A model generated the notes under the pieces. That model saw only the letters and a list, made by a program, of their open reading frames with translations. It had not been told where the DNA came from and did not search any database. The position numbers and the translations under genes were made by a program. 64,000 nucleotides of DNA from Bugula neritina (taxonomy: Eukaryota > Bryozoa > Gymnolaemata > Cheilostomatida > Bugulidae). Shown here piece after piece: positions 1-64,000 of this stretch (its first letter is position 1; the number at the start of each line of letters is the position of its first letter). Location: contig OZ037772.1 in the NCBI GenBank assembly GCA_964035545.1, positions 1,575,001 to 1,639,000 on the forward strand, read 5' to 3'.

Positions 1-560
1 TAATTCAATCAAAATTATGAAATAAATAATGTAGGAAATTCAATTTTGACTATATAGAATAATCTCAATCTGAATAAGCATTATTTATTTATTGTAACAC
101 TCGCACTTCGTCTTACTCTTACTCTTAATCAGATAACATAGTGATAGTACAATTACATACTCATACTGATACTCAATCCCATACTCAATCTCATACTGAG
201 TCTGATACTCATAGTCATAGTGATAGTCTTTGCCAGATTATTGCTAGATAATTTAAGCTAGTACTAGTACTACTACTAGTAGTACTAGTACTAGTAGTAC
301 CTGTACTACTACTAGTACTAATAATCACAGTACTAAATTACTAATAGTAATAGTATTAGAGTAATACTAATACTAATAGTAATACTACCACTAGTAGTAG
401 CAGTAGTGCTAGTAGTAGTAGGCTACATGATGATGATCATTATGATTATGATTATGAAGATGGTTATTACTATAACTATTACGGTATGAGTATAACTATA
501 ACTGTATTAGTATTTGATTTTATTTTGCATTGCTAATTGAAGACCATGCGTTAAAATTAA
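1..560. repeat. AT-rich non-coding DNA with an ACT/AGT simple-sequence block
   Basis: No supported gene. From about 240 to 430 the sequence is built from shuffled ACTAGT, AGTACT and AGTAGT units, a degenerate trinucleotide-type satellite that is largely self-complementary. The rest is AT-rich with no convincing open frame. Confidence 0.6.
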
Positions 561-580
561 CTGTTTCTCTCTTTTCTAAG

Positions 581-826
581 TTACATTTCAAGTTGCACAC
601 TACTAGACATATATGCTTTCAATTTTTTTGGTCTATCTTCAAGTTGTGAAACTTGACCAGTATGACTACGACTAACTGTAACTAGAATAAAATATTGAAT
701 AATAGAGAAGTTCCATACCGTTACACCTCCTTTGACTTGTGCTACCGTCGGTAGTGCTAAAAGAGTGGAGCCAAAGAAAAGCATAGTCACAGAATTCACA
801 GCCTGCTGGTTTGAGATTTTTGTGGT
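581..826 (-). other. possible signal-peptide exon (unconfirmed)
   Basis: A 72-codon minus-strand frame opens at 799 with a start codon and a hydrophobic stretch (MLFFGSTLLALPTVAQ) that reads like a signal peptide with a plausible cleavage site after VAQ. A GTATGG donor-like site follows shortly after. It could be the first exon of a minus-strand gene running off the left edge, or chance. No partner exon can be seen. Confidence 0.2.
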
Positions 827-1110
827 CTAGAGATTGTACTGGGTTACAGAGATCTTTTTCCGTCTGTGAATTTTTGATCCCTGCGGTTGTTTCTGACTGT
901 GAGTAGTTGGAGGTGTTGAGGGAGTGGGCTCACTGGGTAGGCTATATCATTGTAATCATATTAACCAACTTGACAGTTTACTAATTCATTGTCTAACTCT
1001 GTCTGTCTTTGTCTAGTAACACTATTTATTTATTTACTTATTAGTTTATTTATTTGACTAAATCTTGTCTGTCTTGGTCTAGTAACACTATTTATTTATT
1101 TATTTACTTA
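827..1110. other. intergenic sequence, nothing recognised
   Basis: No open frame with family signal. Two imperfect copies of a roughly 65-base segment containing TAGTAACACTATTTATTTATTT lie at about 1010-1115. They lead into the minisatellite that follows. Confidence 0.5.
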
Positions 1111-1119
1111 ATAATTTAA

Positions 1120-1910
1120 TTAAATTACTAGTTTATATTACCAAGGTATATTACTAGTTTATGTTACCAAGTTATATCACTATTTTATGTTACCAAGTTA
1201 AATTACTAGTTTATATTACCAAGTTATATTACTAGTTTATATCACCAAGTTATATTACTAGTTTATGTTACCAAGTTATATTACTAGTTTATATTACCAA
1301 GGTATATTACCAGTTTATGTTACCAAGTTATATTACTAGTTTATTTTACCAAGTTATATTACTAGTTTATGTTACCAAGTTAAATTACTAGTTTATATTA
1401 CCAAGTTATATTACTAGTTTATATTACCAAGTTATATTACTAATTTATGTTACCAAGTTTACTAGTTAATGCTACCAAGTTATATTACTAGTTTTTGTTA
1501 CCAAGTTATGTTACTAGTTTTTGTTACCAAGCTATATTACTAGTTTATGTTACCAATTTATATTACTAGTTTATATTACCAAGTTATATTACTAGTTTAT
1601 ATCACCAAGTTATATTACTAGTTTATGTTACCAAGTTATATTACTAGTTTATATTACCAAGTTATATTACTAGTTTACATTACCAAGTTATATTACTAGT
1701 TTATGTTACCAAGTTATATTACTAGTTTATATTACCAAGTTATATTACTAGTTTATATTACCAAGTTATATTACTAGTTTATATCACCAAGTTATATTAC
1801 TAGTTTATATTACCAAGTTATATTACTAGTTTATATTACCATGTTATATTACTAGTTTATATCACCAAGTTAAATTACTAGTTTATATTACCAAGTTATT
1901 AGACTAGTTA
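1120..1910 (+). repeat. 26-bp minisatellite, about 30 copies
   Basis: Tandem array with unit TTATATTACTAGTTTATATTACCAAG and scattered single-base variants (TATGTT, TATCAC, TTTTGT). It ends about 140 bases upstream of the first recognisable collagen exon of copy A. Confidence 0.9.
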
Positions 1911-2047
1911 TTAGAGTAGTTTATCTCTACATATTTTGTTTGCGATTTTTCAGTAGATACGAGGCATCACACTCGGTGTGATTATCAGCATTTTTTTGTA
2001 GAGATCAAATTTATCAAAAAGAGTTTCATACACTTGTATTTATTTAG

Positions 2048-2229
2048 ACTCGGACTGTGTTGGTGTGTGTGTGGGAGGACTTTGCTCAGACACCTGCAAG
2101 TACGAGCTGTCATGCACACTTGGCGGGACGTGTCAAGGTGGCAGGTGCTTCTATCCGTGTACTGACAACACAGCCTGTCCTAGTGATGGACAGATCTGTC
2201 ACCATGGTGTCTGTAAAGAGGGTTGTCAG
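2048..2229 (+). pseudogene. collagen copy A, cysteine-rich N-terminal exon
   Basis: Exon bounded by TATTTAG at the 5' side and CAG|GTGAGT at the 3' side. It is open for 60 codons and has 12 cysteines in short spacings, including CPSDGQICHHGVCKEGC, which resembles EB-type or WAP-like extracellular cysteine modules. In copy B the same exon has lost its first half and is split by a gypsy-type insertion. In fibrillar collagens this position is the N-propeptide region. Direct splicing to the next recognised exon (2617) is one base out of phase, so either another exon exists or this copy is broken here. Confidence 0.6.
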
Positions 2230-2329
2230 GTGAGTCTTTTATGACTAGTCACTATGACTTATACTGAGAGTTATTTATAAACCTTAGACTTTGAGTTATG
2301 ACTACCTACTACTGCGAGACCAAGTAGCT

Positions 2330-2516
2330 GCTGTAACTTATACTGTGAGTCATGACTTACTGAAATCACTTATACTGTGAGTCATGACTAACTGAAATCA
2401 CTTATACTGTGAGTCATGACTAACTGATAACACTTATACTGTGAGTCATGACTAACTGATAACACTTATACTGTGAGTCATGACTAACTGATAACACTTA
2501 TACTGTGAGTCAATTA
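2330..2516 (+). repeat. 32-bp minisatellite in copy A intron, about 5.5 copies
   Basis: The unit contains ACTGTGAGTCATGACTAAC, joining a consensus-like 5' splice site (GTGAGT) to a branch-point-like CTAAC. It starts about 100 bases after the real GTGAGT donor. Copy B has only about two units at the same intron position (27845-27925). Confidence 0.85.
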
Positions 2517-2616
2517 TCAAAAATAGCAAAGAAGTAGAGATATGTTGTGTATGTGAGATATGTGAGGTTATTTAGTGACTAGTTCGCTATTTATAGAGTT
2601 TTGTTTCTATTAATAG

Positions 2617-2763
2617 ACTGTACTGAAGATGAACAATGTGGATCTGAGTTTACTGAATGCATATCCAACATATGCTATCAGCTTTATCCTCTCAACGATC
2701 CAGATCTTTCTGATACCGAGCAGGACAGACTCTTTGATGATCCGCTGGATCTACAGAATGATG
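2617..2763 (+). pseudogene. collagen copy A, second cysteine-rich exon
   Basis: Exon between TTAATAG and GATG|GTAAGT. In the frame that starts with its third base it reads CTEDEQCGSEFTEC and then CYQLYPLNDPDL, a cysteine-spaced module followed by an acidic linker. The exon ends in phase 1, which matches the next exon at 4271. The frame with an internal ATG gives a hydrophobic, cysteine-free peptide and is less likely. Copy B (28031-28177) has the same exon with four substitutions. Confidence 0.6.
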
Positions 2764-2765
2764 GT

Positions 2766-4200
2766 AAGTTACTATGTTAGTATAGTTACTCTGTTAGTAC
2801 AGTTACTCTGTTAGTACAGTTACTCTGTTAGTATAGTTACTCTGTTAGTATAGTTACTCTGTTAGTATAGTTACTCTGTTAGTATAGTTACTCTGTTAGT
2901 ATAGTTACTCTGTTAGTATAGTTACTCTGTTAGTATAGTTACTCTGTTAGTATAGTTACTCTGTTAGTATAGTTACTCTGTTAGTATAGTTACTCTGTCA
3001 GTATAGTTACTTTGTCAGTATAGTTACTCTGTTAGTATAGTTACTCTGTTAGTATAGTTACTCTGTTAGTATAGTTACTCTGTTAGTATAGTTACTCTGT
3101 TAGTACAGTTACTCTGTTAGTACAGTTACTCTGTTAGTATAGTTACTCTGTCAGTATAGTTACTCTGTTAGTATAGTTACTCTGTTAGTATAGTTACTCT
3201 GTCAGTATAGTTACTCTGTTAGTACAGTTACTCTGTTAGTACAGTTACTCTGTTAGTATAGTTACTCTGTTAGTATAGTTACTCTGTTAGTATAGTTACT
3301 CTGTTAGTATAGTTACTCTGTTAGTATAGTTACTCTGTTAGTATAGTTACTCTGTTAGTATAGTTACTCTGTTAGTATAGTTACTCTGTTAGTACAGTTA
3401 CTCTGTTAGTACAGTTACTCTGTTAGTATAGTTACTCTGTCAGTATAGTTACTCTGTTAGTATAGTTACTCTGTTAGTATAGTTACTCTGTCAGTATAGT
3501 TACTCTGTTAGTACAGTTACTCTGTTAGTACAGTTACTCTGTCAGTATAGTTACTTTGTTAGTATAGTTACTCTGTTAGTATAGTTACTCTGTTAGTATA
3601 GTTACTTTGTTAGTATAGTTACTCTGTTAGTACAGTTACTCTGTCAGTATAGTTACTCTGTCAGTATAGTTACTCTGTCAGTACAGTTACTCTGTTAGTA
3701 CAGTTACTCTGTTAGTACAGTTACTCTGTTAGTACAGTTACTCTGTTAGTATAGTTACTCTGTTAGTATAGTTACTCTGTTAGTATAGTTACTCTGTTAG
3801 TATAGTTACTCTGTTAGTACAGTTACTCTGTTAGTACAGTTACTCTGTTAGTATAGTTACTCTGTCAGTATAGTTACTCTGTTAGTATAGTTACTCTGTT
3901 AGTATAGTTACTCTGTCAGTATAGTTACTCTGTCAGTATAGTTACTCTGTCAGTACAGTTACTCTGTTAGTACAGTTACTCTGTTAGTACAGTTACTCTG
4001 TTAGTACAGTTACTCTGCTAGTACAGTTACTCTGTTAGTATAGTTACTCTGTTAGTACAGTTACTCTGTTAGTATAGTTACTCTGTTAGTATAGTTACTC
4101 TGTTAGTACAGTTACTCTGTTAGTATAGTTACTCTGTTAGTATAGTTACTCTGTTAGTACAGTTACTCTGTTAGTATAGTTACTCTGTTAGTATAGTTAC
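2766..4200 (+). repeat. 17-bp minisatellite, about 84 copies, starting at a 5' splice site
   Basis: Unit AGTTACTCTGTTAGTAT with T/C variants. The first unit overlaps the donor itself (GGTAAGTTAC), so the array tiles outward from the exon border and fills nearly the whole intron. Copy B carries a shorter array of the same unit at the same place (28179-28695). Confidence 0.95.
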
Positions 4201-4270
4201 AGTAACAGTTTGCTAGTCATAATAACTTGCACTGTTAGTTGCTTAACTAGTTATTCTACATCTCTTGTAG

Positions 4271-4971
4271 CCACAACCAAAGTGGTGTCTGTATATCCTG
4301 CTAGTGACTTGAGTAATGACTCATATGTCTCCTACAGTACGAGTGGTCAGCTTGCAGCAGTGTTGGAAGAGAGTGGAGACAACTTGGATCAGAGGTATAG
4401 GTATTGATTAGTATAAGTTATACCATTACCATATATAAGCAGAATGACAGATGAACTGACTGACAGACTGACTGACTGACTGACTGACTGGCTGGCTGAC
4501 TGACTGGTTCCGAGTGTATTACCATCAGTAGTGGAGAGGAAGAAGGTTGTTGGTGTACAGGGGGTACTCACTACTACAACCAAGCTTGTGTACCTGACAT
4601 GACTAGTAAGTGTGTATCTACAGACAAGCAGAGTGACAGATGAACTGACAAACTGGCTGGCTGACTGACTGACTGACTGACTGACTGACTGACAGATAAA
4701 CAGATAGGCAGATAAACAGATAGGTAAATATCGATCACATATATAGCGAAGCTACCAACTGAGACCCAGACTGTGTTTTGATTTAGCATATACTGGTATA
4801 TGATATCTTTCTACAATGTGTTTACAGTTTACTCTACAAAAGATAGTTCCATCAGATGGACTCACTCTACTCACGTGTAAGACTCATCAAGAATGTCTAC
4901 CCAATCAGATCTGTGTTAACGAGGTGTGCACACTGACGTGTAAAAGTGACTCTGAGTGTACATTCAACCAG
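4271..4971 (+). pseudogene. collagen copy A, three further N-terminal exons (4271-4394, 4529-4605, 4856-4971)
   Basis: The exons join in phase. Exon 4271-4394 (after CTTGTAG) gives a Ser/Thr-rich linker ending in LDQR. Exon 4529-4605 (after ATCAG) gives EEEGCWCTGGTHYYNQACVP, which looks like a small cysteine-rich module. Exon 4856-4971 gives CKTHQECLPNQICVNEVC followed by CKSDSEC, again EB/WAP-like. A stronger acceptor exists at 4826 but is out of phase. GACT microsatellites (4445-4505, 4650-4700) flank exon 4529. These are probably N-propeptide modules of the collagen. Copy B has lost the last two exons. Confidence 0.55.
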
Positions 4972-5313
4972 GTTAGATACTGCATACATGTCTCTATCAT
5001 AGCAGGTATTTCACAAACTATTCTGAAACCCATACTTTTATTGTTCATTGTCTATGTATTCTCCACCATGTTTTTACTAGAAGTAAACTTTATTTTAGTA
5101 ATAAGTTTAAAATAAATTATTGTTTCGCATTGTACAGTTTATTATTGCCTGAATCTTGTAATAAGAATATTGACAATATCAGAGCAGCAATGTGATTGGC
5201 TTAACAATACCAGAGCAGGGATTTGATTGGCTTAGCAATATCAGTGCAGCGATGTGATTAGCTTTACAATATCAGAGTAGGGATGCTATTGGCTACTCTG
5301 TTCTGTTCTGCAG

Positions 5314-5474
5314 GGCTTCAGAGGAAATTGAGGGGAAACGGGATTGCCCTGTGCTGTAGGAGATGCTGGAAAACCCGGACCTTAATGTCCAATGGGAGAG
5401 AGCCGGTCGACTGGGCTCTAGAGATTCCTCGAACCAGTCGGTGCTCCTGGTTATCCTGACCTGCAAGAACCGAG
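5314..5474 (+). pseudogene. collagen copy A, decayed triple-helix exon
   Basis: Acceptor TTCTGCAG. The frame keeps Gly-X-Y remnants (GETG, GDAGKPGP, GAPGYPD) but has three in-frame stops (TGA, TAA, TAG), so this exon is dead. It ends in CGAG|GTTAGT, phase 2, matching the next exon at 6423. Confidence 0.7.
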
Positions 5475-5607
5475 GTTAGTGAATAATATCTTTGTGGGGC
5501 TCACTGCTTGTGTGGGAGTTGTCTCCTCTGAAATATTTGGAAATATCGCTTGAGTTCCTTGCCCTGTATTATCAGTTAGCCACGTCTAGGTGGTTCACAG
5601 TTTATTA

Positions 5608-6107
5608 CAGGGTTGGGGTAATTGTAATTTGTAATTGTAATTTGTTGTATTTAATTACATTTTTTCAAGTAATTGAATGTAATTTGTAATTGATGTATAA
5701 ACATGTAATTGTAATTATTTACATATATAATGTAATTGATTTTTACAATTACATCTCAATTACTTCAAACTTTTAAATCTTAAGAAATTCATTCTTTTTT
5801 AACATGCCTACTGTTAAATAACAAGTTTAGGTTAAGTCAATGTAGTATAGTATCAGTGTTGAGAATAAAGGAGGTTCTCCACTGTCAAAATTGCCCCTGC
5901 TAGGTGGACCCTAGAGGTGAAATTGCATAACTTCCATTTGTCCTTTGTGAGAACAAAAGTAATTGTAATTGTAATTAATTGCTTTACAATGTAATTTTGT
6001 AATGTAATTAATTACATTTATTTCAACTGTAATTATAATTGTAATTGACAAATTCTCATGTAATTGTAATTAATTGCATTCACATGTAATTGACCCCAAC
6101 AACCCTG
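5608..6107. mobile_element. hAT-type MITE, 500 bp, 8-bp target duplication
   Basis: The ends are CAGGGTTGGGG and the complementary CCCCAACAACCCTG. They are flanked by the exact 8-bp duplication GTTTATTA at 5600-5607 and 6108-6115. The interior is rich in GTAATT repeats and codes for nothing. CAGGG ends plus 8-bp duplications are hallmarks of the hAT superfamily. It sits in a collagen intron, and a left-truncated copy of the same insertion is present in copy B. Confidence 0.85.
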
Positions 6108-6422
6108 GTTTATTATGGAGCTCATACTTTTATTGTTCAAGGTCTAGATGTATTCTCCACCATGTTTTTACTAGAAGTAAACTTTAATTCGGTAATAAGT
6201 TTAAAATAAATTGTTTTTTCATATTTTGCTGTTTATTATTGCCTGAGTATTGTAATGAGAATATTGGCTTTACAATACCAGTGAAGCGATGTGATTGGTT
6301 TGACAGTATCAGATTAGTGATGTGATTGGCTTGACAGTATCAGAGTAGTGATGTGATTGGCTACTCTGTTCTGTTCTGCAGGGCCATGCCTACTTGTATT
6401 ACGTGTTAATCTTGTTTTGCAG

Positions 6423-6596
6423 TGAACAGAAAGAGAGAATGGGTCCCAAAAGACACCCAGGATCTTACAGAACTGAGGGTGAGGAAGGGTTCACCCGATG
6501 TTGATGGCCTGCCTGGTATATCCGGCAATCCTGGAGATGCAGGAGAAAGGAGACCACCTTGTTTCCCAGGAGATACCGGACTTTTTGGAGAACCAG
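6423..6596 (+). pseudogene. collagen copy A, frameshifted Gly-X-Y exon
   Basis: The first half reads as collagen in one frame (GEQKERMGPKRHPGS) and hits TGA. The second half reads as collagen in another frame (GLPGISGNPGDAG, GDTGLFGEPG). The switch lies near TTCACCCGATGTTGATGG, which copies B and C share, so the frameshift may predate the duplications. Alternatively a second acceptor (CTTACAG at about 6470) once started the exon. It ends in CCAG|GTGATG, phase 1. Confidence 0.65.
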
Positions 6597-6744
6597 GTGA
6601 TGTTTACGCTCAATTGAGTTCAATCTGTCAAGTTAAGTTGTGATCTTTTTCGTTTTCATTATTTTATGTTTGTTACGTGGAAAAAGGGGAAAACTCTGTC
6701 TCGGAGCATTTTTGTTTTTTCAGAGAGCTTTGGATTATTTGATT

Positions 6745-7115
6745 ATGGTCTACACAGGGGTGTAAACAGACTAAACTACACAGGGGTGTAAACAGACTAA
6801 ACTACACAGGGGTGTAGACAGACTAAACTACACAGGGGTGTAGACAGACTAAACTACATAGGGGTGTAGACAGACTAAACTACACAGGGGTGTAGACAGA
6901 CTAAACTACATAGGGGTGTAGACAGACTAAACTACACAGGGGTGTAGACAAACTAAGCAACACAGACGTGTAAACAGACTAAACTACACAGGGGTGTAGA
7001 CAGACTAAACTACACAGGGGTAGACAGACAAAACTATACAGGGGTGTAGACAGACTAAACTACATAGGGGTGTAGACAGACTAAACTACATAGGGGTGTA
7101 GACAGACAAAACTTA
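6745..7115 (+). repeat. 26-bp minisatellite, about 14 copies
   Basis: Unit ACTACACAGGGGTGTAGACAGACTAA in a collagen intron. The equivalent intron of copy B (29850-30085) holds about nine more-diverged units. Confidence 0.9.
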
Positions 7116-7302
7116 CTACGAACTTATAACTAACTTGCGTCATGCCGTCTCCATTCTCTCCGTATAATTTGACCTTTATTTAGCTAGCTGATTTCTAGTG
7201 GGCTATTCTATAGTGACCAGTCACACTGTTTATTATAGCAACATAGAAATCAAGTTGAAAACTAGTTGCACCTGTTGTGATGCTATCAATGGGTGCTTAC
7301 AG

Positions 7303-7371
7303 GTAGAGACGGAGTACCTGGACCTGTTCAGATCGGATATCGGGGTAAACAAGGAGATCAAGGTCATGCAG
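7303..7371 (+). pseudogene. collagen copy A, Gly-X-Y exon
   Basis: Acceptor GCTTACAG, donor GCAG|GTGAGA. Joined to the split glycine codon of the preceding exon it reads GRDGVPGPVQ, GYRGKQGDQG, regular collagen apart from one imperfect triplet. The copy B equivalent is 30277-30345. Confidence 0.75.
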
Positions 7372-7671
7372 GTGAGAATGAGGAGTTACTCACCCTTGTT
7401 TGTGTATTTCTGTTCTTTTAGGTATTCTATAATAATATGCTGGGGTTGTCAGATTGATCTAGTGGAGTTACCTCCTCTTAAGTGAAAGATACTTTAATAG
7501 TATAATTTGCTCATCAATCTGACTGATTAAAGCTACTGCTGTCAAAAAAACAAGATTGTTGCAGTCTAAAAATTAATGCCAGCTATAAACTATACGCAGC
7601 AAATCTTTTAGCTTGGAGTAAATTGACCAATTTATGATAATCAATTTTAATTTTTTAGCTTTTATAGTATT

Positions 7672-7761
7672 GATGTTGATGAGTGTTGCTATAGATACAT
7701 GTTGGTTTCCTGTATGGATGTTGATGAGTGTTGCTATAGTAACATGTTGGTTTCCTGTATG
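7672..7761 (+). repeat. 45-bp direct repeat, two copies, abutting a 3' splice site
   Basis: Unit begins GATGTTGATGAGTGTTGC. The last copy ends within ten bases of the acceptor of the exon at 7770. Copy B has three copies at the same place (33151-33285). Confidence 0.85.
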
Positions 7762-7769
7762 AATTGTAG

Positions 7770-8734
7770 TTTGAGTATGAGGCAGAGTTTTCCCAACTCA
7801 ACTTCCTTCGAATTAACTCTGAGAGAGCAAAGCAAACCCTGACTCACAGGTAATAGTCACTGCTAGCAGCTTATCAGATAGTCACTAGTTGCTAGTCACC
7901 AGATACTAGTCCTCTACTATGTTGCTAGGCACTTGATAATCTGAACAATCTCTGGCTTCTTATTAAGCTGAGCGAGTTGTTGGTATGACTATTCCTTTTG
8001 TCGATTGTAGATGTATAACCTCAGTGGCGGTAGAAGACGCATGTGGTGGGAAGAATAAATCAGTCATTTTATATACAGCTGGTGATAAAGAATACACAGT
8101 AACAGTCAGCAGGTTCCAATCTTCAGTGCTGCAGGATGATTGCAAGGTATGTAAATCTGACCTGCATAGTGTAAATCTGACCTATATACTGTAAATCTGA
8201 CCTATATACTGTAAATCTAACCTTTATATAGTGTAAATAAGACCTATATACTGTAAATCTGACCTATATAATGTAAATCTGACCTATATAATGTAAATCT
8301 GACCTATATAGTGTAAACCTGACCTATATAGTGTAAATCTGACCTATATAGTGTAAACCTGACCTATATAGTGTAAATCTGACCTATAAAGTGTAAATAT
8401 AACTTATATAGTGTAAATTCGACCTGCATGTGAACGTGATTGCGATAGTTGCATCTTTTTTTCTATTAAGATACAATAAAGCTTGCCTTTGAGGCTTTTT
8501 AACAACTACTAATGAGTTCAACTTAAAAGCACTTTGATTTCTGTGCAAGTTTAGAATTTTGAGTTTGCCCTCTGCCATTTTGTAGAATTCCAAATACCAT
8601 CAGAAGCTCCGACAGTGATTGAGATTTACACCAAGACCCCCACCCACTTGCCTATTATTGACATTGCTCCTGGTGACATCAGGACCACCCACAAAGAGTT
8701 TGGGGTTCAGCTTGAAGAAGTCTCCTTTTCATAG
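7770..8734 (+). pseudogene. collagen copy A, C-propeptide (COLFI) exons, incomplete
   Basis: Exons 7770-7849, 8011-8146 and 8586-8734 encode the last part of a fibrillar-collagen C-propeptide: QLNFLRINSERAKQTLTH, then VAVEDACGGKNKSVILYTAG and VLQDDCK, then TVIEIYTKTPTHLPIIDIAP and the C-terminal KEFGVQLEEVSFS stop. The normal ending of the family is close to FGVDIGPVCFL, so the final Cys is replaced by Ser here, while copies B and C keep it. All exons matching 30725-33073 of copy B are missing, so half of COLFI and most of the helix are gone. The splice from 8146 to 8586 is one base out of phase in every copy. Confidence 0.8.
8150..8430 (+). repeat. 20-bp minisatellite, about 13 copies, starting at a 5' splice site
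   Basis: Unit GTGTAAATCTGACCTATATA. The first unit is the intron start itself (GTATGTAAATCTGACC). The same array lies at the same position in copy B (33672-33832) and copy C (44460-44700). Confidence 0.9.
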
Positions 8735-10080
8735 ACTCATATCTAACAACAGTTTAATTTGTCTGATTTGTAAGACGGTCCCTGATTAGATAATTAGTGG
8801 CCAATCAGAGAATGCAATCAATGTTGGTTGGCTGAGACCAGCAGTCTGATTTTTATATAACCTAATTTTAACTAAAATATTTGATTACTCTAAATAAATT
8901 TATCCGAGACTTCTGAGGCAGTGATGGTGATATTTGTACATATAAATTTGAAGAAGTTTAGCTACATTTTTAAATTCATTTAATCCAACCATTTCTCTAT
9001 TACAAAATGTATTTTACCGTAAGGTGCTACACAATTTATTTCTCAGCTTGTAGATTTCATCATCAAAATTATTGAAGTAATAAAATTGGTCCAGAATTTG
9101 AAAGAAGCTGCAGTTTTCAGATCTGATTATTTATCCTGAAATTCAACATTGTTAGTTTAAAATGGAGTGTAACATATATTTTAGTCACTTAGTTCCAACT
9201 GTGTTGACCATATGAACATTTTAAATTTTCCTTCAGCTGCTATGAAGTACATAAGTAAATGGCATTAAATTTCCCATGTCACATCATCTTGTAAAAGTTA
9301 ATTGTAAATAAAAATAAATTTCAAGTGTTTTTGAGAAGCTACAGGTTTGTATGTTTGAACAAATGAAACATAATGTTCCTTAATGTCAAGATTCTGCTTA
9401 TACCACAATACCATAAACATTGTGACTCAGTCAGTAGCCAAAAGCAGTGATGAAAAAACTTGTTTACTGACACGACGACTAAATTTTATAAATATCAGAC
9501 ACGATTTAGAGAAGAGTTGATGCTGTCCTGCTGCTGCGAGACGGCGGAAGATCTTTGAAAACATAGATTGGGACTTTAGTAGAGTCAGACTTGGGCTCGC
9601 ATTTGAAAGACTTGTTTGTTACTGAAAGCAGAAACATTAAATATCAAAATTGTCTAATTTTCAGGTTTCTGGGAAATTTTTTCAGATGTATTTCTGAAAC
9701 TAACAATGTTTTACTAACCTTCATGTCAGGAGTTTTCTTCATCATTGTTGTACAGACTTTGAATACCGTCACGTATCAACTGGAAACACACATTACAATC
9801 ATTAACTCAAGCACAATCAACATAGAAGTTTAGCAATTACCAGTGAGCATTGAAAGAATTTCAACAGATTGAAAACTTTTCAAAATAAATTATAAGTCTA
9901 CAAACTGTTTTTGATCTAGCAATGAGCCATTTTAATTCGATACATAGTGGTGACTGCTCTAACAGCAGCACTGAACCTGCGCTTAGCTGGGCTCTTGGTT
10001 GGGGGGTGGGGTCTATTCCTGCCATTGTTTCTGCCCATCTGTAGTAAACTGTGGGTTCTGAATGCAACTAGTGCCTACAT
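8735..10080. other. 3' flank of collagen copy A, then unassigned sequence
   Basis: To about 9260 this flank is homologous to the flank of copy C (45008-45700) and partly to that of copy B, so it was included in the duplication. The rest to 10080 holds only short open frames with no family signal. Confidence 0.6.
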
Positions 10081-10245
10081 GCTCTAGAAAGAATAAGCCA
10101 AGTATTTGAGTACAAATGAGGATAACCTTTATTGTATCAGATACAGCTCATGTGGTCCTACTACCAGCGAGCTCCAGTAGTAGTCTGAATCTACACTGGA
10201 AACTCGCTCGCTTTTATACACAAGAATTCACATCTAGAACGTTCC
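10075..10245 (-). mobile_element. possible solo LTR fragment
   Basis: Read on the minus strand there is TATAAAAG (plus 10213-10220 region), then about 85 bases further an ACAATAAAGG polyadenylation-type signal, the spacing expected of a retrotransposon LTR promoter and R region. No TG...CA boundary, partner LTR or target duplication was found. It could instead be an ordinary promoter. Confidence 0.3.
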
Positions 10246-10748
10246 AACAGACAAAAGAAAGTTAAGCTTGACAGTAACAAAAGAAAAATAGACAAAGGAG
10301 AATGAATAATTCAATAGGCCAAGAATTTAGCTATAATAACAACCTATTGAAGGCATTCATAAAAGCTACACAAATTTCCAGTATCAGTATTAATGCAAAA
10401 CGATGAAATAGCAAAAAGGGAAAATAACTCTGGAAATGCGTATTTAATGAAAATTACATTATACTGAAAGCTTAATCACAATAATAAGGCATTAGAAAGC
10501 TAGTGCAACTTAGCTACAATTACAGCATTCAAAATATACGCAACAGTAATTATAATACTGACTCACGCAGTTACTTGAGAACAGTAGAGGATGAGAATCT
10601 ATCACACATCTCAGTGTCTCTGCTACACACTCCTATGTAGCAGATGTATGAGTTATATCCATTATACCTACTGTATGCCTTCAGCACATATATGTCATAC
10701 ATCCATATTGCACCTTATCACAGTGGTAACTGGTATAAAATGTATCAC

Positions 10749-10853
10749 CTTATATGCGTCAAATTGCGTGACTATCAGCTTCTTCTGAATAGTCAAACTT
10801 TGAACTTTGGCTTCAGCCTTCGTCATTTGAGAATATAACTGAGAAACAACATC
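10749..10853 (-). CDS. candidate exon, coiled-coil, downstream of ATAT1
   Basis: A 105-bp exon between CTATTGGCAG and AAG|GTGATA, phase 0 at both ends. It gives a charged helical peptide with QLYSQMTKAEAKVQSL and IQKKLIVTQF. It may belong to the C-terminal tail of the ATAT1 gene upstream or to a separate gene. No homologue is recognised. Confidence 0.35.
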
Positions 10854-11130
10854 CTGCCAATAGGAAGACAGATAGCAGCGTGAATTTTTCAAATTTTGGT
10901 TTGCCTGATGTCAAACACAGAAACGTTTAACTCATGAAAACACAGCACTAATTAAACATGGAGAACTATTATATTAATTCAAGGGAACCGTTAGGTTACA
11001 ACTGGTTAGCAAAATGGGTATCTCGAGGATCTTGTATTGGTGAACTTCAGCCTATAAATGGCTCGTTTTACTCTTTTGCTCACAAAGTTTATCAACAAGA
11101 TAGAAAAGCTTAACATATTCACTAGAAGAA

Positions 11131-11390
11131 GATTGTATCTGCTAAAGACTATGTCCAGCTATTATAGATTATAGATTGTATCTGCTAAAGACTATGTCCA
11201 GCTATTATAGATTATAGATTGTATCTACAATCACATGGCACACTCACAGTGCACTTGTTAGCTTATTACTAAGCAGTGAACTTCAAACTATTAGGCAGAG
11301 TGTTAACAAAGGAAGCCACTTCTAACAACTGCATGTCTGTTGAGAATAGCTCACTGCGCCGGCTAAAGACTATGTCCAGCTATTATACAC
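11131..11390 (+). repeat. 43-bp tandem repeat plus a dispersed third copy
   Basis: Two complete units containing CTGCTAAAGACTATGTCCAG lie at 11131-11228. A partial copy (GGCTAAAGACTATGTCCAGC) is at about 11360-11388. Confidence 0.75.
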
Positions 11391-11728
11391 ACTTTAGTCA
11401 CAAATAATTAATTATATTTCAACTGCAACTCATACTAACTACTTCTACTGCTAGTATTTTGTGGAGCCTAATCCATGTATAATAGAGCGACCTAGACCCA
11501 CCGACTATCCTCTTCTCTCATCTTTCCGCCCTTCTCACCCTCCCGTCATAATAAGAGGAAGAGTTGCATTAGTCGGCTACCAGTAATATAGAGGAGAGAT
11601 ATTCAGACGCCGCGATCTCCGGCACTGATCACACAGCAATTAGGTCACTGCTATTATCAGTACATGCTATATTAGAAGTAGCAACATGGCTACCAACAAC
11701 ATAGCAATGTGCACTTCTTTCAACTCAC

Positions 11729-11826
11729 CTGAGTGAACAGGAAGAGAAGCAAATGCTCTGCTTTGAGCTAATTGACTTCTGGTGCCATTACTAAATACTA
11801 GTTGAGTCACAGAATCTGGTAGTTTA
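11729..11826 (-). CDS. candidate exon downstream of ATAT1
   Basis: Exon between TGTTTTAG and TCAG|GTGAGT on the minus strand, with strong sites at both ends. It is open for KLPDSVTQLVFSNGTRSQ and RAFASLPVHS, a Ser-rich, low-complexity peptide of the sort found in ATAT1 tails. Linkage is inferred from position and strand only. Confidence 0.35.
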
Positions 11827-12733
11827 CTAAAACATACAAAGAAACAGTCAGACTTGCTTTTCAAGGTTTCTATATCAAAACTCATATTAATGTGAAGCAT
11901 GATAAAAATAACTCAGTGTACATACTGTAAGTGAAAACAACATTTAAAGCAAGTGGGCTTATATGGTCAGAATTTGAGTAAAATACTCTTTAGGAAATCC
12001 TATGCCAACAAACACTGCGTGATAGTTTTAACTTCTATTTAATTTTATAATCATTCTTCTACAAAATTATATGTATTTTACAAGCAAATTCAATAACTTT
12101 ATCAAAAAAGTTCTATGATTATATGATCGATCAAAATCTCAGTAAAGATACAACTAATATACATAGTACTTAGATGTTATGAGGCGTAACTCAAATAATT
12201 CTAACATAGCTGTGTTTTATTACTTTGAATTACAACAACAGTTGTGCTCAGACTAGACTGCGGATGTGTAAGATCGTTGTGCAGACAGAGCATCACAGTA
12301 AACATGCCTACTGTCACTGCCTTGACAAAACCTGACGTTACCCTGTATGCTAATCATATTGATAAAAGTTATTTTTAGATAAATTAATTTTCCGGCTAAT
12401 AGTATGAATCTGCACTTACGCCACATATTGGTTACTAGAGGGCGCTCCAGGTAGGCCAGTCTCATGCGCAGCAACAGAACGATATTGATAACTTGACTGT
12501 ATGACAGGACTTTTATTACTGCAGCATGGTTAGGAAATTATGTCTATTGAAGTAAAGTCCGAAAAATTACAAAGAAATACAGTGATTGACTAGTTAGATA
12601 TACATTAAATAAACATAATAAAATACAGATAATAAATTATATACATGTTGTTATTAAATTAGATTTTGTGACTAAAACAAAATCTTTGTAGCTATCCATG
12701 CTGAACTTTTGACAGCGGTATAAAAACAAGCAC

Positions 12734-12796
12734 CTGTCACACATCCGGATTGGGCATTGTCTCCCCCGCCATGACTGACTCGCTTCTTAGACTGAT
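12734..12796 (-). CDS. ATAT1 tail exon
   Basis: A 63-bp exon between GCATTTTCAG and ACAG|GTGCTT, phase 1 at both ends. Its phase matches the donor of the last catalytic exon (13289). It encodes DQSKKRVSHGGGDNAQSG, a basic and glycine-rich tail. It would be read only if the in-frame TGA at 13293-13295 were absent or bypassed. Confidence 0.45.
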
Positions 12797-13288
12797 CTGA
12801 AAATGCATCAATTGAGTAAAAAACAGGATTGCATATTGCATAATAATATAAATGTTGACAAAAAGACATAAATTGAAAGTTAAAAGTTAAACTAATTATT
12901 GATAAGAAAGACTGAGTTCTTATAGCACCTACTTGAAAGGCACACTATTACATATATAACTATATTTTTGTTGTACAGATCAACATCTGCAGTTTTTCAG
13001 AGAAACTAAACTGAATTGTGTTGTAAGGCTATTCATGCTATAGTTAACCACTGCTATCAATCAATAAAAACAGAAACTGAAAATATCTCTAGTTACTGTG
13101 ACATTGCAAAAATGTTGTAAGAAAAATTATTCCAACTGGTAGAAATTGAAAAATTATATTTATAAAAATATTGCAACCTGTAGAAAATTTCAAAAATGTT
13201 TTCAAACAAATCTAGATTTATAACTTTAAAGGGAGAGATCTCAAATAATAATAATAACAGATTGTAATAATCTGATTCAAATACATAC

Positions 13289-15490
<2,202 letters not shown>

Positions 15491-15499
15491 CTATTTGAT

Positions 15500-17350
15500 C
15501 TTGTCTTCAGCTTCTGCCCAGATATGGCAATTTCAACTTGCTAAACCAAAATTGAAAAGTTCATTTCTATCATTATTGCATATGAAATGAGCATTTCGCA
15601 GTTGAACTCATCAGAAATGACAGAATTAATATGAAAAAGAATGAAATACAGCTTAAATTAGATCAAATTTGTTTGCAGTGTTACTGCATTGTCATGGCCC
15701 ATGAGCATAATATCAACATGTATACAGCTAATAGCATGATTGTTTTACTACTACTATTATAAGTTTTTACTTTCAGCATAATTGACTATTACACTTACTA
15801 TAGCAATAGGCATGGTCAATGATCATAAATTGAGTGTTAGCATGGCTATCAGTAACAAGTACAGCATAATAGATTATTATTATAAATGTATTTATACAAA
15901 TAGTAACAGTAATACTAAAAGTAATATTTTTAGCTATAATTGGTATCCACCAGTTTGCACTACAATTTTAAATTACATACAACTTTAACTTGAAAGTAAG
16001 AGTGAAACTACTTAATAGTTATTACTATAACTATGACTATTATTATTAGTATAATATGGTAAAATGCGAGACTGAGTACCAGTATAAAACTGATATTTAA
16101 TCTATTTGTAGATTCTAAACTTTTAAATTAGACCTAATAGTAATAGTAATAGTAGTAGCAGCAACCTTGCGGTAACTCCTACAGTTAATCCTAGTTCTAT
16201 CATCTATCAGTATCACTATGATTATCATTATGATTATTACTATCAGTATCAGTATCACCATCACCATGACTTCAAGTCTAAAACTATGAGTATCAGTATG
16301 ACTGACTGTGAGAGTATCACCACCACTATGAGTGGTGATGATAGTGAGTATCACTATCACTACACTACTTAATTAGTTACTTATAGTTATAGTTATACTG
16401 TGAGTTATACTACTATCACTATCAGTATCACTACGACTATCACTATCAGTATAACTATGACTATCAGTATGAGTATTGTAGTGCGATGCACAATGTTTAT
16501 GTGGGCTTCTAGTGAGTTATTGGCATTTAGTCACAAGCAATTCACCGGTAGTTTCGTTTGTAAACTTTATTATAAAACTGTCAAATATAATGTAAAAATC
16601 TCTATAAGTATCACAACAATTGCTACTTTACATCGCTGCAAGTGCGCGCTAGCTAACTAATAATTGTTCTGCTTGGCCTAATCCGCGAACAGTCACTTGA
16701 CCGGAACCTTGCTTTCCGGTCCTTCTGATTGGATAGTAGAATATTGTTATAAGTATTCCACACAATAGGGGACGACTCCATTATTAGACTACGTAATCCC
16801 ATTACAGTATCACTATCAGTATCCGTCTTCTTGGGTTAGGAAAATTTTCAACTTCCGTGCTGGGATGAAAATTCAAATAATTTTATTTTCAAAGCTCACG
16901 TTTAAGGAACTACAGTGCAAGCAAAAATTATCTAATATCGATGCTTAAAAACAAAAAGAAAACCTATCTATTTCAATTCAACTAATGCCTTGGGCTTGTA
17001 GCTTACTCAATGTTGCCTAACAATTTACAACATCCGCTGCGTTTTAATTGTTAGCTAGGGAACCAAAGATCCGAACGGCCTACATAACGTTTTCAGACTA
17101 GGGGGCTTGTTTTTTGTGTCATGTATTATAATCTTTTCCACCAATCTTCTCAATTTGTTTTTATGACCATGGGCAAGGCCAAGGTTTCTTCGCGGATCTG
17201 CAGCAAAAATGAAGAGGATTGTTGTGAAACAGAAGTTGCATTTGTGTAGTTTATCATTAATATTATTATTATGATAATAATTATTGATATTGAAGTAAAT
17301 TTGTGTCTGACACCAGGTGTCACTATTGACGGTAAGTAATCTCACTTAAC
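15500..17350. repeat. AT-rich intergenic DNA with a TATCAC/TATCAG simple-sequence block
   Basis: From about 16030 to 16480 the sequence is made of shuffled TATCAC, TATCAG and TATGAC hexamers on both strands. No gene recognised. A minus-strand open frame at 17055-17345 begins with a good acceptor (TTTGCTGCAG) and is basic (HGHKNKLRRLVEK) but has no family signal. Confidence 0.5.
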
Positions 17351-17461
17351 AATGACGGTCGGAATAGAATTCCCTTGTGCGGAAAACTAATTAAACTATC
17401 TAATACTGTTTGTTGCCAAATTATTTGTTAATGTGATTTTAATATTTTCCAGTGACTATTG

Positions 17462-17740
17462 ATTTCTGGTGTTCGGTAACAGTGCTGGAGTGTGATAGGG
17501 ACACGGCTATGGTTCGCCGATTTATATCACAGCAACTGTAGTCAGAGACAGTGACAGAAATCTGATTCCTGATGTTCGAATCGCAGAGACTCGACAGGAA
17601 TTCCGCAACGCAAGAGTCACTACAGTGGAAATATGATTTCTGGTGTTCGGTAACAGTGCTGGAGCGTGACAGGGACATGGCTATGGTTCGCCGATTTATA
17701 TCACAGCAGCTGTAGTCAGAGACAGTGACAGAAATCAGAT
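17462..17740 (+). repeat. 174-bp direct repeat, two copies
   Basis: A segment beginning ATTTCTGGTGTTCGGTAACAG and including GGTTCGCCGATTTATATCAC occurs at 17462-17570 and again at 17636-17742 with about six differences. Both are open on the minus strand (VTVSDYSCCDINRRTIA), but the frame has no family signal. It may be a fragment of an unidentified repeat. Confidence 0.8.
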
Positions 17741-17768
17741 TCCTGGGATTTGAATCACCGAGATTCAA

Positions 17769-18360
17769 CAGGAATTGCAGCGCAAGTAATCACCATTGAC
17801 AAACCTATAGAAACTAACCACCACTATTGCCAACTCAATAGCGACCTAATCAAAGAGCAGAGTATTTCGCAAAGAATAAAGTTTATTATATTTATAAGAG
17901 TCAATTATAAACATTACAACAGGCAACAGTCGACTGACTGCTACTAAAAATTACAACTCTATTTATATCCATATTACGGACGTCTTGGAGCACAAAACAG
18001 ACGTTTTGGGGTACAACCAATTATTTACATACAAAAATTTTATAAAACTCACAACAAATTTAATATAAAATTAGCATTACAACTTGTATCAACCAATCAC
18101 AATATATCAAAATTAGTTGACCTAGCTTTGAGTTAGTTAAATTATATTGCCAGAATGATTTAACTTGCAAGTCCGATAAAAATCACCTTGACCTAGTCTC
18201 TATATTCACAATATTGTTATTGAGGGCCGTCAACTTGACGCAACGTGTACTGCTCGATGGCTCTAATAATATTTTTTACTACAATAATATTAATTATTAT
18301 TAATAATCTCTTGAATTGTATACTCATAATGATATGATTATGTCTATTTATTATTATATC
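17769..18360. other. AT-rich sequence left of the copia element, nothing recognised
   Basis: No open frame with family signal. The last bases before the copia LTR are TTATTATATC. Confidence 0.5.
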
Positions 18361-18632
18361 TGTTGAATGTGTTGCCATTGTGTTTAGTATTTATTATGAA
18401 ATACGTTATTGATTGCTGATTTAACTTATCGAGCAAACTGACTGACTGATTTAATTATTTGATAATAAAATATTTATTAGAATGAAAAACAGCGTGATGG
18501 TTTTGTATAATATAAAACGGAAGAGAGGGTAAACAAGTATACAGCGATTCTAGTAAAGCAATTAGTTAGCATATTGTCACGTGATTGTCATGAATGTGAT
18601 TAGCGATAGGATCGCATGATTGTTTCTCAACA
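18361..18632 (-). repeat. copia 3' LTR
   Basis: 272-bp terminal repeat, TG...CA, paired with 22461-22727. It carries an extra GACT relative to the other LTR. Confidence 0.93.
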
Positions 18633-18639
18633 CGCCCCC

Positions 18640-21600
18640 TCAAGCATGTGATTCGATAGCTAGTAGCTCCAGTGCAATTCTGTGATTGGTTTTAGGCAAG
18701 CTCTTAGTCATGACATCGGCAGAGTTCTCTGCTCCTCTGATGTGTTGGTACGCTATGGTGGTTTGCTCTCTGACAAAGTGGAATCTAATGTCGATGTGTT
18801 TGCTCCTCTGGTGTGAGTATGGTTGTCCCTTGGTGAGGGCAATGGCTCCAAGGTTGTCAGTGAAAAGTGTGTTAGGGTTAGGCTGTTTCATCTTGAATGT
18901 TTTGCACAAAGTCTGTAGGAATAGCATCTCCTTTGTAGCTTCGGCTAATGCCATGTATTTGGCCTCGCATGATGATAAGGCCACTGTGGGTTGTCGTCGG
19001 CTGTTCCAACTTATAGGGGCTCCACCCAGTGTGAATACATATCCTGTAGTTGATCTTCGTGTAGAGGTTTCTCCGCCCCAATCTGCATCCACATAGCCCA
19101 CTAGTTCTTGTTGATTGGGAGTGAATCTCAGATTGAATCCTTTTGTACCTTTAAGGTACCGTAGCAGCCGCTTCAAGGCAGCAATATGTGCAGGTCCAGG
19201 TCTTTCTAGGTGTTGGGAGAGCTTCCCAATGATCCATGCTAGGTCTGGACGTGTGGCGGTCATTAGGTATATGAGAGAACCTATAACTTGTCTGTAGGGG
19301 TAGTCCTTTGAACGCTCATATTCGTCGTCTGTTGCTTTTTCTAGTTGTAAGTCCTTTTCAGCAGGGGTATATACAGGGTTGCAATCTGCCATATTGTAGG
19401 TGTTCAGCAGCGTGTCTATGTAGCGCTCCTGTGACATAGTGTACTGGTCCTCATGTCTCCTGAAGTCTATCCCCAGGAACCAGCTTAATTCTCCTCTATC
19501 ATCCATGTTGAATTTTTGTTGCATCATAGATTTGGTTTGTGTGATTCTGTTGTCGTCTCGGCAGCAGAGAAGGATGTCATCAACCCAGAAAAGAATGATG
19601 ATGTTGGCTGATTTATCTGAAGGGTCCTCTTTTGAGTAAAGACAAGGGTCTCCAGCACCAGGTGTGAAGCCTTGCTCCTTGAGGAAAGTGGTCAGTGTTT
19701 GGTGCCAATTGCGCCCGCTTTGCTTGAGGCCATAAATGGATTTGTTGAGACGACAAGAAAGCTTCCCTTGTTTGTTGGTTTCTTCGTACCCTTCAGGCTG
19801 TTGTAGATAAATTTCCTTATCGATTGGTGCGTTTAGGTACGCTCCTTTAACATCTAGTTGATGTATTTTCATGTTTTCATTTGCTGCTTTCTGTAACAGC
19901 AATCTGATGGATGTGAATCTGGTGGTTGGACTGTAAGTTTCTTCATAGTCAACTCCTTGTATTTGTGAAAATTCTTTTGCTACATATCTAGCTTTATGTT
20001 GAGTTTCACCTGGCGTTTTTCCCTGTTTGAGGGTATAAACCCATCTGCCCTTGGTCTCTGTCCTGTCTTCAGGTAGCGGCTGGATAGACCAGGTGTTTGA
20101 ATCACGTAGGGTGTTTATTTCCTTGTCCATGGCTTTCTTCCAGGCTTCTTTATCTTTTGAATTTACAGCTTCTTGGTAGGACTGTGGTATGTTTGCCATC
20201 AGTGAGCAAGCATAGTCAGTGTCTTCTATGTCATAGTCCTGTAGGTATGTAGGAGGCTTTCGTTTCCGTTCTGATTTACGTGGTCCAGGTTGGTTGGTGG
20301 CCTTTGCCGGATCTGGTGCAGGTTCTTGTGGTATGGTATTCTGAGTACCATTTCTGGTGTTAAGTGCGGGTCCTTGTGGCATGACGTTCATTGCGTCATT
20401 TCCGCATATTTGTGGTATGACATTTCTGGATGTAACAATTTTCTGATTAGGGGTAAGTATAAGATAGCCTTGGGCCTATGTGTTGACACCAAGATATATG
20501 CCGCTTTGTCCGCGGTCACTGAGTTTTAACTTATTTCCCTCTGAGTAGAATGTGCATTGAGATCCAAAATTGTGAATTTTCCTCATGTCGGGTAGCGTGC
20601 CTGTGAATAACTCATAAGCTGTCTTTCCCGTCCGTCTCTGGTAGCTTCGGTTTCTTAGGTACTTGGCATGGTCAGCGGCAAAACTCCAGAAAGTCTTGGG
20701 GAGATTTGAATCTTTGAGTAGGCATCGTGCTGTGTCCATTATGGTGCGCCAAGTCCTCTCTGATTTACCATTCTGGTAGGATGAGTAGGGTGCTGTAGTG
20801 GTGTGTTTGATTCCCCTCTCACGTAGCACGGCTTCAAATGGCTGTCCAAGGTACTCCATGCCGTTGTCAGTATGGATCTCCTTCACATTTCCTATAGGTG
20901 CCACATCTGCAACGAATTGCTTTAGTGCAGTGGTGGCATCACTTTTGTGGCGTATATTGTAGGTGAACAACATACTGGAAAATTCATCTATGAAGTTTAT
21001 CATGTAGTTTTGTCCTCCACTAGCAGTTGGTGTGATGGGTCCGCATAAGTCAGAGTGTACACGTTGTAGAGGCTGTGTAGCTAGTTCAGGTTTATCGTCT
21101 TGTTTGTGAGGTTGTTTGGTGATTTTACTTTCGTCACATGTCTTGCATGCAATTTTTAATTTTGCTCCATTTATGGTCATACCTGTTGTCACTTTCTCCA
21201 GCTCAATTATGTCATTGGTGTTCATATGACCCAGTGCCCTGTGCCAATCGGGCAGCGGTTTTGCGGTGTTTATTGAGTCACTTGTATGGGTTGTCTTGAG
21301 GAAGTACAATCTGCCTTTGGGCATAATTGGAAAAGTTGTCCTGTCGACTGTCAGTATATTTTTCTCTCTAGAGAAATGTACTTTTGCCCCTTTTTGTGTG
21401 GCGGCGTGGACTGAAAATAGGCTTGTTGGTATTGTTGGTGCTAGCAAAGCGTCTTTTAGATGAATCTGCTGCTCCATATTGTTGTCATCAGTAATAGTAA
21501 ACTGTGCTGTGCCTTTGGCTACAGCCAGCTTGTTTGTTTTGCGACCATCTGCCATCTCTATGTAGTGGTTCTCAGGCGTGAAGCTCTTATCATAACTAAT

Positions 21601-22305
21601 GAAGTTGTTCTCATTGTTCACCAGATGACTTGTCGCTCCGCAGTCCACCATAAGCAACTGTCCCCCTTGAGATTTATCTTGTGTGGCTATGTTGCATTGG
21701 TTTGATGTATTCACAGTGAAGGCATATGTGGCATTTGCCGATGAAATTTCAGTTTTACTTGTCTTCTTCTTTGTCCTGCAAACTGATTCGATATGTCCAG
21801 CTTTCTTGCAGTAGTTACAAATTAGTTTGTGCTTTGAGTAACAATCTGTTGTAGAATGATTGCTTTTACCACAAGCAGTGCACTGTTTATCACGTTTGCT
21901 AGTGGGTTTGAAATTGTCTCTTCCTTTAAATACCATGGCTGTAGATTGAGAGCACCTTGCCGACTCAGTAAGGTCAAAGTTGGTTAGAGCTGCTTTGAAC
22001 TCTGATAGGGTTTGGTTTTTGTCAAGTTGCGTATGTACTACAACAAAAGGCTGGTAGGATGTTGGTAATCCTTTCATAATCATTGCGATCACCAAATTGT
22101 CACTAATATTTTCCCCAGCAGACTTGAGGCCTGCTGAGTAGTTCTCAGCACGAATCAGGTAATCTGTAATGTCTTCTGTATCATTCATTTTTACAGTTGT
22201 AAGTTGTTCATAAAGAGTTAATATTCTAGGCTTTTGTGTACTTGCATAGTGTTCTTTTAGAATTTTGAATGCTTTTCTTCCATCGTCTTTGGCATCTCTC
22301 ATCAC
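18640..22305 (-). CDS. copia Gag-Pol, interrupted by one in-frame TAG
   Basis: One reading frame runs from 22305 to 18640, with a single TAG at 20476-20478 where the family normally has a sense codon in the segment YLGVNT-stop-AQGYLILTP. Upstream part (609 aa): the Gag end, zinc knuckle CNYCKKAGHIESVC preceded by CTACGKSNHSTTDC, protease MVDCGATSHLV (Cys in the usual Ser/Thr position), integrase zinc motif HRALGH...CKTC, and catalytic segments HSDLCGPI, HTDNGMEYLG and YQNGKSERTWRT. Downstream part (583 aa): reverse transcriptase (GRWVYTLK, QLDVKGAYLNAPI, FWVDDILLC) and RNase H (GYVDADWGG, SSCEAKYMAL, KHIDIRFHFV). The Gag N-terminus is missing: only about 155 bp separate the start from the LTR, and the frame has a stop just upstream. 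Confidence 0.92.
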
Positions 22306-22446
22306 AAGTTATCTTCTCCTTCTTCTTTGGGTAGAAGTGCGGTGTGTACTCCTTCATCTTGTGTGTACAAGTATGAAGTGAATCTTGTTTCCCAAATTGA
22401 GAAATTGTTTGAATCAACATCAAAGAGAAGCCTGTGTTTGAAGCCA

Positions 22447-22460
22447 CTGGGCCCATAACC
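22447..22460 (-). other. copia primer-binding site, initiator-Met tRNA half
   Basis: On the minus strand GGTTATGGGCCCAG follows the last LTR base directly. The complement CTGGGCCCATAACC is the conserved anticodon arm of eukaryotic initiator-Met tRNA. Confidence 0.85.
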
Positions 22461-22727
22461 TGTTGAATGTGTGGCCATTGTGTATAGTATTTATTATGAA
22501 ATACGTTATTGATTGCTGATTTAAATTATCGAGCAAACTGACTGATTTAATTATTTGATAATAAAATATTTATTAGAATGAAAAACAGCGTGGTGGTTTG
22601 TATAATATAAAACGGAAGAGAAGGTAAACAAGTATACAGCGATTCTAGTAAAGCAATTAGTTAGCATATTGTCACGTGATTGTCATGAATGTGATTAGCG
22701 ATAGGATCGCACGATTGTTTCTCAACA
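22461..22727 (-). repeat. copia 5' LTR
   Basis: 267-bp terminal repeat ending at the junction with collagen copy B sequence (ACGAGGCATCACACTTGG). Confidence 0.93.
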
Positions 22728-22787
22728 GAAACGAGGCATCACACTTGGTGTGATTATCAGCATTTTTTGCAGGCGCTTCTATCCGTG
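22728..22787 (+). pseudogene. collagen copy B, left part of the split N-terminal exon
   Basis: ACGAGGCATCACAC matches copy A at 1958 onward. About 127 bp of copy A (roughly 2012-2138) is missing, so the intron fuses to TTTTTTGCAG followed by GCGCTTCTATCCGTG. The gypsy-type element starts at 22788, in the middle of this exon. Confidence 0.8.
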
Positions 22788-23139
22788 TGTAGTAATTTGT
22801 GCAATTACTGAGCGTGAGTTATTTACTTGCGTATAGTTAGCTGGTTATTCTGTTATCAATTACTAGGGTAGCTGTCGAGTAATTATATTTATTATCCACA
22901 ATAAAGCATAAACCAAACATCACATCAAATTATCCTATACAAGAGTCAACTACTAACACATGTTACTACTACAAGCCTCCGCTTACAACAACGTGATATA
23001 ATGTTAATAACCCGGGAAGTGTCACGTGACTCGGAAGCATATCTTCCGGAGCTGCTAATTGGTTGCTACATAAGAGTCTAAGTATTCCAAGAGTAGGGAG
23101 AGGGCGATTCCTGTATTTGTACTTGCACTACTCACTACA
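22788..23139 (-). repeat. 3' LTR of the 22.8-kb gypsy-type element
   Basis: 352 bp, identical to 27325-27676. Contains CCACAATAAAGC and a TCACGTGACT motif. Confidence 0.93.
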
Positions 23140-23190
23140 CCGTCCCCCCCAGCAGAAAGCCCTACTTTCTGATAACACAATAAAAAAAAC
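23140..23190 (-). other. polypurine tract and adjacent conserved hairpin
   Basis: Next to the LTR the plus strand reads CCGTCCCCCCCAGCAGAAAG, then CCCTA, then CTTTCTGATA. CAGAAAG and CTTTCTG are a perfect 7-bp stem with a 5-base loop. The second gypsy-type element has the same arrangement (62984-63020), though its LTR sequence is unrelated. Confidence 0.75.
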
Positions 23191-23431
23191 ATAATGAAAA
23201 ACCATACAATAATCCAAAAAGGAAAATATACATAAGTAAACCCACAAAGAGTAAGAAAAGAAATAGTCAAACACGACAACGTTTACATTAGAAGACAACA
23301 GGGTGATCGATCACACACATCTAGTCAGCTATTAAGAGAGAGGGTGCTTACCAGCACGCGGGCCAATGTCGGAGCGCTCGTCACATCCTAAACGAGCTAT
23401 AGCTCAACGAAGGTGCCTACCCCAGGCATTC

Positions 23432-24485
23432 TCATTGGTTGGACTCTGCTTCTTGTAGCGACCGTGCTCTGTGTCGAGCCTGTCGGGCCCGTAGCCGCCT
23501 CTTCAGTCGCCCTACTGAGTCCTTCAACTGGTATAGACCTGTCGTCGTATCCAGCAAGTCAGGGGCAAGTTGTGTGAATTCGGCTTGTAGTCTTAGAAGC
23601 CGCTCTTCTACGTTAGCCAGCTGGCTAGGCCTTGGTGGGGTTATAGGGGTCTCCGTTATACGGGATATGGTTGTTTCTTCTACTTCTGGGGTGTTGCTAG
23701 GGTTGACGGGGGTAGGAGGTGGGCCCTGAACCATAGGGGACTTATGGCGGGCAGATAGTAACAGTACGTGAAACCCTGACGTTAGTGCGGCCAGGGTAAT
23801 AGCCTTCCTGATGACTGGCTTGATGGCATCCAGGTATAGGGGGAAACTGTCTTCATCAACAGTGTGGTTCTCTCCGGCGAAGCAGCTTAGCTTATGTACT
23901 GTCACGGGATACGGGTAGACGTCGTGGAACCCGCAGGGACAGAAGTGGAGTAGGAAATGGGCATCTACATGTAAACGCAAGGAGCGGTGCGACGGGCACT
24001 CCTCAAAGCAGACCTGGCAGGTTCGGTGTGGTCCACTGGGTCCCCAGGCTTCTTCAATTCTCCTCTCTGTCGTGGGTGACACCCAACGGTGTCGTCGGCG
24101 GAGTACTACTGGTATGCCATTCTCCATTACAGGCTCTTCTTCCATAGACAGAGAGGTTGGCTGGTCCCGTGACCGGGAGGTGGTCACTCGAGTGTGATCT
24201 GAAAGAGTAGCAGTGTTAAAGATTATACACTGAGGCACCGTCGGCGTGTACAGCCTGACCGGTACTCTGTTCAGTTACACTCGTGAGATTCAGGCTAATG
24301 AATAGTTGATGGAGAACACACTCGCTATGACAGATTATTTAAAATCAAAGTCGACGTGTATTCCCACCACTGTTTATCATTATCGAATCTCCAGCTTAGC
24401 TAGTGTAGCTAAGCTGACTGATGCAGTCTAGTTATCGTACCAAAAACATAATTAACTCACCCTTCGATCCAGAATAGTAAGACAT
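23432..24485 (-). CDS. accessory zinc-finger protein of the gypsy-type element (two exons)
   Basis: Exon 1 is 24485-24461 (ATG, MSYYSGSK plus one base; donor AAGG|GTGAGT). Exon 2 is 24198-23432 (acceptor CTCTTTCAG). Both are phase 1, giving 263 aa. Motifs: C69-x2-C72-x12-H85-x3-H89, a classical C2H2 finger, then C95-x-C97-x12-H110-x3-C114. A hydrophobic helical middle follows (VIRKAITLAALTSGF), then a Pro/Thr-rich linker and a heptad-like C-terminus (VEERLLRLQAEF, LKRRLRARQARH). The start lies 24 bases past the stop of the pol remnant. The second element in this window encodes a close relative at the same place. I know of no standard retroelement protein like this. A nucleic-acid-binding or regulatory role is inference. 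Unspliced, the exon 2 frame still has an ATG at 24145. Confidence 0.75.
24199..24460 (-). other. intron of the accessory gene with a perfect hairpin
   Basis: 262-bp intron with GTGAGT donor and pyrimidine-rich CTGCTACTCTTTCAG acceptor, joining two exons in the same phase. Inside it, 24392-24416 is a perfect inverted repeat: CAGCTTAGCTA, loop GTG, TAGCTAAGCTG. Confidence 0.7.
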
Positions 24486-24508
24486 TTTGGAATGAAAGTG
24501 GTAACTGA

Positions 24509-25939
24509 CTACTGTTTACTGGCACGTCTACTCTCGACTGCATCAACATAGGAAAAGACCGGACAGCGTGGTTGTGAAACGTGACTAGGGCTTTTCACTT
24601 CCAGCGGATGAATCTCGTGTGAGATTCCGCCGAGGCAAAAGTTGAGATTCTCGTGGTGATCACAACTCCCACGGCTCTTTGCCTGTTTTGCCATGCGAGG
24701 CCTCTCTAGACTTTTGTTACTGCCGCTTATACCGCGGTCACGTACACAGTCTCTGAGACACGCTGGAAGTTGCCTAGTGTGTGGTCCTGGTCCTATGTTG
24801 GTATCTCCTTGCGGAGCCCCTCCCACGGGGGGTTTTTGCACTTCCGGACCTGTTTCTGGTTCCGGAAGTGGTGATGATGGCAGGCTTGACGTTGGGGGCG
24901 GTGGGCGCACTTTCAAGGACGGAAGTGGCCTTTCTCGCCTCGCCAAGTCTTCCTGACGTGTCATGGAGGTGTTTCCGGCCAGGTTGACAGTCTCCGCCTG
25001 CCGAGACCTTCTCGCACAATGCGTCTGCCGCCCCGCTTCACCAGGGAGACGGCTATGCTTGTTGGTCTGGCAGACTTTGCACCGTCTCACTCTGCGTCGG
25101 ATATCCCGTTCCATGTTAGGCCAGTACCACCGGAGTTGTAGCTTGGTGACCACCCCTTGGACTCCTCCGTGAGTCTCCTCGTGGGTGTCTTGTATCAACT
25201 TCCGGCGGATGGCAACTGGGCAGACAACCCTCTTCCTGGCTGGCTGTCCGTTGTTGGCGGCCAAGGTCATGGTTAGCAGACCATCTGGCCCGACCCGCAG
25301 AGAGCTCCAACGTTGACAGTACAGCCGTAACTCGGCGCATCCCTGTCGCCGTTGTGTACTACTGGGTCGTCGCCCCTCCTGTTTCGCTCGGTACACGTCG
25401 GCTACCACCCCAGGAAGGCATTCCTGGAGCTTCGGCAGCTCCCTAACGTTACCAGCCCATACAGGTTTGGCGCGGAGGCTCTGGGCAGCCTCCGGGGGCG
25501 TGTCAGCCCTCTGTTGAAGTGGCTGAGCAGGGGCGGTCCTCGCCGCCCGTGGTACCTCACGGCAGCCTGCTCTATTTAGGCGGGCTCCGTGGTCTGTGTG
25601 GCTGAACGCCTCACTGTACCCATGTGGCAACCTAGCCATAGCCTGGCGCTTCCCGTTGCCTGTGCAGCCACGCGTCCCTGGAGGAGGGGAGGCGTGGGTT
25701 GGGACGGTCCTCCGCCCTCGAGACGGGCTCTGCTGAGGACCTTCCGTCGTAGCTCCCGACGACGGCCCAATGGCTTCCTCCTGGACAGGATGGAAGCGAC
25801 CCAGCATGGATCTGGGTGGTAGGTCTACTGTCTCTGAGAAGGGGTTGACACACTGCACTGAGATCTCTCCTTGCCCCGTGAGCCGGCTAAAACTACGGGC
25901 AAGTTGGACTCTCGAGTGCGTACTTTCGACAACTCCCAA
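24509..25939 (-). pseudogene. pol remnant of the gypsy-type element
   Basis: An open frame of 476 codons that extends a little further upstream without a stop. It keeps the piece between protease and reverse transcriptase (LGVVES, VQLARSF, SVQCVNPFSETVDLPPRSML), a trace of the reverse transcriptase start (GYSEAFSHTDHG), then jumps to the integrase zinc domain (HEETHGGVQGVV, LRWYWPNMERDI, RRCKVCQ). It ends in a Pro-rich segment. The protease D-S/T-G, the reverse transcriptase DD and the integrase DDE core are not present. No frameshift or stop interrupts it, so the deletions left a long open frame, presumably without enzymatic activity. Confidence 0.75.
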
Positions 25940-26338
25940 CTTAGAGGTTTGGCCACCGTCTACCTTGCAGCGGACGGTAGCCCGGGAGTGGCCTGGTATA
26001 GTACAGCTCCGTACTACCTGGCAGGAAGTAGCTACTTCCGTGCGGCTGCAATTGAGTGTGCCGTGGTTGCACCTCCCTCGCTGTGGGTCGAGGGGTCCAC
26101 GGTTGGCGGCGACTATTGACCAGCTGCCGAGGTTGAGGCGGTACGCCTTGCGGCGCTTGTATCGTTTCCCTCGCAGGCTCTGTGGTCAACCGTCTGCCGG
26201 CTCCGTGTTGGTGCCGGAGTGGCGTAGAGGACCCAGGCGGCAAGTGGTTTGAGCCTACTTGCCGCGGGGGTCGCCACTTCACAGCATCTCCGCGCGGCGC
26301 CCAGCGGGGCGACAGACGCGCGGGCCTCCCTGGGTGAT

Positions 26339-27289
26339 TCACAGACGGCCCGCAGGAGGTGGGAACATCTGCGGGCCGGGGTAGTTTAACCCTGGTGGGA
26401 GTTGAGGGCAGTTTCTCTGGAAATGTCCTGGCCTTCCGCATTCCCAGCAGAAGTGGTGCCCCATGCCTGGTGATTGTACCTGCGGCCCGTAAGGCTCACG
26501 GGCAGTATCTACCTGGCTTGGGGAGGCTAATGTGGTGACCAGTTTATCTAGCATGTCAGTCATCTGTGAGATTTTTGACGCTAGTGACATCTGGTTCACA
26601 CTAGCCACCGCGGAGGGTTCCGCATTTAATTCAGTGTGAGCAGTAGAGTGCTCCGTGGTCACCTGGCGGGAGGCCACGCGGTTGCGGTGCATATGAGTCG
26701 CCAAGAGATAGGCTTCTCCCACCGCAAGTGCATCTTCGACTGTGGTGACTCCCCTCGCTTGGAGTTGATGGTGGAGCCCCAAATCGTTGATGGACTGCAC
26801 GAAGGCATCATAGGTATACCTCTCACGGTGTACCGGAGGCAGATCGCGGAATGCAATCTGCGCTAATGGGTACACCGTGGCAGCGTGCTCTTCTAGTGAC
26901 GTGTGAGGATCACGCCGCATCCTCTGTAGACGGGCCCGCGCATCTATGGGAGAGATGCCAAAACGGGCCCGCAGGGAAGCAAAGATTCCGTCTATGTCAG
27001 GTCCAGCTCCGTACGGCTTAGCTTTGCCCGTCAGCGCCATCCTGAGCTTTAGCAACGCCACCCTTGGCGGCCATTCTGCAATCTCCATTACATCCTGGAA
27101 TTCTTGGATGAACTGCTCCACTGCTTCTTCGCCAGTGAAGTTGGGCGCCTTCAGCCGATATCTATCTTCACCATGCTCTCTAAGAATTCTCACTTCTTCA
27201 TCTAACACCACTGGTTCCACAGGTATATCAACATTATCTCTCTCACCTTCATTCAGTGGAATGGGTAGCTCCGTGCCGTCTTCTGCCAT
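26339..27289 (-). CDS. Gag of the 22.8-kb gypsy-type element
   Basis: 316 aa from the ATG at 27289, about 35 bp inside the 5' LTR. The capsid-like region includes FTGEEAVEQFIQEFQDVM and PRVALLKLRMALTGKA, typical of Ty3/gypsy Gag. It is followed by a zinc knuckle CWECGRPGHFQRNC (CX2CX4HX4C) near the C-terminus. Intact, with no stop. It would package RNA of the element, and is the only replication protein this copy still encodes in full apart from the accessory protein. Confidence 0.88.
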   Translation of the reverse strand: MAEDGTELPIPLNEGERDNVDIPVEPVVLDEEVRILREHGEDRYRLKAPNFTGEEAVEQFIQEFQDVMEIAEWPPRVALLKLRMALTGKAKPYGAGPDIDGIFASLRARFGISPIDARARLQRMRRDPHTSLEEHAATVYPLAQIAFRDLPPVHRERYTYDAFVQSINDLGLHHQLQARGVTTVEDALAVGEAYLLATHMHRNRVASRQVTTEHSTAHTELNAEPSAVASVNQMSLASKISQMTDMLDKLVTTLASPSQVDTAREPYGPQVQSPGMGHHFCWECGRPGHFQRNCPQLPPGLNYPGPQMFPPPAGRL

Positions 27290-27324
27290 GACTGCTATAC
27301 GCAAGATCCCACCGCTGCCACCAC

Positions 27325-27676
27325 TGTAGTAATTTGTGCAATTACTGAGCGTGAGTTATTTACTTGCGTATAGTTAGCTGGTTATTCTGTTATCAATTAC
27401 TAGGGTAGCTGTCGAGTAATTATATTTATTATCCACAATAAAGCATAAACCAAACATCACATCAAATTATCCTATACAAGAGTCAACTACTAACACATGT
27501 TACTACTACAAGCCTCCGCTTACAACAACGTGATATAATGTTAATAACCCGGGAAGTGTCACGTGACTCGGAAGCATATCTTCCGGAGCTGCTAATTGGT
27601 TGCTACATAAGAGTCTAAGTATTCCAAGAGTAGGGAGAGGGCGATTCCTGTATTTGTACTTGCACTACTCACTACA
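27325..27676 (-). repeat. 5' LTR of the 22.8-kb gypsy-type element
   Basis: 352 bp, identical to 22788-23139. The inside edge is followed on the minus strand by GTGGTGGCAGCGGTGGGATC, a candidate tRNA primer site beginning TGG. Confidence 0.93.
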
Positions 27677-28823
27677 CGTGTACAGCCTGTCCTAGTGATG
27701 GACAAATCTGTCACCATGGTGTCTGTAAAGAGGGCTGTCAGGTGAGTAGTCGCTATGACCTACACTGCGAGTTATTGATGACTTTCATACTATGAGTTGT
27801 GACTACCTACTATAATTTATACTGCGAGTCCAAGTAGCTGCTGTAACTTATGCTGTGAGTCATGACTAACTGAAATCACTTATACTGTGAGTCATGACTA
27901 ACTGATATCACTTATACTGTGAGTCAATTATCAAAAATAGCAAAGAAGTAGAGATATGTTGTGTATGTGAGATATGTGAGGTTATTTAGTGACTAGTTCG
28001 CTATTTATAGAGTTTTGTTTCTATTAATAGACTGTACTGAAGATGAACAATGTGGATCTGAGTTTACTGAATGCATATCCAACATATGCTATCAGCTTTA
28101 TCCTCTCAACAATCCAGATCTTTCTTATGCTGAGCAGGACAGACTCTTTGATGATCCGCTGGATCTACAGAATGATGGTAAGTTACTCTGTTAGTACACT
28201 TACTCTGTTAGTATAGTTACTCTGTTAGTATAGTTACTCTGTTAGTACAATTACTCTGTTAGTTTAGTTACTCTGTTAGTATAGTTACTCTGTTAGTACA
28301 GTTACTCTGTTAGTACAGTTACTCTGTTAGTACAGTTACTCTGTTAGTACAGTTACTATGTTAGTATAGTTACTCTGTTAGTATAGTTACTCTGTTAGTA
28401 CAGTTACTATGTTAGTATAGTTACTCTGTTAGTATAGTTACTCTGTTAGTATAGTTACTCTGTTAGTATAGTTACTCTGTTAGTACAGTTACTCTGCTAG
28501 TACAGTTACTCTGCTAGTACAGTTACTATGTTAGTATAGTTACTCTGTTAGTATAGTTACTTTGTTAGTACAGTTACTCTGTTAGTATAGTTACTCTGTT
28601 AGTACAGTTACTCTGTTAGTATAGTTACTCTGTTAGTATAGTTACTCTGTTAGTATAGTTACTCTGTTAGTATAGTCACTCTGTTAGTATAGTTACAGTA
28701 AAAGTTTGCTAGTCATAATAACTTGCACTGTTAGTTGCTCGACAAGTTATTCTACATCTGTTGTAGCCACAACCAAAGTGGTGTCTATATCTCCTGCTAG
28801 TGACTCGAGTAATGACTCATATG
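27677..28823 (+). pseudogene. collagen copy B, N-terminal exons after the insertion
   Basis: The split exon resumes at 27677 with the CGTG duplication and runs to CAG|GTGAGT at 27741 (CPSDGQICHHGVCKEGC). It also lacks nine bases (TGACAACAC of copy A) beside the insertion, an in-frame loss. Exon 28031-28177 matches copy A 2617-2763. Exon 28767 onward matches copy A 4271 but stops at about 28823, fused at CATATGT to the middle of the hAT-type MITE. Two cysteine-rich exons and one helix exon of copy A are therefore deleted. Confidence 0.75.
28179..28695 (+). repeat. 17-bp minisatellite of copy B, about 30 copies
   Basis: Same unit as 2766-4200, beginning at the same GGTAAGTTAC donor. Shorter by about 54 units, so array length changed after duplication. 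Confidence 0.93.
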
Positions 28824-29247
28824 TAATTGTAATTAATTACATATCTAATGTAATTGATTTTTGCAATTACTTTACAATTACATCTCAATTACTTTAAACT
28901 TTTAAATCTTAAAATCTTAAGAAATTTATTCTTTTTTAGCATGACTACTGTTAAATAACAAGTACAGATTAAGTCAATGTAGTATAGTATCACTTTTGCG
29001 AACAAAGCACGTTCACCCCTGTCAAAATTGCCCCTGCTAGGTGGACCCTAGAGGTGAAATTGCATAACTTCCATTTGTCCTTTGTGAGAACAAAAGTAAT
29101 TGTAATTGTAATTAATTGCTTTACAATGTAGTTTTGTACTGTAATTAATTACATTTATTTCAACTGTAATTATAATTGTAATTGTAATTGACAAATTCTC
29201 ATGTAATTGTAATTAGTTACATTCACATGTAATTGACCCCAACCCTG
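28823..29247. mobile_element. left-truncated hAT-type MITE in copy B
   Basis: Same element as 5608-6107. The right end (CCCCAACCCTG) and its flank GTTTATTATGG are retained; the left end is deleted. The insertion therefore predates the duplication that made copies A and B. Confidence 0.85.
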
Positions 29248-29531
29248 GTTTATTATGGAGCTCATACTTTTATTGTTCAAGGTCTAGATGTATTCTCCAC
29301 CATGTTTTTACTAGAAGTAAACTTTAATTTGGTAATAAGTATAAAATAAACTGTTGTTTCGCATTTTAGAGTTTACTATTGCCTGAATATTGTATTGAGA
29401 ATATTGGCTTAACAATTCCAGTGCAGCGATGTGATTGGCCTGACAATATCAAAGTAGTGATGTGATTGGCTACTCTGTTCTGTTCTGCAGGGCCATGCCT
29501 ACTTGTATTATGTGTTAATCTTGTTTTGCAG

Positions 29532-29699
29532 TGAACAGAAAGGGAGAATGGGTCCCAAAAGACACCCGGGATCTTACCATGGAGAGGAAGGGTTCACCCG
29601 ATGTTGATGGCCTGCCTGGTATATCCGGCAATCCTGGAGTTGCAGGAGAAAGGAGACCACCTTGTTTTTCAGGAGATACCGGACTTTTTGGAGAACCAG
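29532..29699 (+). pseudogene. collagen copy B, frameshifted Gly-X-Y exon
   Basis: Equivalent of 6423-6596. The first half is collagenous in one frame (GRMGPKRHPGSYHGEEG) and the second in another (GLPGISGNPG), with the same break point as copy A. Confidence 0.65.
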
Positions 29700-29849
29700 G
29701 TAATGTTTATGCTCAATTGAGTTTAATCTGTCAAGTTATGTTGGGATCTTTTTCGTTTTCGTTATTTTATGTTTGTTACGTAGAAAAAGGAAAAAACTCT
29801 GTCTTGGAGCATTTTGGTTTTTTTAGAGAGCTTTGGATTATTTGATTAT

Positions 29850-30085
29850 GGTCTACACAGGGGTGTAGACAAACTAAACTAGACAGGGGTGTAGACAGAA
29901 TAAAATACACAGGGCTGTAAACAGACTAAACTACACTGGGGTGTAGACAGACTAAGCTTGACAGGGGCGTAGACAGACTAAACAACACAGAGGTGTAGAC
30001 AGACTAAACTAGACAGGGGTGTAGACAGACTAAACTACACAGGGCTGTAGACAGACTAGACTAACCAGTGGTCTAGATGGACTAA
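29850..30085 (+). repeat. 26-bp minisatellite of copy B
   Basis: About nine diverged units of the 26-bp repeat seen at 6745-7115, in the same intron. Confidence 0.85.
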
Positions 30086-30276
30086 ACCTCCTACGAACTT
30101 ACAATTACCTTGCGTCATGACGTCTCTATTCTCTCCTATAATTTGACTTTTATTTAGCGAGCAGATTTCTAGTAGGCTATTCTATAGTGACCAGTCACAC
30201 TGTTTATTATAGCAACATAGAAATCAAGTTGAAAACTAGTTGCACCTGTTGTGATGCTATCAATGGGTGCTTACAG

Positions 30277-31920
30277 GTAGAGACGGAGTACCTGGACCTG
30301 TTGAGATCGGTTATCAGGGTAAACAAGGAGATCAAGGTTCTGCAGGTAAGAATGAGGAGTGACTCACCCTTGCTTGTGTATTTCTGTTCTTTTTAGGTAT
30401 TCTATAATATGCTGGGGTTCCCCTCACACTTATGCTATATGCTGGGGTTCTCCTCGCAGCTAGTCTGCACTAAAGCAGGGTGTAGGCTAAGTAATCATAC
30501 TGAATCCCAGCAGTGATTGTTACTTCAACTGACAGGATTACTATGTATGATAGTTGCTCTGACTGGTTTCTATGGATCATTTTTACCATACTGTTTACCA
30601 CATGATGCATTGTCTGAGTAAAAACAAGGAAACAAAGAAATATACCAGAAATGTTGAGAAATTTTGTGTTCCAGAATTAATAAATGACCACTTGTAGTGC
30701 ATACTGGTGCTGCTTGGCTCATAGGACAAGCCGGACAAGCTGGAGAACCTGGTCTGCATGGCAGAAATGGAAAGACAGGAGAAACTGGACAAACTGGTAT
30801 GCCTGGTCCAACCAGCTCAAGGGGATTCACAGGAGAACGCGGATCTGATGGAAGGTATTTTTTGTGCTTTACTCTACCCTATTCAGCTTCTTGGTACTTT
30901 TTATTTGATTTAGTTTCTATAATTTGTTGTCAATTTTCTCAGAGACGGTTTACCTAGAGTACTGGGTGCTGATGGTAGACCTGGGGAGCAGGGTGATCAA
31001 GGACCTCCTGGCTCCATGGGTCCAGTGGGAATCCCCGGTAACCAGGGACCTGAAGGTGCTCAAGGGTGATAAGGCAGGAACATTCTTTATTCAGTTTTCT
31101 CTTTATTTCAGTTCTCTGGTTTTCCACTAGTCAATCCTGTAGTTGTTTATTTGTTTTAGTTTATTTATGTTAATACTAGAGTTGCTTTAGTGACATCACA
31201 TCATGTAATATATTACATAACAGTACAGTATAATACACCATAATATAATATGTTATACAATACAATAATATTACAGAAAATATAGTTCACTAATATCTCA
31301 CAGCTAAGTTGTGTCTCCTAAATATATTCATTACTATAGGGGCCAGCTGGGCCACAGGGTGCTTCTGGACCAACTGGATTGTCTGGGCCAACTGGTCCTC
31401 AGAGACCCCACGGAGCTTCCGGTAATTCCCGGCGAACAAGGACCTAAAGGTATGAATGAAGTTGAACCAATCTTTGTCCTTAGTTATTAGCCATCAACAG
31501 AATCTTGACTCTAAGAGTTATCCTTCTTGGTAAGAAGGTAAGGCAACTCCTAACTCATGATAATATGAATATCATCTGCTGTTGTAGGACCCACTGGTTT
31601 CCAGGGACCGCAGGGATTCTCCGGAGCTCCCGGTATTGATGGTGAAAGGGGAGATGTTGGACCAGTGGGTATTGCTGGACCACCTGGGCTACCGGGTGCA
31701 GACGGCTAACAAGGAATTACTGGTTCTCCTGGTGCTATGGGACCACCTGGACCTGATGGTGCTAAGGTAAACACTTACACTGCTAACAGGTTATTGTTAC
31801 TCATCTTGTTAGTTTAGTTGTAATAAACCAATAGTCTGTATTTCTAGGGTGAACAAGGGAGAGATGGTGAAATGGGTAGTCCTGGCAGACCTGGACCTCC
31901 TGGTGAAGCCCCAGTATTTG
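30277..31920 (+). pseudogene. collagen copy B, triple-helix exons
   Basis: Exons 30277-30345, 30725-30854, 30943-31065, 31340-31449, 31588-31766 and 31848-31920 encode Gly-X-Y repeats with GT-AG borders (for example GQAGQAGEPG, GADGRPGEQGDQGPPG, GFQGPQGFSGAPG, GSPGRPGPPGEAP). Defects: TAA at 31707-31709 inside a Gly-X-Y run; a frame shift near GGTAATTCCCGG in exon 31340, after which the continuation GEQGPK is only readable in another frame; and a phase mismatch at the 31065/31340 junction. This is the only copy with the longer helix part. The total helix is far shorter than the roughly 1000 residues of a standard fibrillar chain, so exons are probably missing. Confidence 0.8.
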
Positions 31921-33150
31921 GTTAGTTATTAGCAAAACCAAGTTATTGTTCATTACTTGTATCTTTTTCATTCTCTTTCAACTGTGTTTTGGTAATATTT
32001 TGGGAATTTCATCCGTAGCCTGTGATTGAAGCTTTATTTTATTCTACCATGGGTTATGTTAGGTGCTCCCCCTATGATGATGAGTGCAATGATGTCCAAC
32101 AGTAAAGGTGTACAAGCAGATGATGCAGGCGCCAACAATGAGCTCTATAATATGTACCTCAGTGAGTAATGGCCATGATGTGCTTTGATGTTGCCTGCTT
32201 TGTAGTGGAAAGGTCTTTTTGAATGCTGTTTTGGAACTCAAATGGAAGACTTGTTTCAAATTGTTTATGTTTTTGCAGACAAACAATTTTATAATTTACT
32301 GCTAGAAACTATTGTAATAAAAATATAGACAGCTGTTGTAATGTGTTTCTCCTCCTAGCATTGATGATTGACATTCTTGTTTGATGAGTCACCTATTTAG
32401 TTCATTTCTCCAGTTAAATGTTGCTACATTCTGACATATTATATAATGTTGGTTTTATTGCTGTTGGCTTACATCACTACTTCCACCTTATTTCTCTAGA
32501 AACAAAAGTAAGGGACGGGTCCAAAGACAGCCCTGTTAGAGACTGTAGAGAACTCTTCACTGAAAACCCAGAGTTCAAGAGTGGAACTTATTGGGTGAGA
32601 GAAGATGCTGATATGTTTCTTTTTTTCTGCTCAGAGGAAATCTGTATCCAAGTCTTACGACTGAAATTCTGTGAACATGTTTTATATTCTACAATTACTA
32701 CTCCTGAGATGTCAATATAATGTCATGTGAAGTTTCTACAGATATTTAATGAATTGTTGTTTAGGAAAAAGAGTTTTCCCATGAGTTGCCTGTATTATAT
32801 AATTCTGTATATTCAGCAGCTGAACAGGTTTTAGTAGTTTCATTTGATATTAGCATTATGTTAGTGTGAAATAGAGAAGTTGTATTCTCTATTGTTTGTT
32901 GTCAGGTGGATCCAGATGGTGGCTCCATAGCTAATGCTATTCAGGCTTACTGTCACAAGGAAATGAAGAGCACTTGTATCAATGCCAAGAACTCTGAGTT
33001 TGCCACCAAATCGTACGTCACCCAGCAGCTAGATAATCAGCCATTCGTTGCTAAACACATGGGAACAGCACTCGTAAGTGTTTATCTTGTATCAACCATG
33101 ACTGTCTTAGTAATAGTCAAGAATATCCAAGTGAGAATTTTCAAAAGTTT

Positions 33151-33285
33151 TATGTTGATAGGTGTAGCTATAGTAACATATTTGTATACTGTATGGATGT
33201 TGATAAGTGTTGCTATAGTAACATGTTGATTTCCTGTATGGATGTTGATAAGTGTTGCTATAGTAACATGTTGATTTCCTGTATG
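33151..33285 (+). repeat. 45-bp repeat of copy B, three copies
   Basis: Same unit as 7672-7761, ending beside the acceptor of exon 33294. Confidence 0.85.
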
Positions 33286-33671
33286 GATTGTAGTTTGAGT
33301 ATCAGGCAGAGTCTTCCCAACTCAACTTCCTTCGAATTCATTCTGAGAGAGCAAAGCAAACCCTGACTTACAGGTAATAGTCACTGCTAGCAGCTTATCA
33401 AATAGTCACTAGTCGCTAGTCACCAGATATTAGTCCTCTACTCTGTTGCAAGTCACTTGATAATCTGAACAATCACTGGCTTCTTTTTAAGCTGAGCGAG
33501 TTGTTGGCATGACTATTCCTTTTGCCGATCGTAGATGTATAAACTCAGTGGCAGTAGAGGACGCATGCGGTAGGAAGAATAAGTCAGTCATTTTATATAC
33601 AGCTGGTGAAAAAAGAATACACAGCAACAGATAGCAGGTTCCGATCTTCAGTGCTGCAGGATGATTGCAAG

Positions 33672-33832
33672 CTATGTAAATCTGACCTGTACAGTGTAAA
33701 TCTAATCTATATACTGTAAATCTGACGTATATAATGTAAATCTGACCTATATAGTGTAAATTTGACTTATATAGTGTAAATCTGACCTATATAGTGTAAA
33801 TCTAATCTATATAGTGTAAATTCTACCTACAT
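33672..33832 (+). repeat. 20-bp minisatellite of copy B
   Basis: About eight units of the repeat at 8150-8430, starting at the mutated donor of exon 33535. Confidence 0.85.
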
Positions 33833-34138
33833 ATGAACATGATTGTGATAGTTGCATCTCTTTTTCTATTAAGATGCAATATAGCTTGCCTTTGAAGCTT
33901 TTTAACAACTACTTATGAGTTCAACCCAAAAGCCACTTTGATTTCTGTGCGAGTTTAGAATTTTGAGTTTGCCCTCTGCCATTTTGTAGAATTCCAAATA
34001 CTATCAGAAGCTCTGACAGTGATTGAGATTTACACCAAGACCGCCACCCACTTGCCTATTATTGACATTGCTCCTATTGACATCTGGACCACCCACAAAG
34101 AGTTTGGGGTTCAGCTTGGAGAAGTCTGCTTTTCATAG

Positions 34139-35960
34139 ACTCATATCTAACAACAGTTTTATTTGTCTGATTTGTAAGACTGTCCCTGATTAGATAATTA
34201 GTGGCCAATCAGAGAATGCAATCATTGTTTGGTTGGCTGAGACCAGCAGTCTGATTTTTATATAACCTAATTTTTATATGAAAGATTTGATTACTCTAAA
34301 TAAATTTATCCTAGACTTCTGAGGCACTGATGGTGATTTTTGTACACATAAATTTGAAGAAGTTTAGCTATAGGGTTTATGCTGTTTTTAATTATTCCAC
34401 CATAACCTGAGATTGTAAGTAGTAATTCTAGAATGAGATAGGGAGGGTGTAAAGCCCCTCCCTGTGACTTTATATATTTAGAAACTGTTGTTTGTTTAGC
34501 AATTCTGTTGGTGCGTTTAGCAGACACTAGTTAGACATTCCAGCGTAGCATTACACAAATAATGTGAGCTTCATAGAAAAATCACTCAGCCATACACAAC
34601 GGCCTGGTGAGGTTAGCTTGCACTACGTGAAACAATATTGTAGTCGATAAAATGAATAAATAAGTTTATTATTATATCCAAAATATATATATATATATAT
34701 ATATGTCCAAGTTTTTCATAAAATTGAGTTATTAACCAAATGGTATTTTTGCATTATTTTCCATAATAAATACATCTCATGTTATAAAGTATAAGTATAC
34801 GTGTCATGCTCATATCAAATCACAAACAAGGCGTTCTAATGAAGAAAACTCTCAGTTTATAAGAATGAGAGATGTTTTTCTTTTACACAAATTTACCACT
34901 TGTTATACTTGGAATATTTGAAGCTGTTTTAATAGACACAAACAGTAGTTACAGTATGCTTTTTACTCTCTCCCTCTATTGGTAGTTTTTGCTCTTAAAT
35001 CTTCATCTGAGCTGAACTGTTTACAGTTTTACAGATTAACAAATAGGCTTGGCAATTTTCTATCTATAGTCTTGGCAGCATCAGAACACGCCAAGACTAT
35101 ACATTCTACAAATCAACACCCAGTTGCTTTACAACTCTCAATACAAAGTGGATTATATAAAAGCTGCAAACAGTAGATTAATGAAGAAAAAAGTGCTACA
35201 GTAGCTTTTTTGTCGAAGTTTTTAGTAAAATAGTTTTGAGAAAAGCTTTTGGCAATAGCTTTCTAACTGTTGGCTTTTTTGTTAAGTTGTCATCCTGCAT
35301 ATACGCAGCTGCACCATTCATTCAGCATTCCCACAGCCGTGGTAACAATTGTTATGCACCTTCTAATGAAAGGAAAACTAATAGAGAAATGAGTACAGCC
35401 AGCCGCTCTCTCAGTTCTTGAGCTGCACTAACTTTTAACACATTCTTCTCGAGTTTTTACCAAAAGTTTAGCGTTTCACTATTCTTCACTCATTTGTTAC
35501 ATTAAGATGGTGATAAACTATACAAGTTACAGTGCGACAGATCTTTCTTCAGAGGATCAAAGAAGAGAACTATCACTCTGTATATGACATCTGATAACTA
35601 ATATTGGTATGTATATCTTCAGATATAAATAATAATATACTCAATATTTATATGTCAGTTTGAAGAAAACCTATATAATTATGTTTTAGCAATTTATAGT
35701 AGTGTTAAGACTCCAATTTGCTAACACATAACTACACCTAAAAATTGTCTAATTTTTATGCAAGCTGCTTTCTTCTGTGCGTAGTAGGCAATTATGGGGC
35801 AGATAAAGTATACACAGAATATATATATATATATAGCTTTTACTAATTTCACTGTGGCATATATCTGCATTATAATAAATAGCAATTCATTATACACTAC
35901 TAAATGAATTGGTGCAGAACCTAAAGCACTTTTTTAGTCGTTTATGCAAAATTGTTCTTT
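34139..35960. other. flank of copy B and AT-rich sequence
   Basis: To about 34390 this is homologous to the flank of copy C. An AT dinucleotide run lies at 34686-34704 and another at 35819-35833. Short open frames only; nothing recognised. Confidence 0.5.
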
Positions 35961-35962
35961 CA

Positions 35963-36346
35963 GTCCAATATATGAAAGTTATAAAGCATGCACTAACTGA
36001 AAGCCAATTCGTTTTCAATAAAGTATATCATAGACCTGCATACTTTGTTCAGGAAAGAAGAGAGAGCCACAAAGGAAGAGCTCCGCCTACCATGTCCAAT
36101 GAAAACAGACCTGTCATACTAAGTAGCTACAGACCCGCTATACCAGATAAAAACAAACCTGCCACATTGCACAAAACTGAACCTGCAGTACTGAGCAAAG
36201 AGCAACCAATCAAATATTCCAAGCAAAGAGAAAACAATTCAGCATTGTTGGAAAACCTCCCCAGGGGGATCAGCAAACTCCGACAGCTGGTCAAAGTTTT
36301 AGCTACAGAAAAAAAAGAGTTGCCGAGTATTGTAATTATTCAGTGA
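35963..36346 (+). CDS. putative exon encoding octapeptide repeats
   Basis: A plus-strand frame after a good acceptor (TTGTTCTTTCAG), with ATG at about 35970 and a TGA at 36344. From 36104 to 36223 it holds five 24-bp units encoding NRPVILSS, YRPAIPDK, NKPATLHK, TEPAVLSK and EQPIKYSK, pattern x-[RKEQ]-P-[AVI]-x-x-x-[KS]. A related unit (HRPAYFVQ) lies upstream. The C-terminus is helical (ISKLRQLVKVLATEKK). No family recognised. The nucleotide units are strongly diverged while the pattern is kept, which favours a real protein. No upstream exon was found. Confidence 0.4.
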   Translation, partial: VQYMKVIKHALTESQFVFNKVYHRPAYFVQERRESHKGRAPPTMSNENRPVILSSYRPAIPDKNKPATLHKTEPAVLSKEQPIKYSKQRENNSALLENLPRGISKLRQLVKVLATEKKELPSIVIIQ

Positions 36347-36349
36347 GGA

Positions 36350-37300
36350 AAACCGCATGCTTACCTTGTTCTGGTAACCACTACACAACTGTGAAGAGAA
36401 AGGGCTGGAAAGCTACACAACTTTGAGAGATTTCTCATACAGACAGCTGTTCTATAAGAAGTGTTACATAAGAGTTGTGACTATTGACTATTATATACAG
36501 GGCTGTAAGAATGTGGACACAGTTTTAGGATTTATTATTTTAGGAATCCAATACTTTAGTTATGTTATGATAGCATTAATTTAGCAGAAGCATTGGTGGA
36601 ATTTGACATAATGCTTAATTACTACTCAAAGCAGAATAGTTTGGTATTTTTTTAAAAAGAACCTAATATTATATTTGTATTTTCTTATAAATAAACGTTT
36701 ATTATACATGCCGGTCATAAAAGTCAATTCATTATATGGTTTACAAAATTACATCTGTAAATAAACATGTGCATGCTGCAGCTGAAGAATAAAAATAAAA
36801 TGAAAAGGAAACAAAACGTATTCAACTGGATGAGTCATCAGATGACATTGCTGTATAAAATGACGAATTAGGAAAGAGAAAGCCTGTCGAAACAAAGCAA
36901 CACTGAACTACAATATGGCTAACAAATACTAGGTCAAGAGAAATAATATCATATTCAGTAAATAAAATACCAAGAAGTGTAAAATGTCAATATAAGTACA
37001 CATAGAAAAAATATGTGATATACAGAATAAAAACTAACAGTTTAATATTGATAAAGCTTTTCATTTTCACACAAACATCTTTACAAGGCATTATTGTATA
37101 TATAACTATTTGTATTAGAAGAGAGAAACAATATAATTTAGTATGCTCACATGGAACTATAGAAGGAAATGTCAGCTAGAAGAGGAAGGAAATGGAGGTC
37201 AAGGCCAGCAACACAATGTCAAGGTCAACTGGAAAAAAAAGTAGTTTTAGGTCACGACTTGTCATTCTCAAATATGGCGGCTAGTTTGAGCACACTTTTG
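36350..37300. other. intergenic, nothing recognised
   Basis: AT-rich, no supported frame. It lies between the octapeptide frame and the 3' end of the minus-strand kinesin-like gene. Confidence 0.5.
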
Positions 37301-39394
37301 GACTAGAAGAGGAAGGAGGCGAAGAGACCACAGAGCTCTCTGGGGAGGGAGGTAAAACACGCTTCAGCTACAAAGCAAGAGTTGAAAAGAGAACGAATTG
37401 GAAAACGTTGAAATTTTACTCAATTCGATCAAAAATGAACAGATATTATTAAAAAAATTCTACAGATTTTAACGCTGATAAGCCAGGACAACTATAGCTT
37501 ATTATAATTATATTATCACCTCCATTATATAATAATCATATTACATAATATATTATATTGTTTATATGCCATATTATCATTATATTATATTATAATCATA
37601 CTATATTATAAATATGGTATATTGTTATATTATACTATCAATGTACATGACTTGCACCAAGTAGATGCCAAACGTTACCTTTTCTGTGTTGGCAACTTGG
37701 GGCACAACTCTTTTGGGTCGGACGTCTAAAATAGATGGGGAAGAGATGATTCACCGCCCCTAGCAGAGGCGTGACTTCAGGAGAAAAATCCGAGACTAAG
37801 TTACGACAACTTCTTCTCATGGTGTTGGCGGCTTTGAGAAAGATAGCTCTGTCGTACTTCTTGCCTGAAGACAGGAAACGATCATTGTACTTCCATAAAG
37901 GAAACGTACATGAACTGTATCAGAAGCTCAAACTAACGTCTGTTAATAGTAATGGAAGATATAACAATCTTAATGAGAATTAAAGGCTCTATTAATAGTA
38001 ATCATTAGATATCTGAATTTGAATTGTGGGAGGCTAACGCACTCACCCTGAGTAAACATCAGTTTGAACAGAGCACTGAGGTTATCTCCAATACTGTTGA
38101 GACTAGCTATAGCCTGGGAGCACATATCATATTGCAGCCACGGGTCTACCTTAGTGAATTTCATACCTTGCAACTGTAAAAAGACGACAGAGCGAATAAA
38201 AATGAATAACTGAACAGAGAATACATTCAATAACAGGTGGTTGTCAGGTGGGTGATATTCACTACTGCTTCCCTCTGATCGCGTGATGTAACAGTCAAAT
38301 ATGACATCACATGTCGACTCACTCTGCACTGGCTGTGACAAGCAGTGCTCCATACTCAGACCACCCACAGTCCAAGCACCTGGAGCACTGCCCACACATG
38401 GCAACAAGTGACAAGACAAAGTGCTGGGGATAACTAGCAATACAAAGATAATGAACGATCAGAGTATGAAGTTGGTACTCACCAGTTTGAAGGTGTTCTC
38501 AATATCATCTCTATAACTGGTTAGAAAGGATTGCACTTGGTTGAGTACTCTGTTAACAGCACCATAAATATCCTTTTTTGCATAGCAGTTGCCGGCACCT
38601 GCACAACATGAAATAACTACCACCTGCTATCCGTTGACATATGTGAGACCAGTTGCTAGTGACATCAAATGACAGGTACTTGGTTAGCAATTTTATACAA
38701 AGATGAGAGTTCTACTGTCACTTGATCAAAGGTTCTGACACTCTTCGCCTAGTGTGACTCATAAATTATATATGACTTAGGCTAGCAGGTGAGCATGAGC
38801 TCATTTTATAAGCTATGTAGCTCAAAACTATGCAAGCATCCTACCATAAAATGTCAACCATTGGAGAATCTTCTGGCTCTATAAGTTTGTATAATGAGGA
38901 TATATTTAATACGATGTTACGTGATTATATGGAGTTAACATCACAATACAAAATAGTGATAGTTTTGAGCAACAAGTCTTATATTATTATATGAACTTAT
39001 TGAGAAACAGCATCTTGGGAACATAGGCTTTACATTACTACATTAAAATACACACATGTATAACAGAAGTTGAACAAAATACTTTTATATTCTTATCCTA
39101 AAAATTTCAATATTTTTTAAGTCAGTTGGGTTCTACCTTTTATATGTACACTGTTCAGTGGAATGCTTTTTTTAAACAAAGAAAGTGTTATTTACACTCA
39201 TTAATTTTAGTTGCCAAGGGAGCTAAAGTTGCAGATAGTTCCTTTCCTTTCAGATAAAATGTGTTACATATGCATATGAATATGTTCAACTGATGATAGC
39301 AATTAAAATACAAATACCTTGCAACATAAAATAACACAACACCTGCAAAATACTGCTTACAATCGAATTTGCAGCTCTAACTGTAATATTGAGT

Positions 39395-39470
39395 CTACCC
39401 TGTGGTGTAATGGTAGCACGCTGGCGGGTGGGAAAGTTTTTAATTGAGTTCTGGGTTTGAAATGAAATTA
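39395..39470 (+). mobile_element. tRNA-like SINE fragment
   Basis: GTGGTGTAATGGTAGCACGC resembles a tRNA A-box region and TCTGGGTTTGAAATG a decayed B box about 45 bases later. Too diverged for a tRNA gene. Confidence 0.3.
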
Positions 39471-40814
39471 GGACTCACCTGCTGACGCTGCCTTGTAGCT
39501 CTCCAGAATGCTGCCAGCAGAGATTCTACACAACTCACACTGCTGCAGTATGCAGTCAAACACCCTCCTGCTCCCTACATTGGTTGCTATAAACAGTACA
39601 GAGCTACACGTATGAGATAAGAGTGGACTAACAGAGTAGTCTCTGAGAATATATACGAGGTATATGACCAGAGAGGAGATTATTCCAAAACAGCCGAAAC
39701 TAGGTTGGTGTGAAAATAATCCGACTTAATTAATGACTTTAGTAGCAATGACTTCATTAGCAATGATTCAATTAGCAATGACTCAATTAGTAATGACTTA
39801 AATAGTAATGACTTAAATAGTAATGACTTAATTAGTGACGACTGCAACTTATATAGTAATGGCAGTATTAGCAATGATTTAATTAGTAACAGCAGTAATA
39901 GCAATGACTTCTGCTTTGGTAATTTAATTTTTTGTAAAAAGGGTGACAAACAATTGAGTGAAGACAAAAAAACAGAAACATAACCAGTACCTTTATTTTT
40001 TTGTAAACTGTAGGAGATGAAATATTTGCACATGGAGAACATGGTACTGGAAGACATGAGCTTTGACCTTGACCTGCCTCTGACCTTCATAGATGGAGAC
40101 TGCTGATTGGCTGAAGCAGAGGTAAAGACTAACTCTACAGAGGTGAGTTTATTCTCAGAGCTAAGGCTCTCGCTCAGACTGTCAATAGAGAAACACAGAG
40201 ATAGAGCTGCTGTACTCATACGTGGTGGAAGTTGATAAATGTCAAATTAATACCAAAATATTACACTCATTTGTACTGGAAATCGAATGAATTCATTAGA
40301 AAGTAAATGAGATATTTGAATTATCAAATAGCAAGGAGGTTATGTTGTTGGCAATTTAATTAACTATTTTCTCAAATCAATGTTATAAAATATAAAACAT
40401 AGTCCCAGAAAAACTCCACTGACAAAAATTGAACTTAAATTGGTGAACGAGCCAGTCCTAACATGTAAACACTAGATTTATCCCAGTGATCAGGCAAACA
40501 AAACTAAACTATAAGATTCTTAGGCAGATGCGAGGAGTAGTTAGTGGAACTGTTATAGTGCAGACCATACTTAGCCTTAGTAGCTAGATTACCTGGTAAC
40601 CTGCTGATTGAGGGGGGTCAAGGAACTCTTCCAACTGTCACCTGGGTTGGAGAAGACAGCCAGACACTCATGAGGTGTGTTACTGTGAAGTAACTCTCGC
40701 ATGTCTGCTAGTCTCTCCTCAAACTTGGACACAGTGAAGTGTGCGTATCTAGTGTGTTGTTTATCCGTTACCTTGACAACCATAACATTGTCCACTTCTT
40801 CCTGTTCAAATACC

Positions 40815-42120
40815 TAGAACAGACAGACACATGGAGTGTAACGCAATTACACATATATTTATAAATTTATATAAATAAATAAACAAGTGTATGTGAGTGT
40901 ATGTGTGTGTGTGGTGCGTGTGTGGTCTGCGTGTACGTGCATGTATCTGTGTGTATTATTGACACAATCAAAGGCAAAATTCAACCTAAACAATTATATC
41001 AATAGCTGGCTAGAAAGTACGGATCACATAATTTTTGTGAAAAAAAAACTTCTACACACGATAATTAAAAAACTAAAATAAAAATGCATATTTTTAATAT
41101 CATCTGGTACATGCTTTAATTATGGCAGACACAAAGCATGCACAGAGAAAAATAATTTCTTAAGTAGATACTGTGGGTAATGTTGATGTGGACTCTATGA
41201 ACAATGCAAGTATTATATAGGAGTTGTGTACTCTTTAAAAACGGATAACTTGCTGTAGGCATTGACTTTGGTTGACTCAGTTTATTGCCTTCCCTTATAA
41301 AAAGAGCGACCTTATAAAGGTCAGTTTTACCCCGCTCTACAAAAAATAGGAGTAAATTAGACTAACATTATACTGGGTTATTTTATCATGTAGTTTTCTT
41401 ATCATATACAATACAACTCATTAGGATCTGGTAGTAAGAAAATATAAAACAGATATTTTAATTTAGGAGGAAAAACTGAAAAGTTACCAAAACCGAAGAT
41501 GAGGTCTAGCGGAATAATAAGAAACTTCTCACAACAAAGTAATTCGCAATGAAGGGTCAGAGGTCAAGCATACACCAAATCTAGCAAATTTATTATCTTC
41601 AACAGCCTCTCAATGAAACCATGCCATGCCTAGTTCACCTCATAGCAATATACCACTGACAGGGTGGGGGGGGGGAGCATGACTAGCAGAGTCTTAGCAA
41701 TTATAAACTGGAAAAAGCTCTCAAAAACACAATCAAAATAAGCATATAGACAAACTATACCCTTTCTCCTATAATATATATAAATTAACAACATAAACTA
41801 TAACTGCAGTCAGGAGAACATAACTCTGAAAATAAAACAATGAGTTGTGTAATTCTGTATGTTGATTCCCCAGATACAGCAGGTGTAGAGCTCAAAGGAT
41901 TACCAAGTGACTGATATTAATTTTTAATATCGATATAGAATGTAATATTAAGTTTTAAAGGCAGTCATAAAAATAAAAAAGAAATAAAAGTAATGGCGCT
42001 GTGATAAATACAAATAATTAAAGCTGAAACTTCTTTTTTTTTAAAACCTCACTATGAGAGACTACGCCGCCGTTGCAATCAACAATCGTAAATAAATGTT
42101 GTAAAAACTCATATTTATTT
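40815..42120. other. kinesin-like intron, nothing recognised
   Basis: Long AT-rich intron with a GTGTGT/GTATGT simple-sequence stretch at about 40885-40955 and a G run at 41665-41675. A minus-strand open frame at 42121-42420 follows an acceptor (CCGTTGTAG) but is out of phase with the preceding FHA exon, so it is not called. Confidence 0.45.
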
Positions 42121-43381
42121 TTAATCGCTTCCACAACAATGCTTAAAGAGATGAAGACTATGAGTGAAAACAACACAACCCTTTCTCTCTGACAGATCTA
42201 GATTGAGTGTAGATTCACCATAATTCATTAGTGGGTGTCGAGACACCAAATTACCGACCCCTACTAACTGAAGCTCACCACTAGGAACTGAAGCTAGGCT
42301 TTTCACAGCCACTTCCTCTTTGCCTCCTTTTAGGTGTTCGAGTCCCGCAGAGAGGAAGCGCTGGGCCGAGGAGATGGTAGGTAAAGAGTCCGTCAGCACG
42401 GCAATATGTGTGCGCTGCTTTACCTACAACGGAGTATTTAGAAATATTCCCAGCAAAGACATTTCAATCACTGACTGTGTAGTTACAGTGAAAGTATAAT
42501 AATACCATAATATATAAGTCATCATAACATTGAAGTATACAATGATCACTAAACATATATGCCGAGTGATGACCAATGTGCCTGGGAACATTAATAAATA
42601 CACATCGAATGACCAATATGCTTGGGGAATACTAATGGAGACATGACTGTACACAAAAAACAGGCTTACCGATCATTCTGCGCTTCCTCAATCTCAGTTT
42701 TGGCAAACAGGAAGTCCTTAGGAATGCTGGAGGACTTGCGTTTAGATGGGTCAACGCCGGCGGGGTGATTAAAGCGGAAATAGTGATCACCACCGATAAT
42801 AACTCGGTCTCCCTACAGACATGATAACAGGAAATGATTCAATATTGAAAATATTACGCTAAACAAGCATAGTAAATAAACTACCAAACAATAATCTATC
42901 AGTTTCATAAACAATTTCATCACTAATGTGATTGGATAGAATCAAGTAGAGTTTGTCTCCTAATGCATTTCACAATTGCTATAAAATCAAAAATACTACG
43001 CTGTAGCAATTTAGTAAGTAAATTAGAAATGTTAATTGACAAGTTTCATACACGATTGCATCACACATGTAACTAAAAAGAATTTAGCATGAGCGAGTGC
43101 ATTCCACAATTTCTTACAGGTTATTCTAATACTTAAACACCACAAAGTTAATATAATTATACAGTATAAGTAATGCAGTCATACAGTGTCATTAGATACA
43201 CATAGCTAGCAGAATCTGGCCACACAGTAAGCTGGCAGGTTCATAGTCAGTGAGGTTACAGTTCACACGTCTTACATGGTTCAGTGTCATTGAGTCCACA
43301 ATCTACTCTCCGATCACAAAAGTGGGAGCTTCCTTATCAATAGGAGTTATCACCACCTGGTTATCTTTATGCACCAACAGA

Positions 43382-43765
43382 CTGTAACAAGGACACTACA
43401 TCTACTTTTATGACCATTTTATATAACAGCAATGTGAATAACAAATGATGAATGTATATGCATTTCTATGGCCTTATAGCTGTATATTTCTTGATGACTG
43501 TATTTAGTAGTAAACTATCTCTTTGTTCATGATATAATATCTATTGAGCAAACTTTCTATTACACATCAGGTCTACTCTGACAGTAGCCTGTATACGTAT
43601 AGATATCATTTACTGACTGGATGTTTTTCCTAACATCGCCTATAGCCTTTTTCGTGGCTCGAACCTATTATTTTGTGTTTACTAGGCAAACCCTCGAACC
43701 CCTAGACCATGTCTGCCACATGTTATTTATTTATATGGGTGTCAGTGTGAAGTTCCGGTTTGTAG
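43382..43765. other. junction between kinesin-like gene and collagen copy C
   Basis: No gene signal. The kinesin motor exons expected here are absent, and collagen-derived sequence begins abruptly at about 43760. Confidence 0.5.
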
Positions 43766-45007
43766 GAGAACCTGGTAAAATTGGACCACAGGGACCCAGT
43801 GGACGAGATGGAGAAGATGGAGCTCCTGGTTTACAGGTATTTCACAAACTATTCTGAAACTCATACTTTTATTGTTCATTGTCTATGTATTCTCCACCAT
43901 GTTTTTACTAGGAGTAAACTTTATTTCAGTAATGAGTTTAAAATAAGTTTTTTTTTCATATTTTGCTATTTATTATTGCTTGAATATTGTTATGAGAGTA
44001 TTGACTGGCTTGACAATATCAGTGCAGTGATGTGATTGGCTTGACAGTATCAGTGCAGCGATGTGATTGGCTATTCTGTTCTGAAAGAGATAATACACCC
44101 GGGATTTTACAGAACTGAAGGAGAAAAAAGTTCACCCGATGTTGATGGCCTGCCTGATATATCGTTCCTATATAGTAACGTGTTGGTTTCCTGTATGGAT
44201 GTTGCTAGTCACCAGATACTAGTCCTCTACTATGTTGCTAGTCACTTGATAATCTGAACAATCTCTGGCTTCTTCTTAAGCTGAGCGAGTTGTTGGTATG
44301 ACTATTCCTTTTGTCGATTGTAGATGTATAAACTCAGTGGCAGTAGAAGACGCATTCCGTAGGAAGAATAAGTCAGTCATTTTATATACAGCTGGTGATA
44401 AAGAATACACAGTAACAGTCAGCAGGTTCCAATCTTTCGTGCTGCAGGTTGATTGCAAGGTATGTAAATCTAACCTTTATATAGTGTAAATAAGACCTAT
44501 ATACTGTTAATCTGACCTATATAATATAAATCTGACCTATATAATGTAAATCTGACCTATACAGTGTAAACCTGACCTATATAGTGTAAACCTGACCTAT
44601 ATAGTGTAAATCTGACCTATATAGTGTAAACCTGACCTATATAGTGTAAATCTGACCTATAAAGTGTAAATATAACTTATATAGTGTAAATTCGACCTGC
44701 ATGTGAACGTGATTGCGATAGTTGCATCTTTTTTTCTATTAAGGTACAATAAAGCTTGCCTTTGAGGCTTTTCAACAACCACTTATGAGTTCAACCCAAA
44801 AGCACTTTGATTTCTGTGCAAGTTTAGAGTTTTGAGTTTGCCCTCTGCCATTTTGTAGTATTCCAAAAACCATCAGAAGCTCTGACAGTGATTGAGATTG
44901 ACACCAAGACCCCCACCCACTTGCCTATTATTGACATAGCTCCTGGTGACATCGGGACCACTCACAAAGAGTTTGGGGTTCAGCTTGGAGAAGTCTGCTT
45001 TTCATAG
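43766..45007 (+). pseudogene. collagen copy C, heavily deleted
   Basis: Exon 43766-43836 is perfect Gly-X-Y (GEPGKIGPQGPSGRDGEDG), an exon absent from copy A although the following intron (43837-44080) matches copy A 5004-5290. A decayed helix exon lies at 44090-44165 (SSPDVDGLPD). Then come two COLFI exons: 44324-44459, where one conserved Cys has become Phe (DAFRRKNKSV), and 44859-45007 ending GEVCFS. Everything between is deleted. Confidence 0.75.
44460..44700 (+). repeat. 20-bp minisatellite of copy C, about 12 copies
   Basis: Same unit and same position after the donor (GTATGTAAATCT) as in copies A and B. Confidence 0.88.
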
Positions 45008-45700
45008 ACTCATATCTAACAACAGTGTTATTTTGCTGATTTTTTAAAACTGTCCCTGATAAGATAATTAGTGGCCAATCAGAGAGTGCACTCAATGTTT
45101 GGTTGGCTGAGACCAGCGGTCTGATTTTTATATAACCTAAGTTTTAACTAAAATATTTGATTACTCTAAATAAATTTATCCGAGACTTCTGAGGCAGTGA
45201 TGGTGATTTTTGTACATATAAATTTGAAGGAGTTTAGCTATAGGGTTTATGCTGTTTTTATTAATTATTCCACCATAACCTTAGATTGTGAGTAGTAATT
45301 CTAGAATGAGGTAGGCAGGGTGTTATGCCTCTCCCTATGACTTTATGTATTTAGAAACTGTTGTTGATTTAGTAATTCTGTTGGTGCTACATCTTGGAAT
45401 TTATTTAATTCAATCATTTCTCTAATGTTGCAAAATATATTTTACCATACAGCACTACACAACTTATTTCTCAGCTTGTAAATTTCATCATCAAAATTAT
45501 TATAGTACTAAAGTTGGTCGCAGATTTCTGATAAGCTGCAGTTTTCAGATCTGATTATTTAACCTATTCATCCTGAAATGAGACATTGTTAGTTTAAAAT
45601 AGAATTTAACATATGTTTTAGTTACTTAGTTCCAACTGTGTGGACCATATCAACATGTTAAATTTTACTTTGGCTGCTATGAAGTATATAAGCAAATGGC
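45008..45700. other. 3' flank of collagen copy C
   Basis: Homologous to 8735-9260 downstream of copy A, up to AATGGCATTAA. The homology ends where the Penelope-like fragment begins. Confidence 0.65.
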
Positions 45701-45736
45701 ATTAAGTTATTAATATATAATAAGGTTTGCAAAGAC

Positions 45737-46063
45737 TTGATATACCAAGCAACTGTGACAAGACATGACAATAACTCCAGCCAATCATACATAGGACTTT
45801 GTTCAACTACCTTCAAAGCCAGACTCAGCAACCATAAAGCCTCTTTCCTACATGCAGATAAAGCCAACAACACACAACTCAGCAGACACATCCGGGAATT
45901 AGAACAAAAATAACACGAAATTCAGCCTAAAATGGATCCTTTTAAAAATTTGTAAATCATACTCAAACCTAATCAACAGCTTTAACTTATGTAGCTATGA
46001 GAAATATGTAATTTTTAAACAACGGGAGTTATCCACTCTCAACAAACGCAAAGAGTGAAGTGT
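45737..46063 (+). mobile_element. Penelope-like element relic, GIY-YIG endonuclease domain
   Basis: The plus strand reads YQATVTRHDNN, then QSYIGLCSTTFKARLSNHKA and TQLSRHIRELEQK, then a stop. After a frame change it reads SYSNLINSFNLCSYEKYVIF and ELSTLNKRKE. This is the C-terminal GIY-YIG-type endonuclease of Penelope-like retroelements (YIG, KxRxxNH and the CNLC...LxxLNKR tail). No reverse transcriptase upstream; a dead 3' fragment. Confidence 0.7.
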
Positions 46064-46257
46064 GAGAATTCCATGCTAGTGACCTGCCACACGCAGTGCG
46101 TGTGTTGCGAGTGCAAAATATTATTAGCAAATGATGTTAGCGTTAAACTTTACTGCTCACCTACAGACGTTTGTTTTTAAACAGCGTCACCGGGCAAAGT
46201 AATTTGGATATTATAAAAGCAGAAATGCAAAATATATAAAACTGTTTTAATTCAGCT

Positions 46258-46790
46258 CAGTATATTATGTTATACAGTATACTATGTTATACAGTATACT
46301 ATGTTATACAGTATACTATGTTATACAGTATATTATGTTATACAGTATACTATGTTATACAGTATACTATGTTATACAGTATACTATGTTATACAGTATA
46401 CTATGTTATACAGTATATTATGTTATACAGTATACTATGTTATACAGTATACTATGTTATACAGTATATTATGTTATACAGTATACTATGTTATATAGTA
46501 TACTATGTTATACAGTATACTATGTTATACAGTATACTATGTTATACAGTATATTATGTTATACAGTATACTATGTTATACAGTATACTATGTTATACAG
46601 TATATTATGTTATACAGTATACTATGTTATACAGTATATTATGTTATACAGTATACTATGTTATACAGTATACTATGTTATACAGTATACTATGTTATAC
46701 AGTATACTATGTTATACAGTATACTATGTTATACAGTATATTATGTTATACAGTATACTATGTTAAACAGTATATTATGTTATATTAATC
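46258..46790 (+). repeat. 17-bp minisatellite TATACTATGTTATACAG, about 31 copies
   Basis: Very homogeneous array with few variants (TATATTATG). The unit is partly palindromic (GTATAC, GTTATAC). Because 17 is not a multiple of three and the unit has no stop in any forward frame, all three forward frames are open across most of the array. These frames are not genes. Confidence 0.95.
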
Positions 46791-46881
46791 AACATACAAA
46801 TAAGATGCTCTTGTCAGTCTATTATTATACACTGGAACTGGGTTACTCTCTCACCTCCCCTCACTGCGGCTCAGCTAGACC

Positions 46882-47105
46882 AGTGCTTCCCAAGTGATGA
46901 ATTTGGGCTTTTTTAGGGAAGATTTTTATTTCTAAAAATTTCACAGTTTGTTACCAGCCCTATTGAGCTCTTGCCTTATTTTCAAGATTACATGTACTGT
47001 ATATGTATAACTATAACTCATTCATTTTATGTAGTTCATATATTTATCCACACTACACACTACAATCTAAGTTTACTTCTACATCCATGTGTCTATTATT
47101 CACTC
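46882..47105 (-). mobile_element. partial hAT-like MITE (CAGTGGTTCCC family)
   Basis: CAGTGCTTCCCAAG starts it, followed by GGGCTTTTTTAGGG and, further in, CTACATCC-type sequence that matches the complement of the interior of the element at 58781-59385. Its other end was not found. Confidence 0.5.
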
Positions 47106-47778
47106 TACTTTAGCTGCTATACCTGTCCTACTATGAATGAAGGTTTGGAAGTTGGAATTGGAAGCAAAACCAACAGGAAGTTTAAGCAGCAATGCAAGCT
47201 CATTTCTATAAACTATACACACTGCATACATATAGTGGATATATTTCCTGTGTTCCAGTGCAATCATCACATCATCGCTCTTCATTATAGCAGCATCAAT
47301 CCTTTCAAACCTGAACTCAAGTTGTGACCTTGACATAATTCTATGATACAACTATCCTCACACTCAATAAATTATTAGAAAAAGAACCTGTTTCAGAGAT
47401 ATCTTTCAAAAAGCATTTCTGCGAATATATTTGAACTTTTAACATTATTCAACAGTATTTCCCTGAGCTACCTTCATAAGAGAGTTACATGGGAGTGTCA
47501 TTGAGCTGGTTTACAGTGAAGGATGATTTGCTGAATTCTGTGTTTCCACAAGCAAACTCTACCCACACATTGCTGACAATACACTAACAGTTTTAGTGCC
47601 ATTCAGCACCACGTTTTTATATAAGATAAGATTCCTTCAATTAATATGCTAATGGTTAGGAATCAGCAAATGAAGTGCCTTGACCTGCAAATTGTGACCT
47701 ACAATGTACAGCTTGTCAAAACCCAAGTCAGACTTAAGTAAGCTGCAGCACAAATTCACCAGCTTCAGCCATCATATT
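47106..47778. other. intergenic sequence left of the gypsy element
   Basis: No recognised gene. It ends at the ATATT target duplication of the gypsy element. Confidence 0.5.
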
Positions 47779-47966
47779 TGTTATGTTTAAAGAATTGTAT
47801 ACTAGAGTTATGTCCCCTATTGTAGTTCGTATTTTGAAATTATCATCGTTTGTGTATGACGTCATTATGATGAGTCGCCATTACTACTCTATCGAAATAT
47901 TAATAGCATGTTTAACTGAATTTATTAAATATCAATAAAAGTTATAAAACTAGATTGAACACAACA
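47779..47966 (+). repeat. gypsy 5' LTR
   Basis: 188 bp, TG...CA; contains CAATAAAAGTTATAAAAC near its end. Confidence 0.95.
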
Positions 47967-47998
47967 TCTGGCGACGAGGATTGGTTGTGATACTGAAT

Positions 47999-50900
47999 AT
48001 GGCTTCAAATATTGGTTCAGTTGGCGAGTTTGATGTCAGTAAACCCAAAGATTGGTCTACATGGAAACTGAGATTCAAGGCATGGCTGGCTGTCAACAAG
48101 ATTGATAATGACGATAAAATTAATGCTCTGTTGGCTGTAGCAGGTGGTGACATGGTAGACCTTCTGGTGAGTTTATGTCATCCTGCAGATGTTACTACTA
48201 AAGACTTTGATGTATTAATGAAATTGATCGACGATCATTATGGAGCAGGCAGGAATGAAATTGCTGAAAGCTACATGTTTGACTGCAGATCGCAAAATGA
48301 CACTGAGTCGGTAGCAGATTATGTGGTAGCTCTAAGAAAGCTATCTGTGTATTGTAATTTTGGAAGCCAGTGGGAACAAAGAATGCGTAATAGACTTGTG
48401 TCTGGTGTTAAGAATGATAAAATAAGAACTAGATTGTTATCTGAGGGCGCTAAATTAACATGGGAGAGAGCAGTAGAAATTGCAATCACAGCTGATGTAC
48501 AAAATAATTACACTGACACGAGTAGAGCAGCAAAAGTTGGCAATGGTGGTATGAGCGTACAGAGGATTGGCAATGACCGTAACAGGGGCAGTGTCATGAC
48601 AAGGTCAAGGCCAAATTTCAAGTGTTTTAGGTGTTTGGGCACCAATCATCAGTCACATCAATGTAAGTTCAAGGACTCGAATTGCCATCATTGCAATATG
48701 AAGGGGCATATTAAAAGAGCTTGTAGGCAACTACAAAAAGTGCAGGGAGTAGAAGAAGATCGCCAACAGCTGATGCCAACACCACAAAGCCAAAGCAGGG
48801 CGCCTAGTGCTAGCGGATATCCTTCCACACTTGATCAATATTACGCTAACCAGAACAGGAGAGACTCTGAGCAGCTTAACTCTCAATGCTTTTCATCAAA
48901 TCCAAATAATGACTGCCTGTCAGTACGATGTGTTTCAGGACCGCACAATCAACAGATTACGGTGAATGTTGACATTGAGGGCGTGACAATGGCCATGGAA
49001 GTTGATACTGGTTCCTGCATTACGTTAATTACTAGTGCAGACTATGATAGATATTTTTCCAGAATACCTTTAAAACCTTGTGGTCTTACATTTAGGAGCG
49101 CGTCTGGTGACAGCGTCGCGATTTTGGGAAAATTTGAGGTACGCGCACAATATGGCGACCAGGTACATAGACTATGTTTGCGAGTAGCGCGTGGTCACTC
49201 TAGGTTGTTAGGTAGAGATTGGTTAAGTGTGATTCGTTTAAAGTGGGCTGAAATCGGAGCCCAACTACATGGTAACAAAATGGTTAATGGTATTAATTTT
49301 GACAGGATTCAGGCCATTAAGCAATTAAAGCAAAAGCACACTGAAGTGTTCAAGAAAGAGCTAGGTACCCTGAAAGGTATACAGGCAAGGCTCAGGCTGA
49401 AAGAAAGGACCATCCCTAAGACCACTAAGCCATATAGAGTCCCATTAGCTATGAGGACCAAGGTTGAAAGTGAGTATGAGAGACTAGAATCACTAGGTAT
49501 CCTTGAAAAGGTAAGTGCATCTGAGTGGTCAACAGGTGTAGTGGCAGTACCCAAACCTGATGGCTCAGTAAGGATATGTGGTAACTACAAAACCACGGTA
49601 AACCCAGCATTAATGCCTGTAGCACCTCCTCAAATAAATGTTGACGGCATTCTGGCAAACCTGAATGTAGATGGTAAGTCGAAATATTTTACCACACTAG
49701 ATCTGGCGCAGGCCTACAACCAGATGATTGTCAGTAAGGAATCCAGACCACTTTTGGCTCTAGCTACGCACAAGGGTTTGTATGCCTACACCAGATTAGC
49801 TTTTGGGATCAGTGTGGCACCAGCCTTGTGGCAAAATGCTATGGAACAAGTTCTGATGGGTATTGAGAGGGTACAGGTATACTATGATGACATCTTAATA
49901 GCTGGAAGAACAGAGGAGGAGCATGTCAAACTTCTAGATCAGGTAATGACTAGATTGGAGGAGTATGGCCTGCGACTAAATGAGCAGAAATGTATGTTCT
50001 TTAGAGAGTCAGTAGAGTACCTAGGTATGGTCATTGATCAGAATGGAATCGCACCGATCCCCAGTAAGATAGAGAAAGTTGTGAGCACTCCAAAGCCTAA
50101 AGATGTAACACAATTGAGATCTTATGTGAGTATGCTTAGCTACTACCGTAGATATCTAAAAAATCTGGCACAAGAAATAGCCCCACTGACCAACATGCTT
50201 GCAGGTAAGAAAACACAGCTAGATTGGAGTAAAGAGGCTGAGGAGGCTTTCGCAAGATCTAAAAGCATGCTAAAGAGCTCCGGACTTCTCATTCACTTTG
50301 ACCCTAAGCTGAAAACCAGGGTAACCTGTGATGCCTCAAGAGATGGCATAGCAGCAATATTGTCCCACATTGGAGAGGACGGGCAAGATCGACTAGTGCA
50401 ATTTTCTTCAAGAGCTCTAACACCGACGGAGAGACTCTACCGACAACTAGAGAGAGAAGCTCTAGCAATTGTTTATGGGTTAGAAAAGTTCTACTACTAT
50501 ATCTATGGGAGACGCTTTACCCTAGTGACTGATAACCAGCCACTAACATGGATTTTCCATCCGAACAAGAGTCTACCTATAATGACAGCGGAGAAGATCC
50601 AAAGATGGGCCCTATATGTAAGTCAGTTTGACTATGAAATTGAGTTCAAGCGAGGCCAAGACAACAATGCTGATTACTTCTCAAGGATGCCGGTGGACCC
50701 AGCGCCCGTGGATAATGTAAACATTTCAGAGGTAGGGTATGTGTTTAGCGTGACTGAAGAGGTGTTGCCAGTCACAGCAGAGGTCATTGCAAAGTATACT
50801 TTGAGTGACCCTACATTGCTTGGTGTAATGAAATATTCTAGAGTTGGATGGCCGAAGCACTTGAAAGGAGATGAGGAATTCCTTAGACCATACTATGCTA

Positions 50901-52153
50901 GAAGAGATGAGATTGGAGTTGAAAGAGTTTGCATCCTGATGGGGTTGCGCCTAGTTATACCTGAGCAACTACGCAAGCAAATTTTGGTGGAGATTCACAC
51001 AGGTCATCAAGGGATAGTCAAGTCTAAGGCTATCGCAAGAAGCTACGTATGGTGGCCGGGACTGGATAAGGACATCGAGGAAGTTTGTAAAACATGTGAA
51101 GCATGTCAGAAAGACAAACCCAACCCCCCAATAGCAGGAACGCACCCTTGGATCCCTGCTCAAAAACCTTGGGAGAGGATTCATGTAGATTACGCGGGAC
51201 CAGTAGAAGGACACATGTTTTTGATTGTGGTAGACGCATATGCCAAATGGCCAGAAATTCTTATGACATCTACATCGACAACATCGGTGACATGCCACGC
51301 GTTGAGGGGGCTGTTTGCGAGACATGGCTTGCCAAATGTTTTGGTACCAGACAATGGACCATGTTTCACATCAGCAGACTTTAAGGAGTTCACTCAAAGT
51401 TATGGGATAATCCATAAGTTCTCCCCGCCCTATCACCCCGTCACCAATGGCCAGGCAGAGCGCTTTGTACGCTCATTTAAGGAAGGTATGAAGAAAGGAA
51501 GGGGCGCAATACAAGTAAAACTCGACAAATGGCTACTGGCATATTGAACTGCTCCTCATAGTGTGACAGGCATTTCACCAGCTAGCAGATTCCTGGGACG
51601 GACACTGAAAACAAGGCTGGATTTGCTGTTTCCTAGTCAAAACGCTGAAAGGTCTAGATTTACTGAGTTGAAAACTAGGCAGTTTGAGGTAGGTGATTTA
51701 GTGTGGGCAAGGGATTATATGTCCTCTGACTTCTGGAGAAAAGGTAAGGTAGTTGAGGTAACGGGACCGCTAACATACGTAGTACAAGTTCAAGGGAAAG
51801 GTGAGTGGAGAAGGCATATTGACCAAATGCGTCTAAGAGTGGAGAGTCGTGACTCAGTGTTAAATGGTCAAGGCACAGGTATGCGTAGGTGGCCAACACA
51901 AAATGTAACACCATATACCAAAATCTACCCAAATCAGGAAAGTAATAATGACCCTGATGAACTCGCGAGTGACCACGCAGGCTCGGCTAGACATCAGCCA
52001 TTTGCAGAGGGGGGCGATAACACTTTGGGTAATGGAAACGACCCGGTTGTGCCTCAGGCGTCGTCGGCATCGAGCGCAGCACTGTCACCAGACGCGATTC
52101 CAGTCCGCCGGTCCTCACGGATCAAGAAAGCACCTGTTAGATTGAATTTGTAA
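47999..52153 (+). CDS. gypsy Gag-Pol polyprotein, one in-frame TGA
   Basis: Starts at the ATG at 47999 (MASNIGSVGEF), preceded only by non-ATG codons. A single frame runs to TAA at 52151. Order: Gag (to about residue 205), zinc knuckles CFRCLGTNHQSHQC and CHHCNMKGHIKRAC, protease MEVDTGSCITLI, reverse transcriptase (LDLAQAYNQM, VYYDDILIAG), RNase H (TCDASRDGIAAIL, LVTDNQPLTW), integrase zinc domain (HTGHQGIVKSKA, CKTCEACQ) and catalytic core (HVDYAGP, VPDNGPCFTS, NGQAERFVRSFKEG). It ends with a chromatin-facing C-terminus carrying VGDLVWARDY and SSRIKKAPVRLNL. TGA at 51545-51547 falls inside the integrase (LAY-stop-TAPHSVTG) where the family has Arg, consistent with a CGA to TGA change. Gag and Pol share a frame with no shift site. 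Confidence 0.95.
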
Positions 52154-52362
52154 CTTTTTTGTATTATTGTAATTGTGTTTCAATTATAACATTCTTTACC
52201 AAGTTTAGTATATCTGTTTTCCATACAGTAGCAGTATCTTTATGTAATGGTTTTACAGTACAATGCGACCTAACATTTGTTAATTATAATTACAGCTTTT
52301 TATGTTTTGTTTATTTTGCTTTGAACGTCAATGTGGAAGTTCTTCTTTAGAAACCGGAGAGT

Positions 52363-52550
52363 TGTTATGTTTATAGAATTGTATACTAGAGTTATGTCCC
52401 CTATTGTAGTTCGTATTTTGAAATTATCATCGTTTGTGTATGACGTCATTATGATGAGTCGCCATTACTACTCTATCGGAATATTAATAGCATGTTTAAC
52501 TGAATTCATTAAATATCAATAAAAGTTATAAAACTAGATTGAACACAACA
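52363..52550 (+). repeat. gypsy 3' LTR
   Basis: 188 bp, three differences from the 5' LTR. Confidence 0.95.
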
Positions 52551-52599
52551 ATATTAATAATTGAACTGCTCTGTGTTTTTTACATGCACAATATAATAA

Positions 52600-52905
52600 T
52601 CAAATATACTAGAACAAATATAGACTTCTATTGTATATTATGCCTATCATTCATAAATTGCACTTTTAGAAAGAGGGGAACTTAATAGTAAACAGTTATG
52701 GAAGTGGAGATGGTGGTATGAAGAAGGTTTGGAACCACTGAGCTAGAAGAATGTACTAGAACAAATACAGACCTATACTGTGTAATATCATGTTCATAAT
52801 ATATATAAATTGTACTTTTAGAAAGAGGGGAACTTAATAGTAAACAGTTATGGAAGGGGAGATGATATGGTATGAAAAAGGTTAGGAACCACTGAGCTAG
52901 AGGAA
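52600..52905 (-). mobile_element. two tandem MITE ends (CAGTGGTTCC family)
   Basis: Two similar blocks (52607-52741 and 52745-52903), each ending GGAACCACTGAGCTAG. On the minus strand each starts CAGTGGTTCC followed by CATACCA and ACTGTTTACTATTAAG, the left end of the family at 58781. Confidence 0.65.
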
Positions 52906-53280
52906 CCACCATACCTCTACCATAGCATCACATCCCTCTGCCATCTTGATTGCAGCCTGCCAGTTAAGAAAATTCAGGATTAATCAGATGTTCAGTGATG
53001 TCGCTGAATATGCTAGTACTAAACAGCTCAACTCAAACATAATAAAAATATTTTACATAATGAAAGTACAAACAAAAAGATGCAAGTGCTAGCTGACACT
53101 GAAGACTACTAATAAGAGACAAAGTCCTTGTAAATATTTTGCTACTAAAAAGGACATAGATGTTATCGGTATTTTTGTAATTTGAAAATATACAGGACTA
53201 GGATTAAACATTCTAAAATAGCTCAATTGAAAAACATGCACACCTGGTGCCCTGGATAATTTTTTAGATTTCAACCTAAG

Positions 53281-55518
53281 AGTTGTCTCTCTTCGACGCT
53301 AAAATATAGCGCTCCGCTCAATAAATGCAACATTTCTTTCACGTGATTATTATAGAGTAGTTGAGTGACGTGTAATAATCCTTCTGCGCGCAGAACTTCC
53401 TCGTTATTTTGGTTTTATACATATTGTGCCTTTTCTCAGTTACTACTTACTAGTTACCATGTTTCTTACCAGTTTACAGACTGACACTATTGACTCTCGT
53501 GAGGTGAGAACAGTTTGAGTCATCTCATCATTTCTCAAATTAATCAGGTACCCGTACTTTGATACTTGCAGTTAGATTTACTATTTTAGTATTTACTATT
53601 TACTATTTAGTATTTTACTATTTTAATTCTAGATTTACTTTTACTTTTAGTTTTAGTTTTACTTTTAGCCTTTAGGCTTTAGGTTTAAGTCTAGGCTTAT
53701 AACTTATATAATACCAATATAAGATCAAGCTTGAGACTAAGTTATATTTAAATTATAAGTTATATAAATTAAAATTCTTACAGTTATTGTTAATGTTATA
53801 ATAATAATATTAATTAAATATAATTATTTCTCTTTGAGTCTTTGATTTGAAATTTACAATAGACATAGTAATACCATAGCCCATAGGCATATGATCTATA
53901 ATTAATTAATTATAATGATTTATCGAATAATATAAATATGAATATCGTATTAATGATATTAAATTTATTATTATTATAAAAAATTTAATCGACTTCAGGT
54001 TTAGGTTCAAGTTTTAATACTGAAAAATTGATCTACTAGTAGTAGTACTAGTATTACTACTAGTACTACTACGTCTACAGTAGTAGTAGTGGTAGTAGCC
54101 TATGATTACAGATTACTATTACGTACTACAAGTATTAGTCTATTCGTTATACATGTACTATTAGATTACTCTTAGTATTGCTATTCGATTTACTGTTGGT
54201 ATAACTATATAGGAATTAAGACTTAGTATTTCAGTTTCGCACTATTTTGTTTATATAAATATTTGTATTAACTTCAAGTATTACTATTAGTAATCACAAT
54301 TAGTATTGATATTGCATCTCCTATTAGGATTACTGCTATTAATATTAGTATTGTTGTATGAGTAATTACTAATTAGTATTAGTAATTTTTACTCATTGCA
54401 TTACATTTACTATAAGTATAACTATAAAGTGTAAGTTACTATTATTGCTCTACTATAACTATCAGTATTAGATTTAGTGTTGCAGTTGGTTTTACTGCCA
54501 GGTCCCCTACCATCATTAAATTTATACATAATGATAATCTTGGTGATTATCACCCAATATTGACTCATATGACTAGGTTAGCCATATTTATATGATCTAC
54601 TATTGTTGTAAACATAAAAATATGAGGTTAGTGTTAATAAATCATTTGCTAGGTAAGAGTGTAGAATAAATAATTGGCTAGAGATGAGTGTAGAAGCTGC
54701 CAACTCATGAAACAACTACACCTGACCTAACAGAAGCACAAACATGTTAAATTAGTATGTTTCACACCTCCATAGTTTCTATTAAATGATTTAATAGCAA
54801 ACTAGCGGTTGATGGCTTTTTCCCTGGCTGGTGGAAGAGTGAATCTAAGTAACATATTAAATCATGCATCACCAACACTGCAGAAATGTTGAAATGAATT
54901 TTGTCATTTAGGTTATGGAGAAAACAAAGTATTTTCAACACCCAGCACAAAATATTTCATGAAACTATGTTTTCTCCCACTGCTATGTTTCCCCCTATTT
55001 TGTGTCTTAGCGTGAGCCCACGCAATGTATCTAGCCCAAAAATGGCTGATATCTTTGAATGAGAGGATAAGCAGCTGAGCCCAATTGTGCTGTTTGTTCA
55101 TAAAAGTAATACATAACTCACTGGTATTCATGTTTCACTTCTCCTCTATATATTAGAAACACTTGGTTAGTGATGTTCAATAGAAGTAGAATAATAGTGT
55201 TCACTGGAGCACACAGCATTGCTTCATATTTATTGTATAAGGAGTTTGAGTCACTAGCAAAAACCTATTCAGTGATTACAATGGAAACAATACAGCCTTT
55301 GTTAGAGAGTTAAAGCTGTGAGCTCAGCATGTTGTAGCTGGCTATCATGTATACCAGTTTTATTAACTGCCTTTGTTTAACATTATTTTTCACTTTATTT
55401 TGTATGGTTTGTTGTTAATGGTTGAGTCTTTGATTTGGAAACCTTCACAGATGTAGTGTGAAATGTTATGCTAAGAGTATGTGTATCTTTTACAGGATTT
55501 CCTTATCATATAACCAAG
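53281..55518 (+). promoter_or_regulatory. 5' region of the TRIM gene, with a possible non-coding first exon
   Basis: At 53459-53503 an ATG exon-like stretch (MFLTSLQTDTIDSRE) ends at GAG|GTGAGA. Spliced to the acceptor CTTTTACAG at 55498, the frame would stop at once (TAA before the RING ATG), so it would act as a 5' untranslated exon with a short upstream frame. From 53560 to 54500 the DNA is a TTTAGT/TATTAG simple-sequence mixture. Nothing else recognised. Confidence 0.3.
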
Positions 55519-58500
55519 ATGGCAGAATCCAGAGTTGTGAAAAAGAGACTAAACAATTCGTATCGCTGTGGGTACTGCTCGCAGTACTTCAACAAACTTG
55601 AAGATCCCAGAACTCTGCCCTGTCTCCATGTCTACTGCATGAGATGTTTGAAGACTGACATCGGTGGTAGGAAGGATCATATCAAATGTGCTTATTGTAG
55701 GTGAGTTACAGTACATAACACAATATATCATGTCATAGGCTTGCGTATGATTTTCTCACTATCATCTAGGAGTTGTCTGATCTGTGTCTATGAAAAGCAA
55801 ACAATACTGTATATTCTATGTGAACTCTGGTTACTAACTTGTGGAGTGTGTGGATACCTTTTCATCAGGTAGAGAAAGTAACTGTTATGTAGATTGCACC
55901 ATCAGCTGTCCTCTCTTGTTGAATTGTGGTGCTGTTGGATGCCATGGGATTGGGGTTGTCTCCTCATTATATTACTTTGTTCTCATACAGTACAAGACTT
56001 GATAGACCAACCTTTTTCATACCATTCCCACTTTCATACATGTTTACTATTAAGTCCCCTCCCTTTTGTCAATCTGAAATTTTTATGACGGACATGATGA
56101 TAATATAAATTACAATGCAATATTTTTTCTCTTACATTTGAATATAATATAATTATTTCTAATAATTATATTATGCATGTGTAAAACACAGAGCAGTTCA
56201 ATTAATGATATTATGGCTGCAGCTGATGACATTGTGTCAGCTTGCTTTCAAACCTCCCACCCCAACCCTTAAACCCCAACCCCAATATTGTAATTAAAAC
56301 ACATTCATGTAGAAGTAGACTGAGATGACAGAATTGGTTAAATAGATAAGCTAAGATGAATGCTTATAGATATACATGTGCATGTAACTTGCAAGAGCTC
56401 AAAAGTCTTTAACAAACTGCTTGAAATTTTTTAATCGAAATCCCAGCTCCCCCTAAAAAGCCCAAGTTTCCTCCTATAGGGGGATTCTCCCAGCTTGGGA
56501 ACCACTGTGTTGGATTGACTTGTGTTTACTATCTCCTTTCCTGTGATTAGAAACATGTATGATGTTCTCATGGCAACACAGTTGCTGTGGCACAAAGTAC
56601 AGTTTACTAGTATGTAGTGATTGTGTAGTGAGAGTGGAGTGTCTGGTTATTGTCCATGGTTATATGTAATCTGTAAGGAATAGAATTATATTATTTTAAT
56701 ATAATGTTGAGAGAGGTACTTTTATAATGGCAGTTTGCTCAATAGCTTTAGTTCTAATGCGATAGACTCATAGCTCTGGAGTCTAGCAGCTGCTACTATT
56801 ACCACCAGCTGTTCAAAATTCGGCCAACATCCGGGCTGCCAAAGTGTAATAGCCATTGACATTAAGGCCAAGCAGTCACTGGGAAATTATTTGACTAAAG
56901 AGCAGGTCTTATGACAATTAGTAGTCAGCCCCTTAGACAGGAATCAGTGATTCTGTGACCTATTTAGTTAAATCCAATGCTGACCTTTTGATTGATTATT
57001 AGATAGCCATCACAATTTTATTTGGTACAATATAATATTATGGGGTGCCAATCAGTGTCTAATATTCACTGCGTTTCCATTATCGCATTATGCGAATGGA
57101 TTTTTTCATTCGCCTAATGGAAACAGTTACATCGGATGAAACCGCAACTATAAGGTAATGCAAACCACAAACCACAAATAATCCGTACGAAGCATTCATT
57201 CGCATTATGGCAGTCATGGAAACGCAGTGATAATCTGTGAATTGAGTCATGAATAGTGTTGAGGATTTGGGCCTATATTATGCCACCCCCCCCTCTCTGA
57301 CTTAGACTGAGACCCAACCTGCTGCACATACATAGCAGTACTACACTGAAGATAGTTAACATGTGTATGTGTCATCCTACTAGTAATGGATTACTAACTA
57401 CAACTTATCCTACGACTCCCTCTTTTTATGCTAGCTGCACGAGATAGGCAACTCACAAGTGACACGCACTCACAGTGCACTAGCTCTTGACACATTGCCA
57501 AGGATGATGAAATGACATTTTCGCGCCACTCCTAGCAGTTAGAGTGGCAGGGAATAGTTGTAGTATGTTGTAGTATTGGCTCCTCAGAATTCACCCCTCA
57601 GTAATTAGTTGCATTGCACAAATTTGCAACAATAGTGAATAATTATTGACAATATTGCCTCCACTCAGTAGTTAACTAGTAATTTGTCTTGTCATTTTAC
57701 AATACAAGTTACAGTTGAGTCTATTTGTTGAGTAGCAGTTCTTTGTCATGAGTGACTATTTTACAGCATATTAAGTACATAATATAGTCAAGTGTGTTTG
57801 TGTGATAGCCTGTGGTCTATATAATGAATGTGTGTTGATGAGTGATGAGTATTTATATGAGTATTTGTCAAGGACATAGCTGTGTGTGTGGATGGAGTAT
57901 TTCATTACTTGAGATATACTAAACACAGCTAACACAGGTAACATACTGATTGCTATATATTGTAGGAAAGATCACTATGACATAACAGATCCCACAACAC
58001 TACCAGTAGCTCAGCATGGAGACCCCTTAGAATACAAGTCTCCACCCAAACCTGCACCCATTCACTGCGATGTGTGTAAAGGTGGAACACAAGCTGCTGT
58101 GTTCTGTGTCGACAGTCAAAAAAAGTTGTGTCAGCAGCATCAAGAAGTGAGTCCTTCTTATGTCATTTCTCAAGATGAGTTACTAAACCAGTTCTGTGTT
58201 GTGTGTAGAATATTATTGAAAAGAAATGTTGAGTCTGTGTGACTTTTTATACTAAACTCACAGTTTCACAGTGCAGTGAGTCAACTATGACAGACTTGTT
58301 GGTGAAAATACAACCAACTAAACTTTTATTATACAGAATCACAGAGAGCTGATGGGAGATAGACATCAGTTTATTGACATTGAGGTCTACAGAGCTTCTC
58401 CCCAAAGATATACTATAGCTGAATGTGAACATCATAAACAGGAACAGCTGACAGAAGTGTGTTCCAAGTGTCACCAGATATTCTGTATGAGATGTGATAT

Positions 58501-59877
58501 GAGGACTGGCTGTAAGGATAAGACAGGTATTTACTTGCTGTTTCTATTTCTGTAGAAAGAAACTGAGGAATATTACAAGAACCTGTTATTTATTATTTTA
58601 TTATTAAAGTGAGTTATGTAGCAGTAAAAGAGGAAGTAAGTTTGTCAGCATTAAGGTTTGTGTGAGACAGAAGTGGATAGTGCAGGAGTTTATATTTTCA
58701 CTGTTATGTTGAATATTTAGTATATTTCATCCTTCAAGTGTCTGTTTCCTTGATAAGATGGTATAGGCATAGCTTTAACTCAGTGGTGTCCCACCTTTTT
58801 CATACCATCCCCCTTTTTATAAATATTTTCTTTTAAGTTTCCCCTTTTAAAAAATTGTAATTTCATTTATAAAGAAAATCTGGGACGGCTTGTTTTCCTA
58901 ATAATTCATTGAGTGTAGAAAAAAGCACTTTGTATTTAACATGAACCAGTGTCTGCCACAACTTCAGTTCAGCTTTGAAAGCAGTGAGTTGATGATTATG
59001 CTTCTTTATTTTAGGTTCAGATTTTTTAGTACAGCAAATATATCTACTGGGTATGAAGTAAATAGTTTATAGAGGTCAGTTCGACTGACTGCAAAAACTT
59101 GCTGTTAGTTTTCTACTTTCAAGAAACTTGTTAACCTCCATTCGCAGCTAGGGTAAAGTGAATATTAGACACATGAATGTAGAAGTAAACTTAGATTGTA
59201 AAATGTAGTGTGGATAAATAAATGAACTACATAAAATGAAGGAGTTGTAGTTATACATATACAGTACATGTAAACTTGAAACCAAGGCAACAGCTCAAAG
59301 AGCTGGTAACAAACTGTGTGAAACGAAACCCCCTAAAAAGCCCACATTTCCTGCAAGGGGAATTCCTCCAAGGTTGGAGCTACTGCTTTAATTTTTTCAA
59401 TTATGTCATTCCAAGTGCAAGCAGGGAATAATGAGCTAAACATGTGACATCTTTCTAGAATGTTCCTTTGTGTGAATCACTGCTAGAGAAGGTTGAGCTA
59501 TGATTAACTCAGATAGCAATACTTGAGGCAGGGTCTAACTGTTTAGTTATTACATAGTATGTGTATAGTGATACATCATCTACCTGTAGGACTTTACAGG
59601 TAGTAGGTGTAGGATAAGTACAATGTCATATCTGAAATGCTTTTATAAATAGTGTGATTTTATGTATACAGAGGAGACAGTAGCATCCCATGACTTGGCA
59701 TCTTTGAGTGATTTGTCTTGTGAGTTACGAGAAAGTCTGACTGGTGGAATAGAGACTCTGTCTGAGAAAGTTGCAGAGCTGAATGACATCTCAAAGGATG
59801 CCTGGAAAGAACTGAGTAAAATAGAAGATGAAGTGAAGAAGATGGTTGCCAGAGTAAACTCTGTAGCTGATGCTGAG
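55519..59877 (+). CDS. TRIM-type protein: RING, B-boxes, coiled coil (3' end not found)
   Basis: Four exons join in perfect phase: 55519-55700, 57966-58146, 58337-58526, 59672-59877. The ATG is at MAESRVVKK. Exon 1 is a RING finger (CGYC, CLHVYCMRC, CAYC; C3HC4 spacing). Exon 2 has a first B-box (CDVCKGGTQAAVFC...CQQH), exon 3 a second B-box (CEHHKQEQLTEVCSKCHQIFC), and exon 4 the coiled coil (LSEKVAELNDISKDAWKELSKIEDEV). RING-B-box-coiled-coil proteins are mostly E3 ubiquitin ligases. The C-terminal domain (often NHL, filamin or B30.2) is not seen before a PIF/Harbinger element and an LTR element fill the rest of the window, so the gene continues further right or is truncated. Confidence 0.88.
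55941..56507. mobile_element. MITE in TRIM intron 1 (CAGTGGTTCCC family)
   Basis: Interior matches the family (ACCAACCTTTTTCATACCATT, TTTACTATTAAGTCCCCTCC), and the right end GCTTGGGAACCACTG is well kept. The 8-mer TGTTGGAT occurs at 55933-55940 and directly after the right end (56508-56515), as a hAT duplication would, but the first 45 bases do not look like the family's left end. Confidence 0.5.
57066..57230. mobile_element. 165-bp MITE with long inverted ends in TRIM intron 1
   Basis: TCACTGCGTTTCCAT at the left is the exact complement of ATGGAAACGCAGTGA at the right. Pairing continues with CATTATGCGAATG against CATTCGCATTATG. No coding capacity. No clear target duplication. Confidence 0.8.
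58781..59385. mobile_element. 605-bp hAT-type MITE in TRIM intron 3
   Basis: Ends CAGTGGTGTCCCACC and GGTTGGAGCTACTG are imperfect inverted repeats. Flanks CTTTAACT and CTTTAATT match at seven of eight bases. No open frame. Best-preserved member of the family also seen at 46882, 52600 and 55941. Confidence 0.75.
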
Positions 59878-60420
59878 GTATACTGACATGATGATGTCAT
59901 CTAATGTATTTCTGTTTGTCTAAAATTAGGTTTTACATCTGGTCTTTGAGTTTTAATCAGAAATGAATTTCATTTGCCACTAGAATTAACTGGCCATTAA
60001 AGCATTATCATTCTGTGTACAAGTAGCAGTAGTCATTCATCACATGTTACTCAGTGCAGAGGAACCTGTCAATACAGATGACTCACTCATCCTTCTGCAA
60101 CTGTCAGTCACTTACACAGAGAGGTTGGCTGTGTGAGTGATTGACAAGTGTCAGGAGGAGGAGACTAGTCACGTGATGGACTAGCTCTCTGCTGTGTATG
60201 GAGTGTCACGTGACTGAGTCATTGTCCACTCAGTGGGTGATCTGTCACTTTCATTTCAAGTGTAGAGGTTGTGAGGTGCAGAGGTGGTTACACTGTGTTA
60301 CTATTTATTAGATAGAAGAGATTAGAAAGAGAGCTACAAACCTGAGGCTAGAAATATATGGATATTTGAAGAGCTGCACACAGATAGTGGATAATTATAG
60401 AATAAAGCTGGCCTTGAGTA
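59878..60420. other. TRIM intron or flank, nothing recognised
   Basis: Contains two CACGTGAC-type motifs (60169 and 60207) and no exon with family signal. Confidence 0.5.
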
Positions 60421-60735
60421 AAGTTGCGTTTATACCTTCACGATTTTCGGTCAAAATTTTAATTTGGCCGGGTTGAAATTTCTCCGAGTTGCATTGCATT
60501 GTAAAAGCCACCCGTTGAAATTTTTGTACTGTGATAACTTAATCGGCCAAATTGACCAATGATGTTGCTTACATGATTACCTGCGGCGTATTCCATTTCG
60601 CAGACGTTTACATTAGTAACGGACACACCCCTTTTCTCTTTTCTACCACGGCAAGTAGCAGCACGATTTTACACTCTAACTACTATATTTTTTTAACTAA
60701 ATTTTTATTCACATATATTTATAATAATAGATAAA

Positions 60736-61620
60736 ATGGCAACACAAAAAATTAATGAAAACGATGTATTAAATTTTATTTCTGAAATTGAAAGTCGTCC
60801 AAACATTTGGAACTACAAGATCAAAGGTTCCTACAAAACCAAGAACAAGGAATTGGCTGAAATAGCCAAAGCTTTTAACGTTTCAAGTAAGTAATTTTTA
60901 CATGTTTTAGTTTTAGTACTTGCTACTTTGCCAATGTTGATGTGATTTATTTAATAAAGTGATGATCATTTTAAAATAATAAAGTTACCACAATTGATTT
61001 TTGTAGCCAAAACAGCGACAAAAAAGTGGCAAAATCTGCGTGATTATTTTAAAGATATTTTGAAAAGACAAAAAAATAGTACACCCTCATCTGGTGCAAG
61101 TGCACAAGAAGTTCTTGAACCAACGTGGGTGTATTGGAAAAACATGAAATTCCTATTATCTGTTGAGACCCAAATATGCGAAGAAAGCCACTCATCTCTC
61201 GATGAAACTGTGAGTTTCCAAGTTCTCTTCTATGTTACTCTATTTTTATTCCTAGTAAGTATGCTACGTTTCAGTTGCATGCTATCAATATTTTAGATAG
61301 CTTTACCGAGTACAAGCTCAATCAATGGAGATGAAAAAGAACAAACAAGAAAAAGAAAGTATGATGACTCAATGACTAGGGCATTGAATACGGCTTCCAA
61401 TATGCTTGATAAGATTGCTGGAAAATTAAGCGATAGCAATGCACCTGCGTCTAAGTACCCACATTTGGACTATTTTTTTAAAGGACTTAGTGAACAAATT
61501 AAATCATTACCAGCAAGCTGCCATGGAGTAGCCATGCTGAGGCTACAGGAGTGCGTTAATGACTTGGTGACTGAGCATACTGAACAGGACAGTAGTTACC
61601 CTACTTACTTTGAGCTTTGA
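60736..61620 (+). CDS. MADF/Myb-like DNA-binding protein of the PIF/Harbinger element
   Basis: Three exons in phase: 60736-60886, 61007-61209 and 61297-61620 (donors A|GTAAGT and ACT|GTGAGT; acceptors TTGTAG and TTTTAG). About 226 aa. The N-terminus (VLNFISEIESRPNIWNY, KELAEIAKAF, KKWQNLRDYFKDIL) is a MADF/SANT-type helix-turn-helix. The C-terminus has the BESS-like DYFFKGLSEQIKSLP. In PIF/Harbinger elements this second protein binds DNA and brings the transposase to the nucleus and the element ends. No stop or frameshift, so it may be functional. Confidence 0.85.
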
Positions 61621-61858
61621 AAAGTTATGTTGTGTTATTGCTATGTTTTATTGTTGACTTTTTTATTTAGGCTATTGTTATATTTGTTTTGTTACATTGT
61701 TCGAATTGAAAAAATTGAATAACAAAAAATAACTAAAAAGACACAGTTATGTATGCTATTTTGTATCAATTCATCTGTAAGACATACACAAAGAAGAAAA
61801 CTTACAAACTTAACAGAAATAACCTAAAAATTCATTAAAATGGTAATAAACTAGAAAA

Positions 61859-62690
61859 CTAGGAATATAAAATTGGATTTCTCACAACATAATCTTTGAA
61901 TCTATCACGTATTTTGATAGCTGTATTTGTACCACGGACTTGCGGCTCACTAAGCCTACCAAAACTTGTCTGCTCTAAGGAAATCTGTGGCTCTAATGCT
62001 GCTCCAGTTGGAGGCTGTCTGTTTTGTCTTATGATGTTGTGCAAAATACAACAGGCGAGAGTTAGCACTTTCACCTTGTGTGGTTCTAGATCTATAGGCC
62101 TGAAAAATATCCTCCAAGTATTTGCAAGAATTCCAAATGCATTTTCTATAAGCCTTCTTGCTCTAGAAAGTCTTGCATTATGTACCTGCAAATAAAAAAT
62201 AAAAAATAAGCAATATTTTTAAATGACAAAATATTAAAGATATTCTATGTTGATCACCTCTTCATCAGGAGGCAGCACCCTGGAGTGTGGTTTGGAGAAA
62301 GGCCTCATCAAAAATGGTCTCAGAGGAAATGCTTCATCGCCAACTATGACAAAGGGTAAGAGCTCTGTGCCTTGCTCTGGAACTTCTGGCAGTGGAAAAT
62401 AAATGGTTCCATTTTCAATGTGTTGCAATAGCTTTGAAGACCGAAAAACTCCCCCATCAGAATGGCGCCCTTCTGCTCCACATTCCACATATGTGAACCT
62501 GTAACAACAAGAAGTTTAAATTACATTCCCTCTTAAACTAGAGAAAAGCTATTAATATGTATTCAAGTGTACATACTTGTAGTTATGATCGCACATAGCA
62601 AGCAGGATAATTGACTCAAATCCTTTGTAATTGTGGTATTGAGATCCAGCGTGGTATGGCTTGTTCATAGTGATATTGTTATAATTTTCA
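61859..62690 (-). CDS. PIF/Harbinger transposase (HARBI1-like), N-terminus missing
   Basis: Exons 62690-62577 (KPYHAGSQYHNYKGFESI, LLAMCDHNYK), 62498-62258 (FTYVECGAEGRHSDGG, FVIVGDEAFPL, MRPFSKP) and 62185-61859 (ARRLIENAFGILANTWRIF, TLACCILHN) join in phase. The catalytic triad is likely Asp in MCDHNY, Asp in VGDEAF and Glu in IENAFG. It ends at TAG (61859). The DGKH-type segment and the N-terminal helix-turn-helix lie beyond the junction with the LTR at about 62700 and are not in the window. The visible part has no disruption. Confidence 0.87.
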
Positions 62691-62983
62691 GATTTAGGGT
62701 TGATATGCTATCCAGAGAGTCTATTTATCTAGTATAGAACTGCACCAGGCTAAGTCGAGTGAACGAGTATATTTTATTCACAACTATACATCATAAAAAC
62801 ACGATACATTATTTCTAACAAGTTACACATCTAATCTATTTCACACTCTAGCTTCGACTGACTTAGCAGCGGGAAACTACAATTGCTGCTAACTATCAAC
62901 TACGCTAATTGGCTATCCATTGTTCCGGGTCAATTACGCGACCCTACATGTTGTGCTGCTGGTAGTTCCACGAACCACCACAC

Positions 62984-63025
62984 CGCCCCCACCAGCAGAA
63001 AGCCATCTTTCTGATATATATAAAA
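62984..63025 (-). other. polypurine tract and conserved hairpin, second element
   Basis: Plus strand CCGCCCCCACCAGCAGAAAG, then CCAT, then CTTTCTGATA: a 7-bp stem (CAGAAAG/CTTTCTG) with a 4-base loop, directly beside the polypurine tract, as in the 22.8-kb element. Confidence 0.75.
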
Positions 63026-63263
63026 AAAACATTCAATAGTAATTGCATACATCAGTGGACAAAAATAATACATAATATACAGGAAGAGACATAATAATAA
63101 TAATCAGAGTCGTTATAACGATCCGTTGCATACAATTGGCCAGCTGTAGATAGACGAGGAATACTAGCTAGCTGTGGTATTAGACAAGGAATAACCTGTC
63201 TAGCAGTTAAGCATTTACACGAGTTTGGTTCTTCACCAAATGTGGAGTATTCTGGGTAGCATA

Positions 63264-64000
63264 CTAGAGTCCTTGTTGGGCACGCCGGTGCTTGGCTTGG
63301 CATGTACGCAGTTTCCGTTTCATACGGCATACGGATCCCTTCAGCTGGAAGAGTCCTGTGGTAGTGTTGAGTAGATCTGGCGCCAGCTGGGTGAACTCTT
63401 CTTGTAATCGTAGGAGGCGTTCTTCTACTGTGGCTAGTCGTACTGGGTCTGGGGACGGTGTCCGTCTGCGGCGTAATGGTGGACTGGGGGATCTGGTCCG
63501 TCTCTTCGCCGGGGTAGGGGAGATCTCTCCTTCTTCTGGATATGTAGTTTCCTCGGGGGTGTAGGTAATTGGAGGGCGGTCAGACACCAACGGGGATTGT
63601 TGGCGGGCGTTGTCTAACACACTTTGGAACCCCGAGGATAGAACGGCTAGTAGCATGGCCTTCTTTACCAGAGGTCGTATATATGTGAGGAACTCCGGGT
63701 ACAGCTTAGCGTCGACCACATAGTTTTCTCCAGGGAAACAGCCCGCCGCTCTGTGTCTGGTGACGGGGTAGGGATACACATCATTGTACCCGCAGGGGCA
63801 GAAGGTCAGTAGGAGATGAGCATTGACGTGTAGTTTAAGGGAGCGGTGAGAGGCGCAATCTTCACCACAGATCTGGCATCTCGTCCGTCCTCTGGACCCC
63901 CAGGCTGTTTCTATTTCTTCTTCGGTTTGTGGAGACACCCACCGCCAACGGCGGCGTAGTGGCTCAGGCCGGTCACCACTAGCATAGTCCTCCGGATACG
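63264..64000 (-). CDS. accessory zinc-finger protein, second gypsy-type element (5' end outside window)
   Basis: Open to the window edge on the minus strand, 245 codons or more. It aligns along its length with the protein at 23432-24485: RRRWRWVSPQTEEEIETAWG, finger one CQICGEDCASHRSLKLHVNAH truncated here as CQIC...LHVNAH (C-x2-C-x12-H-x3-H), finger two CPCGYNDVYPYPV...HRAAGC (C-x-C-x12-H-x4-C), the middle IRPLVKKAMLLAVLSSGF, a longer Arg/Ser/Pro-rich linker (TRSPSPPLRRRRTPSPDP) and the C-terminus VEERLLRLQEEFTQLAPDLL. Similarity is around 50% by eye, highest in the fingers and the coiled coil. The open frame and pattern conservation argue that the protein is used by the elements. Confidence 0.8.
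   Translation of the reverse strand, partial: YPEDYASGDRPEPLRRRWRWVSPQTEEEIETAWGSRGRTRCQICGEDCASHRSLKLHVNAHLLLTFCPCGYNDVYPYPVTRHRAAGCFPGENYVVDAKLYPEFLTYIRPLVKKAMLLAVLSSGFQSVLDNARQQSPLVSDRPPITYTPEETTYPEEGEISPTPAKRRTRSPSPPLRRRRTPSPDPVRLATVEERLLRLQEEFTQLAPDLLNTTTGLFQLKGSVCRMKRKLRTCQAKHRRAQQGL

Follow-up and report, generated by a model that had tools for sequence, protein, structure and literature searches.

Why does a gypsy-type retrotransposon carry, behind its pol gene, a separate spliced gene for a small zinc-finger protein, and what is the role of the intron that interrupts this gene? The question is raised by a locus in the window analysed here (the whole stretch of 64,000 nucleotides). 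Third ORFs and spliced env messages are already known for gypsy elements, and the gene, termed ORF3, occupies the env position, with the pol remnant before it and the 3' LTR after it.

Architecture of the element and its relatives

The window copy belongs to a 4.9-kb Ty3/gypsy-type element (22788-27676, minus strand) with paired TG...CA LTRs, as is typical of this group. The identity of the two LTRs and the presence of CACG (sense strand) on both outer flanks indicate a recent insertion. The element is organised as follows.

27325..27676, minus strand: 5' LTR, paired with the 3' LTR
26339..27289, minus strand: gag, 316 aa, one CCHC knuckle
24509..26185, minus strand: pol remnant frame with an integrase H2C2 zinc-binding domain (Pfam PF17921)
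24461..24485, minus strand: ORF3 exon 1, 25 nt, own ATG, 23 nt past the pol-remnant stop, phase-1 donor
24199..24460, minus strand: ORF3 intron and conserved structured RNA element, 262 nt, GTGAGT...CTTTCAG; removed exactly in processed copies, slowly evolving, with compensatory pairs
23432..24198, minus strand: ORF3 exon 2, 767 nt, with the fingers, a middle part, the C-terminal helix and the stop
22788..23139, minus strand: 3' LTR, 352 bp, TG...CA, matching the 5' LTR at 352 of 352 bases

The joined exons give 263 codons plus a stop in the window copy. A first-pass annotation had described a separate gene with its own ATG at 24485, a phase-matched intron and 263 codons; its coordinates hold and the frame closes. 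In the pol remnant, a Pfam scan detected no RT, RNase H or integrase core, and the integrase zinc-binding domain alone is kept. The window element is non-autonomous, a deletion derivative within a group that also has members with a complete pol. The pol remnant frame of 785-787 aa is still open in at least about 30 of the 150 places listed, despite weaker constraint.

The same annotation had noted a relative with the same fingers and C-terminus in a second element at 63264-64000. This relative is real and stands behind a complete RT-RNase H-integrase frame.

63264..64000, minus strand: exon 2 of the second ORF3 (W2), cut by the window end; found by protein search, with pol and exon 1 in L079

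Exon 1 and the intron of W2 lie just outside the window, at L079:52-340. Exon 1 (ATGTCTTACGACAACAGATCGTGGG, followed by the donor GTGAGT) starts 24 nt past the pol stop, and the intron terminates in CTTTTTCAG. The pol upstream of W2 is a 1144-aa frame in which Pfam recognises RT, RNase H and the integrase zinc-binding and core domains, in the order RT - RNase H - integrase that characterises Ty3/gypsy elements. Judging by this frame, the L079 element is probably autonomous, gag lying outside the part read.

The window contains further repeats. A Ty1/copia-type element (18640-22308, minus strand) consists of a 610-aa and a 611-aa open frame that adjoin each other and contain a copia-type gag, an integrase core and RVT_2. 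In a different gypsy-type element (47954-52153, plus strand), RT, RNase H and integrase exceed the Pfam cut-offs in a 1197-aa frame, gag and protease are weakly matched, and an additional 201-aa frame has no Pfam match. A long simple repeat (46240-46897, plus strand) is open in several frames by virtue of its period, which is an artefact of repetition, and 62000-62700 (minus strand) contains stretches which, by eye, we take to resemble a DNA-transposon transposase.

Splicing recorded in genomic copies

In the loci L030 and L033, AAGG is joined straight to ATCACACTCG and the predicted intron is precisely absent; the outer flanks of the two loci differ. A genome-wide pattern search for this intron-less junction, allowing up to three mismatches, returned four places including these two, and none for the reversed control. 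The intron is also lost, with its phase kept, in L078, which belongs to another subfamily with an exon 1 of 22 nt. The simplest reading is that such processed copies derive from RNA that was spliced, reverse-transcribed and inserted. Expression of ORF3 by splicing, proposed earlier from the intron borders, is thus recorded in the genome itself by copies that lack exactly this intron.

A second junction uses the start of gag.

27247..27289, minus strand: alternative 5' exon, first 43 nt of gag, donor AATGAAG/GTGAGA, phase 1; joined in frame to ORF3 exon 2 in L075 and P0010

In L075, the first 43 nt of gag are joined to the acceptor of ORF3 exon 2, and the product reads MTERGTELPIRRNE followed by DHTRL... 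for 261 residues. The unspliced gag donor (AATGAAG/GTGAG) is still present in L071, a relative of L075. The public protein P0010 has the same gag-ORF3 fusion (MAEEGTELPIPRNE followed by DHTRL), and it is the only one of 214 homologues with a gag-leader word in its first 100 residues (three words tried). A pattern search for further gag fusions gave one perfect match, L075 itself, and five matches with two mismatches, which are attributed to chance because the reversed control gave 20. The gag-leader junction is seen in the relatives L075 and P0010, not in the window copy itself. To judge from these copies, which show both junctions, RNA of the family is spliced in two ways into the same 767-nt exon, each time in phase 1: from the short exon behind pol or from the start of gag. 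The latter splice, on the same genomic record, yields a subgenomic mRNA with a 14-residue gag leader.

Copy number and lineages

A DNA search of the 216-Mb genome gave 177 candidates, and all of the 40 that were scored, the window copy included, span the 1054-bp gene at 97-100%. Three protein searches, each begun from a different query, returned at least 149, 151 and 150 matches, with about 150 of 919 to 940 candidates scored each time. When two match lists were merged (19 rows common to both), ORF3 relatives were found at no fewer than 280 distinct genomic places, a lower bound because of the partial scoring. The gene is thus present in hundreds of copies, rather than in just the two seen at first.

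Main-type ORF3 comprises three subfamilies with about 54-64% protein identity, and the intron phase is kept in other subfamilies. Reading of 77 loci, corresponding to 70 distinct places (seven were fetched twice, and one is the window copy), showed that exon 2 stays open at least as far as codon 240 in 71 loci, or 64 of the distinct places. Exon 1 with its GTGAG donor was also recognised in 71 of the 77; the remaining six are L030, L033 and L078 (intron lost), L075 (gag junction) and L064 and L068 (pattern not matched). L060 has lost the acceptor AG. ORF3 is a distinct spliced accessory gene of gypsy-type elements, as had been proposed, but the proposed restriction to one lineage did not stand: there are several deep lineages, one of them at 30% protein identity.

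Selection and recombination

dN/dS ratios were derived from Nei-Gojobori counts, leaving out L067, L068 and loci that reach a stop earlier than codon 230. Comparison of seven subfamily representatives with the window ORF3 gives 0.110-0.174. For 12 representatives, the 66 pairwise values range from 0.09 to 0.46 where dS is defined, with some of the low values resting on near-saturated dS and the high ones (0.30-0.46) coming from close pairs among L053, L057, L062 and L063. These values, a check that had been suggested for the gene, are far below 1.

Three genes were compared in the five lineages L051, L053, L057, L062 and L063, giving dN/dS values of 0.110-0.143 for ORF3, 0.149-0.306 for gag (in L062, 96 codons with one stop) and 0.284-0.53 for the pol remnant. 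Across all 13 W1-type lineages, W1 being the type of the window copy, the pol remnant ranges from 0.232 (L058, 150 codons) to 0.75 (L055), and in six other rows it lies at 0.41 to 0.47. Of these three genes, ORF3 is under the strongest constraint (narrowly so in L062), and this in elements that lack RT.

dS varies between segments of the element. Two mosaics, L019 (four differences) and L048 (34 differences), combine an ORF3 close to that of the window with a pol remnant of another subfamily (70-72% identity); their ORF3 is of the W1 type, and their pol remnants lie at a dS of 0.7. This pairing, together with the segment-wise dS, indicates that segments were exchanged by recombination, and ORF3 seems to travel as a module.

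A conserved structured intron

Nine pairwise profiles over nine segments identify the intron as the most conserved of these segments, with the exception of the 25-nt exon 1. In four closer pairs, its identity is 94-98%, compared with 79-95% in the other segments, of which those of pol come near; in five L069-type pairs, it is 75-76% compared with 58-74%. The introns of W1 and L057 differ at 4 of 262 positions, while the distance at fourfold-degenerate sites of ORF3 is 0.29. The corresponding intron and fourfold-site distances are 0.25 and about 2 for W1 and L069, and 0.45 and 1.8 for W1 and W2. The intron distance is thus about 3.5 to 19 times below that of the fourfold-degenerate sites, the distant values being near saturation. 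Relative to the synonymous rate of the pol remnant, the intron evolves about 2.6 times more slowly between W1 and L069 (0.25 vs 0.66) and 6.7 times more slowly between W1 and L057. Part of the low intron divergence may be due to recombination, by which ORF3 segments are exchanged between lineages.

Covariation was assessed in 14 introns from L079 and a selection of the loci read, aligned as A3. Its consensus is a branched structure of 73 pairs, in which 97.3% of 1019 cells are paired, compared with 31-43% in slid controls. Changes on both sides occur in 14 of the 73 pairs and 41 cells, a value reached by none of 500 shuffles; as the 14 rows represent about four independent lineages, the independent events are fewer than the cells. 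Of the five covariation measures, one, which counts further pair types, did not outperform the shuffles (372 of 500). In a held-out test, the structure was derived from seven W1-type rows alone. Each of the six L069-type introns forms 73-75 of 80 pairs, with five changed on both sides, and keeps 12-14 of the 18-20 pairs with a changed base. The W2 intron forms 65 of 81 pairs, ten of them changed on both sides; of its 35 pairs with a changed base, 19 are kept and 16 broken. Single introns also fold stably (z -4.7, -2.8 and -3.7), but many gag-pol windows of the same elements reach z -3 to -6.7, so that folding energy is no evidence of a special element in the intron. The window element has no match to an Rfam family. 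The covariation and held-out data support the view that the intron is a conserved branched RNA element, and its structure alone is a ready target for chemical probing. Structured RNA confined to unspliced RNA, as in the Rev/RRE pair, is thus found in the ORF3 intron.

Such an intron could act as a constitutive export or splicing-silencing element using host proteins alone, with ORF3 having a separate job. The structure is conserved by itself, and elements of this kind have been described for simple retroviruses; this explanation is nevertheless unlikely, since elements that have no RT or integrase core strictly retain ORF3, and this would need a separate cause.

The ORF3 protein

The following features are found in the protein encoded by the window copy.

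23957..24019, minus strand: finger 1, C-x2-C-x12-H-x3-H, residues 69-89; motif and weak structural match to C2H2 fingers
23882..23941, minus strand: finger 2, C-x-C-x12-H-x3-C, residues 95-114; motif and conserved columns
23441..23623, minus strand: predicted C-terminal long helix, possible coiled coil; AlphaFold2 helix 193-253 of exon 2, middling confidence
about 23462-23503, minus strand: basic stretch in the C-terminal helix, with the basic cluster KRRLRARQ

Both fingers occur at the patterns first described (C2H2 and C-x-C-x12-H-x3-C), and loosened forms of the two motifs were found together in none of 20000 residue shuffles. The eight zinc-ligand positions are common to three diverged ORF3 lineages. 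Of 48 main-type proteins with 220 aa or more, 35 have both motifs intact, as do 30 of 40 deep-lineage proteins with 250 aa or more; at least one motif is missing in the rest. A finger pair of this kind could have DNA as well as RNA as its ligand. For the C-terminus, where a coiled coil had been suggested, AlphaFold2 predicts a long helix that may form one. The L083 protein contains a basic cluster, RKRR.

Pfam contains no family matching the window protein up to E 1, and the C2H2 threshold (PF00096 and kin) is not reached, W2 scoring 13.4 bits against a cut-off of 25.2. There is no sequence match in the PDB, and a fold comparison of the ORF3 model gave no significant match of any kind, viral proteins included. 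Public homologues number 134, or 169 with a profile, and 87 for the deep lineage. Among the matches listed, their sources are mostly jgi, with some ena and lgn, all taken to be metagenome assemblies, and none of these homologues has a name or a Pfam domain.

Its position after pol would fit a degenerate envelope gene or a host gene acquired in a single event. A hydrophobic N-terminus is absent from the window, W2 and L083 proteins, however, and hydropathy detects no signal peptide or membrane segment in them (highest 19-residue value 1.43), so that the signature of an Env protein is missing. Together with the hundreds of copies and the homologues listed, all without name or Pfam domain, this makes such an origin highly improbable; the search for an env match or a single host capture, which had been named as a possible refutation, found neither.

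The zinc fingers and the basic C-terminal helix would also suit a protein that acts at chromatin, in integration targeting or against silencing, via nucleic acid or host factors, and its maintenance in elements that presumably must be mobilised in trans would fit as well. No Pfam family reaches its cut-off in the ORF3 proteins scanned, which weighs against this role, and we regard it as quite unlikely.

A deeper ORF3 lineage

The deep lineage is related to the main type at 30% identity (E 2e-17, hhalign probability 98.8) and occurs in at least 131 places. Its pol is related as well (66% over 173 residues around the integrase zinc domain), it shares both finger types, the last spacing being longer (H-x5-C), and its C-terminal segment is similar to that of the main type. 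In L080, L082-L085, L091, L092 and L093, pol is followed by a 25-nt exon whose donor, GTAAG, is in phase 1, from which splicing is predicted. The sequence that comes next, as far as the predicted acceptor, is open and conserved as a coding extension; processed copies of the predicted junctions were sought with two pattern searches, neither of which gave a match. Synonymous change in the extension is much reduced, with a dS of 0.40 compared with a near-saturated 3.1 in the core (L083-L091). The open extension and the absent processed junctions count against an intron-RNA switch.

In L080, L083 and L091-L093, this lineage has an acidic, leucine-rich N-terminal extension with strongly constrained silent sites, a pattern that suggests overlapping RNA and protein signals.

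Foamy-virus Tas is a transcription activator of the LTR, and ORF3 might be a protein of the same kind, with its fingers on LTR DNA, its helix used for dimerisation, and an intron that only tunes splicing. This is improbable: the window and W2 types are without the N-terminal extension, and the activator role would leave unexplained that, among the compared segments longer than 25 nt, none is as conserved as the intron.

A possible switch between spliced and unspliced RNA

The reading that we tentatively prefer, with considerable doubt, is that ORF3 is a nuclear regulator comparable to Rev or CERV, which acts through an RNA element present only in unspliced RNA and aids its export. The basic C-terminus and the lack of a membrane segment suggest that the protein would enter the nucleus, where it may multimerise via its C-terminal helix and bind the structured intron, which is retained in unspliced RNA only. 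Binding could shield unspliced genomic RNA from nuclear retention or splicing and help to export it for gag-pol translation and packaging. Spliced RNA would then give rise to a factor that favours unspliced RNA. The first-pass annotation had guessed at binding of nucleic acid or control of host silencing; a role in controlling unspliced RNA is favoured here. By analogy, this loop would be the simplest functional link between the zinc-finger protein and its structured intron. More doubtful, though still conceivable, is the wider proposal of a protein-plus-RNA switch of the Rev/RRE kind that originated independently in Ty3/gypsy elements of an animal, using zinc fingers instead of an arginine-rich helix, having its response element inside the intron of its own mRNA, and being kept by non-autonomous elements without RT and integrase core.

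Comparison with known systems

Errantivirus and retroviral Env proteins are encoded by a third ORF after pol and expressed from a spliced subgenomic mRNA with a donor near gag. ORF3 shares these features; unlike Env, it has no signal peptide or membrane segment and no significant viral fold match.

The Rev response element lies in env, and Rev is not known to have zinc fingers. ORF3 differs from this system by its fingers and by the location of the RNA element in the intron before the ORF3 exon. It resembles lentiviral Rev, a system outlined in PMC10309623, in being a small protein from spliced RNA with a basic stretch and a multimerising helix, the last predicted here, and its intron resembles the Rev response element as a branched RNA present only in unspliced RNA. 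The constitutive and RNA transport elements of simple retroviruses are likewise structured RNAs acting on unspliced RNA, an action that the ORF3 intron may share, and they work without a viral protein.

The closest parallel by description is CERV of Cer1, a Ty3/gypsy element of C. elegans. As described in PMC10309623, CERV is encoded by an ORF in the env position, translated from a spliced mRNA that shares the start of gag, and contains a Cys loop and a zipper; it is required for gRNA export, for which Cys-loop residues are essential. According to the same paper, many LTR retrotransposons, particularly those of plants, have env-position ORFs without an assigned function. Among the cases considered here, CERV is the one whose role has been tested. 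ORF3 and CERV both lie between pol and the 3' LTR and are not Env, have a spliced mRNA with the gag start (for ORF3, by processed copies in relatives), combine a Cys-rich candidate for zinc binding with a zipper or long helix and a basic cluster, and lack clear homologues outside their own group. They differ in size and exon number (263 aa from 2 exons vs 517 aa from 5 exons) and in their zinc pattern, ORF3 having C2H2 and CCHC-type fingers and no C4-type Cys loop; CERV also has a GTPase-like domain. The ORF3 system has a structured intron, and the available part of PMC10309623 mentions none for CERV. The likeness would be one of working, not of membership.

A literature search, with most subscription journals outside its scope, gave no match to an ORF3 that encodes zinc fingers, has two alternative 5' exons and contains a covarying intron RNA. 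ORF3 provides a second case beside CERV, with a different zinc pattern and with copies numerous enough for splicing, selection and RNA structure to be read from the genome by itself. If the factor does act on the intron, element-encoded control of unspliced RNA would have evolved more than once outside the lentiviruses, and its action in cis or in trans could be tested because elements that have RT coexist with others that lack it.
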